Part shown: positions 1 to 52,225 of the stretch, piece by piece
Position numbering within the stretch: the first letter of the stretch is position 1
Layout of the letters: each line of letters begins with the position of its first letter
Assembly (NCBI GenBank): GCA_035502855.1
Contig: DATJTX010000017.1
Span: forward strand, 1 to 52,225
Direction of reading: 5' to 3'
DNA length: 52,225 bases
Origin: Candidatus Baltobacteraceae bacterium
GTDB taxonomy: Bacteria; Vulcanimicrobiota; Vulcanimicrobiia; Vulcanimicrobiales; Vulcanimicrobiaceae
Notes under the pieces: model-generated
What the model was told of the DNA's origin: nothing
Seen by the model: the letters and a program-made list of their open reading frames with translations, nothing else
The model's database searches: none
Position numbers and translations under genes: made by a program

Positions 1-567
1 CTTGAGGCATTGCGAGACTATCACACGCCCGCTGCACTGATCACGCGCTCGCCTCTCGTGATTCGTGACATTGACGTCTTACAGCAGCTCTCGCTCGTCG
101 CCGGCGCTAGCGTCTCGGTTAGCATCGCTACCTTAGACGAAACGTTGGCTCGCGACATCGAGCCCACTGTCGCACCACCTCACCAGCGCCTTCGCGCTGT
201 CAGAATGCTCTCCGACGCCGGCATCCGAGTAAACGTAGCCCTTGCACCAATTCTCCCACGAATCTCCGATTCACCGGAGAACATAACGGCCGTTGTCCAC
301 GCAGCGCGAGCGGCTGGTGCCTCCAGCGTGTGGCACAACACGCTCCATCTGCACGACGTTACGCGCGATGCATTTTTCGGTTATCTGCGCGAGCGAAGGC
401 CCGAGTTACTTGCAGAATATGCCTCGCTTTACCGCGGTAAATATGCTCCAGGTGACGTAGCTGCTGCCGTTGATAAACGAGTAAAAGAAGCGCTTTCGTC
501 CTCGCCTCGCCGAGGCTTAACGACGATCCAATCGCGAGCGCCCCTGCAGATCAGTCTGCTGGAATAG
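1..567 (+). CDS. Radical SAM protein (Rv2578c/SplB-like), C-terminal part, copy A
   Basis: The reading frame is open from the first base, so the gene starts upstream of the window. The visible 188 residues (LEALRDYHTPAALITRSP..., SIATLDETLARDIEPTVAPP, LRAVRMLSDAGI, VWHNTLHLHDVTRDAFFGYL) are the C-terminal half of a radical SAM protein of the Rv2578c/spore-photoproduct-lyase-like group. The CxxxCxxC cluster motif is outside the window. By eye it is about two-thirds identical to the copy at 4981-5802, but its codons are less GC-rich, like those of the Mg2+ genes that follow. I infer it is the 3' half carried by an inserted island; the substrate of this subfamily is unknown to me. Confidence 0.85.
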   Translation, partial: LEALRDYHTPAALITRSPLVIRDIDVLQQLSLVAGASVSVSIATLDETLARDIEPTVAPPHQRLRAVRMLSDAGIRVNVALAPILPRISDSPENITAVVHAARAAGASSVWHNTLHLHDVTRDAFFGYLRERRPELLAEYASLYRGKYAPGDVAAAVDKRVKEALSSSPRRGLTTIQSRAPLQISLLE

Positions 568-582
568 CGCATGATTTAGGCG

Positions 583-604
583 AGCCAAATCGACAGTTTT
601 GGCT
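583..604 (+). terminator. Possible weak terminator hairpin after copy A
   Basis: AGCCAAA pairs with TTTGGCT across a short loop, 16 bases after the copy A stop codon. There is no long T-run, so termination is only possible. Confidence 0.3.
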
Positions 605-631
605 TGACAACGCTGCCCGGGCGAGTATGCT
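604..631 (+). promoter_or_regulatory. Sigma70-type promoter of the M-box/Mg2+ transport unit
   Basis: A perfect -35 box TTGACA (604-609) is followed after 16 bases by TATGCT (626-631). Predicted initiation near 638 falls just before the first conserved M-box base, which supports the assignment. Confidence 0.65.
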
Positions 632-639
632 TGTCGAGG

Positions 640-805
640 CTTCCTCGTTAGGTGAGGCGTCTGCACAAGAACAAGCCGCTGCCCAGAAAGGTCGAGAGAC
701 CCCAACGGGTTGACCAGATTCCGCCGAATCAAGGCGGAATCTAACGCGGCTGAGACCTTCGGGCCTCTACGGTGTGCAGTGCTAAAGCTCTACAGTGAGG
801 AGAGA
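640..805 (+). promoter_or_regulatory. M-box (ykoK leader) Mg2+ riboswitch
   Basis: The sequence carries the hallmark M-box blocks in order: TCGTTAGGTGAGGC near 644, CCGCTGCCCAGAAA near 680, a GGTCGAGAGACC hairpin followed by CCAACGGGT, a helix built from ATTCCGCC and GGCGGAAT, GCGGCTGAGACC, and the 3' block GTGCTAAAGCTCTACAG (about 779-795). These match my recollection of the ykoK/M-box consensus. M-box RNAs bind Mg2+ and usually stop transcription of Mg2+ transporter genes when Mg2+ is plentiful. Here it sits between a promoter and an intrinsic terminator, upstream of an Nramp-related Mg2+ transporter gene. Confidence 0.93.
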
Positions 806-837
806 TTCCGCGGCCTGGCCGCGCGAGTGTTTCTTGA

Positions 838-876
838 CTGTTGCCTGCGAGGACGTATGCGACAGTTTTTTATTTT
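838..876 (+). terminator. Riboswitch expression-platform terminator
   Basis: CTGTTGC (838-844) pairs perfectly with GCGACAG (859-865), directly followed by TTTTTTATTTTT. A GC-rich hairpin at 809-823 precedes it. This is the expected transcription-off structure of an M-box. Confidence 0.85.
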
Positions 877-1011
877 TGAGAGGGGGTGATGTCAAGCCAT
901 GGACGATGGACCGAGTAGTCGATCTAGCCGCAGGCTCGCAATGAGCCGTTTAATCCTGCCGTGCCCGTCTGTTTGGCGCGGCAAACCGTAACTTTTTAGG
1001 AGAGATGTGTC

Positions 1012-1155
1012 ATGAAGAAAATCTTGGCGCCCTTGCTTCGCGCTGCCCTCATGCGCCTTAACGGCGCGAACGAAGTTCACAACGATCTGCTTCGAGCAAA
1101 TCAGTTCAGCGATCGCCCTCCGATTGGTGTCTACCGTGCCATCCTCGGAGGATAA
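1012..1155 (+). CDS. Short leader ORF upstream of the NRMT transporter (47 aa)
   Basis: An ATG follows a good ribosome binding site (AGGAGA near 999). The ORF encodes 47 residues beginning MKKILAPLLRAALMRLNG and ending YRAILGG. Its stop lies 4 bases before the transporter ATG at 1160, and the transporter's GGAGG site is inside its last codons, so translation would be coupled. It shows no clear membrane segment and I recognise no family. It could be a leader peptide or a small protein of the transporter operon. Existence is inferred from the ribosome site and spacing alone. Confidence 0.45.
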   Translation: MKKILAPLLRAALMRLNGANEVHNDLLRANQFSDRPPIGVYRAILGG

Positions 1156-1159
1156 GCCA

Positions 1160-2776
1160 ATGGCAACGATAGTAGACGGCGCGCACCTGGATACGATGCA
1201 TGCGGGCGATATTCGCGGAGCATTCGGTACGATTGCCAAGAATGATACTGGCTCGCGCAAGGGTCTATGGGCGAAGCTCGTGGCTTTCGCGGCAATCGTC
1301 GGCCCGGGACTCATCGTCATGGTCGGCGACAACGACGCAGGCGCATTCTCGACCTACACGCAGGCTGGACAAAACTACGGTACGACACTGTTGTGGACCC
1401 TACTGCTATTGGTTCCCGTTCTCTTCGTAAACCAGGAGATGGTGCTGCGCCTTGGCGCCGTTACGCGCGTCGGCCACGCGAAACTCATCCTCGAGCGTTT
1501 TGGAAAGTTCTGGGGTGCTTTCAGCGTCATCGATCTGTTCATCCTCAACGCTCTAACGATCGTCACTGAATTCATCGGCATCAGCCTCGCGCTGGGCTAC
1601 TTCGGCGTCCCTAAGATTGCGGGCGTCGCCGTCGCGGCCGTGCTTGTCATGATGGGCGCGGCGACGGGAAGTTTTCGCCGCTTCGAGCGCTTTGCGATGT
1701 TGCTCTGCTTTGGAAGCCTGCTACTGATTCCGGTATTCGTGATGGTGCATGCGCCGATCGGGCAGTCAACACGTGACTTTCTAATACCGAGCATGCCGAG
1801 AGACTCGGACCTAGGAGTCGTCATGCTGCTCATTATCGGCATCGTCGGGACCACGGTAGCGCCGTGGCAGCTATTCTTCCAGCAGAGCTATGTCATCGAC
1901 AAGCGCATCACCACGCGCTGGCTCAACTACGAACGTTGGGACCTGGCTCTCGGCATTGTTTTCGTCGTGCTCGGCGCGTTCGCGATGTTCTCGTTTACTG
2001 CGGCCACGTTTGCGGGCCACAAGGAATTCGGCAATTTCCAGGACGCCGGCGCGGTTGCCGCGGGAATCGCGCACTACGTCGGGCGCCTCCCAGGCGATCT
2101 CTTCGCACTCGCCCTCCTGGACGCGGCGATTATTGGGGCCGCAGCGGTTTCGCTATCGACAGCCTATGCCATTGGCGACGTGATGTCGCTAAACCATTCG
2201 TTGCATCGCAAAGTCGGCGACGCGCCGGTCTTCTATCTCGTCTATGCGGGACTGATTGTTGTTGCGGCAACGATCGTGCTCATTCCCGGGAGCCCGCTCG
2301 GACTCTTGACGAACGCCGTACAGGTACTCGCGGGTGTGCTATTGCCGAGCGCGACCGTCTTCTTGCTACTGCTCTCCAATGACAAGGCGGTGCTGGGTCC
2401 TTGGGCAAACACGCGCCGTACGAACATCTTCACCGGCGTCGTTATCGCTGCATTGGTGATGCTCTCGGTAGTCCTCACCGCTGCAACGGTCTTCCCATCG
2501 ATCGGCACCATTCAGATTCTTTGGATTCTCGGCGTGGGAGCGATTCTAGCCGTTATTGCCGGCTTTTGGATGGCGTTCGTGCCAGGTGACATCGACTACA
2601 CGTCATTCGACCGTTCGCAGCGCCATCAGTGGCAGATGCCTTCGCTTAGCTCTCTCCCAAAGGTTCGCTTAAGTCTTGCTAACCGCTTTTGGCTTATCCT
2701 ACTAAGGGCATATCTGATTCTCGCCGTCGGGCTCGTGGTGTTCCGCGTTGCTCTCCTCGCGCTGCACAAAGGATAG
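1160..2776 (+). CDS. Nramp-related Mg2+ transporter (NRMT/NMgt-like)
   Basis: A 538-residue polytopic membrane protein of the Nramp superfamily. The ATG at 1160 is chosen because GGAGG lies 8 bases upstream; the frame is open from a TTG at 1124. TM1 reads GPGLIVMVGDNDAG (D57, N58, D59), not the DPGN of Mn2+/Fe2+ Nramps. TM6 reads GTTVAPWQLFFQQS, lacking the metal-binding methionine of MPH. Both changes are typical of the Nramp-related Mg2+ transporters described in Clostridium and Eggerthella. The upstream M-box independently points to Mg2+ rather than Mn2+. Downstream genes (porin, MgtC) read in the same direction with an 8-base gap or less, suggesting one Mg2+-controlled operon. Automated annotation would probably call it MntH. 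Confidence 0.88.
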   Translation: MATIVDGAHLDTMHAGDIRGAFGTIAKNDTGSRKGLWAKLVAFAAIVGPGLIVMVGDNDAGAFSTYTQAGQNYGTTLLWTLLLLVPVLFVNQEMVLRLGAVTRVGHAKLILERFGKFWGAFSVIDLFILNALTIVTEFIGISLALGYFGVPKIAGVAVAAVLVMMGAATGSFRRFERFAMLLCFGSLLLIPVFVMVHAPIGQSTRDFLIPSMPRDSDLGVVMLLIIGIVGTTVAPWQLFFQQSYVIDKRITTRWLNYERWDLALGIVFVVLGAFAMFSFTAATFAGHKEFGNFQDAGAVAAGIAHYVGRLPGDLFALALLDAAIIGAAAVSLSTAYAIGDVMSLNHSLHRKVGDAPVFYLVYAGLIVVAATIVLIPGSPLGLLTNAVQVLAGVLLPSATVFLLLLSNDKAVLGPWANTRRTNIFTGVVIAALVMLSVVLTAATVFPSIGTIQILWILGVGAILAVIAGFWMAFVPGDIDYTSFDRSQRHQWQMPSLSSLPKVRLSLANRFWLILLRAYLILAVGLVVFRVALLALHKG

Positions 2777-2783
2777 CGGGCCA

Positions 2784-4115
2784 ATGTTCTTCGCCGTTCT
2801 TTTGACGACCATCGGCGCAGCTATACCGGCGGTACCCATTCCAACGCCAAAAACGACCCCAACGCCGGCACCCGCTCGTTGGAGCGTACACTGGCAGGCA
2901 ACCAACACACAGCAGTACCATGGGGCCTTCCCCGCCGCGTACTCCGGCGCCAACAGCCTTTCGAATATGCCCGATACGCAGAAAACCTTTTCGTCGACGA
3001 TCTATTTGGGTTACCGTCTCTGGAAAGGCGCTGAGGCATTTTATAACGAGGACATCGACCAGGGCTTCGGCTTCGGCAGTACGCTCGGTCTTGCGGGCTT
3101 CTCGAGTGGCGAGGCATACAAGGTCGGTGCCTCACGTCCGTACGAGCGTGCGCACCAGTACTTCATCACTCAGACTTTCAATGAGGGCGGTGGCACACAG
3201 TCGGTCGATTCGGGACAAAATGTCATTGCCGGATCTCAAGACGTACGGAACATCACCCTTACTGGGGGGAAGTTCTCCGTCGTAAATATCTTTGACAACA
3301 ATGTCTATGCCCACGACCCACGCAATGATTTTTTGAATTGGTCGGTCGTCGATATGGGAGCATTCGATTACGCCGCCGACGCCTGGGGTTACACCTACGG
3401 GCTAGCGGCTTCGATCAACCGCGCGCAATCGGCCTTCACCGTTGGTCTCTTTCAACTGTCCAAGACGCCGAACACGACGGTCATCGAGAGGGTCCCATTT
3501 CTTCAGTATTCGCCAGTGTTGGAGTATGATCGCAATATGTCGCTCTTCGGCGGACATCCGGGAAAATTTCGCTTCTTGACCTACGGCGACTACGGATACA
3601 TGGCGCCACTAGCGGATACGATCTCATATGCCGCGGCTTCTGGCACGACGCCAAACCCGCTGTTGTTCCGTCAAAATCGCCACTGGAAGATCGGCGAAGG
3701 GGTCAATATCGAGCAAGAGCTCGCGCCCCACGTAGGCGCCTTCCTACGCTTGAGCGCAGACAACGGCTCGTATGAAGCGTTCGATTTCACCGAGATCGAC
3801 CGTTCGGCGGAACTTGGCCTTTCGGTCGACGGGACACCGTGGCATCGACCGAATGATACCGTGGGAATTGCCGCCGTCCAGAATTCGATATCCGCCGTTC
3901 GGCAACAGTATTTAGCAGACGGTGGTCTTGGAATCCTGATCGGCGACGGTGGACTATCATATGGACCCGAAAGCGTTCTCGAAACCTACTATAGATTCAT
4001 GATCTTCAAGGGGTTCTCGCTCAAGGGCGATTACCAACGCGTCGTTAACCCGGCGTACAACACGGTGCGCGGCCCCGTATCAATTTACACGCTCCAATTT
4101 CACTATCAGATCTAG
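2784..4115 (+). CDS. OprB-family carbohydrate-selective-type porin
   Basis: 443 residues from ATG 2784, whose ribosome site AAAGGA overlaps the end of the transporter gene. An N-terminal signal peptide (MFFAVLLTTIGAAIPA) is followed by a proline/threonine-rich linker. The body has OprB-like landmarks: W..HWQATNTQQYHGAF, YSGANSL, TIYLGYRLWKGAEAFYN, GFGFGSTLGLAGFSSGEAYKVG. It ends YTLQFHYQI, an aromatic-ending beta-strand typical of outer-membrane barrels. OprB porins usually pass sugars. Placed between an Mg2+ transporter and MgtC under an M-box, a role in Mg2+ passage across the outer membrane is inferred and not known for the family. Confidence 0.85.
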   Translation: MFFAVLLTTIGAAIPAVPIPTPKTTPTPAPARWSVHWQATNTQQYHGAFPAAYSGANSLSNMPDTQKTFSSTIYLGYRLWKGAEAFYNEDIDQGFGFGSTLGLAGFSSGEAYKVGASRPYERAHQYFITQTFNEGGGTQSVDSGQNVIAGSQDVRNITLTGGKFSVVNIFDNNVYAHDPRNDFLNWSVVDMGAFDYAADAWGYTYGLAASINRAQSAFTVGLFQLSKTPNTTVIERVPFLQYSPVLEYDRNMSLFGGHPGKFRFLTYGDYGYMAPLADTISYAAASGTTPNPLLFRQNRHWKIGEGVNIEQELAPHVGAFLRLSADNGSYEAFDFTEIDRSAELGLSVDGTPWHRPNDTVGIAAVQNSISAVRQQYLADGGLGILIGDGGLSYGPESVLETYYRFMIFKGFSLKGDYQRVVNPAYNTVRGPVSIYTLQFHYQI

Positions 4116-4125
4116 GTGGGATGCT

Positions 4126-4236
4126 ATGTTTGACAAGCGCGAACGGATGCAGCTCATCGCTCTGCTCGTCTATGGAGCGATCCTCATCGTCGGAGGTATC
4201 GTCGTGGTGCTTCGCTTCATAAGGGGAAGATTTTGA
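4126..4236 (+). CDS. 36-aa single-pass membrane peptide next to mgtC
   Basis: ATG 4126 opens a 36-residue ORF beginning MFDKRERMQLIALLVYG. A charged N-terminus is followed by one hydrophobic helix (about residues 9-29) and a basic end (RFIRGRF). The preceding bases include AGGTGGG at 4114-4120 as a possible ribosome site, and its stop TGA overlaps the TTG start of mgtC. Position and size recall small Mg2+-regulatory membrane peptides such as MgtR and MgtS, but no sequence similarity is claimed. It may modulate MgtC or the transporter. Confidence 0.55.
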   Translation: MFDKRERMQLIALLVYGAILIVGGIVVVLRFIRGRF

Positions 4237-4970
4237 CTAACGGCATGCCAGCCACCGAGCTCTTCGCCCTGCATGTCTTTGTCGCACTGCTGCTGGGCGT
4301 CGTGATCGGCCTCGAACGGCAATGGCGCCAACGCATGGCCGGCCTTCGTACAAATGCGTTGGTCGCTTTGGGCGCTGCGCTTTTTTCATCCATATCGATC
4401 CTGATGAACGCCGGAACAAACCCTACGCAGGTAGCGGCGTACGTCGTCTCCGGGACGGGTTTTCTCGCCGGTGCTGTGATTTTCAAGGAAGGCTTCAGCG
4501 TACGAGGCCTAAATACGGCCGCGACACTGTGGGCAACAGCTGCCGTGGGAACGCTTTGCGGTTCCGGGTTTCTTTCGGAGGCAACGATTGGCGCTGTTGC
4601 CGTGCTCGCGGCGAACGTTCTCCTTCGCCCGATTGTGCAACGGATTAACCGTCAGCCCTTCGGTCAGACCGAACTGTCGCAAGCCTATGAAATCACGGTG
4701 AGCTGCTCGGGCGCACATGAGGAAACCGTGCGCGCCGACGTGCTTGCCCAAATTCGGGTGACAACATTGCTCTTGCGCTCGTTAGAAAGCCGCAATCTTC
4801 AAGATGATCACGTTGTCGTTAAGGCGGTCGTCATTGCTAGCGACCGCGCCGACACGAAGCTCGAGCGCATTGTCGGACGCCTCAGCCTTGATCCGAAGAT
4901 CGTCGCCGCGAGCTGGCGTATGGCGGCCGTTTCCGACGACGAAACCCTGGAGTCGGCGCCCGAGGGGTGA
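4233..4970 (+). CDS. mgtC: MgtC/SapB family membrane protein
   Basis: 245 residues. The N-terminal half carries the MgtC signature FVALLLGVVIGLERQWRQRMAGLRTNALVALGAALF (quoted in part: GLERQWRQRMAGLRTNALV), then further hydrophobic segments and a soluble C-terminal domain ending about residue 235. TTG 4233 is preferred because AGGGGA lies 5 bases upstream; ATG 4245 is an alternative. MgtC proteins are tied to growth under low Mg2+ and inhibit F-type ATP synthase in Salmonella. It is the last gene of the M-box unit and ends within 30 bases of the remnant of the right radical SAM copy. Confidence 0.9.
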   Translation: MTNGMPATELFALHVFVALLLGVVIGLERQWRQRMAGLRTNALVALGAALFSSISILMNAGTNPTQVAAYVVSGTGFLAGAVIFKEGFSVRGLNTAATLWATAAVGTLCGSGFLSEATIGAVAVLAANVLLRPIVQRINRQPFGQTELSQAYEITVSCSGAHEETVRADVLAQIRVTTLLLRSLESRNLQDDHVVVKAVVIASDRADTKLERIVGRLSLDPKIVAASWRMAAVSDDETLESAPEG

Positions 4971-4980
4971 CTCTTTTGAG

Positions 4981-5802
4981 AAACCTCATATACAGGAAAA
5001 ATGCGGCTGCTACCACCAGTGCGTGTTTTGCTACGCTCGCCGCACCCACTCATATCTGGAGGAAGACGGCGTCGCACGCTGGGGCAGCCGCCTCTACGTC
5101 AAGGTCAACGCGCCGGCCGTCGTGCGCACCGAGCTGGCGAAACGCGGCTGGAAGCGCGAGCCGGTGGCGATCGGAACGGTGACCGACCCGTATCAGCCGC
5201 TGGAGGGTCGTTACGGGATCACGCGCGGCATTCTCGAGGCGATGCGCGACTATCGCTCGCCGGCCAATCTGATCACCCGATCACCGCTGATCGTGCGTGA
5301 CGTCGACGTGCTCGCCGATCTCGCCCGGGTCGCGAGCACGCACGTTTCGATCAGCATTGCCACGCTCGATGAACGGATCGCGCGCGAGATCGAACCAACC
5401 GTGGCGCCGCCGCGCCAGCGCCTGCGCGCGGTGCGCATGCTGGCCGAAGCGGGCATTCACGTCAACGTTGCGCTCGCGCCGGTGCTGCCGCAAATCACCG
5501 ATACGCCCGAGTCGATCGACGCCGTCGTCAAAGCCGCGCGCGACGCCGGCGCCGCCAAGGTCTGGCATAACACCCTCTACTTGCATGACGTGACACGTGA
5601 CGCATTTTTTGGTTACCTGCGCGAGCACCGGCCGGAGCTGATCGCGCAGTACGCGCAGCTCTATCGCGGGACCTACGCGCCGCGCGCCGTCGCGGATCGA
5701 GTCGAAGAGGAAGTCCACGGTGCACTCGAGCGCAACCCGGCGCGAGCACTGCCGCGCATCCGCAGCGAAGCTACCGTCCAGCTCTCGCTCCTGTCACCCT
5801 GA
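4981..5802 (+). pseudogene. Radical SAM protein (Rv2578c-like) copy B, 5'-truncated
   Basis: The homologous part starts at the 4Fe-4S site: CYHQCVFCYARRTHSYLEEDG contains CxxxCxxC (Cys at codons 5008, 5020, 5029). It continues with LYVKVNAPAVV, EPVAIGTVTDPYQPLEGRYG and an intact C-terminus. The usual N-terminal region before the NPYxGC motif is missing: the codons read K-P-H-I-Q-E-K-C-G-C, as if NPYI-GC had been broken. The frame stays open back to 4804 only by running through mgtC in another frame. Codon use is GC-rich like the rest of the chromosome, so this is probably the native gene's 3' part, beheaded by the island. Expression of a shortened protein from a start near 5001 would still include the cysteines and is not excluded. 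Confidence 0.75.
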
Positions 5803-5869
5803 GCGTGTCGATTTTCCCTTCCCCCGTTCGACGTGTAGGTAGATCAACGCCCAACGATAAGGAGACCCT

Positions 5870-6232
5870 ATGCGATTCCTAGTCATGGTCAAAGCGACCG
5901 AAGCGAGCGAGGCCGGCGTGCTGCCCACGGCCGATGAGCTTGCGAAGATGGGGGCATTCAACGAAACCCTCGCGCGCGACGGCGTGCTGCTCGCGGCCGA
6001 GGGGCTGCAGCCCAGCGTAAAGGGCGCGCGCATCAGCTACGCCGGAGGCAAGCCGGCCGTGACCGACGGTCCCTTCACCGAAACGAAAGAACTGGTCGCC
6101 GGTTTTTGGATCCTCCAGGCGCGCTCGAAGGAAGAGCTCATCGAGCGCCTCTCGCGGTGTCCGTTTCAACGCGGCGAACAGGTCGAAATTCGCCAACTGT
6201 TCGAGCCCGAAGACCTTGCGGGGATTGCATGA
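5870..6232 (+). CDS. YCII-related (DGPF domain) protein
   Basis: 120 residues after an AAGGAG ribosome site. It begins MRFLVMVKATEASEAG and holds the diagnostic VTDGPFTETKELVAGFWIL block (YCII/DGPF domain). The role of such proteins is not firmly known; they are typical partners of ECF42-type sigma factors. Its stop overlaps the start of a second YCII protein, and a sigma factor gene follows, so the three form one operon. Confidence 0.9.
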   Translation: MRFLVMVKATEASEAGVLPTADELAKMGAFNETLARDGVLLAAEGLQPSVKGARISYAGGKPAVTDGPFTETKELVAGFWILQARSKEELIERLSRCPFQRGEQVEIRQLFEPEDLAGIA

Positions 6233-6573
6233 TGCGCGTCATCTCGATTTTCACGCACGAACCGTGGACGCAGCCGCCCGATCCCAAGATGATGGCGAAC
6301 ATGCAAGGCCTGATTCAAGAGATGATGGCGGCTGGGATACTAGTCGATACCGGCGGCGTTGCGCCGACCGGCGTGAGCTTGCGCGTCCGCAGCGGCGGCA
6401 CCGGTCCGGTCTCCGTCACCGACGGCCCCTTCACCGAGAGCAAAGAGATCGTCGGCGGCTACGCCCTGCTCAACGTGCGCGACCGCGATCACCTCATTGA
6501 AGTCACGCACCGCTTTCTCGACTGCGCCGGCGGCGGAACGTGCACGATTCACGAACTCGCGGACATGCCATAA
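6229..6573 (+). CDS. YCII-related (DGPF domain) protein, second copy
   Basis: 114 residues from ATG 6229 (ATGA overlap with the gene before; ATG 6232 also possible). It contains SVTDGPFTESKEIVGGYALLN, the same DGPF motif as its neighbour, with low identity elsewhere. The open frame extends back to 6106 inside the first YCII gene but the family start fits 6229. Adjacent YCII paralogues feeding into an ECF42 sigma gene are a familiar arrangement. Confidence 0.88.
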   Translation: MMRVISIFTHEPWTQPPDPKMMANMQGLIQEMMAAGILVDTGGVAPTGVSLRVRSGGTGPVSVTDGPFTESKEIVGGYALLNVRDRDHLIEVTHRFLDCAGGGTCTIHELADMP

Positions 6574-7802
6574 TCGAAGCAGTCTGGGGGATCGAGTCCC
6601 CCAGACTGATCGCCGCGCTGACGCGCGTCGTTCGCGATGTCGGCCTGGCCGAGGAACTCGCGCAGGATGCGTTTGTGGCCGCGCTCGTGCAATGGCCGCA
6701 GGAAGGCGTTCCGCGCAATCCGGGTGCGTGGCTGATGTCGGTCGCAAAACGGCGCGCGATCGATCGCTTCCGCCGTGAGAAAACGATGGAGCGCAAGCAC
6801 GAGCAGATCGGCCGCGAGGCCGCTGCGTCCTTGGAATATGAACCGGACTTCGCGGCGCTCGAGGAAGAGGTCCCCGACGATCTCTTGCGCTTGATGTTCA
6901 TCGCCTGCCACCCCGTGCTCTCGAAAGAAGCGCGCGTCGCGTTGACCCTGCGTCTACTCGGCGGCCTTACCACGCCCGAGATCGCACGCGCATTTCTGAC
7001 CTCCGAAGCGACGATCGCGCAGCGCATCGTGCGCGCCAAACGCACGCTCTCCGAAGCGCACGTGCCGTTCGAGGTTCCCGACGCGGCCGAACGCGCGCAG
7101 CGGCTCGGGGCCGTGCTCGAAGTCATCTACCTTGTTTTCAACGAGGGGTATTCCGCGTCTGCCGGCGAGGACATCGTGCGGCCGGCGCTCGCACAGGAAG
7201 CGATGCGCCTCGGCCGCATGCTCGCCGAGCTCGCCCCGGATGAATCCGAAGTGCACGGACTCGCGGCGCTGATGCAGATCCAGGCCTCACGCATGAAGGC
7301 GCGCGTCGGACCGTCCGGCGAGCACGTCCTCTTGCTCGATCAAGATCGCGGCCGGTGGGATCACATCCTGATCGCGCGCGGTCTGGCTGCGCTCGAACGC
7401 GCGGAACGCCTCGGGGCTTCGCTCGGTCCGTACACGTTGCAGGCCGCGATCGCCGCGTGCCATGCGCGGGCGCGGACCGCGCAGGAAACCGACTGGAAAC
7501 GCATTACGGCGCTCTACGACGCGTTGGCCCAACTCGCGCCGACCCCGGTCGTCGAGTTGAATCGCGCGGTCGCGATCGGCATGGCCTTCGGTCCCGCGGC
7601 CGGGCTCGAGTTGGTCGACGCGCTGACGAGCGAGCCGGCGCTTCGCTCCTACCATCTTCTGCCCAGCGTTCGGGGCGATCTGCTCGAAAAGCTCCAACGA
7701 TTCAGCGAGGCGGCGGATGCGTTCGAGCGCGCCGCCTCGCTCGCGCAGAACACGCGCGATCGCGAACTTTTGCTGCGGCGCGCGGCCCGCTGTCGATTTT
7801 GA
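6540..7802 (+). CDS. ECF42-type RNA polymerase sigma factor with C-terminal TPR-like domain
   Basis: 420 residues from GTG 6540, overlapping the YCII gene by 34 bases. Residues about 20-90 form sigma region 2 (LIAALTRVVRDVGLAEELAQDAFV, GAWLMSVAKRRAIDRFRRE). Region 4 follows (ALTLRLLGGLTTPEIARAFLTSEATIAQRIVRAKRTL). The last 200 residues carry the DUF6596/TPR-like extension (VYLVFNEGYSAS, LIARGLAALERAERLG, TPVVELNRAVAIGMAFGP). No anti-sigma gene is adjacent; in ECF42 factors the C-terminal extension is thought to take that role. Targets are usually the neighbouring DGPF genes. Confidence 0.93.
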   Translation: MHDSRTRGHAIIEAVWGIESPRLIAALTRVVRDVGLAEELAQDAFVAALVQWPQEGVPRNPGAWLMSVAKRRAIDRFRREKTMERKHEQIGREAAASLEYEPDFAALEEEVPDDLLRLMFIACHPVLSKEARVALTLRLLGGLTTPEIARAFLTSEATIAQRIVRAKRTLSEAHVPFEVPDAAERAQRLGAVLEVIYLVFNEGYSASAGEDIVRPALAQEAMRLGRMLAELAPDESEVHGLAALMQIQASRMKARVGPSGEHVLLLDQDRGRWDHILIARGLAALERAERLGASLGPYTLQAAIAACHARARTAQETDWKRITALYDALAQLAPTPVVELNRAVAIGMAFGPAAGLELVDALTSEPALRSYHLLPSVRGDLLEKLQRFSEAADAFERAASLAQNTRDRELLLRRAARCRF

Positions 7803-7821
7803 CTACGTTCATGCAATGTCT

Positions 7822-8064
7822 CTAACGCGATTCGACGGCTTGCAAGCGGGACTCGACGCCTTCCATTCGTGTTTCAAGCCTTCCTAAGCGCCGCTCGATC
7901 GCATCAAACCTGCGATCGTGCTCATCGAAACGCCGATCGTGCTCATCGAAACGCCGATCGTGCCTGGCCAAGTGCTCGTCGACGCGATCGAAGCGCACTT
8001 CGACAGCGGCTCGAAAGTCGAGCAAGGCATCCAGGACGTCGCGGGTCGTCGGCTGGTCATCCAT
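7822..8064 (-). CDS. Short coiled-coil protein with heptad repeats
   Basis: 80 residues, highly charged, with three near-identical heptads (RRFDEHD) in residues about 37-55 and a helical tail LGRLETRMEGVESRLQAVESR. No membrane segment or catalytic motif. Similar short coiled-coil proteins are common in bacteria; I cannot name a function. It ends 19 bases past the convergent sigma gene and lies downstream of purD and a small membrane protein gene on the same strand. Confidence 0.6.
   Translation of the reverse strand: MDDQPTTRDVLDALLDFRAAVEVRFDRVDEHLARHDRRFDEHDRRFDEHDRRFDAIERRLGRLETRMEGVESRLQAVESR
7913..7970. repeat. 21-bp tandem repeat encoding heptads
   Basis: The unit CGATCGTGCTCATCGAAACGC occurs at 7913-7933 and 7934-7954, with a partial third unit from 7955. 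It lies inside the coiled-coil gene and encodes the RRFDEHD heptad, so copy number can change without a frameshift. Confidence 0.85.
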
Positions 8065-8073
8065 GCGTGAAGC

Positions 8074-8484
8074 CTAGCGTACCACGGCGAGCAATACCAG
8101 CGTCGCGAGCGTCGTGAGATGCAGGAGCAAATGCAGCGTGTTCGGCGTCACGCTCTTGCGGCGTCCCCGCTGTGACGGGAGGAGATACGGTATCCACCAC
8201 GCCTGGACTTGGCCGAGGAAGAACGCGCCGTAGCTGATCCACAGCCACGCATAGAGCCAGCCCGGGTACGGCGTGTAGCGATAGAACGCGCTGCACACGA
8301 GGCCGAAGGCAAACGGCAATGTTTGCAGTGCGGTCACCGTCACCAGTTGGGTCAGTGTCCGTTCCGGACGCATCGTCCGCACGCGATTGAAACGCCCGAG
8401 CGGAAGCCAATCCTGCAGCGCAAGAATGGTCACGTTCAACCCCTGCAGTGCGAGCAAGAGATCTCGCACGACCGCCCCGTTCAT
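8074..8484 (-). CDS. Small multi-pass membrane protein of unknown function
   Basis: 136 residues from ATG 8484, which overlaps the purD stop (ATGA). Hydrophobic segments are at about residues 7-25, 46-66, 75-97 and 117-134, with aromatic-rich stretches (YRYTPYPGWLYAWLWISYGAFF). I recognise no family. The overlap implies co-translation with purD. Confidence 0.7.
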   Translation of the reverse strand: MNGAVVRDLLLALQGLNVTILALQDWLPLGRFNRVRTMRPERTLTQLVTVTALQTLPFAFGLVCSAFYRYTPYPGWLYAWLWISYGAFFLGQVQAWWIPYLLPSQRGRRKSVTPNTLHLLLHLTTLATLVLLAVVR

Positions 8485-9752
8485 CAGACGCGCGCGATGT
8501 CGGTTCGATAGGTGAGGCCGGTCGTGCCGATGCGGCCGGCCAGCGCGCGCACCGCTTCGTAGGAACGCACCCGCGCGCTTGACAGATCGTCGCCCAGCGC
8601 GGTAACCGTGAGCACGCGTCCGCCGCTGCTGCGCACGCGTCCGTCGGCGAGCGAACTGCCGCCCCAAAACACGTGCACGCCCTCGCCCAGCGCAACGTCG
8701 GGATTCAATCCGGGAAGCGGCGTGCTGCTGCGCGGATAGTCGCCGGTCGCGAGCACGACGCCGACACAATGCTGCTCGGAAAGCGAGGTAAGACTCAAAT
8801 CCATCGCTCCATCGGCACACGAACGCAACAAGCCGGCGAAATCGCCGCGGATCCGCGGCATCAGCACCTGCGTTTCGGGATCGCCGAACCGTGCGTTGAA
8901 CTCGATGACGTAGGGTCCCTCGGCCGTCCACATCAGGCCGCAATAGAGCACGCCGATGTATTGCTCGCTCTCGGCCAGCAAACCGCGCAAGACCGGCGAG
9001 AGAATGCGCTCGCGTACCGCATCGAAGAGGTCGTCGGGAAAACCGTGGGGCGGCGAATACGCGCCCATGCCGCCGGTGTTGGGACCGGTATCGCCGTCGC
9101 CGGCGCGTTTGTAGTCGCAGGCAGCGGCGAGCGGAACCATTGCGCGTCCGTCGGCTAGCGCGAAAACGCTCACTTCTCGACCTTCCAGTCGCTCCTCGAG
9201 CAGCAGATCGCTCCCGCCGCCCGGAACTTTGTTCTTGCCGTACCACTCGGCGACGACGGCGCGTGCATCGTCGATACGCTCACACACCACCACGCCCTTG
9301 CCGGCGGCGAGGCCGTCGGCTTTCACCACGACGCCGTCACCCGACCAATCGTCGAGTGCGCCGTTCGCATTGGAAAGCGAATGGACGACCACGGCGCGCG
9401 CGGTCGGCACGCCATGCCGCTGCATGAAGCGTTTGGAAAAAACCTTGCTCGACTCGAGCCGTCCGCCCGAGCGATTCGGTCCGAACACGAGCACGCCCGC
9501 GTCGCGCAAACGGTCGCCGACGCCTGCCGCGATCGCCGACTCCGGACCGAGCACCACCAGATCGATCTCCTCCGCCTGCACGCGCTCGACGATCGCCTTG
9601 CCGTCGGTCGCGGCGATTTCCCAATTCACGCCGCGCGAGGCCGTGCCCACGTTTCCCGGCGCGGCAAAGACCGCACTGCACGACGGCGACTGCGCCAGCC
9701 GCCACGCGAGCGCATCCTCACGCGCGCCATTGCCGACCACGAGAATTCTCAA
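8484..9752 (-). CDS. purD: Phosphoribosylamine-glycine ligase (GAR synthetase)
   Basis: Second step of de novo purine synthesis: phosphoribosylamine + glycine + ATP to GAR. ATP-grasp enzyme with N-terminal RILVVGNGAREDALAW, ATP-grasp segments SKVFSKRFMQRHGVPTA, VVVKADGLAAGKGVVVC, GPNTGGMGAYSPP, and YVIEFNARFGDPETQVLMPR. About 422 residues, normal length. TTG 9752 is preferred because GGGG lies 6 bases upstream and TTGA overlaps the stop of the PIN-like gene; GTG 9764 is the alternative and would add 4 residues. It is separated from guaA by two lower-GC genes. Confidence 0.95.
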   Translation of the reverse strand: MRILVVGNGAREDALAWRLAQSPSCSAVFAAPGNVGTASRGVNWEIAATDGKAIVERVQAEEIDLVVLGPESAIAAGVGDRLRDAGVLVFGPNRSGGRLESSKVFSKRFMQRHGVPTARAVVVHSLSNANGALDDWSGDGVVVKADGLAAGKGVVVCERIDDARAVVAEWYGKNKVPGGGSDLLLEERLEGREVSVFALADGRAMVPLAAACDYKRAGDGDTGPNTGGMGAYSPPHGFPDDLFDAVRERILSPVLRGLLAESEQYIGVLYCGLMWTAEGPYVIEFNARFGDPETQVLMPRIRGDFAGLLRSCADGAMDLSLTSLSEQHCVGVVLATGDYPRSSTPLPGLNPDVALGEGVHVFWGGSSLADGRVRSSGGRVLTVTALGDDLSSARVRSYEAVRALAGRIGTTGLTYRTDIARV

Positions 9753-10330
9753 AGTTGACCCCACGCAAGGCAGACTTCAATCCCATCCAACATCGTTACG
9801 CCTGCCCTTTGCATTGCCGCAATCAGGGTAGGTTGCTTCAGTTTTTCATCCTCCGAGAAAAAAGCCATACGATCACTCGGCGTTTCCTCGGCATCTTGAA
9901 TCACAGATGCTGCGATCATATCGTCAGTGGGATCCGAGAGGTAGCTGTGAAGAGATCTTTCCAGCACGGCTGGGCTCGATAACACCAATCGTGCACGCGA
10001 AGCCAAGCCGCGTATCGCGTTCATTAGTCGGCGTTCTGATTGGTCCAGGTAGTCCGTGAGGGCGCTGTCCGCCGCGGCAAGCGTTCGCGCGAATTTCTGG
10101 GCGTGAGTATCGGGATCGCGGCCAACGTCATTGATCTCACGCGGGAACGGGTCCCTGAGATTGAGCTTCGCCGCCTTTATACTCTTGAACGCGCTGTGGG
10201 CTTCCATGAAACAAGCCAACGGAATAGCAAGCTCCACGTGGACCGGTAGGTCCAGCAGCTCTCTGGCTCTAGGTGTCCGTCCGGTCGCGACACTCATGAG
10301 CAGATTCGTTTCGACATAGATTCTCGTCAA
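9749..10330 (-). CDS. PIN-domain-like protein (putative nuclease/toxin)
   Basis: 193 residues beginning MTRIYVETNLLMSVATGR, where the first acidic position of PIN domains (usually D.N or ETN) is visible. A central IPLACFMEAHSAF supplies the usual conserved glutamate, and DDMIAASVIQDAE plus MAFFSEDEKL supply later acidic positions. PIN proteins are Mg2+-dependent RNases, often toxins. The start overlaps the stop of the PD-(D/E)XK-like gene by 4 bases, so the two are co-translated. Sequence is less GC-rich than purD and guaA on either side, suggesting acquisition. Confidence 0.65.
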   Translation of the reverse strand: MTRIYVETNLLMSVATGRTPRARELLDLPVHVELAIPLACFMEAHSAFKSIKAAKLNLRDPFPREINDVGRDPDTHAQKFARTLAAADSALTDYLDQSERRLMNAIRGLASRARLVLSSPAVLERSLHSYLSDPTDDMIAASVIQDAEETPSDRMAFFSEDEKLKQPTLIAAMQRAGVTMLDGIEVCLAWGQL

Positions 10331-10767
10331 GGAACCGCTTCCGCACGAACGCCGGCAGTATTCAACAGGTCGACGATGTCCGGATCGAGCTCATCGCTTC
10401 CCGGAGGTTTCGCTTCCTTCCAGTGAATCGCGAGATCCCGCAGCCACGCCATTGTCATCCCCGACATGAGAAATTCGCTCATCGTCCCCGTGTGCTCAAC
10501 GCCGATGTAGGGTTTCAATATCTCGCGTGTTCGAAATTGTCGCAACAGTCGAGGTTCGGGCGAGTCCTCCTCGTAAAAGCGCATCCAGTCGTTGTCCACC
10601 AGTACATAGTAGACAGTCCTCGGTTTTCCGAGGCTCTCGGCATACGAGCGCAATTGTTGCATGAAAAACGGCCGATCGGCGTCGGCGATGGAGCTCTTCA
10701 CTTCCACCACCAACAACCGTGAGGTTGCGCGATCCTCCGAGACGAGGTCGGGCTTAATCATAGCCAC
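10327..10767 (-). CDS. PD-(D/E)XK nuclease-like protein
   Basis: 146 residues from GTG 10767; AAGGAG precedes it, and an ATG two codons on is also possible. The N-terminal KPDLVSEDRATSRLLVVEVKSS has the D...ExK pattern of the PD-(D/E)XK fold used by restriction-like nucleases. The rest (MQQLRSYAESLGKPRTVYYVLVD) fits the same fold. Paired with a PIN-like gene by a 4-base overlap. Possible roles are a two-gene toxin, defence or DNA/RNA-processing unit; the sequence does not decide between them. Confidence 0.6.
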   Translation of the reverse strand: MAMIKPDLVSEDRATSRLLVVEVKSSIADADRPFFMQQLRSYAESLGKPRTVYYVLVDNDWMRFYEEDSPEPRLLRQFRTREILKPYIGVEHTGTMSEFLMSGMTMAWLRDLAIHWKEAKPPGSDELDPDIVDLLNTAGVRAEAVP

Positions 10768-10803
10768 ATCGCTCCTTCTGCTTCAAAGGCCGCGGACGGC
10801 AAC

Positions 10804-12342
10804 CTATTCCCACTCCACCGTGGCGGGGGGTTTGGAGGTGATGTCGTACGCAACCCGATTCACGCCTTGTACTTCGTTGACGATGCGCGTCGAGATGCGC
10901 TCGAGCAACTCGTGCGGCAGGCGCGCCCAGTCCGCGGTCATGCCGTCCTCGCTCGTGATCGCGCGCACCGCGACGAGGTTCGCGTAGGTGCGCCCGTCGC
11001 CCATGACCCCGACGCTGCGTACGGGAGTGAGCACGGCGAAGTACTGCCAAGGGTGCGGTTCGAGCCCTTTCGCGTTATCGATCTCTTCGCGCACGATCGC
11101 ATCGGCATCGCGCACGATCTCCAGACGATCCGGGGTAACGTCGCCGATGATCCGCACCGCAAGCCCCGGCCCCGGAAACGGCTGGCGCTGTACGATTCGT
11201 TCGGGCAGTCCGAGCACGCGCCCGAGCGCGCGCACTTCGTCCTTGAAGAGCGAGCGCAGCGGTTCGATGAGCTTGAAATTCATGTGCTCCGGCAGACCGC
11301 CGACGTTGTGATGTGATTTGATCTTGTGCCCGGCTTTGCTATCCGGTGTTTTCGACTCTACCACGTCGGGGTAGAGCGTGCCCTGGACGAGGAATTTCAC
11401 ACCCGGAAGTTTGGCGGCTTCTTCTTCGAAGACCGCGATGAACTCGTGACCGATGATGATCCGTTTGCGTTCGGGATCTTCGACGCCGGCGAGCTGCTCG
11501 AGAAAGCGCGCGCGCGCGTCGATCGAGATCACCTTCAGGTGCATCACGTCACGAAATGCCGCGAGAACTCCCTGCGCTTCGCCTTTACGCAACAAGCCGT
11601 GATCGACGAAGACGCAGGTGAGCTGTTCGCCGATCGCACGCGAGACGAGTGTCGCCGCCACGGCCGAATCGACGCCGCCGGAAAGGGCGCAGATGACCTT
11701 GTCGCGCCCGACCTTCGCACGGATCTCCGCGATCGCCGTATCCACGAAGGATTCCATCTTCCAGTCGTCGCGCAAACCCGCGACGCGGTGCAGGAAGTTC
11801 GCCAGGATCGCGGTTCCGTGCTGCGTGTGCACGACCTCGGGATGAAACTGCGTGCCGTAGATCTTGCGCTGCGCATCGCCCATCACCGCGACCTTGCAGC
11901 GAGGCGTCGAACCCAGCGGCTCGAAACCCGGCGGCAGTTCGACGACCGAATCGCCGTGCGACATCCAGACGCGCAGCTGCGCAGGCACGCCGTGCCAAAA
12001 CGGCGACGACGCGTCTTCGATCGAGAGCGTCGCCGGCCCGTACTCGGCATGTTCCAGTTTGACCAGCTTGGCGCCCAAGTGGCGCGCCACGAGTTGCATG
12101 CCGTAGCAAATCCCCAGAATGGGAAGTCCGCTGCGCAAGATCGCCGGATCCATATCCGGCGCGCCCTGAACCAAGGTGCTCTCGGGACCGCCCGAGAGAA
12201 TGATCGCGCTCGGACCGCGAGCCGATAGCTCCTGCCACGAGATGTCGTAGGGAACGATCTCGCAATAGACACCCAGCTCGCGCGTACGGCGCGCAATCAG
12301 CTGACTGTATTGCGCGCCGAAGTCGAGGATGAAAACCGTCAC
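10804..12342 (-). CDS. guaA: GMP synthase (glutamine-hydrolysing)
   Basis: Converts XMP to GMP with glutamine and ATP. 512 residues, full length. The class I glutaminase domain has GICYGMQL with its nucleophilic cysteine near residue 78 and [11 protein letters not shown]. The ATP-pyrophosphatase domain has the P-loop [12 protein letters not shown] near residue 225, and the C-terminal dimerisation domain ends [13 protein letters not shown]. It lies 11 bases downstream of tpx on the same strand and upstream of the PD-(D/E)XK/PIN pair. Confidence 0.97.
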
Positions 12343-12353
12343 GTCGTCGTGGG

Positions 12354-12893
12354 TTATGTCGCTATCGCGCGCGCCGCCGCGAACGTCGCCTCGTAATCCG
12401 GTTCCTGACTGATCTCCGGCACGATTTCGACGTAGTGGATTTTGCGGTCCGGGCCGATCAGGAAGTTCGAGCGCATCAGCAGCCCGGTCTCCTTGATCCG
12501 CACGCCGTAGGCGTACCCGAAACTGTGATCGCGATAGTCGGAGAGAACGTCGATATTGAAGTTGCCTTCCGCTCCCGACCAGCGCGTCATCGCAAACGGC
12601 AAATCCACGCTCACGATGTATGGTTTCACACTAGCCGGCAGTTCGCTCAGCCGCTGGTTGAATTTGCGCGATTCGATCGAGCACGTTGGTGTGTCGAGTG
12701 AGGGAACGACGATCAGCAGCACCGCGCGCTTGCCGTGGTCGGTCAGATCGTCGAGCGTTTTGATCGAAAGATCGGCGGCCGACAGGTGAACTTCCGGCGC
12801 GGTGTCGCCGGTGTTGAGTTGGGGCCCCAAGAGTGTTAACGGGTTCCCGCGCCCGGTGACGATGCCGGGTCGTTCGATCGTTTGCGTTGCCAT
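12354..12893 (-). CDS. tpx: Thiol peroxidase (Tpx), single-cysteine variant
   Basis: Peroxiredoxin of the Tpx type, 179 residues, reducing hydroperoxides. The peroxidatic cysteine is C71 in [19 protein letters not shown]. The segment that in E. coli reads RFCGAEG, holding the resolving cysteine, reads RWSGAEG here. C71 is the only cysteine in the protein, so the usual intramolecular disulfide cannot form. It would have to work as a one-Cys enzyme, using an external thiol. The rest ([21 protein letters not shown]) is canonical. Confidence 0.93.
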
Positions 12894-12932
12894 AGCTACC
12901 TCCGCAGGCGCATGGCATTCGCAGCAAATGAG

Positions 12933-12961
12933 AAAAGGCCCGCCCTGTTCAGGCGAGCCCT
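12933..12961 (-). terminator. Intrinsic terminator of the zinc-ribbon gene
   Basis: On the minus strand GGCTCGCC pairs with GGCGGGCC (one G-U) across a TGAACAG loop, followed by TTTTCTC. It lies downstream of the zinc-ribbon gene at 13061-13381 and before tpx. Confidence 0.65.
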
Positions 12962-12978
12962 TTCTTAATGATTCCTCT

Positions 12979-13066
12979 CGGTAGTTTTCGTCTAGTTAGG
13001 CGCTCGAAGCCGAAGTGTGCACTAGCACATGAGGCTTCGAGCAACGACACTAGACGGAAACTAGCG
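12979..13066. repeat. 88-bp imperfect palindrome
   Basis: Nested inverted arms: CGTCTAGT (12989-12996)/ACTAGACG (13049-13056), with outer extension to 12979/13066; GCTCGAAGCC (13002-13011)/GGCTTCGAGC (13033-13042); and an apex TGTGC-acta-GCACA (13016-13029). It touches the zinc-ribbon stop codon and precedes the terminator. Could be a mRNA 3'-end structure, a REP/MITE-type element, or a protein-binding site. No second copy was seen in the window. Confidence 0.8.
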
Positions 13067-13381
13067 GTATGAAGGGCGGCTTTGGAAGCAGTCGCGGCAA
13101 TACACCGGCTTGTCGCCGCGCGGTTGGAACGGCACTTCGGCCACGCCGCCGCACTGGCTGCACGTCGCGCGGAACATCTCGCGCTGACCGCCGCCGCCGC
13201 CGCCCGAACGGGCGCCGCCGCCGCGGCTTCCGCCGCCGGCTGCTTTGCGGGCCGCCCGGCAATCCGGGCAACGATTCGGCTTATTGGCAAAGCCCTTCAT
13301 GGCGAAGAACTCTTGCTCGCCGGCAGAAAACGTGAACTGGCGCGAACAATCAACGCAGTTCAGATACTCATCTTGATACAT
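13061..13381 (-). CDS. Zinc-ribbon protein (CxxC..CxxC), glycine-rich linker
   Basis: 106 residues. The first zinc ribbon is LNCVDCSRQFTFSAGEQEFF...NRCPDCR (residues about 8-42), matching the probable zinc-ribbon domain family. A glycine/serine-rich linker (about 47-67) leads to a second ribbon ATCSQCGGVAEVPF...PVYCRDCF. Start follows AGGAG. A paralogue is at 30956-31255. Small proteins of this type have no assigned function; nucleic-acid binding is a reasonable guess only. Confidence 0.85.
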   Translation of the reverse strand: MYQDEYLNCVDCSRQFTFSAGEQEFFAMKGFANKPNRCPDCRAARKAAGGGSRGGGARSGGGGGGQREMFRATCSQCGGVAEVPFQPRGDKPVYCRDCFQSRPSYR

Positions 13382-13556
13382 GGATAAACGAGGACTCCTC
13401 GGAAAATTGTGGTTTTGTTCTCGGAATCGACTCGTTTAGCCCAACATGGGAACCAGACCGCGCGAAACCTAGACCGGACCAGCCTACCATGCCCGGCCCA
13501 AAATCACAACCGTCCCTGCGGCAAGTGTCGCAGCGCTGGAGCGAGAAAGCGCCGGA

Positions 13557-14021
13557 ATGGAAGCACACGATCGGCTCACCTCGGCCGAGCTCTTAACGTT
13601 GCTCGAAATTCCCGCAGATGGGCGGATTTTGACCTTCGGCGCCTCGACGGCAAATTTTGCGCTCGAGATCGCCAAGCTCCGTCCCGACGTTCTGATCGTC
13701 GTGTGCGATACCGAGTCCGAGACCACCACCGCCGTCGCCGACCGTGCCGTCGAGGAGCACCTCGAAAACCTGATCGTGGGGGATACGCCGGCCGGTCCAC
13801 TGGTCGACCGTGCCCTCTGCGTCGACAAACTGGGCGAGGTCGCGCCGACGCACTTGATGACGATCCGCTCGGCGATGCTGCCCGGCGGATACGCGATCTT
13901 CGTCGAGTCCAAGGCGCCCAAGCCCGAGCCGCTCACCGAGAAGCTTCAGGCAGTCGGCTACAACGTCGCCGACACGCTCGAAGGCGCGTTGCCCGGCTCG
14001 ACCGTGATCCGCGCCCGATGA
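13557..14021 (+). CDS. Degenerate SAM-methyltransferase-like protein
   Basis: 154 residues. RILTFGASTANFALEIAKLRPD at about residue 23 resembles the Rossmann GxGxG motif I of class I methyltransferases but with the glycines reduced (FGASTAN). VLIVVCDTESE looks like the motif II acidic strand end, and MLPGGYAIFVE like the late strand. The protein is short and the cofactor loop is weak, so catalysis is doubtful. It converges on the PurP-like gene 6 bases away. Confidence 0.55.
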   Translation: MEAHDRLTSAELLTLLEIPADGRILTFGASTANFALEIAKLRPDVLIVVCDTESETTTAVADRAVEEHLENLIVGDTPAGPLVDRALCVDKLGEVAPTHLMTIRSAMLPGGYAIFVESKAPKPEPLTEKLQAVGYNVADTLEGALPGSTVIRAR

Positions 14022-14027
14022 CCTCGC

Positions 14028-15161
14028 TTACGTGAGGACCTGCTCCAGCTGATCCTGATCGCGCGCCATCACCAGCTCCATCGCGATGCGCTCGCCAACC
14101 GATACGTCGCGCCCCCAGCGGTAGGACGAATACGGTGTGTAGCGCGTGCCGGGCGATCCCGGAATGCGCAGCGAGACGTCGTAACAGACGAAATCCTTCG
14201 GCGGCCCGGCGACGATCGCGCATTGCAGCGCAAACGGACCGATCACGCCGGGCGGGTTCGCCTCGCGCGCCGCGGCGACGAACCGCTCGCCCATCTCGAA
14301 CGCCTTCTCCAGCATCGACTCGGTCAGCGTTGCCGCGATGTGTCCGGCTTCTTCGAGCCGCATCGGTACGGCGCGCACCGCCTCGAGCGCGGATGGCGGC
14401 ACGTTGCGGAACCCTTCCAGGTTCGTCTGCCGCCGCGTGTCGGTGCCCATCAGCTCCAATTCGCCCAGTAGAGGAGACGCGAAGAAATTCAGATTGATCG
14501 AGGGGCCCAGGAGATACTCCTCGATCACCGCATCGCGCACGCCTTCTTCGGTCAGCATTCCCTCGTAGCTCAAACGCTCGGCATTGGTGCGATATTCATC
14601 CGGTGACGACGCAAGAAAAAACGCGCGCTCGAAGCTCACCTTGGCGTGCGGGGCTTTGACCATCACCAGCCGGTCGATCTCGTCGGGCGAAGCGAACCGG
14701 CGCGGATGACGGATTCCCGCGCGCGCCATCAGCGCGTACTGATTGCCGGCTTCGTCGCGCTCCTCCACGCGCAGCAAGTACCGGTTTCCGAAGAACGGTA
14801 CGCGCATGCCGCGCTCGATCTCGTCGTAGCTGAACTTCTGGTGGAGATAGACTTCGAACGACCGGTTCGCGACAAAGACCGCGTTCCGGTCGAGCAACGC
14901 GCGCTGGATGCTCGCATCGAGCAGATCGGTGAACGCCCCAAGTTCGATCGTTTCGTCCACACAGCCGCGCGCGATCGGATGCTCGCGCCGGCGGAAATGC
15001 TCGGTATACGTGCGCTCGCGTCCCTTGGCGGTGATGACGAGATTGCGCAGCCCTTGCGCCCGTGCGCCCGACGCGACTTCGAGGGCCGAGTGACTGCCGA
15101 TCGAGGCGAGCGTCAACCGCGAGCGGTCGTAATGCGCCAGCGCCTCCGTTACGTAATCCAC
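14028..15161 (-). CDS. PurP-like ATP-grasp protein, divergent paralogue
   Basis: 377 residues. It aligns along its length with archaeal PurP (FAICAR synthetase): LTLASIGSHSALEVASGARAQG, GMRVPFFGNRYLLRVEERDE, GMLTEEGVRDAVIEEYLLGPSINLNFFASPL, GTDTRRQTNLEG, PPGVIGPFALQ. Two key zones differ. The glycine-rich nucleotide loop (GARGGRGYF in PurP) reads APHAKVSFERAFF. The metal/substrate segment EMSARVDGGTN reads YDVSLRIPGSPGTR. The canonical PurP is at 19586-20608. It may have lost FAICAR synthetase activity or changed substrate. It lies 12 bases after cydB. Confidence 0.8.
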   Translation of the reverse strand: MDYVTEALAHYDRSRLTLASIGSHSALEVASGARAQGLRNLVITAKGRERTYTEHFRRREHPIARGCVDETIELGAFTDLLDASIQRALLDRNAVFVANRSFEVYLHQKFSYDEIERGMRVPFFGNRYLLRVEERDEAGNQYALMARAGIRHPRRFASPDEIDRLVMVKAPHAKVSFERAFFLASSPDEYRTNAERLSYEGMLTEEGVRDAVIEEYLLGPSINLNFFASPLLGELELMGTDTRRQTNLEGFRNVPPSALEAVRAVPMRLEEAGHIAATLTESMLEKAFEMGERFVAAAREANPPGVIGPFALQCAIVAGPPKDFVCYDVSLRIPGSPGTRYTPYSSYRWGRDVSVGERIAMELVMARDQDQLEQVLT

Positions 15162-15173
15162 AGCTGCGCCCCG

Positions 15174-16157
15174 TTACTCCTCGACGATGAGCTTTCCCGC
15201 CAATTGCCGCAAGACGAACGTGCCGTAAATCAGGGTGGCGACAACGCCGACGATTGCCACCGTGAGAATGGTCGTGAGCGCACCCGCCGAGGGAACGGCG
15301 GTGAAGATCGAGATGCCGTGACCGGGTGGACGGCTCGGCAAAAGATACGGATACATCGTCGCCGCCGCTTGGACCAGCAGCGACGCGAGAAAGACCGACG
15401 ATGCGGCGAACGCGCCGCGCTCGTGTTTCCACAGCGAGGCGATCAGCAGATAGACCAGCGCCGCCAGCGAGAGCAGCGGGATCACGTCGATCCATGAGAG
15501 CGCGAGGCCGCGCGCGTCGATCGTCAGCGCGGAGAGCGCCACATAGAGCACGAGCACGACCGGCCACACGCGCGGAACCAACCGCCGGGCGCGTTCGGTC
15601 GCGCGGCCCTGCGTACGCATGACCAGGAAGAGCGTTCCGTGTAAGGCCAAGGCCGCAACCGCGAAGAGTCCCACCAGCACCGCATACGGATTGAGCAATT
15701 CGCCGAACGTACCGGCAAAGTAGCCTTGCGCATCGAGCGGCACGCCGCGTACGAGGTTGCCGAGGGCGACACCGAAGAGCAGGATCAGGAGCGCGCTCGA
15801 AGCCGCGAACGCCGCATCCCAGAACTGATGCCAGATTTCGCTCGGAAAGTGCGAGCGCAGCTCCATCGCGATGCCGCGAAACATCAGCAGCCAGAGCACG
15901 ACCACGAACGCCAGATAGAAGCCGGAGAACGAGGACGCATAGGCTTGTGGAAAGAGCGCGAAGAGCGCACCGCCGGCCGCGATCAGCCACACCTCGTTGC
16001 CGTTCCAGAACGGTCCGATGCTCTCCATCGATCCTGCGCGCTCGCGATCCGACCGCGCAACCAGCGGTGTGATCGTCGCCACGCCGAGATCGTAGCCGTC
16101 GAGCAGCACGTACATCGCGAGCATGAACGCGATCAGCGTGAATGCGGCGATGCTCAT
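15174..16157 (-). CDS. cydB: Cytochrome bd ubiquinol oxidase subunit II
   Basis: 327 residues, several hydrophobic helices, and the family motif YVLLDGYDLGVATITPLVA near residue 17. GPFWNGNEVWLIAAGGALFALFPQAYA is also diagnostic. Partner of CydA in the high-affinity quinol oxidase of the inner membrane. The start overlaps the cydA stop (ATGA). No CydX-like ORF was recognised downstream; the next gene is the PurP paralogue. Confidence 0.96.
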   Translation of the reverse strand: MSIAAFTLIAFMLAMYVLLDGYDLGVATITPLVARSDRERAGSMESIGPFWNGNEVWLIAAGGALFALFPQAYASSFSGFYLAFVVVLWLLMFRGIAMELRSHFPSEIWHQFWDAAFAASSALLILLFGVALGNLVRGVPLDAQGYFAGTFGELLNPYAVLVGLFAVAALALHGTLFLVMRTQGRATERARRLVPRVWPVVLVLYVALSALTIDARGLALSWIDVIPLLSLAALVYLLIASLWKHERGAFAASSVFLASLLVQAAATMYPYLLPSRPPGHGISIFTAVPSAGALTTILTVAIVGVVATLIYGTFVLRQLAGKLIVEE

Positions 16158-17458
16158 GGACCGATCGCAATCTCACGCAGCACGAGGTACAAGAACAGCA
16201 CGCCGAGCAAGAAGTACATTCCGGCGAACCCGATCAGCGTGAAGATCGTCTCGCCGGTCACGACCGTCGGCGAAATGCCTTGTGCGGTGCGCATGATCCC
16301 GTAAATGATCCACGGCTGGCGCCCGACCTCGGTCGTGACCCAGCCGGCTTCGTTGGCGATGTACGGAAAGGGCATCGCCAGCAGCAGCAGCCACAGGATC
16401 GGCGTCGCGGTAAAGATGCGTCCGCGCCAGAGCGCAAGTCCGGCGAGTACCGCAATCCCCGCGAAGATCGTGCCGAGTCCCACCATCACGTGGTAGGCGT
16501 AGTAGGTCAGTTCGACCGGCGGCCAGAGCTCGGTGGCGTACGCGTTCAAGCCTTGCACGTTCGCGTTGAAGTTTCCGTAAGCGAGGAAGCTCAACACGTC
16601 GGGCACGAAGATCGGATCGATCAGGGTTTTGTTCTGCGTGTCAGGCATGCCGATGATCGCCAGCGGCGCGCCCTTGGTCGATGCAAAGAGCCCTTCCATC
16701 GCGGCGAGCTTGACCGGCTGGTACGCTGTGACGTCGTCGCCGTTGCGATCGCCGGTCGGAAAGATCACGAGTAACGAAAAAATCAGCGCCACGATTACGC
16801 CCGCGTCGACGAAGCGGCGGCCGAGCGCATTTTCGCGATTCGAAAGCAGATAATACGCGCCGATGCCGGCCACCACGAATCCGCCGGCGACGAGCGCCGC
16901 GCACAGCACGTGAAGATATTGCCACCACGCGAACGTCGAGAGCAAGACCGCCGCCAAACTGGTCGATGCGATCCGCCCGTTCGCGAGCAGCTCGTAGCCG
17001 ACCGGATGCTGCATCCACGCGTCGGTGGCGACGATGAAAAAGCCGGAAAGCCACGAGCCGAGCCACACGATCACGGCCGACGCCGCGTGCAGCACCGGCG
17101 CGACGCGCCCCTTTCCGTAGAGCAGCACGCCGAGAAAGATCGACTCGAGAAAGAACGCGTAGATGCCTTCCATTGCCAGCGGCTGCCCGATCACCGCACC
17201 GCTCACGGCCGAAAAGACGGCCCAATTCGTGCCGAACTGAAACTCCATCGGGATGCCGGTCACGACGCCGATCGCGAAATTGATGGCGAAGATCTTCGTC
17301 CAGAACGCTGCCGCGCGGGCCGCCTCGCGATCGCCGCGCGCCGCTTCGATCGTATAGAGCGCGACGAACGGCGCGAGTCCCATCGTGGTGATCGGGAACA
17401 GATAATGGAACATGATCGTGAACGCGAACTGAATCCGGTCTGCGATCACGACGTCCAT
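16154..17458 (-). CDS. cydA: Cytochrome bd ubiquinol oxidase subunit I
   Basis: 434 residues. Haem ligands expected for CydA are visible: H18 in FHYLFPITTMG, a histidine in YLHVLCAALVAGGF, and methionine in YYAYHVMVGLG. GRQPWIIYGIMRT and GIPMEFQFGTNW are family signatures. The protein is shorter than the E. coli long Q-loop form, consistent with the short-loop group. It reduces O2 with quinol and contributes to growth at low oxygen. Confidence 0.96.
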   Translation of the reverse strand: MDVVIADRIQFAFTIMFHYLFPITTMGLAPFVALYTIEAARGDREAARAAAFWTKIFAINFAIGVVTGIPMEFQFGTNWAVFSAVSGAVIGQPLAMEGIYAFFLESIFLGVLLYGKGRVAPVLHAASAVIVWLGSWLSGFFIVATDAWMQHPVGYELLANGRIASTSLAAVLLSTFAWWQYLHVLCAALVAGGFVVAGIGAYYLLSNRENALGRRFVDAGVIVALIFSLLVIFPTGDRNGDDVTAYQPVKLAAMEGLFASTKGAPLAIIGMPDTQNKTLIDPIFVPDVLSFLAYGNFNANVQGLNAYATELWPPVELTYYAYHVMVGLGTIFAGIAVLAGLALWRGRIFTATPILWLLLLAMPFPYIANEAGWVTTEVGRQPWIIYGIMRTAQGISPTVVTGETIFTLIGFAGMYFLLGVLFLYLVLREIAIGP

Positions 17459-17478
17459 TTTGCGGTACCGCTATCCTC

Positions 17479-18465
17479 TTAGCTCTTCGTCGCGGGGAAG
17501 AGCTGATCGAGCGCCGGTCCCATGGCACGTTCCGAAACTTCGACTGCCGCGGCGCCGAAATTGACCATCGTCACATGCTTCAGGTCGGCGTCACCGTATC
17601 CGTGACCGCTCACCGCGCCGCTGCAATCGAGCAGCGCCAGGCGGACGACCGCATGCGACGCGCCGGTGACGCCGGATTGCTCGATCCGCACGGTGGGCAC
17701 CACGATCCCTTGCACACCGTTCGCGGAGCACAATTGCGGCGCCGTCGTAACGGCGGAGAGGTGATCGATCGACGCTCCGACCTTCACCTCGAGTTTGCGC
17801 TGTTGCATCTGTTCCGCAAGCGAATGGGTGATGTCGTCGGCGCGCGGATCGGCGATGCCCGGCTGGCCAACGGGGAGCAGAAGATACGCCGCTCCGGACG
17901 CCGGTTGCGCTACGGGCGCGGCGCTAGGATCCGCGCCGGTAGCCGCACTCTCTGGGATCGTCGCGTGGACGTACTTCTGCACCGCCTCCTGCGCCGCGCT
18001 CGCAAAGGCGGCGTCGACGGCGGCACCGAGATTCCCGACGGAATACACGCCGCCCGGATTTTGATCCCCGGTCGTCACCGTGCTCCAGAGAACCCTGCCA
18101 TTACACCCGACGACATCGAGGCGAAGCTCGACGTGCGTCGGATAGTGCAGAACGGTCACGAAACTAACGGCTACCCGCTTCATCGTCTGCTCGGAACGGC
18201 CGTCCGGAATGAGCACAGCCCAGGCGTTGTTCGTCGCGCAGATTTTTGCCGCGGTTGAAACCGCGTCGATATGATCGATCGGCGCGACGGTCGGTACCGT
18301 CATCCCTGCAGCAGCAAAATCGGCGAGAATCGCCTCCGTCACTGCGGCCGCGTGGGGGTCGGTGCTGTTGGGCTCCTCGAACGGCACCAGCACGAGTCCC
18401 TTGGGCGGGGCCGCGGCGCACGCCAAAAACACGAGCACGACTGCGATCGAACGTAGATTCCGCAT
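17479..18465 (-). CDS. Exported protein with two tandem copies of one domain
   Basis: 328 residues with a signal peptide (MRNLRSIAVVLVFLACAAAPP). Two halves repeat: VLVPFEEPNSTDPHAAAVTEAIL...IDHIDAVSTAAKICATNN and LLLPVGQPGIADPRADDITHSLA...IDHLSAVTTAPQLCSANG. Each unit has one conserved cysteine in (I/L)C(A)xN. The linker at about 170-190 is alanine/proline-rich. The fold recalls small exported domains that bind peptidoglycan or small molecules, but I recognise no family. It lies between another exported protein gene and cydA. Confidence 0.7.
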   Translation of the reverse strand: MRNLRSIAVVLVFLACAAAPPKGLVLVPFEEPNSTDPHAAAVTEAILADFAAAGMTVPTVAPIDHIDAVSTAAKICATNNAWAVLIPDGRSEQTMKRVAVSFVTVLHYPTHVELRLDVVGCNGRVLWSTVTTGDQNPGGVYSVGNLGAAVDAAFASAAQEAVQKYVHATIPESAATGADPSAAPVAQPASGAAYLLLPVGQPGIADPRADDITHSLAEQMQQRKLEVKVGASIDHLSAVTTAPQLCSANGVQGIVVPTVRIEQSGVTGASHAVVRLALLDCSGAVSGHGYGDADLKHVTMVNFGAAAVEVSERAMGPALDQLFPATKS

Positions 18466-18480
18466 ACGCCACCTCGTACG

Positions 18481-19605
18481 TTATTGGGCGGCCAGGACCT
18501 TGCGTGCTTGCGGGGAGTCTTGATACTCGACCGTCAGAATCCCCCGCAAATGCGACGCCGCCGCCACCGCGTCGGGTGAATTCATCCGCTCCAGCGTCGT
18601 GAGACAGCTGTACAACAGCTTGGGCATGTCCCGGTCGCGCGGATAGACTTTGTGCATGTCGTCGATCGACTGCGCCACGAGTACGGTCTGGGCAGCTTCG
18701 CGGTTGCCGTAGTTGTAATTCAGCATGAAGTTGATCCGCTTGAGTTCGTTCTCGATGCCGAGTATCGAGTACCCCATCTGACCGAAGTATTCATCGGCCG
18801 GGGCAAGCGTCGTCAAGTACTTGTCGGCCGGCATCGAGGTGACGGTCGCGATGATCAGCGGTGAGGTCAGGTCTTTGAGCCGCTGCACGATGATCTTGGC
18901 GTTCGCGCGATCGCCGGCGGTATAATTCCCCACGCCGGCCGCGGCGTTTTCGGCGGCTTGTACGAACGCGGGCCCGTAGGTCGTGGGTAGGTGCGCCAAG
19001 GGGAAATTGGTTTGCGCCGCCTTCTGGAACGCCAGCGATCGCCACGAGGGGTCGTTGGTGAGGAGCCAACCGCGCCAGTTCGCTTCCAACGTCTGCAGCC
19101 GTGTGTCGACGTCGGCCGGATACGTTGCCGCGTTGGCGCGTGCGTCCTGATCGGCCAGAGCCGCCAGCTTCTCCGGATCGTCTTCGGAGTTGACGCGCTC
19201 GAGCAGGGCGTTCGCTTCGCCGACCAGCGTCGGATCGGTGCTGTTGCGGCTCACCCAGACCGCTGCCTCCCGCACGTACCACACCGCGGCGTCGTGGTTG
19301 GTGAGCGGATTGTAGTGCAAGCCCGAGCCGATCTGCACGGTCAAGGTTTCCAACTGCGCGAAGGCCGGATCGTCCGGACGCTGCAGCGCGTACGCGCGCC
19401 CGGCGTTGAAGATCGTCGAGAGATAGATCTCCTGATCGCGAAAATCCCACTGCGCCGCGGCCGCTTTGTCGTAGGCCGCCTTCATCTGTTGATAGAGCAC
19501 CTCCGGATCGGCCTCCATCGTAGCGCGCGCCGGCAGCGCAACTCCCGCGATGACCGCGGTCAACGCGCACGTGAGCAACATCCGTCTAAAAAACTGAGCC
19601 ATCAT
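18481..19605 (-). CDS. Exported protein of unknown function, alpha-helical
   Basis: 374 residues. An N-terminal signal peptide (RRMLLTCALTAVIAGVALPARA) is followed by a helix-rich, alanine-rich body with TPR-like patterns (DQEIYLSTIFNAGRAYALQRPDD). No catalytic motif seen. The start lies 20 bases inside the end of purP, so it is translated from the same messenger as the purine genes. Confidence 0.7.
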   Translation of the reverse strand: MMAQFFRRMLLTCALTAVIAGVALPARATMEADPEVLYQQMKAAYDKAAAAQWDFRDQEIYLSTIFNAGRAYALQRPDDPAFAQLETLTVQIGSGLHYNPLTNHDAAVWYVREAAVWVSRNSTDPTLVGEANALLERVNSEDDPEKLAALADQDARANAATYPADVDTRLQTLEANWRGWLLTNDPSWRSLAFQKAAQTNFPLAHLPTTYGPAFVQAAENAAAGVGNYTAGDRANAKIIVQRLKDLTSPLIIATVTSMPADKYLTTLAPADEYFGQMGYSILGIENELKRINFMLNYNYGNREAAQTVLVAQSIDDMHKVYPRDRDMPKLLYSCLTTLERMNSPDAVAAASHLRGILTVEYQDSPQARKVLAAQ

Positions 19606-20608
19606 CCAAGACGAAACGCAAGTTATTGGTCAGAAGTGCGTTCTTGATCTCGCGAGCTATCCGCCGTCCGGTCGACATGGGCTCGGAATAGTTGAGGTAC
19701 GAGTAGGGTGACCCGTCGATGAAGAGGTTGGTTCCCGCCACGATGCGCGCCGAAATCTCCATCACGTAGAACTGGATGTCGGGCGTGATGATCGTCTCGA
19801 TGCAGAACGCACCGAACAAGCCCTTGGGTCCCGCGATCTCCTTGCTCACCCGTACCACGTTCTCGCCCATCCGTAACGCTTCGGCCAGCATCGATTCGCG
19901 CAGGCTCACCGGCTGATTGCCGACCACGACGTAAGACGGACTCACGTCCATGCCTTCCTGAGCCGCCGCCGGAATGCGCCCCAGCGAATCGACGTTGGTT
20001 TCGTAGCGCCGGTCCATCGACATGATCTCGAGCCGGTCTTCGAGCGGCGAGTAGAAGTAGTGAATGTAGAGCGGCACGCCGATGATGTACTCTTGAATCG
20101 TATACGCCTTCTTCAGCTCTTTCGAGCGCTTCTCGAAGTCGCTCGCGTCGCGGATGAACATGTAGCCTTTGCCGCCGCCCGCCCCGTAAAGTTTCACGAT
20201 CACCGGCCGGTCGATTTCCTCGCCGGTCTTGAATTGCCGCGGCATCTTGATGCCCGCGCGCGTAAGCCAGTCGCGCTGCAGCTCGCGGCTCGCTTCCCAA
20301 TCCAGCACCGCTTTGTTGCCGAAGTACGGGATCGTCATGCGTTTGTGTTCTTCGAGCGAAAGATACGCGACGAAGGACCCGTGGGGAACGATGATGACTT
20401 TGCGCCGCTCGAGTTCGCCCATCAATCCGGGAAATTCGGAATAGCTGTCGACGGCGATGATTTCGTCGACGAATGCGAACGAGCGATAGAGACGCTCCGT
20501 CTCCCGCGTCGGCACGGCGAGCGTGTGAAAGCCTTCGTCGTGCGCCCCCTTGAGAATTTGGAGCGCGGAGTGCGAGCCAAGCGTCGCGATCGTATACGGC
20601 CGGTTCAT
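19586..20608 (-). CDS. purP: FAICAR synthetase (formate-dependent, archaeal-type PurP)
   Basis: Converts AICAR + formate + ATP to FAICAR, the penultimate purine step, in place of the folate-dependent PurH domain. 340 residues from ATG 20608 (ATGA overlap with purS). Family landmarks: TIATLGSHSALQILKGAHDEGF, VPHGSFVAYLSLEEH, IPYFGNKAVLDWE, the ATP loop KLYGAGGGKGYMF, MSMDRRYETNVDSLGRIP, and the C-terminal EISARIVAGTNLFIDGSPYS. All are typical of archaeal PurP. It is embedded in a bacterial purB-C-L-Q-S run. Confidence 0.93.
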   Translation of the reverse strand: MNRPYTIATLGSHSALQILKGAHDEGFHTLAVPTRETERLYRSFAFVDEIIAVDSYSEFPGLMGELERRKVIIVPHGSFVAYLSLEEHKRMTIPYFGNKAVLDWEASRELQRDWLTRAGIKMPRQFKTGEEIDRPVIVKLYGAGGGKGYMFIRDASDFEKRSKELKKAYTIQEYIIGVPLYIHYFYSPLEDRLEIMSMDRRYETNVDSLGRIPAAAQEGMDVSPSYVVVGNQPVSLRESMLAEALRMGENVVRVSKEIAGPKGLFGAFCIETIITPDIQFYVMEISARIVAGTNLFIDGSPYSYLNYSEPMSTGRRIAREIKNALLTNNLRFVLDDGSVF

Positions 20609-20994
20609 TCCGGATAGATTGCCCTTTCGATGGCGGGATTGCAAAGCAGAGACTCCGCGGCCTGCCGCAGCACGCGCGCTTCGGCCGGGACGTTGGCGGC
20701 CTGGTAGAGCCGCCAAGCGACAGGCCGATTGGGATCGTCCTGGACGATCCATAGCTCGCCCGGGCGGGGCGCATCCTGCCCGAGGGCGGTCACGATATGT
20801 TTGTTCGGATTGAAGAGCGATTCGTCGCGCTCGACCCGCGCGGCGAGCGTTGCCGCGTCGGGCGTCGCGTCCGAACGCACGATCTGCGCGCGCTCGACCC
20901 GTGTCACGTCCACACCCAGCCGGCGCAGGGTAACCAGCGCGGTGTAGGCCGCATTGTCGGGAATCTTCAGATTGATCGCGACCGCATGGTTCAT
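20605..20994 (-). CDS. purS: PurS-like FGAM synthase subunit, enlarged
   Basis: 129 residues against about 80 for typical PurS. Both ends look PurS-like: INLKIPDNAAYTALVTLRRLGVDVTRVERAQIV and a tail ESLLCNPAIERAIYPE resembling LLANPVIEDYEV. About 45 extra residues are inserted in the middle (RVERDESLFNPNKHIVTALG). PurS holds PurQ and PurL together in the FGAM synthase complex. Position between purQ (ATGA overlap) and purP supports the call; sequence alone is weaker. Confidence 0.75.
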   Translation of the reverse strand: MNHAVAINLKIPDNAAYTALVTLRRLGVDVTRVERAQIVRSDATPDAATLAARVERDESLFNPNKHIVTALGQDAPRPGELWIVQDDPNRPVAWRLYQAANVPAEARVLRQAAESLLCNPAIERAIYPE

Positions 20995-21761
20995 ACGCGC
21001 CGCACGCCTTCGACGAAACTGCGAAAGAGCAGGTCGCCGCCCGAAGTCGCGAGCATTGCATCGCCGCGGCGCTGGTCAGGATGATTGAACGTCCAGGCAT
21101 CGCGCTCGGGATGCGGCATGATCGCGAGCACGTTCCCTTCGCGATTGACCAGCGCGGCCGCACCGAGCGCGGATTGGTTGGGACTGGCGCTCTCGTCCAC
21201 GCTTCCATCCTCGTGCGCGTACACGAACGCAACGTGATCGCCGCTGCGCAGTTCTTCGAGATGCGGTGCATCGGCAGCGAGCCGCCCTTCGCCGTTGGCG
21301 GCCCAAGCGGGAATGAGCGCGTCGTGCCGCAGTGCCGCCGTGATCGCGCTGCGTGCCGGTTTCACGCTGAGTTTGACGTGGACGTGCGCGCACACGAAAT
21401 GCGGCACCGGGCCGTTACGCGTAAATGCCGCCGTCGGGCGGCGAAGCTCGCCTGTCCCCGGCACCAGCCCCGCTTCGAGCAGAATCTGCGCGCCGTTGCA
21501 GATGCCCAGCACCAATTTTCCGCCCTGCGCACCGGCGATCACGTGATCCATCATCGCATCGTGCGCGGCGATCGCGCCGGCGCGGATGCGGTCTTCGTAC
21601 GCAAAGCCTCCGGGCAGCACGTAGGCATCGAACGCGGGCAGCAGCGATGCGCGGCTCCAGTGCACCAGATGCGCGTCGCCGCCGCACTGCGCCAGGATAC
21701 GCACGGTCTCGCACTCGGAGTTCGTACCCGGAAAGACCAGCACAGCGATGCGCTTGCTCAC
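20991..21761 (-). CDS. purQ: FGAM synthase glutaminase subunit
   Basis: Supplies ammonia to PurL. 256 residues from GTG 21761, overlapping the purL stop (GTGA). Class I glutaminase signatures: VLVFPGTNSECETVR, VLPGGFAYEDRIRAGAIAA, nucleophile in LVLGICNGAQILLEAGLVP, and the histidine/glutamate pair in IMPHPERDAW. The open frame upstream of the start is a shadow of purL. Confidence 0.96.
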   Translation of the reverse strand: MSKRIAVLVFPGTNSECETVRILAQCGGDAHLVHWSRASLLPAFDAYVLPGGFAYEDRIRAGAIAAHDAMMDHVIAGAQGGKLVLGICNGAQILLEAGLVPGTGELRRPTAAFTRNGPVPHFVCAHVHVKLSVKPARSAITAALRHDALIPAWAANGEGRLAADAPHLEELRSGDHVAFVYAHEDGSVDESASPNQSALGAAALVNREGNVLAIMPHPERDAWTFNHPDQRRGDAMLATSGGDLLFRSFVEGVRRV

Positions 21762-24022
21762 GGATACACCGCGCGCAGCGGCGCGTACCACATCGAGCGC
21801 AGCCGATGCAAATCGAACGCTTCGTCCTCGAGCGCGAGCGTCGGACGGTCGATCGTCACGCCGATCTCGTAGACGCCTTCGACGTCGTCGGCGAGTCCCT
21901 CGAACGCCTCGACGTCGTCGGCTGCGACCTCGACCACGAATCCGCCGAACTCGCCGAAGAACGCCTCCAGCTCGCCCACGCTTCCGTGTGTCCATTGCCA
22001 CGGATCGTCGATCTGCGCACCGACCGGCTCGCGTCCGCGGCGCAGCGTTGCGAACGCCATCTCGCAGATCGCCGTCACCATCCCGCCGTTTCCGATCGCG
22101 TGCGCCGAGCGCAGCAGGCGTGCCTGCGTCGCTTCGTACATCACATCGTGTTGGGCCCCGGCCAGCTCGTAGTCGACGCGCGGAAGATATTGATCGCTGC
22201 TGCCGAGCACGTCGAGCAGAACCGAGCCGCCGAGTGCCGATTGCGGCCGCGCAACCAGATAGAGCACCGAACCCGCTGCCTTGAACGGCATTGTGACGAC
22301 CGTCGCGAGATCGGTGAACGCGCCGACACAACCGACGATCGGCGACGCCGGAATCGCGCGCCCCGCAGCCGATTCGTTGTAGAGGCTCACGTTTCCCGAG
22401 ACGAACGGCGTACCGAATCGTTCCGCCGCCCGCGCGAGACCGTCGATGGCGGCCACCAACTCGCTGTAATGATCGACCTTGCGCGGATTGCCGAAGTTCA
22501 AGCAATCGGTCAAGCCGATCGGGCGTCCACCGACCGCCACGACCTTGCGCACCGCCTCGTAGACCGCGTGCTCGGCGGCCACGCGCGCATCGATGCGTCC
22601 GTAGCGCGGATTGCCCGCGACCGCGAGCGCTACGCCGAGCGTGCTGCCGGGAACCGGTGCCAGCACGCCGGCATCGGCCGCGCCGCGCGGGAGAACGGTA
22701 CATCCGCGCACCACGGAATCGTAGCGCCGAAAGAGCGGTTCGCGCGAGCACACGTCGGGATGGGCGAGCACGCGCTCGAGCAATTCATCGAGCTGCATGC
22801 CGGTTACCAAGGGCCGCTCGTTCGCGGGTTCGGGCGCGGTCACGTCGTGGAAGGGCAGTTCGTCGCGAATCGATCCGGTGAGAAACTCGCTCTCGACGTC
22901 CATCACCACGTCACCGCGATGGCACAGGACGTAGCGCTTCTCCGCCGTGACCACGCCGATCTTGGTCGCGCGCGCGTTGTACGCGATCTCCGGCAGCGTA
23001 AATTCGTCGTTGTAGATGCGCAGCAGTTCGGGCGTGACGTCGGGCGGAACGACCCAGAGCAGCCGCTCCTGCGTTTCACCGACCGCGATCACCTCGGGAC
23101 GCATGCCCTCGATTGCAACGTTGACGGCATCGAGATCGATGCGCGCGCCGTAGCCGCCGGACGCGGTGATCTCGGCTGAGCATCCCATGATTCCACCGGC
23201 CCCGAGGTCTTTGAACGCTACGCGAGTGCCCCGCTCGCGCAGAAATCCGAAGACCCGGTAGCTCGCGCGCATCAGCACGCTCTTGAGGAAGGGATCGGGA
23301 ACCTGCACCGCACCCTTGTTGGCGTCTTCGTCGGCCGCATCGAGCGTGAGCGACGAAAACGACGCGCCGCCGAACCCGCTCGGATCGGTCGCTTTGCCCA
23401 CCAGCACGATGTCCCAGCCGGCCGCGCCCGGCGGCGCGTAGGAATGAATGATCTCCGACTCCTTGACGATGCCCATCGCGACCACGTTCACCAGGCAATT
23501 GTCATCGAAGCGCTCGTCGAAATAGACGTCGCCCGCGATATTCGGAACGCCGATCGCGTTGCCGTATGCGCTGATCCCGTCGACCACGCCTTGCGCAACG
23601 TAGCGCTGGTGCGAATGCGGATCGTCGACGCGTCCGAAGCGCAGCGGATCGGCGACTGCGATGACGTGCGCGCCCATGCACAGCACGTCGCGTACGATCC
23701 CACCGATTCCGGTCGCAGCGCCTTCGAACGGCACGACCTGCGAAGGATGGTTGTGCGATTCGTGCGCGATAACGACGCCGTAGCGTTCGCCGTTGAATTC
23801 ACCGAGATGCAGGATGCCGGAGTCCTCGGCCGGTCCCAGCACGACCCGCTCGCCCGCGACCGGGAGCCGCTTCAGCTGATGGCGGCTCGATTTATAGCTG
23901 CAATGCTCGCTCCACTGCGCGTCGAACGCGTGCACCTCGACGATCGAGGGTTCGCGCCCGAGCCGCTCGCGAATTCGGGCAAGCTCGTCGGGACGCAGCG
24001 CAACCGTCGCGACCTCAGCCAA
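21758..24022 (-). CDS. purL: FGAM synthase synthetase subunit (small PurL)
   Basis: ATP-dependent conversion of FGAR to FGAM. About 754 residues, the short PurL that works with PurS and PurQ. Signatures: WSEHCSYKSSR near the N-terminus, VIAHESHNHPSQVVPFEGAATG, GGIVRDVLCMGA, KATDPSGFGGASFSS, and GVALAVAGNPRYG. The TTG at 24022 is proposed because GGGGA is 6 bases upstream and it overlaps the purC stop; no ATG or GTG lies nearby in frame. Confidence 0.93.
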   Translation of the reverse strand: MAEVATVALRPDELARIRERLGREPSIVEVHAFDAQWSEHCSYKSSRHQLKRLPVAGERVVLGPAEDSGILHLGEFNGERYGVVIAHESHNHPSQVVPFEGAATGIGGIVRDVLCMGAHVIAVADPLRFGRVDDPHSHQRYVAQGVVDGISAYGNAIGVPNIAGDVYFDERFDDNCLVNVVAMGIVKESEIIHSYAPPGAAGWDIVLVGKATDPSGFGGASFSSLTLDAADEDANKGAVQVPDPFLKSVLMRASYRVFGFLRERGTRVAFKDLGAGGIMGCSAEITASGGYGARIDLDAVNVAIEGMRPEVIAVGETQERLLWVVPPDVTPELLRIYNDEFTLPEIAYNARATKIGVVTAEKRYVLCHRGDVVMDVESEFLTGSIRDELPFHDVTAPEPANERPLVTGMQLDELLERVLAHPDVCSREPLFRRYDSVVRGCTVLPRGAADAGVLAPVPGSTLGVALAVAGNPRYGRIDARVAAEHAVYEAVRKVVAVGGRPIGLTDCLNFGNPRKVDHYSELVAAIDGLARAAERFGTPFVSGNVSLYNESAAGRAIPASPIVGCVGAFTDLATVVTMPFKAAGSVLYLVARPQSALGGSVLLDVLGSSDQYLPRVDYELAGAQHDVMYEATQARLLRSAHAIGNGGMVTAICEMAFATLRRGREPVGAQIDDPWQWTHGSVGELEAFFGEFGGFVVEVAADDVEAFEGLADDVEGVYEIGVTIDRPTLALEDEAFDLHRLRSMWYAPLRAVYP

Positions 24023-25226
24023 GCTGTGTCCCCGGGGGCGGCGCTCCGGCCTGCTGCTGCAATTGCGCGTCCGCGTGCAGAATGCTCGAGCGCGCGTTCG
24101 CCTGGGTGAGCAGCGTGCGCCCATAGAGCACGGTGTCGTCGAGCCCGAGCATCTTGGCGCAGTGCAACGCGCCGCGCTGCGCAAGCTCCGGATCGGGCGA
24201 GGCGTTCATGACCGGCGCGGAAGCTGCCGCTTCCAACATGATCCGCAGCGTGTGATCCCCCGCGACGGCGATGAACACGAGGCGAGCAAACGTCACCTCG
24301 AGCTGCTGCACGATCTGCAACACGTATCCCGGCGTCTTCGTTGGGCTCGCGATATGGCGGATGGTCGGGATGCCGAGCTGCTGCAGCGCGGCCGTCATGG
24401 CATTGAGCGCTTCGGCGCGCTCGGGCGCGTCGGCGATGACCGCCGCCATACCCGGCCGCATCACCGGGAACGTGCCGACCAGATCGGCGACTTCTTCGTA
24501 GGCTTGCTTCACCTGCGCGAGCCCCGCCTCATCGACGGTTTGCAGGTTGCGATAGATCTGCTTGTCGAGCATGCGATCCTCGCGCCCCTGGGGCCAGATG
24601 CGCCACGAGTCGTTGTCGATCACGTCGGCGAGCACGATCTGCCCTTTGTCGTTACCCGACGTCAACCGGCCGAATTCGACTTTGAGATCGACAAGCAGCA
24701 CGTCGCGCCGGCGCCAGGCATGGGTAAGGATGTCGAACGTCAAGCGCGCAAGCTCGGTCATCGCACCGACTTCCATCGGCATTGCGATTCCGCGCGAGAT
24801 GATTTCCTCCGGCGTGATCTGCGGGTCGTGATTGGCGTCGTCTTTGAGAAAAAACTCGATGACGCGCGGCACCAGCAGCATGCCGCGTGCGACGCCCGGG
24901 TTGCGCCGCACGAACGATCCGGCCGCAACGCCCCGAACCACGACTTCGAGTGGAATCATGTTGCATCGGCGCACCAGCATCTCGTTGTTGTCGTCGTCCT
25001 CGCCGCCGCTCAAATAGTGCGTCGGCAACCCGCACAGGTTCAGCAGCCGGAAGACGCGCGCGGTCGTCTGCGCCGCCAATCGTCCCTTACCGGGAATCTC
25101 GTTGCGCCGCGCCCCGTCGCCGGCCGAAATCTGATCGGTCTGCGCCACGACGAGCTGATCCGGATGCCCCGGATTCTCGTATAAGACCTTCGTCTTGCCG
25201 TGCCCAACCTCAAGCCCTTTATTCAT
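24015..25226 (-). CDS. purC: SAICAR synthetase with degenerate PurE-like C-terminal domain
   Basis: 403 residues. Residues 1-250 are PurC: GHGKTKVLYENPGHPDQLV, NEMLVRRCNMIPLEVVVRG, and LVDLKVEFGR. They ligate aspartate to CAIR. From about residue 256 a second domain begins (AAVIADAPERAEALNAMTAAL, LGIPTIRHIASPTKTPGYVL), patterned like AIR carboxylase PurE, as in the animal PAICS fusion though in opposite functional state. Where PurE has SAHRTP with a catalytic histidine, this has SPTKTP, and the GAGG-AHL segment reads AVAGDHTL. The tail is glutamine/proline-rich. The extra domain is probably structural or regulatory. Confidence 0.93.
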   Translation of the reverse strand: MNKGLEVGHGKTKVLYENPGHPDQLVVAQTDQISAGDGARRNEIPGKGRLAAQTTARVFRLLNLCGLPTHYLSGGEDDDNNEMLVRRCNMIPLEVVVRGVAAGSFVRRNPGVARGMLLVPRVIEFFLKDDANHDPQITPEEIISRGIAMPMEVGAMTELARLTFDILTHAWRRRDVLLVDLKVEFGRLTSGNDKGQIVLADVIDNDSWRIWPQGREDRMLDKQIYRNLQTVDEAGLAQVKQAYEEVADLVGTFPVMRPGMAAVIADAPERAEALNAMTAALQQLGIPTIRHIASPTKTPGYVLQIVQQLEVTFARLVFIAVAGDHTLRIMLEAAASAPVMNASPDPELAQRGALHCAKMLGLDDTVLYGRTLLTQANARSSILHADAQLQQQAGAPPPGTQLG

Positions 25227-25319
25227 TTTGAAGGCGCTCCGCCCCAGGCTTCGCGCCCCCCACTTCGCGGGGCGCCTGCAAAAGTGACATCGAGACCACG
25301 CCGATCTGCTCTTGTCATC

Positions 25320-26735
25320 TCAAATCTCCACTTGTTTTTGCCTTGGGAACTCGGGCATTGCGTCGATGCGGTCGGCCAATGCCAGGGCGCGCTGCGGCGC
25401 AGTGCCGACGTGTTCGCCGGGATCCAGCAGACGCCGAATCTCGGCCGGATCGAGCAGTGCGGTGAGCGCCGGGTCGGCGGCCAGTGCATGCGCCAGCGGA
25501 TTGTCTTCGCCGCGCGCCAGCGCATCCCACGCCTGCATCGCCGCCGTGCGAATCCGCTCGTGCAATTCCTGGCGGTCGCCGCCGGCCCGCGCCGCCTCCA
25601 TCATGACCGCCTCGGTCCCGGCGAAAGGCCCATACGTTCGCAGGTTGTGCGCGATGCGGCGTTCCTCGACGCGCAGCCCGTCGATCACTTTGCGTGCGAG
25701 CGTCACGATCTCGTCGGCGCAGAGCAGCGCTTCGGGAAGAATGACGCGCCGGTTCGCGGAGTCGTCGAGCGTGCGCTCGAGATAATTGGTCGCCGCGTTC
25801 TGCCACGCGACGTCGCTGTAGCTCACGAGCAGACGGGCGAGTGAATCGATGCGTTCGCACAGAATCGGATTGCGCTTGAAGGGCATCGCGGAACTGCCGA
25901 CCTGCGCGCGGCCAAACGGTTCGGCGACCTCGCCGAACTCGGGACTGCTCAGAATGCGCACGTCGGCGGCAAATTTCGAAAGCGATGCACCCAATCCCGC
26001 GAGACCCGAGAGCAAAAGGTAATCGAGCTTGCGGGTGTATGTCTGCGTGCTCACTTCGCGCGCGCGCAAACCGAAGCGTTCGAGGACGAACGCTTCGAGG
26101 GCCGCGGACGTGCCTTTGTGATCGAGCAGCTGCTCGTACGAGGCCGCGGTGCCCACGGCTCCGCGCAGCCCTTTTGTCGTCAATTGGTCGAAGACGAAGC
26201 GTAAGTTGGCATCGTCGATCGTGAGGTCTTGCGCGTAGGTCGCAAGCCGGTACCCGAGGGTGGTCGGCTCGGCCGGCTGCAGATGCGTGAACGCCATGCA
26301 TACCAGGTCCGCATAGGTTCGGATCTTCCCGGCGAAGCTGTGCAGCAGACCGTACAGGTTCGCGCCCACCGCCGCGAGCGCGAGGCGCAGCCGGTAGGTC
26401 TCGACCGTATCCTCGATGTCCATCGAGGTCGCGCCCAGGTGCAGCTTACCGCCGCCGATCGTCGCTTGCGAAGCGAAGACGCGGATTTCCGCCATGAGGT
26501 CGTGGTGGATCTCGCGTTCGATCGCGAGCGCGCCGTCGATATCGATCTCGTGCGCGTGCGCGCGCAGGTCGGCGACTTCGCTCGCAGAGATCAGTCCGGC
26601 ACGTTCTTGCGCCTGCGCGAGCGTCACCCAGACCGCACGCCAGAGCGTACGGCGTTCCTCTTCGGAAAAAAGCGAGCGTAGCTCGGCGCTTCCGTATCTC
26701 CAAGAGAACGGCGAGGCGTACGTACGGTAATCCAT
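25320..26735 (-). CDS. purB: Adenylosuccinate lyase
   Basis: 471 residues from ATG 26735. Cleaves SAICAR to AICAR and adenylosuccinate to AMP. The fumarase/aspartase family signature SSAMPFKRNPILCERIDSL is present, along with LHLGATSMDIEDT and the early MDYRTYASPFSWRYGS. First gene of the purine run, 26 bases after the AAA+-like gene. About 90 bases with GC-rich hairpins separate it from purC. Confidence 0.96.
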   Translation of the reverse strand: MDYRTYASPFSWRYGSAELRSLFSEEERRTLWRAVWVTLAQAQERAGLISASEVADLRAHAHEIDIDGALAIEREIHHDLMAEIRVFASQATIGGGKLHLGATSMDIEDTVETYRLRLALAAVGANLYGLLHSFAGKIRTYADLVCMAFTHLQPAEPTTLGYRLATYAQDLTIDDANLRFVFDQLTTKGLRGAVGTAASYEQLLDHKGTSAALEAFVLERFGLRAREVSTQTYTRKLDYLLLSGLAGLGASLSKFAADVRILSSPEFGEVAEPFGRAQVGSSAMPFKRNPILCERIDSLARLLVSYSDVAWQNAATNYLERTLDDSANRRVILPEALLCADEIVTLARKVIDGLRVEERRIAHNLRTYGPFAGTEAVMMEAARAGGDRQELHERIRTAAMQAWDALARGEDNPLAHALAADPALTALLDPAEIRRLLDPGEHVGTAPQRALALADRIDAMPEFPRQKQVEI

Positions 26736-26761
26736 GGGACGAACATGTCGTTCGCCTCCGG

Positions 26762-28900
26762 CTAGAGGGCTGCCTCGTCGCCTTTCGTCGCAGCCTCGGC
26801 CGCGCTGCTGCGGCCCTCGAAGTCTTGGCGTTCGATCGTCACGCGATCGGGTGATCCGGCATCGATCGCGCGCAGCGCCGCCTTGCGGCCGGCTTCGTCG
26901 ACGAAGTGCCGGAGCTGCTCCGCCGTCATGCCGTCGGTGAGCGCGGCGAGTTCCTCCATCGCCGCCTCGAGATCGAAGCCGAGCGGTTTTCCGGCAAGCA
27001 GGTCCCGCAGCATGATGCACCGCGCTTCGGGAATGAGCTTGGTGAGATCGATGAACTCGCTGAACCGGGAGCGCAGTTCGGGGTCGAGGACGGCCTCGTT
27101 GCCGGTCTCGGCGACGATGAAGATCGGCAGCTTTTGCTGGGTGAGCTGATCGATGCGCACCGCCAGATGGGCAACCGATCCGGGATCGCCGTATTCGGGA
27201 ATCTCGACGACGACGATCGCTTGCGATGCGCTATACGCATCCTTCAGCGCCGTATCGATGTCGTCGATGACGGCTTGGATCACCGGAAGGCCGGTTTGAT
27301 CGATCAGGCTCTTGATCGCGCTGCGGCGCGCATCGGCCGAAGGCCCGGCAAAGAGCACGGCGCGCGGGACCGTGATTCCCTGCGATTCCATCGTCGCAAC
27401 GTGTGCGAACATGGCGGCGATCAGCCGCGAGCGCTTGGCGACCGGATCGGGAAGCTCTTCGCCGGGCTCGGCCGGCTCCTGCGCTGCCGCCTCGGCCTGG
27501 TCCGGGGAGAGCACGATCGTCGGCGCCTCGCCGCCGGCCAACTCGACCGGCGTGACGTCGATAACGGTGCCGAAGTGCGTGAAGATGGCCGGATCGAGCC
27601 CCTCGCGCGTGTTCGCCGCGGCCACGACCCAGACGTCGCTGCGGCCTTCGAGCGCTTCCCACTCGCTCCAGAGCGCTTGCACGACCTCGCGCCGCATCGA
27701 CTCGTACGCCGGTGAACCGGTCGTCGTAAAAAAGCGCTCGGCTTCGTCGATGAAGATGATCGAGCGCGCGCGCTTGGCGGTGGCGAAAATTCGCGAGACA
27801 GTCGAAGCCCCTTGCCCCACGTAACCGATCTTGATCTGCGAGAACGAGAGATGCAAGAGCGTCGCGGCCGAGGCGCGCGCCAGAGTTTGCATCACGTCCA
27901 TGAGATCGACGCGATCGTTGCCCAAGATGAACAGACCGCGCGCCGCCGCCGGATCGCCCAACCGAAACAGCAGCACCTGGCGCAGAAACTGGTTGCGTAC
28001 CGGCAGCGGGAACGCGAGCCCCTTGACGATCACCGCCGTGCCGTCGAATTCGCGGTATTCCTCCTCGAGGCGCCGCAAACGGTCGTCGACATTCTTGCGC
28101 TTCCCCGTGCGGCCGACGATCTCGCGAAACTCGCCGGCCTGGGTCGCGACCTGGGGCAGATGGCGTTCGAGCGCGCGCTGAAAGAACACGCCGTACGAAC
28201 GGATGAACGGGTTTTCGAGATCGGCGTGCACCAGCGTTGGTTTCTTGTCGGGAAAGCGCGTGAGCAGCACGTTGCTGCGCCGTTCGTCGATCACTTCGAC
28301 GAACGTCTCGTCCAGCGCGTCGCGTTCGCGGACGCCCGGAATTTTCCAGGCGCGGTCCTCCAAGATTCCCTCGATCGGGCCGTCCAAACCGATCAGGGGA
28401 TGATTGAGGCCCGGCTCGTAGCGCGTGAACGCAACGAAGCGCACGTCCTTTCCGTCGCCGTTCAAATACGAAGCGCGCGCCTTCTTTATCGGTGCCAGGC
28501 ACTGATCGCGCGCGACCACATAGCCGATCAGCCCGAGCACGAGGTAGAGCGCGACCGCAACGAACGCTCCGGCGAGCTGCCAGAAATAGATGAAGCCGGC
28601 GGCGGCCAAGACAAAGCCTGCCGCCGCGATCAATTGGTAGCTTCCAATCCAACCCAGGGTCAGCGCGTCGGTCAGGTTGTCGCGCTCGCGCATCTGCTGT
28701 TGCTGGCCGAAGACGTCGCGCCATGCCGCCCCGACCATCGTGTCGATCGCCGTCCGGATCGCGGCAAGCCGCTCCCGATCGGCCGCGATTTCGCGGTCGA
28801 GTTCGTCCCGTTCGGCGCGCACCCGTTCGATGTCGTCTATAAGCTGTTGCTTTGGATCGACATCGCGGGACGCGGACGAGGCTGAGTCAACGACGTCCAT
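26762..28900 (-). CDS. Membrane-anchored double AAA+-like protein with degenerate Walker A motifs
   Basis: 712 residues. Residues about 15-55 are a coiled coil; two membrane helices lie at about 88-130; a basic region follows. Domain D1 (about 285-450) has an AAA layout: GYVGQGASTVSRIFATAKRA, then Walker B IIFIDEAERFF (381-391) and sensor-1 VAAANTR. Its Walker A position reads LFILGNDRVDLMDVM with no GxxxxGK(T/S). Domain D2 (about 510-690) has VLFAGPSADARRSAI at the Walker A place, a weak Walker B VVVEIPEYGD, and ELRSRF as an arginine-finger-like end. Both nucleotide loops are therefore abnormal. I know no named family. It lies between holA and purB, same strand. Confidence 0.8.
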   Translation of the reverse strand: MDVVDSASSASRDVDPKQQLIDDIERVRAERDELDREIAADRERLAAIRTAIDTMVGAAWRDVFGQQQQMRERDNLTDALTLGWIGSYQLIAAAGFVLAAAGFIYFWQLAGAFVAVALYLVLGLIGYVVARDQCLAPIKKARASYLNGDGKDVRFVAFTRYEPGLNHPLIGLDGPIEGILEDRAWKIPGVRERDALDETFVEVIDERRSNVLLTRFPDKKPTLVHADLENPFIRSYGVFFQRALERHLPQVATQAGEFREIVGRTGKRKNVDDRLRRLEEEYREFDGTAVIVKGLAFPLPVRNQFLRQVLLFRLGDPAAARGLFILGNDRVDLMDVMQTLARASAATLLHLSFSQIKIGYVGQGASTVSRIFATAKRARSIIFIDEAERFFTTTGSPAYESMRREVVQALWSEWEALEGRSDVWVVAAANTREGLDPAIFTHFGTVIDVTPVELAGGEAPTIVLSPDQAEAAAQEPAEPGEELPDPVAKRSRLIAAMFAHVATMESQGITVPRAVLFAGPSADARRSAIKSLIDQTGLPVIQAVIDDIDTALKDAYSASQAIVVVEIPEYGDPGSVAHLAVRIDQLTQQKLPIFIVAETGNEAVLDPELRSRFSEFIDLTKLIPEARCIMLRDLLAGKPLGFDLEAAMEELAALTDGMTAEQLRHFVDEAGRKAALRAIDAGSPDRVTIERQDFEGRSSAAEAATKGDEAAL

Positions 28901-28918
28901 AACCTCAGTTATCGGCAG

Positions 28919-29905
28919 TTACCGGCGGCTCATTCCCGCGAGTTCGGCGGTGATCCGCTCCACCAGCGTTCGGTGGTCGTCGGGGTCGTTTCCGGCGACT
29001 CCGGTCACGATCGATTCCACGCCGCGCACCGCCCGTTCGTAGGCGATGCGCGCCCGGCGCTCGCCGACGCGGCCCGCGATCGGACGCAGCACGCGCTCGC
29101 GCCATTTTGCACGTGCCGGCAACTCCCCGCCCGGACGCGCCAGCTCCCAGAGCAGACCGCACTCGGTTGCAAGCGCGGAGAGCAGCGGAATCGCCGCGCC
29201 GCGGGGATCGCTTGCAAAGAACTCGTGCGCGATACCGAGCGCTTCACCGAGGTTCCCTTCGACGAGCGCGCTCGCGTAACGGTACGCTTTGGGGTCCTCG
29301 ATCGACAGCGATTCGCCCTCGAGGTCCTTGTAGGTGATCTTCTTTCCGGCCAGCGCGAGCTTCTCCAGGTCGTTGCGCACGCTCGCGAGATCGGCTTGGC
29401 TGCGAGCCAGCTCGTTGCGTACGCGCGGTTCCGCTTTTGCGCCCAACCGTTCGAGCAGTTCGTCGATGTAGCGCGCGCGCGTTTCCTCGTTGGCGGTGGT
29501 GTCGATGCGCAGCGCAGCGCGGCCGGCCTGCGCGCCGAGCGGCTCCGGCCGCTGCGAACGCGGCGAAAGTAGGTCGAGCACGATCAGCGTGTTTCCATCG
29601 GGCACCGATTCCATCACTTCAAAAAGTTCGCGGCGCGGCTGCGCCCGCAGCGTCTGCGCGTCGCTTACGACCACCACCCGGCGGTCCGCCAGAAACGGCA
29701 TCGCCGAGACGGCTTCCCGCGCGCGCGCCGCATCGTTCCATTCCGATGCGGGAATGCGTTCCAGGTTGAGTTCGCGCATGTCGGGCGGCAAGAGGCGATC
29801 GAGCAACACGTCGAGCGCGCGATCGGCCAAAGCGCGATCGGTGCCTTCGATTACGACGAGATTCCCGATCTTTGGGGCCTTGTCGATGAAGTCATAAAAT
29901 TTCAC
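28919..29905 (-). CDS. holA: DNA polymerase III subunit delta
   Basis: 328 residues from GTG 29905, overlapping the mtnA stop (GTGA). Clamp-loader delta features: LVVIEGTDRALADRALDVLL, AREAVSAMPFLADRRVVVVSDAQ, and the lid-type ELARSQADLASVRNDLEKLALAG. The C-terminal helical collar ends ITAELAGMSRR. Loads the sliding clamp with the gamma/tau complex. Confidence 0.9.
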   Translation of the reverse strand: MKFYDFIDKAPKIGNLVVIEGTDRALADRALDVLLDRLLPPDMRELNLERIPASEWNDAARAREAVSAMPFLADRRVVVVSDAQTLRAQPRRELFEVMESVPDGNTLIVLDLLSPRSQRPEPLGAQAGRAALRIDTTANEETRARYIDELLERLGAKAEPRVRNELARSQADLASVRNDLEKLALAGKKITYKDLEGESLSIEDPKAYRYASALVEGNLGEALGIAHEFFASDPRGAAIPLLSALATECGLLWELARPGGELPARAKWRERVLRPIAGRVGERRARIAYERAVRGVESIVTGVAGNDPDDHRTLVERITAELAGMSRR

Positions 29906-30927
29906 GAGAAAAGGACGCTCGCGTTCGGGCGCAGTTCGAGCGACGGAATCGTCTCGTGATAGGGCGGACGAATCACGCCGTACTCGGTGACGAACGCCGT
30001 GATCAAGTGGCCCGGCGTGACGTCGAAGGCCGGATTGTAGACGTGCGCGTCGGCGGGCGCGACCGGCACCTCGCCGAACCCGGTAACCTCGCGAGCCGCA
30101 CGTTCTTCGATGTGGATCGACGCACCGGAGTCGAGGCTGAAATCGAAAGTCGAGCGCGGCGCGGCTACATAGAGTGGAATCCCGTGATGCGCAGCATTGA
30201 TCGCAAGACCGTAGGTTCCGATCTTGTTTGCGGTATCGCCGTTGCGCGCGATCCGATCCGCCCCGACGATCACGACATCGATGTGTTTTCGCGCCATCGC
30301 GAGCGCCGCCGCGGCATCGACCTGCAACGTGGCATCGACGCCCGCGTCGGCCAGCTCGAAATAGGTTAGCCGGCCGCCCTGCAGCAGCGGGCGCGTCTCG
30401 TCGACGAACACGTGCGGCGACTTTCCGGCGCGCTGCGCTGCGATGATGACGCCGAGCGCGGTGCCGCCGCCGGCCGTCGCGAGCGGTCCGGTGTTGCAAT
30501 GGGTGAGGATGCGCGCGCCTTTGGGAATGAGGTCGAGGCCGGCATCGGCGATGGCGGCGTCGATGGCAATCTGCTCGCGGTGGATGGCCTGCGCTTCAGC
30601 GTGCATATCCGCCGCGGCGAGGACGCGGTCGACCGCCCAGGCGAGGTTGACGGCGGTCGGGCGCGCGTCGCGTACTCGACGTGCCGCGGCAGCGAACTCT
30701 TCGTCGTTCGCGATCGCGTCGCGCAGCAGGGCGACGCCGTACGCGCCGAAGATGCCGATCGCCGGAGCGCCGCGCACGGCCAGTGTTTGAATCGCCGCTT
30801 CGATCTCGTCGACGGTGCGCGCGCGTTTGCGCTCGAGCGCGTGCGGAAGCAAGCGCTGGTCGAGATAGACCAATTCGTCGCCGTCGAACGCGACGGCAAC
30901 GAACTCGTCGGGTGTGTGGCTGGGCAT
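29902..30927 (-). CDS. mtnA: Methylthioribose-1-phosphate isomerase
   Basis: 341 residues from ATG 30927. Isomerises MTR-1-P to MTRu-1-P in methionine salvage. Signatures: TLAVRGAPAIGIFGAYG, ILTHCNTGPLATAGGGTALG with the catalytic cysteine, VGADRIARNGDTANKIGTYG with the catalytic aspartate, and a C-terminal FDVTPGHLITAFVTEYG. No other salvage gene is nearby. The open frame continues upstream as a shadow over the zinc-ribbon gene. Confidence 0.95.
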   Translation of the reverse strand: MPSHTPDEFVAVAFDGDELVYLDQRLLPHALERKRARTVDEIEAAIQTLAVRGAPAIGIFGAYGVALLRDAIANDEEFAAAARRVRDARPTAVNLAWAVDRVLAAADMHAEAQAIHREQIAIDAAIADAGLDLIPKGARILTHCNTGPLATAGGGTALGVIIAAQRAGKSPHVFVDETRPLLQGGRLTYFELADAGVDATLQVDAAAALAMARKHIDVVIVGADRIARNGDTANKIGTYGLAINAAHHGIPLYVAAPRSTFDFSLDSGASIHIEERAAREVTGFGEVPVAPADAHVYNPAFDVTPGHLITAFVTEYGVIRPPYHETIPSLELRPNASVLFS

Positions 30928-30955
30928 GACCGGAGTCCCTTTCGGGACGCCCGGC

Positions 30956-31255
30956 TTAGACCCCGGCCGGGACCTGGGCGGTGTAACAGGCGCGGCAATA
31001 CACCGGACGGTCACCGCGCGGGCGGAACGGGACGGTGGTATTGACGCCGCAGGAAGCGCAGACGGCCTCGAAGCTGGGACGGGACCCAATTGGAGCGGCA
31101 GCGTGGTCGCCGTTCTGAGCGCGCCGCGCTTGGCGGCACTCGCGACAGCGTTGGGGCTGGTTTTGGAAACCTTTTTCGGCGAAGAACTGCTGCTCGCGTG
31201 CTGAAAACACGAATTGGTTGCCACAGTCCTTGCAGGTCAGCATCTTGTCTTCCAC
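30956..31255 (-). CDS. Zinc-ribbon protein, paralogue of 13061-13381
   Basis: 99 residues. First ribbon: LTCKDCGNQFVFSAREQQFF...QRCRECRQAR; second: AVCASCGVNTTVPFRPRGDRPVYCRACY. The two blocks match the other zinc-ribbon protein closely, while the linker here lacks its glycine tract. First gene of the minus-strand run and divergent from the SCO1-like gene. Confidence 0.85.
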   Translation of the reverse strand: MEDKMLTCKDCGNQFVFSAREQQFFAEKGFQNQPQRCRECRQARRAQNGDHAAAPIGSRPSFEAVCASCGVNTTVPFRPRGDRPVYCRACYTAQVPAGV

Positions 31256-31328
31256 TGGGACGGAGCCTCCGGAGTATCAACCGTTAAGGCCGTGTAAATT
31301 GCGACTTTTGTGAGACTCCTCCCTTCCT

Positions 31329-31352
31329 GAGAGCGGGCGAATTCCCGCCCTC
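31329..31352. other. GC-rich hairpin in the divergent intergenic region
   Basis: GAGAGCGGG pairs with CCCGCCCTC (one mismatch) across CGAATT. It lies between the zinc-ribbon gene and the SCO1-like gene. It could be an mRNA leader structure; the following bases (TTCCC) are not a strong terminator tail. Confidence 0.4.
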
Positions 31353-31381
31353 TTCCCAGCCCTACCGTATCGTCATCCCTG

Positions 31382-32077
31382 ATGGTACTTCCATGGGTTC
31401 CGACGGTCGTGGTCGGCGAGCGTTTGCCGGCCGATCCGGTGCTGGTCGATCAGAACGGCGCGCGGCTGCGCTGGAGCCGCTTCAAAGGAGAAGCGTTCGC
31501 CGTTGCGTTCATCTACACGCGCTGTCGCGAGGCCGCCGAGTGTCCAGCGACCTCAGCCAAGTTCGCGGAGCTGCAGCGCGAACTTCCCCCGGCGGCCCAT
31601 CTGCTCGAAGTTACGATCGACCCCGCGTACGACACGCCGGCCGTGCTGCGGCGCTACGGCGAGATGTTCGGCGAAAATCCCGCGCGCTGGACGCTCGCGA
31701 CCGGTGATCCGCAAACCGTGCTGAGCTTGGCCAAACGATTCAACGTGCTCGTCGCGCCCGGGCGCGAACCCGGTCAGCTCGAACACGGGGAAGCGATCGC
31801 GGTCTTCGACGCGCAGGAACGGCTCGTCTCGCTCACGGCGGGCAACTCGTGGCAGCCGCGCGAGATCCTGGCCGAATTGCAGAGCGCCGGCGGGCAGCAC
31901 GCGAGCCTGCTCGATCGGGTAACGCTCTCGTTTCGCAATTTCGGCGTGGCCTGCGGCGCCGCGCTCACGCTGAACGATCGCTGGTCGCGTCCGCTCGCCG
32001 CGCTGATTCTGATCGCGCTCTTTGGGCTGATCGCCGGAACGTCGTTCGTCTTGCTGCGCGCGCTGCGCAGCCTCTAG
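31382..32077 (+). CDS. SCO1/SenC-like protein with C-terminal membrane anchor
   Basis: 231 residues. Thioredoxin-like SCO fold: LPADPVLVDQNGARLRWSRFKGEAFAVAFIYTRC, with two cysteines spaced C-x5-C (YTRCREAAECP) and a later histidine in LEHGEAIAVFD, the usual copper ligands. VTIDPAYDTPAVLRRYGEMFG is typical of the family. The protein has no N-terminal membrane helix but a C-terminal one (about 203-225), the reverse of most SCO1 proteins. Likely assists copper delivery to an oxidase; no cytochrome oxidase gene of the haem-copper type is in the window. Confidence 0.85.
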   Translation: MVLPWVPTVVVGERLPADPVLVDQNGARLRWSRFKGEAFAVAFIYTRCREAAECPATSAKFAELQRELPPAAHLLEVTIDPAYDTPAVLRRYGEMFGENPARWTLATGDPQTVLSLAKRFNVLVAPGREPGQLEHGEAIAVFDAQERLVSLTAGNSWQPREILAELQSAGGQHASLLDRVTLSFRNFGVACGAALTLNDRWSRPLAALILIALFGLIAGTSFVLLRALRSL

Positions 32078-32581
32078 CTACGAGCGAAAGCCGGCGCGTG
32101 GGAGTTTCGCCGGGATATCGATCAGCGATGCCGCGGCGATCGCCGCCTGATAGCCCTTGTCGCCGCGCGCGGGATCGGCGCGTTCTTGCGCCTGCGCGAG
32201 ATTCTCGGTGGTGAGTACGCCGAAGCCGATCGGAACGCCGGCGTCGAGCTGCACGTTCATCAGGCCGCGAGCGCACTCGCCGGCGACGAAATCGAAATGC
32301 GGCGTTTCGCCGCGAATGACCACGCCCAGCGCCACGACGGCGTCATAGCGGTCGGCGTCGATCAATTTGCGGCATGCCAGCGGCAATTCGAAACAACCCG
32401 GCACCTCGACCAGATCGATGTCCTCGCTCGCGACGCCGCAATCGGCCAAGGCACGTTGCGCCCCGTCGATCAACCAGTCGGTCAATTCGCGATAGAACTG
32501 GGCTGCGACGATCGCGAAACGGCGGCCGGCGCACTGCGGCGCCGGTTGCGAACGCTTCCCGTTTCCCTCGCCCGGCTTCAC
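32078..32581 (-). CDS. ribH: 6,7-dimethyl-8-ribityllumazine synthase
   Basis: 167 residues. Signatures FYRELTDWLIDGAQRAL, VEVPGCFELPLACRKL, VALGVVIRGETPHFDFV and the end GDKGYQAAIAAASLIDI are typical. Penultimate step of riboflavin synthesis. The start overlaps the ribBA stop by 4 bases. An N-terminal extension of about 15 residues (MKPGEGNGKRSQPAPQ) is disordered-looking. Confidence 0.95.
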   Translation of the reverse strand: MKPGEGNGKRSQPAPQCAGRRFAIVAAQFYRELTDWLIDGAQRALADCGVASEDIDLVEVPGCFELPLACRKLIDADRYDAVVALGVVIRGETPHFDFVAGECARGLMNVQLDAGVPIGFGVLTTENLAQAQERADPARGDKGYQAAIAAASLIDIPAKLPRAGFRS

Positions 32582-33990
32582 GACGCCGCGACCGTCTCAT
32601 CCAACATGTGGCCGAGCTTCGCGCGTTTCGTCGCCATGTACCGCTTGTTGTGCACGGTCGGGGCGGTCTGCATCGGCACGCGACCGGTGATCTTGATGCC
32701 GTACCCTTCCAGCCCGAAGATCTTCCGTGGGTTGTTGGTGATCAAGCGCAGTTCTTTGATCCCGAGGTCGGCCAGAATCTGCGAGCCGATGCCGTAGTCG
32801 CGCTTGTCGACCGGCAGGCCGAGCGCGAGATTCGCCTCGACGGTGTCGGCGCCGTGATCCTGCAACTCGTACGCGCGCAGTTTGTTGGCCAGCCCGATAC
32901 CGCGGCCTTCCTGCCGCAGATACAGAAAGACGCCGCGCCCCTCTTGGGCGATCATCTCCATCGCGCCGTCGCGCTGCGCCGCGCAGTCGCAGCGAATCGA
33001 GTGCAGCGCATCGCCGGTAAGACATTCGGAGTGAACGCGCACGAGCACGTCCTTGCCGCTGCTGATGTCGCCCATGACGAGCGCGACGTGCGTATTGCCG
33101 TCGATCGTCGTTTCGAAGGCGACGCCTTTCCAGTCTCCGGTGGTGGTGGGCAGGTTGAATTCAGCGATTCGTTTGACGAGTTTTTCGGTGCGCATACGGT
33201 ATGCAATGAGATCCTTGACGGTGATGAGCCGCAGACCGTGGCGGTCGGCATAGCTCCGTAACCCGTCGAGGCGCTCCATCGTTCCGTCCTCGGCCATGAT
33301 TTCGCAAATGACGCCGGCCGGATAGAGCCCGGCCAGCCGCGCGAGATCGACCGAGGCCTCGGTTTGACCCGCGCGCACCAGCACGCCGCCTTCGCGCGCG
33401 CGCAGCGGAAACGTATGCCCCGGGCGCAGGAAATCGGCTGCGGATGCCTCGGGATCGAGCAGCTTTCTGATCGTCGCGGCGCGATCGTGTGCCGAAATGC
33501 CGGTGGTGGTGAGTCCGCGCGCTTCTACCGACACGGTAAATGCCGTTTCGTGAACGGCGGTGTTGTCTTTCACCATCTGCGGTATTTGCAACTCGTCAAG
33601 ACGCCGGCCGGAGAGCGGAACGCAGATCAAGCCGCCCGCTTCCTTGCGCATGAAGTTGATCGCGCCCGGCGTGACCTTCTCGGCCGCCATCACGAGGTCG
33701 CCTTCGTTTTCGCGATCCTCGTCGTCGAGCACGACGACCATCTTTCCGGCCCGGATATCGTCGATCGCGTCTTCGATCGAATCGAACGGCGTCGCTCGTT
33801 CGGACGGGGCGGGCGCAAGCTCGGGCAGGACGGCGGTGAGCCGCTGCAGCGTGCGGTACGAGGGCTCGCGCCGCCCGGCGCGCAGCAGCGAGACGGCCGA
33901 CTCGGTGATGCCGGCCCGTGCCGCCAGCTCGGCGCCGGAGAGCCCCGCCGCCTCGAGCGCGGCGTTCAAGGAGACGGCGAATTCGCTCAT
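32578..33990 (-). CDS. ribBA: XRE-type HTH domain fused to RibBA (DHBP synthase / GTP cyclohydrolase II)
   Basis: 470 residues. Residues about 5-55 form a lambda/XRE helix-turn-helix: LNAALEAAGLSGAELAARAGITESAVSLLRAGRREPSYRTL. RibB follows (DDEDRENEGDLVMAAEKVTPGAINFMRKEAGG; HTFPLRAREGGVL). RibA is C-terminal (VRVHSECLTGDALHSIRCDCAAQ with zinc cysteines; YLRQEGRGIGLANKLRAYELQD). Makes both riboflavin precursors. RibBA fusions are common, but an N-terminal DNA-binding domain is not part of the usual protein. A palindrome at 34013-34028 overlaps its likely promoter, suggesting self-regulation. ribH is co-transcribed. Confidence 0.93.
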   Translation of the reverse strand: MSEFAVSLNAALEAAGLSGAELAARAGITESAVSLLRAGRREPSYRTLQRLTAVLPELAPAPSERATPFDSIEDAIDDIRAGKMVVVLDDEDRENEGDLVMAAEKVTPGAINFMRKEAGGLICVPLSGRRLDELQIPQMVKDNTAVHETAFTVSVEARGLTTTGISAHDRAATIRKLLDPEASAADFLRPGHTFPLRAREGGVLVRAGQTEASVDLARLAGLYPAGVICEIMAEDGTMERLDGLRSYADRHGLRLITVKDLIAYRMRTEKLVKRIAEFNLPTTTGDWKGVAFETTIDGNTHVALVMGDISSGKDVLVRVHSECLTGDALHSIRCDCAAQRDGAMEMIAQEGRGVFLYLRQEGRGIGLANKLRAYELQDHGADTVEANLALGLPVDKRDYGIGSQILADLGIKELRLITNNPRKIFGLEGYGIKITGRVPMQTAPTVHNKRYMATKRAKLGHMLDETVAAS

Positions 33991-34012
33991 AGGGCTTCAC
34001 CCTAGCCGTGGA

Positions 34013-34028
34013 CTTGACAATTGTCAAG
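34013..34028 (-). promoter_or_regulatory. Perfect palindromic operator over the ribBA -35 box
   Basis: CTTGACAATTGTCAAG is a perfect 16-bp palindrome, 22 bases upstream of the ribBA start. On the minus strand it contains TTGACA as a -35 box. TAGGGT follows after 17 bases as a weak -10, placing initiation at or near the ATG. A repressor bound here would block the promoter. The HTH domain of RibBA itself is the obvious candidate. Confidence 0.7.
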
Positions 34029-34050
34029 CCGCCTTGGTCGTCCTGGCTTT

Positions 34051-34106
34051 GCCCATAAAATGGCTTCTGGCGTCTCTTTTATGGGCAATAGCCCGATTTT
34101 ATGGGC
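34051..34106. repeat. Three copies of GCCCATAAAA (one inverted pair plus one direct)
   Basis: GCCCATAAAA at 34051-34060, and its complement TTTTATGGGC at 34077-34086 and 34097-34106. The last two are 20 bases apart, i.e. about two helical turns. They lie upstream of the rib promoter. The rest of 34107-34281 shows nothing I can name. Confidence 0.75.
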
Positions 34107-34281
34107 AGACGGGGGTTGTGCTCCCCGACGCCCAGTGCCTAAGCCAGCTTGTGCGCGATCTCTGCTGATCCAGAATTTCGCGAACAGGATTGAAAATTGT
34201 ATTCACCTTGAAGGGCACGAAAGCTCGGCCCGTGCGCCTCGATCATTTCGAGACTCTTCCGCGAGAGATGTGCCGCCGGAT

Positions 34282-35970
34282 TTAACCGCCTTCGGGGTGC
34301 AGCGTCGGGAGGGCGCGGCCGGTTTCGTCCGGCCGCAACGTCAACCAGAGATACGCCGATCCCGCGCGATGCGCCAAGGTCGTCAGCGTATCGATCTCGT
34401 CGGGCAAGTAGTGCGTTCGATCGCGCTTGGGCCCGCACACGATAAATCCGACCAGCTGCATGCGCGCGACCATCGGCACGAACAGTGCCGCGCGTAACGG
34501 ATGTTCCGGATCCTCGCACTCGAATGGCTCCGACCAGCGGCGCAAGCGCAGTACGGCGAAATCGTCGCCGGCCATCACCATCGGCGTGTGAGGCTCCGGC
34601 GGCGTAGCGAGAACGAACGAGGCGCCGTCGGCAGTATAAATCGCCGCGTAGTCGCACTCGATGCGAACGCGCAGCGCCTCGTATGTTTGCGAAAGGAGCC
34701 GGTGCGGATCAGAAATCAGGTCGACCTCCTGCGCGAAACGCCGCAGAGCCTGCAGCGCCAGCAATTGCGTTCGGAACACGACGCCGTTGAGAAAGTGCTC
34801 GATGCGCCGATGCAGCAGTGTCAGCATGACGCCGAAAAGCAACGCCAGCGCCAACTCGGCGAGGAGCGCGAAGCGTGATTCGGCCAGCCAGCGGCTAAAC
34901 GCCCAGTCGACGAGTGCGATAGCGCCGACGACCAGCGACGTCATAAACACGTATACGAGCGCGCGGCTCACGACGAAGCGAACGTCGAAGAGCCGATGCC
35001 TGAGCACCGTGTACGCGAGCGCTATAGGTGCGAGCACTTGCCAGGCTTGGCATATATTGATCAATTCGGGGCTCGGTACCGGAATCAGGACGACCCCGGC
35101 TCCGAAAAGAGCCTCCAAGTTGAGATCGGGGAGGTAGGCAACTGCAAACGCGAACACGACCCAACGCAGCCGGTTGCGCTCGGCAACCTTCGCAAGAAAG
35201 TAGCGCGACATCAAAACGACGATGCCAAACGCGAAGACCACTTCAGCGGTGACGACGACCGCCGGACGCACCGCGGAAACGTAGTTCCCCGCAAACACGT
35301 AGGCCAGAAAACCGTACAGCGACACGGCGACCAAAACCGGACTAAGACCGAGCAGCAGCGCACGCTCGACGACGCGCCCGACGCGACTCGGCTCACTATC
35401 GGGAAAGCGCAGCGCAAACGAAACGAACGCAGCGCCCGAGATTCCGCTGCTTATCAACCATAACGTCAGGAAAGCGATGGCAAAAGGAAACGGCCAGGTG
35501 CTGGGCGTCGCCGCAAAGATGCAAAAGCCGTACGAGAATCCGAAAAACGCCCACGTCGAGGGCGCCGGGCGCAGCAGAACCAAGAGGGCGGCGATGACGA
35601 TGTATGCGAGCGTCGCCAGCACCTCGATGACATCGGTAACATTGTCCGCTAGGCTGCGCACTAAGGGCTGCGCGACTATCGTAACTTCTCGCTTCGAGAT
35701 GAGGGGCAGCTTCAAAACGTAGCCGGTCGGGTCCGACCGCGTCAACCGCAGGCGATCCTCCGGGCTCAACCGGTGCAGATCGATCCGATCGCCGTCGCGA
35801 ACGGCGTTGCCCGCGACCGGCGTTGCCATGGTTACGATATTGCCGTCGGTGACCAAGAACCCGAACCACCCGTATGGATGCCACGGAAGAGCGAGATCGG
35901 ATCCGATGATGACGAAGGCGACCGCGGTAAGCGTGACGATGCAGACGGTCCTAACGACGGTTCGTCTCAT
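34282..35970 (-). CDS. 7TM-type membrane sensor with GAF domain, no kinase domain
   Basis: 562 residues. One N-terminal helix (about 7-26) precedes an extracytoplasmic part with a PDZ-like turn (TPVAGNAVRDGDRIDLHRLSP). Then seven or so helices span about 110-385. A cytoplasmic GAF-like domain covers about 400-540 (YEALRVRIECDYAAIYTADG, AALFVPMVARMQLVGFIVCGPKRD, DEIDTLTTLAHRAGSAYLWL). This is the layout of 7TM histidine kinases that sense via GAF, but no HisKA or HATPase region follows. It may signal through a partner, or be a kinase that lost its output domain. Confidence 0.75.
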   Translation of the reverse strand: MRRTVVRTVCIVTLTAVAFVIIGSDLALPWHPYGWFGFLVTDGNIVTMATPVAGNAVRDGDRIDLHRLSPEDRLRLTRSDPTGYVLKLPLISKREVTIVAQPLVRSLADNVTDVIEVLATLAYIVIAALLVLLRPAPSTWAFFGFSYGFCIFAATPSTWPFPFAIAFLTLWLISSGISGAAFVSFALRFPDSEPSRVGRVVERALLLGLSPVLVAVSLYGFLAYVFAGNYVSAVRPAVVVTAEVVFAFGIVVLMSRYFLAKVAERNRLRWVVFAFAVAYLPDLNLEALFGAGVVLIPVPSPELINICQAWQVLAPIALAYTVLRHRLFDVRFVVSRALVYVFMTSLVVGAIALVDWAFSRWLAESRFALLAELALALLFGVMLTLLHRRIEHFLNGVVFRTQLLALQALRRFAQEVDLISDPHRLLSQTYEALRVRIECDYAAIYTADGASFVLATPPEPHTPMVMAGDDFAVLRLRRWSEPFECEDPEHPLRAALFVPMVARMQLVGFIVCGPKRDRTHYLPDEIDTLTTLAHRAGSAYLWLTLRPDETGRALPTLHPEGG

Positions 35971-36096
35971 CCGGTATTCCCCCTAGGGACATCGCTTTCG
36001 AGCGGCTGCCTGGGGGTTCCGGCTTTGCCCAAGCATAGCACAACGGTATCGGTCCGGGGACTCTCGATTCTCCACCCCGGCCTTCGGAACCGAAGG

Positions 36097-36495
36097 CTAG
36101 GACGCTCTCAACACTCGCACCGGATACCGCTGCGCGATCGAATCTGCCGTTATAAACGTCAGCCCTTCGAGTTGCGCCTGTGCGATCATCATGAGGTCGA
36201 ACGGGTCGTGATGATGTCGCGGCAGCAATGATACAGCCAACGCATGTTCCATCGTCATGTCGAGCGGCTTTATCCGCAGCGCCTCGAGCCGCGAAGGAAT
36301 GAATGCAGCGGGCTCCATCGGAAGTGCGAGTTTACCTGATCCGTGCTCGATCGATATCTCCCAAACTGCAGCGGCAGAAAGCAGCAGCTCCTCGGAAGAA
36401 TTCGCGATCACTGCGCGCGCATCGCTGGACAGACGCTCGGGCTCAAATAGACTCCACAAAAAGACGTGCGTGTCGAGAAGATATCGAGTGGCCAC
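36097..36495 (-). CDS. vapC: VapC-type PIN toxin
   Basis: 132 residues. Compact PIN domain: LLDTHVFLWSL (first aspartate), SAAAVWEISIEHGSGKL (conserved glutamate), HHHDPFDLMMIAQAQ and LTFITADSIAQRY (later aspartates). Likely an RNase held in check by the antitoxin encoded just upstream, which it overlaps by one base. More typical of toxin PINs than the 193-residue protein at 9749-10330. Confidence 0.9.
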   Translation of the reverse strand: MATRYLLDTHVFLWSLFEPERLSSDARAVIANSSEELLLSAAAVWEISIEHGSGKLALPMEPAAFIPSRLEALRIKPLDMTMEHALAVSLLPRHHHDPFDLMMIAQAQLEGLTFITADSIAQRYPVRVLRAS

Positions 36496-36731
36496 TACCC
36501 GCCCTCGAAGAGCTTCTCGATCTCCGCATCGACCGCGCCGAAATCATCGTCCATGTGAATGAGCCCGCGATCCATACCGAGCGGTCGCGGCTGAGGAGGC
36601 TCAACGGCCACGAGGCGCGCAGCCGGCACGCCGTCGACGGCAATGATGATCTCACGCTCAGCGCCGCTGCGAAGCTTGCGCACCAAGGCGGAGAGCGTCG
36701 TCTTCGCCTCATGCATGTTCACCGTCTTCAT
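36495..36731 (-). CDS. vapB: Phd/VapB-type antitoxin
   Basis: 78 residues. MKTVNMHEAKTTLSALVRKL and IIAVDGVPAARLVAVEP are the Phd/YefM-like DNA-binding half; the C-terminal FGAVDAEIEKLFEGG would bind the toxin. First gene of the pair. Such antitoxins usually repress their own promoter with the toxin; the region just upstream of 36731 would hold that operator. Confidence 0.88.
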   Translation of the reverse strand: MKTVNMHEAKTTLSALVRKLRSGAEREIIIAVDGVPAARLVAVEPPQPRPLGMDRGLIHMDDDFGAVDAEIEKLFEGG

Positions 36732-36854
36732 CGGCCTAGTCTATCATGCTTAGCTAACAACGGCAACCGGATTCCACCGGGAAGCCGGAGCATCTCCACG
36801 AACCTACGTCATCGTCCGGGGTAAGCCTAGCTTCTTTTTGAAAGGCGGCTCGCT

Positions 36855-37865
36855 ATGCAGGCTCGGGGTTTTCGCTATTGCACGGTAGCACTGGCGCTTC
36901 TGCTGTGCGGAGCTGCGGCGCATCCCGCCAAGACGCCGCCCCAGACCCTGCGCGCGTTCGTCGCGCTGATGCTCGATCAGGCGCCCGTCAACTACGCAAA
37001 CATGCGCGGCGCGGTGAAGGACAGCGACGTCTTCCAGATTCGCTACGACACGAAGGCGCAGTTCGATAAGACGTGCGCGAAGTGCATCATCACCGATCAG
37101 TTCGCTTGGACCGGACACCCGGAGCATTGGTCGCTCGAACAGCGTTGGAACGCCAAGAACATGACGCCGGCCCAAGTCACGGCCTATGTGAAGGCGCAGC
37201 TTGCGCCGATCATCAAGGGCTACGCGCTCAAGACGACCGGCAGCAAAGAATATCCGACGTTCACCTGGCGCAACGGCGCAAAAGGCCTGTGGATTTCGGT
37301 CGACACGTACAATGGCGGGTTCACGCCGAGCATCGGGCAAGACCTTACGAAGCCCGTGCACGTGCTCAAACCGCCGACTGTCGCCGACATCCAATCCCTG
37401 CGCAACTCGGTGACGAATTTCGTGAGCCTCGGGGTCGGACCGGCGTCGGAAAATTTTTCCACCCTGCGCACGAACGCCTCGAAAGACATCCTCGGCTCGC
37501 CGACCTACGATCTGAGCGTTTCGTTTGGATCGATGTTGCGCGACTGCAGCATCACCGACGATACGGCGAACACGCTCAATCTGAGCGACTATTCGCCGAA
37601 ATGGACGATGACCTGCAACACCGTTCCGATGGTCGGAGGCAAGGAGATCGAAGCGGAAGTTCAAGCGGCGATGGCAGCGGCGGTCCCGAGCGGATTCACG
37701 CCCACGACCGATAAGTATCTCGGTCTCGACGACTACCGCTGGGACAACACCTCGACGCAGATCGCCGTCGATATCGATTCGTTCTCGAGCTACTCGCTGC
37801 CGAGTGGACTCGTGTCGTACGGCGTCGGCATCATCCACTTTCTCCCCGCGCCGGCAAGCACGTAA
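36855..37865 (+). CDS. Exported protein of unknown function
   Basis: 336 residues with a signal peptide (MQARGFRYCTVALALLLCGAAA). The body has no recognised motif. It includes two cysteines in CAKCIITDQF (about residue 75), tryptophan-rich stretches (HPEHWSLEQRW) and a tail DIDSFSSYSLPSG. Its end overlaps the convergent thioesterase gene by 35 bases. Function unknown. Confidence 0.75.
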   Translation: MQARGFRYCTVALALLLCGAAAHPAKTPPQTLRAFVALMLDQAPVNYANMRGAVKDSDVFQIRYDTKAQFDKTCAKCIITDQFAWTGHPEHWSLEQRWNAKNMTPAQVTAYVKAQLAPIIKGYALKTTGSKEYPTFTWRNGAKGLWISVDTYNGGFTPSIGQDLTKPVHVLKPPTVADIQSLRNSVTNFVSLGVGPASENFSTLRTNASKDILGSPTYDLSVSFGSMLRDCSITDDTANTLNLSDYSPKWTMTCNTVPMVGGKEIEAEVQAAMAAAVPSGFTPTTDKYLGLDDYRWDNTSTQIAVDIDSFSSYSLPSGLVSYGVGIIHFLPAPAST

Positions 37866-38295
37866 GCAATACGTCGCGCACCCGCGCCGGAAGCGGCATG
37901 CTCTTCTTGGTCCGGCGATCCATCGCGGCGACCGTGAGCACCAGCGACGCCATCGGGATGCCGGTCCTCTCATTGAACATCACGATCCGAAAACGCACGC
38001 TCGAAGCACCGACTTTCTCGAGATGCGCGCGCATGCGGATCCAATCACCCATCAGCGCCGGCGCGTAGTAATCGGCCTCGGCTCGCACCCGCGGCAGCCA
38101 AAAGTCGAGATCGTCGAAGAGCGAATCGAACGGTAAGCCGAGTTCGCGAAACATCTCCATCTCGGCATACTCGGCGAAGCGCCAATAGTTGGCGAAGTAC
38201 ATGATGCCGGCGATGTCGACGTCGGCCCATTGCACCTGCAGGCGCGACTCGAAAACGCGCGTGCCCTCGGGCAGGCTATCGCGAAACTGCGGCAT
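37831..38295 (-). CDS. 4-hydroxybenzoyl-CoA thioesterase-family (hotdog) thioesterase
   Basis: 154 residues. The active-site block VQWADVDIAGIMYFANYWRFAEYAE carries the conserved aspartate of the 4HBT family. The C-terminal ASSVRFRIVMFNERTG and SLVLTVAAMDRRTKK complete the hotdog fold. Hydrolyses acyl-CoA esters; substrate not evident. Start overlaps the ribE stop by 20 bases. Confidence 0.88.
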   Translation of the reverse strand: MPQFRDSLPEGTRVFESRLQVQWADVDIAGIMYFANYWRFAEYAEMEMFRELGLPFDSLFDDLDFWLPRVRAEADYYAPALMGDWIRMRAHLEKVGASSVRFRIVMFNERTGIPMASLVLTVAAMDRRTKKSMPLPARVRDVLLTCLPARGESG

Positions 38296-38869
38296 GCACG
38301 TACCTCGCCAACGGATCGACTTCGAGGTTCACGCGCGATCCCGCCGGACGCGCGCCGAGCGTCGTGCGCGCCAGCGTTTCGGGAATCAGCGCGATCTCGA
38401 ACCAGCCCTCACCCGCCGCCGCGACGGTGAGGCTCACACCGTCGACGGCGATGAAGGCTTTCTCAACGATCATCGGCGCGAGTTCCGCCGGCCGCTCGAT
38501 GCGAATGCGTTCGCCCTGCCCTTCCGGCATGCGGCGAAGCACGGCGGCGGTCGCGTCGACGTGGCCGTAGACGAAGTGGCCGCCCATCCGATCGCCGACG
38601 CGCAACGAGTATTCCAGATTCACCGAATCACCGGGACGCAAAGCGCCCAGCGTGCTGCGCGCGATGGTTTCCGGAACCACGTCGAAGGCAATGCGCTCGC
38701 CCTCGATGCGCGTCACGGTCAGACACACGCCGTCCACCGCGATCGAATCCTTGACCTCCGGCTTCTCGCGCTGCACGCCGCCGGCCGTCAGCACGAGCGT
38801 CGCTCCGCCGTCCGGACGCGGCTCGCTCGCAACGACCTCGCCGCGGTACCCGATCAGTCCACTGAACAT
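38276..38869 (-). CDS. ribE: Riboflavin synthase, alpha subunit
   Basis: 197 residues from ATG 38869. Two similar lumazine-binding halves: IAVDGVCLTVTRIEGERIAFDVVPETIARSTL and IAVDGVSLTVAAAGEGWFEIALIPETLARTTL, and GGHFVYGHVDATA in the middle. Final step of riboflavin synthesis, complementing ribBA and ribH 5 kb away. Its start overlaps comF by 16 bases. No RFN riboswitch was seen. Confidence 0.95.
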   Translation of the reverse strand: MFSGLIGYRGEVVASEPRPDGGATLVLTAGGVQREKPEVKDSIAVDGVCLTVTRIEGERIAFDVVPETIARSTLGALRPGDSVNLEYSLRVGDRMGGHFVYGHVDATAAVLRRMPEGQGERIRIERPAELAPMIVEKAFIAVDGVSLTVAAAGEGWFEIALIPETLARTTLGARPAGSRVNLEVDPLARYVHAAVSR

Positions 38870-39468
38870 CGGGGATCGTCGTTCGCGACGGCGATCACCA
38901 ATGCTTGCGAAACCACGGCGCCCGCCTCGCGCAGCGCCGCCGCACAGTCCTCCAATGTCGCTCCGGTGGTGCACACGTCGTCGACCAGCGTTACGCTCCG
39001 TCCGCGCACCAGCCCGCGATCGCACCAAAAGCGCGCCCGCGCGGCAAGACGCTCGGCACGCGAGCGGCCGCGCTGCGCGTCGTGCCCAAGTGGTTCGATC
39101 GCGCAGGCGACCTGCGCGCCGGTTCGCCGCGCGGCCACGCGGGCGATATACTCGACGCCGTCGATGCCGCGCACCGACCGCCGTGCGCGCGTCGTGCGTA
39201 CCGGCACGAGCAGCATCGGCGCCGAAACCATCGCGGCGAGCCGCTCGCCCAGAGCGCACGCGACGTCGCGGCGGCCATCTTTGAGCGCGAGAACCGCGCG
39301 CCGCAACGCGCCCGCGTACTCGCCGAGCGCGTAAACGCGAAGCGACGGGAGCGCGCGCACGAGCAACGGGTTCTCCGGCGAGACGCACCGGGCGCACAAG
39401 CCGGTGCCGGGCGCGCGGCAAGCCGCGCATTGCGGCGGAAAGAGCAGATCCAGAACGGCGTGGAACAT
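38854..39468 (-). CDS. comF: ComF-family phosphoribosyltransferase-like protein
   Basis: 204 residues. A zinc site FPPQCAACRAPGTGLCARC opens the protein. The PRPP-loop motif SVTLVDDVCTTGATLEDC is near residue 155. ComF proteins assist DNA uptake in competent bacteria, though their exact reaction is unclear. Overlap with ribE suggests a joint transcript. Confidence 0.9.
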   Translation of the reverse strand: MFHAVLDLLFPPQCAACRAPGTGLCARCVSPENPLLVRALPSLRVYALGEYAGALRRAVLALKDGRRDVACALGERLAAMVSAPMLLVPVRTTRARRSVRGIDGVEYIARVAARRTGAQVACAIEPLGHDAQRGRSRAERLAARARFWCDRGLVRGRSVTLVDDVCTTGATLEDCAAALREAGAVVSQALVIAVANDDPRCSVD

Positions 39469-39527
39469 CCACGCCTTCCATCCCGCGCCCTAGACCGGTT
39501 GACAAGACACCTTCTGTAGAACGCCGA

Positions 39528-39548
39528 GGGCCGCTCTACGAGCGGCCC
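39528..39548. terminator. Strong GC hairpin, possible terminator
   Basis: GGGCCGCTC and GAGCGGCCC pair perfectly over a 3-base loop. No T-run follows on either strand. It lies between comF and a tRNA-like element. Confidence 0.45.
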
Positions 39549-39552
39549 CGGT

Positions 39553-39670
39553 GACGCGCAGCCTGATACTACACCAGCGTATCACCGTTTTCTCGGTCAC
39601 GCAACAATCGTCGCGGGTGGAGAGTGCGAGAATCGAACTCGCGGCGCGCCAGTGTATCAGGCTGCGCGTC
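39553..39670. repeat. 17-bp inverted repeat pair
   Basis: GACGCGCAGCCTGATAC at 39553-39569 is repeated in inverted orientation at 39654-39670. The second copy lies inside the tRNA-like element. Could be a long-range stem or the trace of an insertion at a tRNA-like site. Confidence 0.75.
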
Positions 39671-39692
39671 GACACCATCGAAACTCCCCACC
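39616..39692 (-). ncRNA. tRNA-like element, possibly a degraded tRNA
   Basis: On the minus strand the ends pair as a tRNA acceptor (GGGGAGT with ACTCTCC) extended to 10 bp. A perfect T-arm GCGAG-TTCGATT-CTCGC (39626-39642) immediately precedes the 3' acceptor strand, and a small D-arm-like hairpin CGA-TGGTG-TCG follows the 5' strand. The anticodon arm does not form a normal 5-bp stem; CTGATAC would be a GAT loop. Span is 71-77 bases. Not a confident functional tRNA, and not a tmRNA. Confidence 0.4.
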
Positions 39693-39894
39693 GCAGCACC
39701 TATCACGCCATTGATCCAATCCAGCTAGGGTGCAATGGGGCAATTCTCGCCGTTAATGCTGCGGTTCGGACAACGTAACGTAACGAAAACAGCTTGACCG
39801 GCGTCCACTTCGATTCAACCTGTTGCTCGAGCCGGTTCCTCGGCGCTCTAGTCCGGGATTTGCATGTGTTGCTGTGCCGGGCTATTAGCTCAGA

Positions 39895-40335
39895 CTACGG
39901 CACGAACGAGAGTGGCTTGCTCGATGTCTCCGCGCCGTCTGCGCAGATAAACTGCGCATAAAGCGGGTCGCCGTTTAAGTCATCCGACGCCGCAGTGGAG
40001 TACGGCCGTGGTGCCGCAGAGGCCAGGTCTTCCATTTTATCCCAAACCTGCTCGGCTTCGGACGACTGCGCCGGAGACACGGGACGTGCGATTGCCGCAT
40101 AGGGATCCTTCGAACGGATAGCACCAGGCGGCGCCAGCGGAGACTTTGGCGCCGTGTTGTAGGCCCACGTTACGCCTTTCAGTCCACCATCCGCACTGCA
40201 AGCTGAATCACCGGCATCAGTTATCCGCTTCAGCATTTCCACGTTCACTGCACTTTGGGAAATCACGACGAGTCGCTGTTGCGAATTGCAGCCAACGAGC
40301 GCAGCGACACAAACGATCATAGGCCAGGTTCGCAT
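39895..40335 (-). CDS. Predicted lipoprotein of unknown function
   Basis: 146 residues from ATG 40335. MRTWPMIVCVAALVGCNSQQ is a lipoprotein signal with lipobox LVGC. The mature part is polar, with two further cysteines, and I recognise no family. Codon use is less GC-rich than that of neighbouring genes. It is followed on its 3' side by the 425-base gap with the tRNA-like element. Confidence 0.65.
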   Translation of the reverse strand: MRTWPMIVCVAALVGCNSQQRLVVISQSAVNVEMLKRITDAGDSACSADGGLKGVTWAYNTAPKSPLAPPGAIRSKDPYAAIARPVSPAQSSEAEQVWDKMEDLASAAPRPYSTAASDDLNGDPLYAQFICADGAETSSKPLSFVP

Positions 40336-40403
40336 TAAAGTCGCTTCTAATCCCCAATGCTCCACAACGTCGACGTGCTCCTCCTCGAAGCGAAACAACC
40401 CTT

Positions 40404-41414
40404 CTACGCGGCGATATCGCCGTTCAACACGCTGCCGGGTTCGACGCCGTAGTCCTTGCCGATGATCGCGCCGCGCAGCGATGCGCCCGCGCCGATCGTG
40501 CTGTCTTCCCACACGATGCTCGCCTCGAGCCGCGCGCCCTCTTCGATCGTGGTTCGATCGCCGATCACCGAGGGTCCGATGATGCGGACGCGTTCGCCGA
40601 TGCGCACGTTCGCGCCGATCCATACGTTCCGGTCGATGCTCGCGCTGGATGCGATGCGCGCGCTCGGGTCGGCGCCGCGCGCGCGTGTTTCAGGAATGTA
40701 AAAGGTGCCATTGACCACGTCGGCGCTGGCGCGGCGGTACTCGTCGGGCGTGCCGATATCGCACCAATACGCGTCGCGCCCGTCGAATCCGTAAAACGGC
40801 AGACCGTCTGCGAGCAGTTCGGGAAAGACCTGTTTGCCGAAATCGTAAAACGTGCCGTCCGGAATGCGCGCGAAGATCGCAGGTGAGAACACGTAGATGC
40901 CGGTATTGACTAGGTTGCTGCGCTCGGTTCCCGGTGCCGGTTTTTCCTGGAAACCGGTGATACGGCCGTCCTCGCCGGTCACCACCACGCCGTATTGGTC
41001 GACGTGTTCGCGTTCCACCAGACCGATCGTCGCGACTGCGCGCGTGCGCTCGTGCATCGCCACGATCGCATCGAGCGGAAGGTCGGTGAGGTCGTCGCAG
41101 CCGACGACCACGAACGTCGCCTTGCCGAAGAAGTGCTCCATCGGCTTGAGCGCACCCGCGCTGCCCATCAGCTCGCGTTCGTGCAGATATTCCAAGCGCA
41201 CGCCGAACGCCGAGCCGTCTCCCAGCGCCTCCGTGATCGCATCGGCGAGATAGTGCACGTTGATCGCGATCTCGTCGTACCCGTACGACTTCAGATAACG
41301 GATCAGATGTATCGCATTGGGAACGCCGGCGACCGGAACCAGCGGTTTTGGAACCGTCTTGGTGAGCGGATACAAACGCGTCGAAAGCCCACCGGCCAAG
41401 ACCATCGCCTTCAC
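40404..41414 (-). CDS. Sugar-phosphate nucleotidyltransferase with left-handed beta-helix tail
   Basis: 336 residues. N-terminal nucleotidyltransferase: MKAMVLAGGLSTRLYPLTKTVPKPLVPVAG with the GGxxTRLxPLTxxxPKP pattern, and VVVGCDDLTDLP, DIGTPDEYRRA. The C-terminal hexapeptide repeats (SIDRNVWIGANVRIGERVRIIGPSVIG) form a beta-helix. Activates mannose-1-P or glucose-1-P; substrate not decided. A second such gene lies at 50376-51461. It overlaps nothing but abuts a WecG/TagA transferase gene. Confidence 0.88.
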   Translation of the reverse strand: MKAMVLAGGLSTRLYPLTKTVPKPLVPVAGVPNAIHLIRYLKSYGYDEIAINVHYLADAITEALGDGSAFGVRLEYLHERELMGSAGALKPMEHFFGKATFVVVGCDDLTDLPLDAIVAMHERTRAVATIGLVEREHVDQYGVVVTGEDGRITGFQEKPAPGTERSNLVNTGIYVFSPAIFARIPDGTFYDFGKQVFPELLADGLPFYGFDGRDAYWCDIGTPDEYRRASADVVNGTFYIPETRARGADPSARIASSASIDRNVWIGANVRIGERVRIIGPSVIGDRTTIEEGARLEASIVWEDSTIGAGASLRGAIIGKDYGVEPGSVLNGDIAA

Positions 41415-42170
41415 TTACTCGCTCGTACCCTTTCCCTCAGGCCGGACACCCAGCCCCTCGAGCAGGATGAGCCAGGCGAAATACGGCAACGCGAGCTGGC
41501 GCCGAAAACGATACGGCTCGCGAATCAACCGGTACAGCCATTCGATGCCGAGCCGCCGCCAGAGCATCGGCGCGCGTTTGACGCGCCCGCTGATCACGTC
41601 GAACGACCCACCGACCCCGATTCCGACGCCGCATCGCGTAGCGCCGAGATGGCGCGAGAGCCACATTTCCTGGCGCGGCGAGCCCAGTCCCACAAAGAGT
41701 ATCTGCGCGCCGCTGGTTCGAATCGCTTCGACGATCGCCGGCTCTTCCTCGCTCGAGAAAAAGCCGCTGCGTGTCCCCGCGATGATCAGCCCGGGAAAGC
41801 TCACTTCGAGAATCGCGGCGGCGTCGGCCGCCACGCCTTCGGCACCGCCGAAGAGGTAGACGCGCAGCCCCTCGCCGGCGGCGTGTTGGCAAAGCCGTTC
41901 CACCAGGTCGACGCCGGTGACGCGCTCGCGAAGCGTTGCACCGTGACGGCGCGCTACCGCGAGGACGCCAACCGTATCGCAGAGCGAAAGCGCACTCGCG
42001 TTGACCGCCGCGCGAAACGCCGAATCATGCTGCGCGTGCACGACCATCTCGGTTCCGAGCGTAACGATCTGCGCGCCGGCTCCCTCGCGAGCCAAGCGCA
42101 GAATCGCATCCGTCGCCTGAACGCGGTCGAGCAAATCGAGGCGACAACCGAGGATATCGACCGATTCCAT
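41415..42170 (-). CDS. WecG/TagA/CpsF-family glycosyltransferase
   Basis: 251 residues from ATG 42170, which overlaps the dapA stop by one base. Family landmarks: ALSLCDTVGVLAVARRHG, VYLFGGAEGVA, GLGSPRQEMWLSRHLG, and GVGGSFDVISGRVKRAPMLWRRLGIEWLYRLIREP. Adds a hexosamine to a lipid-linked intermediate in cell-surface polymer synthesis. Placed between DAP genes and a nucleotidyltransferase. Confidence 0.93.
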   Translation of the reverse strand: MESVDILGCRLDLLDRVQATDAILRLAREGAGAQIVTLGTEMVVHAQHDSAFRAAVNASALSLCDTVGVLAVARRHGATLRERVTGVDLVERLCQHAAGEGLRVYLFGGAEGVAADAAAILEVSFPGLIIAGTRSGFFSSEEEPAIVEAIRTSGAQILFVGLGSPRQEMWLSRHLGATRCGVGIGVGGSFDVISGRVKRAPMLWRRLGIEWLYRLIREPYRFRRQLALPYFAWLILLEGLGVRPEGKGTSE

Positions 42171-43060
42171 TACGGCGCGGTAGTGAGATACGAGGCGACG
42201 AGCGGGCGCAAGCGCTCCGCCGCGCCCTCGGGAAGCGCATCGAGCGGCGAGCGGCAGCGTCCCACGCGAAAACCGAGTTCGGCCATAGCCCACTTGATCG
42301 GGATCGGGTTGGTGATTGCAAAGAGCGCCTCGAAGAGTTCGAGCAATCCGTTGTGGATCTCCGTTGCGCGAACCGTGTCGCCGCTGCGATACGCGTCGGT
42401 CATGTCGCGAAATTCACGCGAACACAGGTGCGAAGCCACACCGACGACGCCGTCGGCGCCCACCGCCAGCGCCGGCAGATACAAGTGATCGTCGCCGCAC
42501 CAGACCGTAAAGCCCGGCGCCCGGTCGCGCACGATGGTTGCGATTTGCTTGAGGTCGCCGCTGGATTCTTTGACGGCCGCGATGTTGGCATGCCGCCGGC
42601 TCAGCTCCAGCAGCGTGGAGGGAAGCATATTGGCTGCGGTACGGCTGGGAATATTGTAGATCGCAACCGGCAGCGGCGTCGCTTCCGCGACGGCGCCGAA
42701 ATGCTCCAGCATTCCGCCCTGCGTCGGCTTGTTATACGGCGGCACGACGACCAGCAGCGCGTCGGCGCCGGCATCTCGCGCTTCTTTCGCCGCGCGTACG
42801 GTCGAACGCGTGTCGCTCGTTCCGACGTTCGCGATCACGCGGGCTTGATCGCGCACACTCTCTTTCACCGCTGCGATCAACTCGCGGCGCTCCGCCGCAT
42901 CGAGCGTCATGCCCTCGCCGGTCGAGCCGGCAACGACGAGTCCGTCGTTGCCGCGGTCCACCAGCCAGCGTGCGACACGCGCCGCCTCTTTACCGTCGAG
43001 TGCGCCGCGTTCGTCGAACGGCGTGATCATCGCCGTCAGGATCGTTCCAAGTCGGCTCAT
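42170..43060 (-). CDS. dapA: 4-hydroxy-tetrahydrodipicolinate synthase
   Basis: 296 residues. Condenses pyruvate with aspartate semialdehyde. VVAGSTGEGMTLD, AIYNIPSRTAANM (catalytic tyrosine) and IAAVKESSGD (Schiff-base lysine) are all visible. Last of the DAP run; its start overlaps lysC by 4 bases. Confidence 0.96.
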   Translation of the reverse strand: MSRLGTILTAMITPFDERGALDGKEAARVARWLVDRGNDGLVVAGSTGEGMTLDAAERRELIAAVKESVRDQARVIANVGTSDTRSTVRAAKEARDAGADALLVVVPPYNKPTQGGMLEHFGAVAEATPLPVAIYNIPSRTAANMLPSTLLELSRRHANIAAVKESSGDLKQIATIVRDRAPGFTVWCGDDHLYLPALAVGADGVVGVASHLCSREFRDMTDAYRSGDTVRATEIHNGLLELFEALFAITNPIPIKWAMAELGFRVGRCRSPLDALPEGAAERLRPLVASYLTTAP

Positions 43061-44277
43061 GCTCCTTCTCCCGTCGCGAGATGGAATTGATCGTGCACCG
43101 CCGCTTCCGCCCGGGTCACGTCGGCTTCCGGCACGAGGATCGAAATCGTGATGTTGCTGTCGGTGCAGTGAATGATCTCGACGTCGGCGTTGCTGAGCGC
43201 AAGCACGCAGCGGTGCACGACGCCGGGCGAGTACCGCATGCCGGTACCCACCACCGAGATCTTGGCGCAGCCCTCACGCACGCGTACCGCCAGATTGAGA
43301 TCGCCCAGCAGCGCGCGCACCGCGTTGCCGCGGTCGCCCTCGACCACGAACGCAACGCCGGCCTGATTGATCGTCACCTGATCGATCGAGATGCCCGCAT
43401 CGGCGATCCGCCGGAACATCTCGAGTTCGGTTTGCATACGATGCTGCGCATTTTCGACGTCGCCGCGAATCACGCGCACCCAGGTCACCCGCCCCGAGGA
43501 GGTGACGCCCGTAACCGGGCGTTGCGAGTCGTAACCCGCGTCGACGATCGTGCCGAGATCGGTACTCAAGCCCTTGATCGCGTACCGGGTGCCGGTGCGC
43601 TCGGCAAAGCCGGCAGCCTTGTGATGCATGACCTTCGCCCCGCGCTGCGCAAGCTCGCTCATCTCTTCCAGCGAGGCGCGATCGATCACGTGCGCGGTCG
43701 GAACGCGGCGCGGATCGGCGGTCATCGCCCCGCTGACGTCGGTGTAGATATCGACGCGATCGGCGCCGAGCGCGTGCCCGATCGCGATCGCCGAGAGATC
43801 GCTGCCGCCGCGCCCGAGCGTCGTGATCGCGCCGTCTTCGGTCGTGCCTTGGAATCCCGCGATCACCGGAACCGCACCGCGTTCGAGCAGCGCGGCCACC
43901 GCGTGCGGATCGACGCGCAGAATCGCAGCATTGCCGTGATCACCGTCGGTGATGATGCCGGCTTGCCCACCCGTCATTGCCAGCGCCTCGACGTTCATCG
44001 CCGAAAGCTCCTCCGCGAAGACGGCGGCGGAAATGAGTTCCCCACAGGCCAGCAGCAGATCGGCGTTCGCGCTCCCCGTATTGCCGCCGATGAGTCCGAT
44101 CAGCGTATCGGTCGCGTACGGCGCCGGCTCGCGTCCCATCGCAGACACGACCGCGACCGGCGCGTAGCCCGCTTCGCGCGCGTCGAGGATGCGTGCGAAT
44201 GCAACTTCGCGCTGCTCGCGCGTGGCAACCGAAGTTCCGCCGAACTTGAGCACGGCGACGCGTGCAAGCGCGTTCAT
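43057..44277 (-). CDS. lysC: Aspartate kinase
   Basis: 406 residues from ATG 44277 (ATGA overlap with asd). LKFGGTSVATREQREVA at the N-terminus, ITTLGRGGSDLSAIAIGHAL, and VDIYTDVSGAMTADPRRVP mark the kinase. Two ACT domains follow (VTINQAGVAFVVEGDRG; AKISVVGTGMRYSPGVVHRCVLAL), typical sites of lysine/threonine feedback. First step of the aspartate pathway. Confidence 0.96.
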   Translation of the reverse strand: MNALARVAVLKFGGTSVATREQREVAFARILDAREAGYAPVAVVSAMGREPAPYATDTLIGLIGGNTGSANADLLLACGELISAAVFAEELSAMNVEALAMTGGQAGIITDGDHGNAAILRVDPHAVAALLERGAVPVIAGFQGTTEDGAITTLGRGGSDLSAIAIGHALGADRVDIYTDVSGAMTADPRRVPTAHVIDRASLEEMSELAQRGAKVMHHKAAGFAERTGTRYAIKGLSTDLGTIVDAGYDSQRPVTGVTSSGRVTWVRVIRGDVENAQHRMQTELEMFRRIADAGISIDQVTINQAGVAFVVEGDRGNAVRALLGDLNLAVRVREGCAKISVVGTGMRYSPGVVHRCVLALSNADVEIIHCTDSNITISILVPEADVTRAEAAVHDQFHLATGEGA

Positions 44278-45245
44278 CCCACCAGCCCCCGTTCGAGCAG
44301 CAATTCGAGAATCTGCACCGCGTTGGTTGCCGCGCCCTTGCGCAGCTGATCGCCGACGCACCACAGCACGAAGTTGCGCTTCGATTCTTCGCTCTCGCGC
44401 CGAAGCCGCGCCACGTGGACCAGGTCGGTGCCTTCGACCTCGCGCGGCGAGACGATGCCGTTTGCGTGGTAGACGACGCCCGGCGCCGCTGCCAGCGCGG
44501 CGGCGAGCGCCGCGACGCTGCTCTCGCGCTCGGTTTCCAGCCACACCGCTTCCGAATGCGCGGTGTGCACCGGCACGCGTACGGTGGTCGCGCTCACGAA
44601 CAGGTCCGGCAACCCGAGCATTTTGCGCGTCTCTTGTGCGACCTTGCGTTCTTCGCCGGAATAGCCGCTCGCGTCGAATACGCCGATCTGCGGAATCACG
44701 TTGCGGACGAGCGGACGCGGAAACGCCGCCGGTTCGGGCTCCGGCCGGCCGTTTGCGATCGCTTGTTCGCCGGCGAGCAGTTCGTCCAGGCCGGCTCGGC
44801 CCGCACCGCTGGCCGATTGATAGGTCGCCACGCGAACGCTGCGCAATCCCGCCGCCGCGCGAATCGGCGCCAGCGCCGTACACAAGATGATCGCCGTGCA
44901 GTTCGCCACCGGAAAAAGCCGGTGCTCGGGCCGGACGTCGTTCGGATTGACCTCCGGGACGACCAGCGGCACGTTCTCGCGCATGCGAAAGGTCGAGCTG
45001 TTGTCGATCACATAGGCGCCGCGCTCGATGAGCGCCGGCGCGTAGGTTTCGCTTGCATCTTCGCCGCTCGCGAAGAAGACGACGTCGAAGCCACGCAGAG
45101 CCTCGGGCGTGGTCGCTTCGATGCCGTCGCGCGCGCGCGAAGCGAAGCGTCCCAGCGCATCCACCGGAACCTTGCGCTCGCCGAGTACGCGCACGATCGT
45201 TTCACCCACGACCCCGGTGGCGCCGACGACGGCGACTTTAAGCAT
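44274..45245 (-). CDS. asd: Aspartate-semialdehyde dehydrogenase
   Basis: 323 residues from ATG 45245, 8 bases inside dapB's end; a TTG at 45254 would add three residues. VAVVGATGVVGETIVRVL is the NADP site. LFPVANCTAIILCTALAPI has the catalytic cysteine, and VPVHTAHSEAVWLE the conserved histidine. Reduces aspartyl phosphate. Confidence 0.95.
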   Translation of the reverse strand: MLKVAVVGATGVVGETIVRVLGERKVPVDALGRFASRARDGIEATTPEALRGFDVVFFASGEDASETYAPALIERGAYVIDNSSTFRMRENVPLVVPEVNPNDVRPEHRLFPVANCTAIILCTALAPIRAAAGLRSVRVATYQSASGAGRAGLDELLAGEQAIANGRPEPEPAAFPRPLVRNVIPQIGVFDASGYSGEERKVAQETRKMLGLPDLFVSATTVRVPVHTAHSEAVWLETERESSVAALAAALAAAPGVVYHANGIVSPREVEGTDLVHVARLRRESEESKRNFVLWCVGDQLRKGAATNAVQILELLLERGLVG

Positions 45246-45927
45246 CGAGGCCAACCTGCAGTCCGCGCACGCTCATCACCGCGCGAACCGCGGCGAGCAT
45301 TCCGGGAGCGAACGATTCGCGCGATAGCGTGTCGTGACGAATGGTCAGCAGCTCGCCGTCGATTCCGAAGAGCACTTCGTGGTGGGCGACCAACCCGCGC
45401 ATGCGTACGCTGTGAATCGGGACATTTGCCGGGCCGCCCTCCTTAGCGATGCGTTCGGCCGTGATCTTGGCGGTTCCGGAAGGGGCGTCTTTCTTCTTGT
45501 CATGATGCATCTCGATGATCTCGACGCTGGGAAAGAAGCGCGCGGCTTCGCCGGCGAACTTCATCATCAACGCAGCAGCGATCGAAAAATTCGGCACGAG
45601 CATCGCCCCCAGATCGCGTTCGCGCGCCATTGCCTCGAGCGCGTCGCGCTCTTGCATACCCCATCCCGTTGCGCCGATCACCGGGCGCACGCCGTGGGCG
45701 AGCGCGTTCATCGAGATCTGCACCGTGTCGGGATAGGTGGTGAGGTCGAGCAGCACGTCGGGCTTACCGTTTCTCATGAGCTCGTCGAAATCGGTGACGA
45801 TCGCCTCGTCCGGCACGCGCGTGCGCGCCAAGCCGCCGGCGTAGGTAACGTCGGTGGCTTCTCTGAGTGCGGTGCAAGCTACTCGGCCCATTCTGCCGAG
45901 AGCACCAGCTACGGCGACTCGGAGCAT
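45238..45927 (-). CDS. dapB: 4-hydroxy-tetrahydrodipicolinate reductase
   Basis: 229 residues from ATG 45927. MLRVAVAGALGRMGRVAC is the cofactor motif. GATGWGMQERDALE, VPNFSIAAALMMKFA and the signature EIIEMHHDKKKDAPSGTA with its catalytic lysine are present. First gene of dapB-asd-lysC-dapA; it starts 30 bases after the pcrA stop on the same strand. Confidence 0.96.
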   Translation of the reverse strand: MLRVAVAGALGRMGRVACTALREATDVTYAGGLARTRVPDEAIVTDFDELMRNGKPDVLLDLTTYPDTVQISMNALAHGVRPVIGATGWGMQERDALEAMARERDLGAMLVPNFSIAAALMMKFAGEAARFFPSVEIIEMHHDKKKDAPSGTAKITAERIAKEGGPANVPIHSVRMRGLVAHHEVLFGIDGELLTIRHDTLSRESFAPGMLAAVRAVMSVRGLQVGLDA

Positions 45928-45956
45928 AAATGGCTCATATGGAAAAGCCCGGCTTG

Positions 45957-48122
45957 CTACACCTTCTCGAGCGGAGCATATTTTAACATCAGCATCTTCT
46001 GGCCGACGTTCGGGAAGTCGATCGTCACCAGGCCGTCGCCGCCGGCGCCGACCACGCCGCGGATGGTGCCCTCGCCCCACTTCGGATGGCGCACCCGGTC
46101 CCCGTCGCGCAGATCCATCGACATGCCCGCGCCGGCGGATTCGTGAATCGAGACCTCGCGCCAGCGCCCGCCGGAGGGACGCGGAAGCACGACGCTATCG
46201 CTCTCGAGCACTTCCAATCCCGGCATCTCTTCGATGAAACGCGATTTCGGATAGGCGTAGGTGTTGCCGAAGAGCGCGCGCCGCTGCGCGTATGAAAGGA
46301 AGAGCCGGTCCATCGCCCGGGTCACGCCGACGTACGCCAAGCGGCGCTCTTCTTCGAGTTCGGTCACGTCGGTCAGCGCGCGGCTGTGCGGGAAGACGCC
46401 TTCCTCGAGACCGGTGAGGAACACGTGCGTGAACTCGAGCCCTTTCGCACCGTGCATCGTCATCAGCGTGACGTACGACGAGTCGGGATCCAGCGCGTCC
46501 AGATCGCTGATCAGCGCGACGTTGGTGAGAAATCCCGAGAGCGATGGCTCGGGCTCGCCGCCCTCGTACTCGCGCGCGACGCCGATGAGTTCTTGAAGGT
46601 TCTCGATGCGCGCTCGCGCGTCGTGTGTTTCCTCGGCCTGCAGTTCGCGCACGTAGCCGGAATCTTCCATCACGCTCACCAGCAAGTCGGCCACGCTGAG
46701 GCCCTTGAGCCGTTCACGGAAGCTGCGGATCAATTCGGCAAAGCGCTCGAGCTCCTTGAGCTTCTTCGGTACGGCTTCTCTGAGCAACTCGGAATCGAAG
46801 ATCGCCTCACCGACGGAAAGACCGCGGGCGTTGGCCGCCTGCACGAGCGCGGCCAGCGTTTGCTGCCCGATGCCGCGACGCGGCACGTTGACGATGCGCT
46901 TGAACGCGAGCGCATCGGCCGGGTTGACGATGTAGCGCAGATACGCGATGACGTCCTTGATTTCGGCGCGCGCATAGAACCCGACGCCGCCGACCACGCG
47001 ATAGGGAATGCCGTCGGCGATCAGCGCCTCTTCGAAGACGCGCGATTGGGCGTTGGTACGGTAAAGGATCAAGAAATCTTTGTAGGCGGCGCCGTCGCGC
47101 ACCATCTGCTTGATCTTCTCGGTGACGTAGCGCGCTTCGTCGCGCTCGGTCGCCGCCGCATAAACCGTGATCGCTTCGCCTTCCGCCCGCTGCGTGAAGA
47201 GCTTCTTCGGCGCGCGCGTGCGGTTGTTGGAGACGAGCGAGTTCGCCGCGTCGAGAATACGCTGGGTGGAACGGTAGTTCTCTTCCAGCTTGAAGACTTT
47301 GGCGCCCGGGAAATCTTCTTCGAAACGCAGGATCATGCGATAGTCGCTGCCGCGCCACGAATAGATCGACTGGTCGTCGTCACCCACCACCGTCACGTTC
47401 TTGTGTTTGGCGCCGAGCAACGCGATCAGACGGTACTGCGCGACGTTGACGTCTTGGTACTCGTCGACCAGGATGTATTCGAACTTGTTCTGGTACTTCT
47501 CGCGCACTTTTTCGTCGCGCTCGAGCAGATCGATCGTGCGCACGATCAGATCGTCGAAGTCGAGACTGTTCGATTCGCGCAAACGGCGCTCGTATTCGGT
47601 GTAGACGTTCGCCATGCGCTCGCCGGGGAACGAGGTCTGCTTCTCGTGATAACGGTCCGGCCAGATGAGCGAGTTCTTGGCTTTGCTGATCTCATGCAGG
47701 CACGCGCCCGGCGCGAGCTGCCGCTCGTCGTAATCGAGATCGTCCAGAATATCTTTGACCAGCTGGCGCTGGTCGGCATCGTCGATGATCGCGAAGCTGG
47801 GCGCGATGCCGGCTTTGCTGCCGTCGCGCCGCAAAATCCGCACGCACATTGCATGGAACGTCCCGACCCACAGATCCCGGGCGGACGCGCCGACCATGCG
47901 CTCGAGCCGCGTCTTCATTTCGCCGGCAGCTTTGTTGGTGAACGTCACGGCGAGGATGCGATCCGGAGCGACCTTGCGCCGTCCGAGCAACAAGGCGATA
48001 CGGTGCGTGAGCACGCGCGTCTTGCCGCTGCCGGCGCCGGCGAATATCAAAACGGGACCGTCGGTTTGCTCGACGGCCTGCGTTTGTACATCGTTGAGAG
48101 CTTCGGTCTCCAGGATCATCAT
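45957..48122 (-). CDS. pcrA: UvrD/PcrA/Rep-family ATP-dependent DNA helicase
   Basis: 721 residues. Superfamily 1 motifs in order: LIFAGAGSGKTRVLTHRI (I), AVTFTNKAAGEMK (Ia), ILVDEYQDVN (II), VVGDDDQSIYSWRG (III), LEENYRSTQ (IV), MTMHGAKGLEF (V), and VGVTRAMDRLFLSYA (VI). The C-terminal SH3/Tudor-like tail DGDRVRHPKWGEGTIRGVV points to PcrA. Works in repair and replication restart. Confidence 0.96.
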   Translation of the reverse strand: MMILETEALNDVQTQAVEQTDGPVLIFAGAGSGKTRVLTHRIALLLGRRKVAPDRILAVTFTNKAAGEMKTRLERMVGASARDLWVGTFHAMCVRILRRDGSKAGIAPSFAIIDDADQRQLVKDILDDLDYDERQLAPGACLHEISKAKNSLIWPDRYHEKQTSFPGERMANVYTEYERRLRESNSLDFDDLIVRTIDLLERDEKVREKYQNKFEYILVDEYQDVNVAQYRLIALLGAKHKNVTVVGDDDQSIYSWRGSDYRMILRFEEDFPGAKVFKLEENYRSTQRILDAANSLVSNNRTRAPKKLFTQRAEGEAITVYAAATERDEARYVTEKIKQMVRDGAAYKDFLILYRTNAQSRVFEEALIADGIPYRVVGGVGFYARAEIKDVIAYLRYIVNPADALAFKRIVNVPRRGIGQQTLAALVQAANARGLSVGEAIFDSELLREAVPKKLKELERFAELIRSFRERLKGLSVADLLVSVMEDSGYVRELQAEETHDARARIENLQELIGVAREYEGGEPEPSLSGFLTNVALISDLDALDPDSSYVTLMTMHGAKGLEFTHVFLTGLEEGVFPHSRALTDVTELEEERRLAYVGVTRAMDRLFLSYAQRRALFGNTYAYPKSRFIEEMPGLEVLESDSVVLPRPSGGRWREVSIHESAGAGMSMDLRDGDRVRHPKWGEGTIRGVVGAGGDGLVTIDFPNVGQKMLMLKYAPLEKV

Positions 48123-48152
48123 CCGGAGTTACTTCGCCGCGAACGGGCTTTT

Positions 48153-49112
48153 TTACTCTTGCGTATAGGCCGCCGCAAGGTATGCGAGCGTCGACTCCGC
48201 GCCCATGTTGAGGTTCGGGCCGTCTGCTTCAAGTCCATCATAGCATCCGCCGCCGTGTGCCAGCGCGACGCCGAGCAGATTTTTTCCGTCGAACCACGCC
48301 GCCGCACGCGCGGCCAACTCGCGGTGTTCGGGCTGCCCGAATACGTCAAAAGCCGCAATCTCGGCATCCGTCATCGCGGACGCCTCCAGCGGTTGCTGCG
48401 CGAAGCGGGCCCGCCGGCCGCCTCGGGGGAACCAGCCTGCATTGCCGATCGGCACGAAGATCCCGTCTTCGAATACCGTGCGTTCCAAGAATTGCAGGGT
48501 GACCCGCCCGGCCTCGATCATCGGGGAGTCGTCGAGCGCTGCACCCGCGCGCAGCAGCGCTTCGGGCAGGCGAGCATTGTCGTATGTCATCACCGGGTCG
48601 AACCATTCCCAGCCTTCGCCTCGCTCGTGCCGGTAGCGGCGCAGCAGCGCTTCCGCCAAGCCGCGCAGCGCGGCCGTGTATGACGACGCGCCGGCGGCGA
48701 CCGCATGCGCGAGGCCCAGGATTGCGTACGCCTGGGGGCGCGAATGTTCGAACCACGCGTTACATGCCATCGCTCGCGCGAACATCTCGGCGCAGAGACG
48801 CCGCCAGCCGTCGTCCGGTGCAAAGCGCAACGCATAGCCAAGCGACCAGATCGCGCGGCCGCAGCTATCTTGCGTGCCGACCTCGTCGAGCCAAGCGCGA
48901 TCGTAGCTCATGAAGTTGTGGAACCGTCCGTCGGCGAGCTGCGCGCCGTTCAAGAACGCGAGATAGGTCGAGGCCATCGCTCGCGCCTCGGCATCGTCCG
49001 GAACGCGGGTCAGGCGCATCAGCACGACGATCAGCGCGCGCGCAACGTCGTCCGTGCAATAGCCGTGCGCGCGGTCGGGCACGCTATACCGAGCGTGTTG
49101 GATAATCCCCAC
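48153..49112 (-). CDS. Alpha/alpha-toroid domain usually C-terminal to GT4 glycosyltransferases
   Basis: 319 residues as drawn from GTG 49112. IIQHARYSVPDRAHGYCTDDVARALIVV, QDSCGRAIWSLGYALRF, and DPVMTYDNARLPEALLRAG are hallmarks of the helical domain that often follows a GT4 transferase in one chain. Conserved residues (LNHVRTLTDDV) continue in frame upstream of the GTG, yet no good start or ribosome site exists there. The end of the GT4 gene lies one frame away, 35 bases upstream. The gene appears to have been split from its GT4 partner, or is made by frameshifting or an unusual start. Confidence 0.75.
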   Translation of the reverse strand: MGIIQHARYSVPDRAHGYCTDDVARALIVVLMRLTRVPDDAEARAMASTYLAFLNGAQLADGRFHNFMSYDRAWLDEVGTQDSCGRAIWSLGYALRFAPDDGWRRLCAEMFARAMACNAWFEHSRPQAYAILGLAHAVAAGASSYTAALRGLAEALLRRYRHERGEGWEWFDPVMTYDNARLPEALLRAGAALDDSPMIEAGRVTLQFLERTVFEDGIFVPIGNAGWFPRGGRRARFAQQPLEASAMTDAEIAAFDVFGQPEHRELAARAAAWFDGKNLLGVALAHGGGCYDGLEADGPNLNMGAESTLAYLAAAYTQE

Positions 49113-49146
49113 GTCATCGGTAAGCGTTCGTACGTGATTGAGTGAA

Positions 49147-50307
49147 CTAAGCAGACGTGACCAGTGTCGTTTCGCGGGACGGGTTCAGCTCCGCGAAAAG
49201 CCGTCCATATTCACGCGCGACGTGCGGCCAGGTCATCTGCCGCCCGAAGCGATACGCACGCCGTTCGGTCGCCCGGCGCAGCCATGGATCGTCGAGCAAC
49301 GCGTTGACGTTCTCGCTGATCGAGCGTGCGTCGCGGAACTCGCACAAGAATCCGCGGCCGTAGGCGAGCAGCTCCTGCGCGTACAGGTACGGCGTCGAGA
49401 CGACGGCCTTGCCGCAGCCGACCGCGTAGGCCAGCGTTCCGCTGACGATCTGAACCGGGTTGAGATACGGCGTGAGGTAGATGTCGGTGGCGGTCAGGTA
49501 CGAGACGAGTTCGTCGAAGTCGAGATACTTGTCGATGAGCTGCACGTTGTACTGGAGCCCAAACGCGCGCACGATCTCCTGCAGCGATTCGCGGTACGAC
49601 TCGCCCTCGCGCCGGCGCACGACCGGGTGCGTCTCGCCGAGGATGAGATAGAGCGCTTCGGGATGGCGGCGCACGACCTCGCGCATCGCTTCGATTGCGT
49701 ATTCGAGGCCTTTGCCGCGATTGATCAACCCGAAGGTCGAAATGACCATGCGCTGACCGATGCCGAACGAGGCTTTCGCCGCGTCGGTCGAACTGAACGG
49801 CACGTCGGGAACACCGTGATGGATCACGCGCAACGAATCGGGATCGACTTGATAGACGCGCTCGAGCAGGTCGCGTCCGGTCATCGAAAGCGCGACCACG
49901 CGATCGGAACGTTTACAGAGCTCGCGCGTCACGCGCAGCATCGTTGCATCGGGTTCCGGAAGCACCGTGTGAAGCGTGAGCACGACGGGCTTGCGCACGC
50001 GATCGAGCAGCTCGATCAGCATCTCGCCGCGTTCGCCGCCGAAGAGCCCGTACTCGTGCTGGATGTTGAGCAGTTCCGCCTTATGGGCGCTGATGAAGCG
50101 GGCGATCTCATGGTAGGAGTAGAGGTCTTGCTCTTGCAGGCGAGCGACCACTTCCGGCGGATAGCGGCGCACGTCGCCTCCGGGTTCATCGATGGCAATG
50201 ACGCGCGTGCCCGGGCCGAAGGCCCCGTCGAACGCCGTCTTCACATCATGCGTAAAGGTCGCAATGCCGCATTCGCGCGGCGGATACGAACCAAGCAAAA
50301 GAACCAT
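49147..50307 (-). CDS. GT4-family glycosyltransferase
   Basis: 386 residues. LLGSYPPRECGIATFTHDVKTAF at the start and LLNIQHEYGLFGGERGEMLIELL are characteristic of this subgroup. GLINRGKGLEYAIEAM, RGFLCEF and LTPYLNPVQIVSGTLAYAVGCGKAVVSTPY cover the donor-binding half. Retaining transferase acting on a surface or storage glycan; substrate unknown. The toroid gene follows on the same strand. Confidence 0.92.
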   Translation of the reverse strand: MVLLLGSYPPRECGIATFTHDVKTAFDGAFGPGTRVIAIDEPGGDVRRYPPEVVARLQEQDLYSYHEIARFISAHKAELLNIQHEYGLFGGERGEMLIELLDRVRKPVVLTLHTVLPEPDATMLRVTRELCKRSDRVVALSMTGRDLLERVYQVDPDSLRVIHHGVPDVPFSSTDAAKASFGIGQRMVISTFGLINRGKGLEYAIEAMREVVRRHPEALYLILGETHPVVRRREGESYRESLQEIVRAFGLQYNVQLIDKYLDFDELVSYLTATDIYLTPYLNPVQIVSGTLAYAVGCGKAVVSTPYLYAQELLAYGRGFLCEFRDARSISENVNALLDDPWLRRATERRAYRFGRQMTWPHVAREYGRLFAELNPSRETTLVTSA

Positions 50308-50375
50308 CAGGAAGCTCCTCCCTTGCCCTCTCAGAGGGGCTTACCCCGCGGGCCATCATGCGTAAACGCGCTTGC

Positions 50376-51461
50376 TTACCGGGTGATTGGGGCGCTGGCC
50401 CCGACGCGGCTTCCGCGCTCGAGAACCTCACCCGGGCCCACGATCGTGTCGTGCCCGATTACGCTCCCCGGTTCCACACGAGCGCCGCGCCCAATTCGTG
50501 CACCACTTGCGACGATCGCGCCGTCTACGCTCGCTCCCTCTTCTATTATAACCCGATCCCAGAGCACGCTGTCGCGGACAATAGCGCTTGCTCCGATAAA
50601 AGTCTGTTCGCCGATGACCGCGTTCGGCCCGATTTCCGCACTGGGGTCAACCCGCACGCCGCGGTCGGCATGGACCGGCAGGTGGAGCTTGCTAACGTTG
50701 GCGAGCGCCGGAGCGCCCTCGCCGCTCACGCCCGGCTCGAGCCTGAGCATCGGCATCCGCCGCGCAAGCACGTCGCGGTGCGCGCCCAAGTATTGCTCCG
50801 GTTTGCCCAGATCGATCCAGTAGTCGTCCGTCGTGTAGGCATACAAGCCTTTGCCGGCTGCGATGATCTGCGGAAACGTCTCGCGCTCGATCGAAACGTT
50901 GCGCCCGGCGGGAATCAAATCGAGAATTTCACGCTCGAACAGATACGTACCGGCGTTGATCTCGTTGGTCGGCGCGCTCTCGCGCGGCGGCTTTTCGACG
51001 AACGCCGAGATGCGGCCGTCCCGATCGTGCACGACGCACCCGAACGCCGAGGGATCTTCGACGCGGATCAGATGAAGCAACCCGATGCCGCCTTTGCGTT
51101 CGTGCTCGGCCATCATCGCGCGCAGATCGAGGCTGGTGAGAACATCGCCGTTCAAGACGAAGAACGGACCGGCAATGTACTGCTCGACGTTTTTCAATGC
51201 GCCGGCGGTTCCGAGCGGGGTCGCCTCGATGACGTACGTGATGCTCATGCCAAGACGCGAGCCGTCACCGAAGTAGTCGCTGATCTGCTCGGGCATGTAA
51301 CCCGCGGGCAGGATCACGTCGCGAATGCCGGCCTGCGACAAACGCTCGAGCGTGCGCGCGAGAAACGGGACGCCGGCGATCGGAACCATCGGCTTCGGCG
51401 TTCCGTAGGTAAGCGGGCGTAGGCGAGTACCCTCACCTCCGACGAGCACGATCGCTTGCAA
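50376..51461 (-). CDS. Mannose-1-P guanylyltransferase-like nucleotidyltransferase
   Basis: 361 residues. MQAIVLVGGEGTRLRPLTYGTPKPMVPIAGVPFLART is the full signature motif. FFVLNGDVLTSLDLRAMM and YWIDLGKPEQYLGAHRDVL follow. The last third is hexapeptide beta-helix (GPNAVIGEQTFIGASAIVRDSVLW). Actinobacterial and archaeal ManB/ManC-like proteins look like this. Paralogous in design to 40404-41414. GT4 and toroid genes lie downstream. Confidence 0.9.
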   Translation of the reverse strand: MQAIVLVGGEGTRLRPLTYGTPKPMVPIAGVPFLARTLERLSQAGIRDVILPAGYMPEQISDYFGDGSRLGMSITYVIEATPLGTAGALKNVEQYIAGPFFVLNGDVLTSLDLRAMMAEHERKGGIGLLHLIRVEDPSAFGCVVHDRDGRISAFVEKPPRESAPTNEINAGTYLFEREILDLIPAGRNVSIERETFPQIIAAGKGLYAYTTDDYWIDLGKPEQYLGAHRDVLARRMPMLRLEPGVSGEGAPALANVSKLHLPVHADRGVRVDPSAEIGPNAVIGEQTFIGASAIVRDSVLWDRVIIEEGASVDGAIVASGARIGRGARVEPGSVIGHDTIVGPGEVLERGSRVGASAPITR

Positions 51462-51491
51462 CCAATACTCCTTTTACGAATGTAGTAACAG

Positions 51492-51506
51492 CGAACCTCA
51501 GGTTCG
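51492..51506. promoter_or_regulatory. CGAAC/GTTCG palindrome (15 bp)
   Basis: CGAACCTCAGGTTCG, arms separated by 5 bases, 31 bases upstream of the nucleotidyltransferase start. Same arms as the SOS-like box at 51573, different spacing. Confidence 0.45.
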
Positions 51507-51572
51507 ACGCACTCGATATTTCCCTACTCGAAGGCGAAATTTCGCACGCGGCAACATTTTGGCAACAACATT

Positions 51573-51593
51573 CGAACACACGTTCGCTATAAT
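51573..51593 (+). promoter_or_regulatory. LexA-like (SOS) box adjoining a -10 box
   Basis: CGAACACACGTTCG (51573-51586) fits the CGAAC-N4-GTTCG pattern of Gram-positive/actinobacterial LexA boxes. TATAAT begins one base later (51588-51593). A convincing -35 at the right distance is not seen. Downstream lies an HNH remnant. Confidence 0.5.
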
Positions 51594-51600
51594 AGGGATA

Positions 51601-51840
51601 TGATACTCTGTCGTCCCGTTAATCGCGAAGCGAAGTCTCGGGACCGCCGCAAGCGTCCCGAGCGAGTAGCGCGGCAAGCCGCTTAGCGTACACATCGATC
51701 GCATTAACGGCGTCAAGAACGACCATCGCCTCGAGAACCTGCGGATGCTTTGTCCCAACTGCCACAGCCAGACCGAAACATACGGCGCCCGGAATAAGAA
51801 GCTGCGGCGCATGTTGCAAGACCAGGGGCAGACCGTGTAG
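51601..51840 (+). pseudogene. HNH endonuclease remnant with amber stop
   Basis: In one frame RGKPLSVHIDRINGVKNDHRL-ENLRMLCPNCHSQTETYG-ARNKK (51670-51840, broken here for length) is a clear HNH nuclease C-terminus. The codon before it, where the family has tryptophan (EWRGKP), is TAG at 51667-51669, one base from TGG. The upstream CxxC zinc site is degraded (TAAS) and no start codon remains in frame. A separate 28-codon ORF starts at ATG 51600 in another frame. Judged a decayed HNH gene. Confidence 0.7.
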
Positions 51841-51858
51841 TATAACGGTCGCTGCCGT

Positions 51859-51935
51859 TCCCGGGTAGTTCAATTGGTAGAACGCCTCGCTCTGGACGAG
51901 GATGCTTGTAGGTTCGAGTCCTTCCCCGGGAGCCA
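51859..51935 (+). tRNA. tRNA-Gln (CTG)
   Basis: Acceptor TCCCGGG pairs with CCCGGGA; anticodon arm CCTCG-CTCTGGA-CGAGG gives anticodon CTG; T-loop TTCGAGT; discriminator G at 51932 and CCA encoded at 51933-51935. Confidence 0.95.
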
Positions 51936-51936
51936 T

Positions 51937-52009
51937 GGCCCTATCGTCTAGAGGCCTAGGACGCCGCCCTCTCACGGCGGTAACGCGGGTTCGAATCCCG
52001 CTGGGGCTA
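51937..52009 (+). tRNA. tRNA-Glu (CTC)
   Basis: Acceptor GGCCCTA pairs with TGGGGCT (two G-U); anticodon arm CCGCC-CTCTCAC-GGCGG gives CTC; T-arm GCGGG-TTCGAAT-CCCGC. No encoded CCA, unlike the tRNA-Gln one base upstream. Confidence 0.94.
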
Positions 52010-52018
52010 TGCCTTTTG

Positions 52019-52040
52019 CCCTTATATCGTAAGGGTTTTT
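52019..52040 (+). terminator. Intrinsic terminator of the tRNA pair
   Basis: CCCTTA pairs with TAAGGG over TATCG, followed by TTTTT. Confidence 0.85.
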
Positions 52041-52096
52041 GCGCTTACGAAAAGGTGACGGTTGCCATTCGGTTGCCGTGCGTAGCAGAAACGGCG

Positions 52097-52225
52097 TCAG
52101 CGAATGAAACGGAACGAGATGCCGAGAGCCAGGCCGCCAGCGTTTTCGACGTTGGTCGCTAAGGAGACGCTCAACCCTCCAGCCCGGAGCGCATTAGCGA
52201 CCCCTTGCGCAACGTGTAGAGCAGC
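52097..52225 (-). CDS. C-terminus of a probable outer-membrane/exported protein (partial)
   Basis: The frame is open from the window's right edge to TGA at 52097-52099, giving 42 residues. It ends with GGLSVSLATNVENAGGLALG and the terminal ISFRFIR. Alternating hydrophobic strands and a near-terminal FRF pattern resemble the last strands of a beta-barrel. The rest is outside the window; the family is unknown. Confidence 0.5.
   Translation of the reverse strand, partial: AALHVAQGVANALRAGGLSVSLATNVENAGGLALGISFRFIR

Follow-up and report, generated by a model that had tools for sequence, protein, structure and literature searches.

A putative GInt-type island inside the cluster motif of a radical SAM gene carries a complete second copy of that gene, probably as a replacement

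Genomic islands bounded by a tRNA or protein gene carry the displaced end of that gene and restore its 3' end. The GInts are islands with a four-gene module (GinA-D) at one end, cargo immediately after it, a short AT-rich far end and insertion at a specific site; the targets given in the available text are gene ends (ssb, RNR alpha) or the 5' end of a gene, and the authors expect no complete inactivation of the targets (PMC5385486). The GInt criteria also comprise a need for all four genes in excision and integration, and a circular form. The name Tn6571 family is used for such elements in the available part of PMC10121019. The strand-biased circularizing integrative elements (SEs) show the order intA-tfp-intB-srap, with a degenerate second recombinase-like gene and a 6-bp spacer logic (PMC10214605, available text), and Tn554-like elements comprise tnpA, tnpB and tnpC only. 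In the Tn554-like staphylococcal element Tn552-II, a gene resembling the target gene (tgl) lies beside the recombination genes, and rescue by tgl is suggested by the authors in the available text (PMC12486829). A full-text search for target copies in the main text of mostly open journal articles yielded this tgl as the one parallel, and the GInt literature within the same scope held no report of a complete target copy as fifth gene. The tgl gene is the nearest published precedent found for the locus described here.

The DNA analysed in this work (the window, 52,225 nucleotides) is contig C17, positions 1-52225, of a draft genome of 3.33 Mb in 39 contigs, and it holds the right part of an element whose left part lies on contig C37. 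Position 1 of the window is a contig end, and both contigs end inside copy A, the radical SAM gene borne by the element, which appears truncated in the window because the contig ends there. When C37 is reversed, its last 141 bases match the first 141 of the window exactly, this stretch being unique in the genome apart from the two contig ends, and the radical SAM fragment at the start of C37, MRGVEIIETRAKSLLNRVKGMAFEWSINCYRGCSHQCVFCYARRTH, continues into the window's own frame. As the element spans two contigs, the joining of C37 to C17 rests on this overlap, on the running frame and on synteny, and the element as read here is to that extent a putative one. From core to core it measures 10,452 bases, with its right end at window position 5003 and a GC content of 56%, and the GC of the window climbs to 61-69% just past 5000. 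On C37 the order is the native 5' half of the gene, three tyrosine-recombinase-type genes, a TnpC-like gene of 138 aa and the start of copy A. A Pfam phage integrase domain was recognized in the first recombinase and below threshold in the second; the first and third recombinases present the catalytic Arg, His-x-x-Arg and His-Tyr motifs, and in the second one Asn replaces the first Arg in all three Eremiobacterota elements. The first-pass annotation, based on the window alone, had seen no integrase in 568-4970 and had advised a search for a recombinase upstream of the window. A family search in that interval likewise gave only the Nramp, OprB and MgtC families, and the three recombinase-type genes of C37 lie on the side that the annotation had indicated. 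The coordinates of the features are collected in Table 1.

Table 1. Features of the element and of the interrupted radical SAM gene (window positions unless another contig is named).
Feature	Position	Strand	Remarks
Copy A, element-borne complete radical SAM gene	1..567	+	Last 188 codons plus stop; first 107 codons on C37 (L019, 462 down to 1)
Assembly overlap with start of contig C37	1..141		Exact; nowhere else in the genome
M-box (ykoK) magnesium riboswitch, RF00380	637..806	+	131.5 bits; cargo, ahead of Nramp/OprB/MgtC
Nramp-family transporter gene, cargo	1160..2776	+	ATG picked by eye; frame from 1124
OprB-type porin gene, cargo	2784..4115	+	ATG picked by eye; frame from 2748
36-codon frame, hydrophobic membrane-like peptide, candidate cargo	4126..4236	+	Overlaps TTG start of the MgtC frame; read from the sequence
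MgtC-family gene, cargo	4233..4970	+	Family match
Short AT-rich right end of the element	4971..5002		31% GC
Right junction core GCGG	5003..5006		Found again on C37 at the left junction (CTACCGCGG followed by TTTTACGG of the element)
Native radical SAM gene, 3' half, without start	5003..5802	+	5' half on C37
Native radical SAM gene, 5' half (MRGVEIVEQ...SINPYRG)	C37, L019 from 5682 downward		Reading from joined flanks

The interruption of the native radical SAM gene falls at codon 32, between the codons of SINPYRG and those of CYHQC, inside its cluster motif. Directly before the first recombinase, C37 reads MRGVEIVEQHAKSVINRVTGMPFKWSINPYRG, followed by foreign codons up to a stop, and the right junction in the window opens with the next codon of the gene; when the flanks were joined by script, a single open frame of 297 codons, stop included, resulted. 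The right-hand copy begins at the CxxxCxxC codons, as previously noted, since the preceding IQEK is element sequence and the gene resumes at CGCYHQCVFCYARRTH; the Rv2578c-family match of the frame ending at 5802 also begins at the cluster motif. In the genus-mate G033, the closest relative, the gene is uninterrupted (SINPYRGCYHQC) and adjoins BI-1 and purF, neighbours also found on C37, so the empty site with one intact gene that the first-pass annotation had hoped to see in a relative does exist. The agreement of the two native pieces, one on each contig, down to the codon, together with the uninterrupted gene of the closest relative, shows that this arrangement is not due to chance. GCGG is the only exact repeat common to both junctions, the GInt criterion being imperfect direct repeats of 10-17 bases. 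For both radical SAM copies the best model is the Rv2578c type (NF038135), below its cut-off: the native 3' part, with the motif present, reached 250 bits (E 2e-74) against a curated cut-off of 430 bits, which none of the 149 genomes of the phylum passes. A match to radical SAM mobile pair B (TIGR04470) was far under its cut-off and was discarded.

Only 3 bases separate the TnpC-like gene from the start of copy A, which has its own 5' end inside the element and so constitutes a complete second gene. It encodes 295 aa, of which 208 of 296 positions are the same as in the native protein, with a DNA identity of 65%. Its GC content is 57% (60% at third positions), close to that of the element, and the native gene assembled from its two halves shows 66% and 82%, respectively. 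In the tree, the native gene and that of G033 form one clade (100/99), and copy A groups with the gene of another relative, G055 (97/96). Copy A reads NCYRG where, among 29 relatives, 27 have NP, one has NV and only G055 has NC; this Pro to Cys change, common to G055, is the only striking one near the site. Copy A keeps the core TACCGCGG, and the core arms differ about as much as the whole gene does, so that a deliberate recoding of the site is not claimed. The four Rv2578c-type matches of the genome are all pieces named here (copy A and the native halves), and copy A is therefore its sole intact gene of this type. We infer that copy A supplies the enzyme function, its functional conservation being judged from the kept CxxxCxxC motif and its length only. 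These results bear out the original observation that two radical SAM copies flank the metal genes, the left one lower in GC and island-like and the right one host-like, and they support its interpretation in part, an island being integrated in a conserved protein gene exactly at the cluster-motif codons. The proposal that the island restores the gene with its own 3' half had to be abandoned, as copy A is complete and the native gene stays split. It had been reasoned that a 5' part of copy A also belonging to the island would speak against the whole reading; the 5' part does belong to it, which tells against the 3'-half model and leaves the island itself untouched.

Module layout places the element among the GInts in a broad sense, as judged by setting it beside the published description of GinA-D. 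Like a GInt, it has at one of its ends an operon in which a small gene follows three tyrosine-recombinase-type genes, its cargo begins near the ginD stop (copy A 3 bases behind, a ligase copy in a second element overlapping it), and its far end is AT-rich (31% against 56% for the element), unlike that of the ligase element (61%). In GInts, however, it is the third recombinase that is described as lacking the first Arg, whereas here the second lacks it and the third has it, and for this reason we regard the element as GInt-type or GInt-like, not as a strict GInt. It also differs in its target, a gene cut at codon 32 in the cluster motif with a complete copy brought along, where the GInt targets described are gene termini, and in its host, the phylum of the window not being among the hosts named in the available text of PMC5385486. 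The SEs resemble it in gene order, and a second gene without the first Arg occurs here too, as compared by description, but no target copy is described for them in the available part of PMC10214605. A Tn554-like element is not matched, since there is a further recombinase-type gene here. As for Tn552-II, its module is tnpABC, its target is YolD-like or a plasmid gene of unstated importance, with a copy of the same sort, and in the available text of PMC12486829 the target is not a conserved catalytic motif. The function of the target is apparently kept after integration, as in islands ending in tRNA or protein genes, but this island brings a second gene in full and leaves the native one broken.

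In profile comparisons with five four-gene modules of proteobacterial plasmids, genes 1 to 4 of the module matched in order with E-values of 5e-59, 2e-37, 7e-65 and 3e-13, and a member of the Variovorax module reaches Pseudomonas plasmids (36 of 228 records). The third recombinase occurs in 3 of the 149 genomes of the phylum, including that of the window, and the nearest recombinase relatives in named genomes belong to two Candidatus Eremiobacterota assemblies. Searches of genome contigs gave nothing with the third recombinase and only the two Eremiobacterota elements already known with the second, and viral contigs yielded no recombinase relatives. A partial relative of the first recombinase (E 1e-53, a 221-aa frame) was seen at G091:C48:122337-122918 (L066) and is perhaps a vestige of a decayed island.

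The same build was recognized at other loci. In G124 (C251), a module cuts an ATP-dependent DNA ligase gene in its KYDG motif: the 5' part, up to LVEDKYD, is followed by the module, by a complete 567-aa ligase with a 4-base overlap with the fourth module gene, by additional cargo and, beginning at KYDG, by the 3' part. Identity to the copy is 84% and 80% for the two split pieces, and the direct repeat of this element, AAGTACGA, is kept in the ligase copy. Among the other 10 genomes of the genus of G124, the ligase is full or near full-length in eight, G121 having distant ligase paralogues only and G127 ligase pieces only. A second ligase 3' piece (residues 387-567 by tblastn) lies 11 kb beyond the first, at L061:18055-18597 of the same contig, and perhaps stems from an earlier event elsewhere in the ligase gene. 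On Novosphingobium and Mesorhizobium plasmids (L070 and L072), two head-to-head modules interrupt an ArdC-like zincin gene at two conserved motifs, near HELGH and near EE[IL]VA, and a complete zincin gene lies on the far side of each module. On Mesorhizobium and Ancylobacter plasmids a DUF736 gene is cut near codon 14, residues 1-13 preceding the module, behind which come a complete 98-aa copy and then residues 15-98. A clear counter-case is the pirin element of G119 (C5), which cuts its target near the 3' end (RY|GPFVMN) and brings no pirin copy; in the genus-mates of G119 the pirin query matched to residue 265 of 267 in 10 out of 10, and the four that were followed further have RYGPFVMN. At L067:9764-17484 and L071:9534-17277, and alike at L077, a module that brings no copy seems to separate the N domain of a ParB-type gene from the remainder. 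In a survey of 21 loci hand-picked for variety (three from Eremiobacterota and 18 from plasmids, 12 of these from 37 records and six from 228), a stretch before the first recombinase matched something behind the fourth gene at six of the 21 loci, against 44 of 420 cross-locus pairs (p 0.022). At L074 and L111 the survey match lay in the stretch before the gene, and the coding pieces were established afterwards. There was no pairing in the remaining 15, including L068, L069, L073, L075, L076, L078 and L112-L116, where either no copy is present or the ends lie elsewhere.

The observations at the window's locus, namely the insertion site with its two ends, the recombinase module, the interrupted gene, the relative's empty site and the complete copy behind the TnpC-like gene, are best accounted for by a GInt-type island that splits the radical SAM gene in its cluster motif and carries a complete replacement that makes its integration tolerable, and we consider this reading well probable. 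The module would recombine by tyrosine chemistry across a short core and integrate between the SINPYRG and CYHQC codons of the Rv2578c-like gene; copy A would be read in one operon with the recombinase genes and make up for the enzyme that was lost; insertion into a conserved site, harmful otherwise, would then be tolerated, and the host would come to depend on the element. The pirin element without a copy and the 15 of 21 loci without pairing speak against this reading. Unless the joining of the contigs is false, it is hardly conceivable that the element instead fuses its own 3' half to the host 5' half, as islands in tRNA genes do. Such a fusion might be suggested by the 3' parts of the gene found at both ends of the island in the window and by the island-like GC of copy A, but the TnpC-like gene is followed by a start that belongs to copy A, and the 5' half of the host gene stands apart, before the first recombinase, running into foreign codons and a stop. 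That the joining of the contigs is an assembly error, with the island, the split gene and the copy not belonging together, is a worry raised by a draft in 39 contigs of which two end within copy A; the exact and unique overlap, the frame unbroken through it, the G055 homologue aligned to copy A across 293 positions at 82%, the left-flank synteny with G033 and the ligase element of G124, contained in one contig, make such an error highly improbable.

Two further explanations concern the role of the copy. Copy A could be cargo acquired by chance, a radical SAM gene unrelated to the site, given that GInts bear diverse cargo (PMC5385486, available text) and that cross-locus pairs also match in the survey, leaving a modest within-locus excess. 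This we hold to be very unlikely, as the copy is of the very gene that is cut and lies directly behind the module, and complete copies occupy the same place in the ligase, ArdC and DUF736 cases. The copy might also serve the element, as a stock of target sites or as immunity to a second insertion, with host rescue as a side effect: tgl of Tn552-II contains a copy of att within it according to the available text (PMC12486829), copy A and the ligase copy keep their respective cores, and two hits at separate positions were possible in the ArdC-like gene. Against this stand the complete open genes, which site storage alone would not need, and the core arms, which are no more plainly different than the rest of the gene, and we find the explanation improbable. 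Returning to the replacement copy, a broader proposal is that widespread islands with a recombinase trio swap genes, cutting catalytic codons and taking over the function with a foreign gene as the fifth of the recombination operon; this is a real possibility, although we stop a little short of calling it probable.

The fate of such a copy may be illustrated by G055, in which the native locus holds, without an island, an allele of the same kind as copy A (NCYRG, 82% identity; L081:2525-3541, on C216), with purF and BI-1 on one side and purD on the other. Its near relative G056 has the ordinary allele, NPYRG, and between the two genomes DNA identity is 90-93% in the flanking genes and 78% in the radical SAM gene. 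Since the flanks are nearly alike and the radical SAM gene has diverged, an allele of the element's kind has replaced the native one in G055; an island may have brought it there, or the island may have taken its copy from such a lineage. If the broader proposal is true, sites in catalytic codons can hardly mutate away, the host becomes dependent on the island, and the foreign allele can in time replace the native one, perhaps as in G055. It would explain how islands land in the most conserved codons of useful genes without harm to the host, and would offer a route for the exchange of conserved genes between lineages at their own locus. It would also provide a rule for finding island ends, namely to take the gene next after the fourth module gene and seek a split version of it, a rule that the DNA ligase, ArdC-like and DUF736 genes extend beyond the organism of the window.

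An intein remnant was rejected as the origin of the interruption, as the flanks rejoin without one and no recognisable intein ending stands before CGC. In NF038136, the intein form of the radical SAM family, the intein seems to lie close to the same motif, as judged from profile coordinates against both copies, and two kinds of mobile element may thus favour the same radical SAM codons. As for the cargo, the Nramp, OprB and MgtC genes behind a Mg2+ riboswitch are plausibly a metal-uptake set, which the main reading does not need. The 36-codon frame beside mgtC is, by its place, reminiscent of small MgtC-regulating peptides. The riboswitch and the three genes together make up a transferable metal cluster under Mg2+ control, carried by a mobile island.

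Follow-up and report, generated by a model that had tools for sequence, protein, structure and literature searches.

The window analysed here is a 52,225-nt stretch of contig DATJTX010000017.1 from an uncultured member of the Eremiobacterota, Candidatus Baltobacteraceae bacterium (GCA_035502855.1), whose genome measures 3.33 Mb. It contains a compact unit whose elements all lie on the + strand, in the order promoter, M-box riboswitch, intrinsic terminator, two short leader ORFs (uORF1 and uORF2), Nramp-related transporter, OprB porin, 36-aa ORF and MgtC. An initial annotation had described a complete operon of M-box, transporter, porin, membrane peptide and MgtC in tight spacing; this layout was confirmed by covariance search, Pfam matches and coordinates, but it was not complete, since both conserved leader ORFs had been overlooked. 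The gaps downstream of the leader, given as 10 bases or fewer, amount to 7 bases between transporter and porin and 10 bases between porin and 36-aa ORF, followed by a 4-base overlap of the 36-aa ORF with mgtC (TTG start).

The leader opens with a sigma-70-like promoter, TTGACA-N16-TATGCT (604–631; 10/12 matches). The proposed TTGACA element is thus present at 604, although as a bare pattern it occurs at chance level (2 found versus 2.3 expected in a pattern scan of 5.4 kb); a TTGAC...TAT-type promoter of similar arrangement precedes the M-box at about equal distance in 11 other loci. The M-box aptamer itself (RF00380; 637–806) matched the covariance model over its full length (model positions 1–169) with 131.5 bits (E 2.2e-29; cut-off 44 bits), and the genome contains no second M-box. 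An intrinsic terminator follows, consisting of a hairpin stem (836–865; about -15 kcal/mol) and a U-rich run (866–877), positioned, as hairpin plus U run, 30–71 bases 3' of the aptamer; a standard terminator scan missed this hairpin because of its loop rules. Of the 116 leaders scanned, 76 contain such a hairpin followed by a U run.

The terminator also contains a sequence that could compete with the aptamer. Its inner part, CCUGCGAGGA (844–853), is complementary to the 5' arm of aptamer stem P1, UUCCUCGUUAGG (641–652), the putative partner of the terminator loop at low Mg2+, and the duplex of the first 30 nt of the aptamer with the terminator hairpin is predicted at about -19.9 kcal/mol, versus about -13 to -16 kcal/mol for the hairpin alone. 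The M-box leader therefore carries an expression platform, defined as a terminator with a P1-competing sequence. Across the phylum, 66 of 118 aptamers have UCCUCGUUAGG in the P1 5' arm; at the matching place, 34/73 terminators contain the anti-P1 sequence CGAGGA, where shuffling predicts 0.75. The core of CGAGGA, GAGGA, is common in terminators of barrel-containing and other units, but none of the 21 terminators from mgtE_N-type units has it, so that these units must use another platform. In a swap test between genera, P1 arms paired no better with their own terminators than with foreign ones, because both sequences are conserved, and covariation could not be shown. The anatomy of a transcriptional OFF switch is well supported by these features, and from it we infer that transcription would be switched off at high Mg2+. 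An Rfam search of positions 860–1020 returned no second RNA family.

Two short ORFs lie between terminator and transporter. uORF1 (899–991; 30 aa, MDDGPSSRSSRRLAMSRLILPCPSVWRGKP, beginning MDDGPSS) is preceded by a Shine-Dalgarno sequence, AGAGGGGGTGA, at 879–889, and was aligned in 40 related leaders, where a conserved AAAGGGGGTGA 3' of the terminator is followed after ~10 bases by the start codon (ATG in 28/40, GTG in 12/40) and then by GAC GAY GGN or GAC GGN. In the 25 leaders whose ORF starts MDDG or VDDG, variation at codons 3 and 4 is confined to the third base. The ORF usually spans 18–36 aa; its start is conserved and its end free to vary, and its stop codon falls 8–30 bases 5' of uORF2 where uORF2 is present. 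We read uORF1 as a translated ORF on the strength of this pattern. uORF2 (1012–1155; 47 aa; Shine-Dalgarno AGGAGAG at 998) belongs to a family, here called pep47, that carries the motif H[ND]DxLRANQ and is conserved in 24 M-box loci, with differences distributed 263/209/414 over the three codon positions; it has no Pfam or NCBIfam family above cut-off. A pep47 paralogue is encoded on another contig of the same genome (C21), directly 5' of a Barrel2 gene (see below), and no degenerate M-box was detected before this second pep47–Barrel2 unit at E values up to 5. pep47 is therefore probably an independent protein and not only a leader. Among 11 leaders compared, no shared structure consistently hid the uORF2 ribosome-binding site.

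The first long gene (1160–2776; 538 aa, P0005) encodes an Nramp-related transporter (Pfam Nramp, 255.7 bits), assigned to a lineage termed NRMT_A. Its nearest solved relative is EleNRMT (PDB 7qia; 171 bits, E 3e-49), with the next solved Nramp at 63 bits. EleNRMT, from Eggerthella lenta, is a Mg2+ transporter in which alanine replaces the helix-6 methionine, and Mg2+-type NRMTs are recognized by DxxG in helix 1 and TxxA/T in helix 6, whereas transition-metal Nramps keep the helix-6 methionine (PMC8806188). Helix 6 of the window transporter reads TTVA, which fits this rule, lacks the methionine and shares its alanine with EleNRMT; helix 1, in contrast, reads DAGA (DxxA) instead of the DxxG of EleNRMT, and DAGA is common to all listed members of the NRMT_A lineage. 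In the tree, the transporter, EleNRMT and the related NRMT_B proteins split from two canonical Nramps with support 100/100, and the transporter occupies its own deep branch beside EleNRMT and NRMT_B (the neighbouring branches are long; AU test, p 0.249). The NRMT label given initially thus held for the nearest solved relative (171 versus 63 bits) and helix 6 but not for helix 1, and the deep branch together with DxxA-TxxA in place of DxxG-TxxA/T leaves the label unproven. CorA and the MgtE channel domain are absent from the genome, which makes the Nramp-type proteins its visible candidates for Mg2+ import; a further one, of NRMT_B type (DVGG, TTIS), is encoded on C21, where there is no M-box. 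The substrate of the transporter is likely Mg2+.

The downstream gene (2784–4115) encodes a 443-aa outer-membrane porin of the OprB family. The initial reading as OprB-like is borne out by a Pfam match (PF04966) of 91.4 bits, against a cut-off of 22.9 bits, that covers residues 57–441 and hence nearly the whole length, yet the protein is divergent: the other OprB of the genome scores 291 bits. Relatives with 55–56% identity occur in M-box units of two other genomes (G047 and G127), and in 6 of the 10 genomes that have a relative of this porin, the relative is located outside an M-box unit. No solved structure matched the porin by sequence, and a single-sequence fold model reached a pLDDT of only 30. 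The unit ends with MgtC (4233–4970; 245 aa from TTG, or 241 aa from an ATG at 4245), in which both the membrane domain (PF02308, MgtC; 123.2 bits) and the C-terminal domain (PF21770, MgtC_SapB_C; 73.3 bits) were matched, as expected from the initial assignment. MgtC also follows in further M-box units of the phylum; it is regarded as an adaptation factor, not a transporter. Between porin and mgtC, the ORF listing contains a putative small gene, a 36-aa ORF with one hydrophobic segment (4126–4236); no homologue was detectable in the 118 M-box loci, which makes it the least certain part of the unit.

The recurrence of this arrangement was examined in 149 genomes of the phylum, of which 96 contain an M-box; 118 M-box loci were read and their downstream genes sorted by profiles. 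MgtE_N–NRMT_B is the commonest layout (38 loci), and NRMT_B stands alone in 24. An outer-membrane barrel occurs in 31 M-box units from 31 genomes and 12 genera, comprising 27 members of a second barrel family, Barrel2, and 4 OprB proteins (one a fragment); the pairing of M-box and outer-membrane barrel, which the initial annotation had suggested looking for in other genomes, thus recurs. Barrel2 is the sole profiled gene in six units, and OprB in one. Gene orders vary and include pep47-Barrel2-NRMT_B-MgtC, pep47-OprB-NRMT_B, NRMT_A-MgtC-Barrel2, NRMT_A-Barrel2-MgtC and pep47-NRMT_A-OprB-MgtC. The two barrel families exchange places within otherwise similar orders: pep47-OprB-NRMT_B in G047 corresponds to pep47-Barrel2-NRMT_B-MgtC in its congeners, and NRMT_A-OprB-MgtC in the window to NRMT_A-Barrel2-MgtC in G118. 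A sister species in the genus of the window carries pep47-NRMT_B-Barrel2, with both transporter and barrel exchanged and the leader ORF kept. Since two barrel families swap operon slots, the porin is no chance neighbour, and the swapping argues that such a unit requires an outer-membrane barrel of some kind. The recurrence in 12 genera, the swaps and the transporter-less M-box/barrel units together give good support to the initial placement of the porin in the Mg2+ unit.

Barrel2 proteins are ~630 aa long, with a signal-like start and a Pro/Ser-rich linker, and are unrelated to OprB; none of 34 members matched a Pfam family, and no NCBIfam family was found either. A model built from 34 sequences (pLDDT 85.1, pTM 0.83) displays about two dozen strands and matches mostly outer-membrane proteins of many kinds, including channels, with Z scores of 13–15. 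As a predicted structure, it shows the outer-membrane beta-barrel fold class, a match that gives neither family nor substrate. Barrel2 occurs in 57/149 genomes; within the loci read, 27 of these have it in an M-box unit, and in about half it lies elsewhere. Some of the Barrel2 genes outside M-box units lie at contig ends and probably derive from such units; loci L217 and L221 begin or end beside an NRMT gene. The relatives that carry Barrel2 are mostly named Candidatus Eremiobacterota. As far as we could find, uORF1, uORF2 and this Pfam-less barrel are previously undescribed.

The M-box and the mgtE_N-nramp layout are already known; what is unusual here is the outer-membrane barrel in an M-box unit. 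In mgtE_N-nramp (nrmT) operons, an M-box precedes an Nramp-related Mg2+ transporter (Shin et al. 2014, PMC4072509), as in the window; no outer-membrane barrel or MgtC is reported for them, whereas the window unit has no MgtE_N protein. A closer parallel in order is the pe20 operon of Mycobacterium tuberculosis, which comprises an M-box, uORF1, uORF2/Rv1805A, PE20, PPE31, PPE32, PPE33, Rv1810 and MgtC; growth at low Mg2+ and low pH depends on PE20–PPE31, and the PE/PPE proteins are proposed to be part of a Mg2+ transporter (PMC12810186). Both units place the M-box first, then two leader ORFs, and mgtC last, and in the pe20 operon it is the second leader ORF that is well conserved; this ORF, uORF2/Rv1805A, has been called specific to mycobacteria (PMC12810186). 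The pe20 operon, however, has PE/PPE genes, no Nramp-type transporter, and Rho-dependent and translational control, whereas the window has OprB (Barrel2 in some relatives), an Nramp-type importer and an intrinsic terminator, and its gene content includes no PE/PPE genes. We considered membership in a pe20-type operon and rejected it, since the two units differ in the genes that separate leader from mgtC as well as in their expression platform. An M-box-uORF-mgtC arrangement like that of M. tuberculosis, made from different proteins in an unrelated phylum, bears on the roles of PE/PPE and MgtC there. In the open literature, we found no M-box with a porin outside mycobacteria.

These findings show that the Mg2+ riboswitch unit is real, recurs and makes sense in function, with the outer-membrane barrel as its unusual part. 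Mg2+ is generally assumed to cross the outer membrane passively, via general porins; the recurring pairing of M-box and barrel suggests that Mg2+ entry through both membranes is controlled together. From the sequence we infer a Mg2+ response and a single transcript, together with substrates for transporter and pore and roles for the small ORFs. With ample Mg2+, the M-box would close stem P1 and the terminator (836–877) would halt transcription. At low Mg2+, the P1 5' arm (641–652) would pair with the inner part of the terminator (844–853), so that the hairpin cannot form, and RNA polymerase would read through both leader ORFs to yield one message for transporter, porin, small membrane peptide and MgtC. 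The OprB porin would then let more Mg2+, free or complexed, reach the periplasm; from there the Nramp-related protein would carry it into the cell, and MgtC would adjust the cell to the shortage. We consider it probable that the unit as a whole is such a Mg2+-OFF transcription unit, in which starvation would jointly increase passage through the outer membrane, import across the inner membrane and MgtC. The recurrence of M-box/barrel units, some without a transporter, implies that some diderms may regulate the outer-membrane step of Mg2+ uptake, and names candidate proteins for it.

Several other readings of the unit were weighed. The porin might be an envelope-maintenance or organic-solute gene switched on in Mg2+ starvation without carrying Mg2+, the shortage acting as an envelope-stress signal, for instance because low Mg2+ destabilises the outer leaflet. 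The annotation of OprB as carbohydrate-selective in Pfam, the presence of barrels away from M-boxes, and the view of MgtC as an adaptation factor and not a transporter all speak for this; yet the barrels mostly share their unit with Mg2+-type importers and are the sole profiled M-box target in 6 units, and the mycobacterial PE20–PPE31 pair under an M-box is required at low Mg2+ and low pH (PMC12810186). This remains a serious possibility, if an unlikely one. Control could also rest largely with leader-ORF translation, through attenuation or translational coupling, the M-box being one of two inputs. Both uORFs are conserved 3' of the terminator with uORF1 ending 8–30 bases before uORF2, a uORF is likewise under M-box control in M. 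tuberculosis (PMC12810186), and Asp2/Asp3 of uORF1 recall Salmonella mgtQ, whose Asp2/Glu5 codons impede its own translation and raise that of mgtB (PMC8092293). Both are short ORFs with acidic residues near the start on a Mg2+-transport message; genes and position differ, and the resemblance may serve as a lead. Against this reading, the search of 11 leaders found no structure that regularly masks the ribosome-binding site of uORF2; we regard control largely by the leader ORFs as rather unlikely.

Nramp transporters are mostly Mn2+ or Fe2+ carriers, and together with the deep branch and DxxA in place of DxxG this raises the question of whether the substrate is Mn2+ or another divalent metal, to which the M-box of the window would then answer. 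Such a switch of metal seems quite improbable: helix 6, with TTVA, is without the methionine retained in transition-metal Nramps (PMC8806188), the nearest solved relative transports Mg2+, the split from the two canonical Nramps has support 100/100, and the aptamer is a strong, full-length M-box. That the genes merely happen to be adjacent, with the porin outside the riboswitch unit, could draw on the scarcity of OprB as opposed to Barrel2 (4 M-box units, one a fragment), but gaps of 7 and 10 bases and barrel recurrence in 31 units of 12 genera make it exceedingly unlikely.

Beyond the coordinated Mg2+-OFF unit that we favour, a more far-reaching model can be drawn for Eremiobacterota, which we hold to be doubtful and offer tentatively. 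Passage across both membranes would be placed under one RNA switch by means of dedicated outer-membrane Mg2+ channels from two unrelated barrel families, and uORF1 would act as a second Mg2+ sensor in the leader, its acidic start (MDD/MDG) destabilising ribosomes at low Mg2+ and thereby setting the translation of pep47, which would serve the barrel or the transporter. A further small-ORF parallel concerns MgtR of Salmonella, a small hydrophobic peptide linked with mgtC (PMC6813294). The 36-aa ORF, which lies before mgtC, recalls MgtR in being small, hydrophobic and associated with mgtC.

The operon is flanked by two paralogous radical-SAM (SPL-like) gene pieces, one on each side, of which the upstream piece (1-567) is truncated where the contig begins, and no clear start is seen for its downstream counterpart (about 4990-5802). 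The duplicated gene may mark the site, beside or within it, of operon insertion.

The leader of locus L194 (8250-8900) in genome G037 retains the promoter, the start of the aptamer-closing stem P1, the terminator, the short uORF1 and the small leader ORF pep47, with a repeat-like stretch standing where the aptamer core would be. The sensor thus seems to have been lost naturally here, the remainder of the leader being intact. A second pair of pep47 and Barrel2, the predicted outer-membrane beta-barrel, was found in the window's own genome (L193, contig C21 of G000, 2744-4798), with no M-box ahead of it. In the sister species, a weak second pep47-like match lies upstream of the M-box (L031, G033:C129:23336-23446).

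Contig C21 of G000 encodes an Nramp-family protein (L231, 229311-230363) carrying the motifs DTEA and AVIM, which conform to neither the NRMT motif (DxxG-TxxA/T) nor the canonical Nramp motif; its closest match is the Mg2+ transporter EleNRMT (221 bits).

M-box units of the MgtE_N-NRMT_B layout are often followed by cluster c4 (21 loci) and by cluster c3, a glutamine-synthetase-like gene (25 loci), as exemplified downstream of the NRMT_B gene at L055 (G099) and L142 (G116); the units possibly form a longer operon with these genes.
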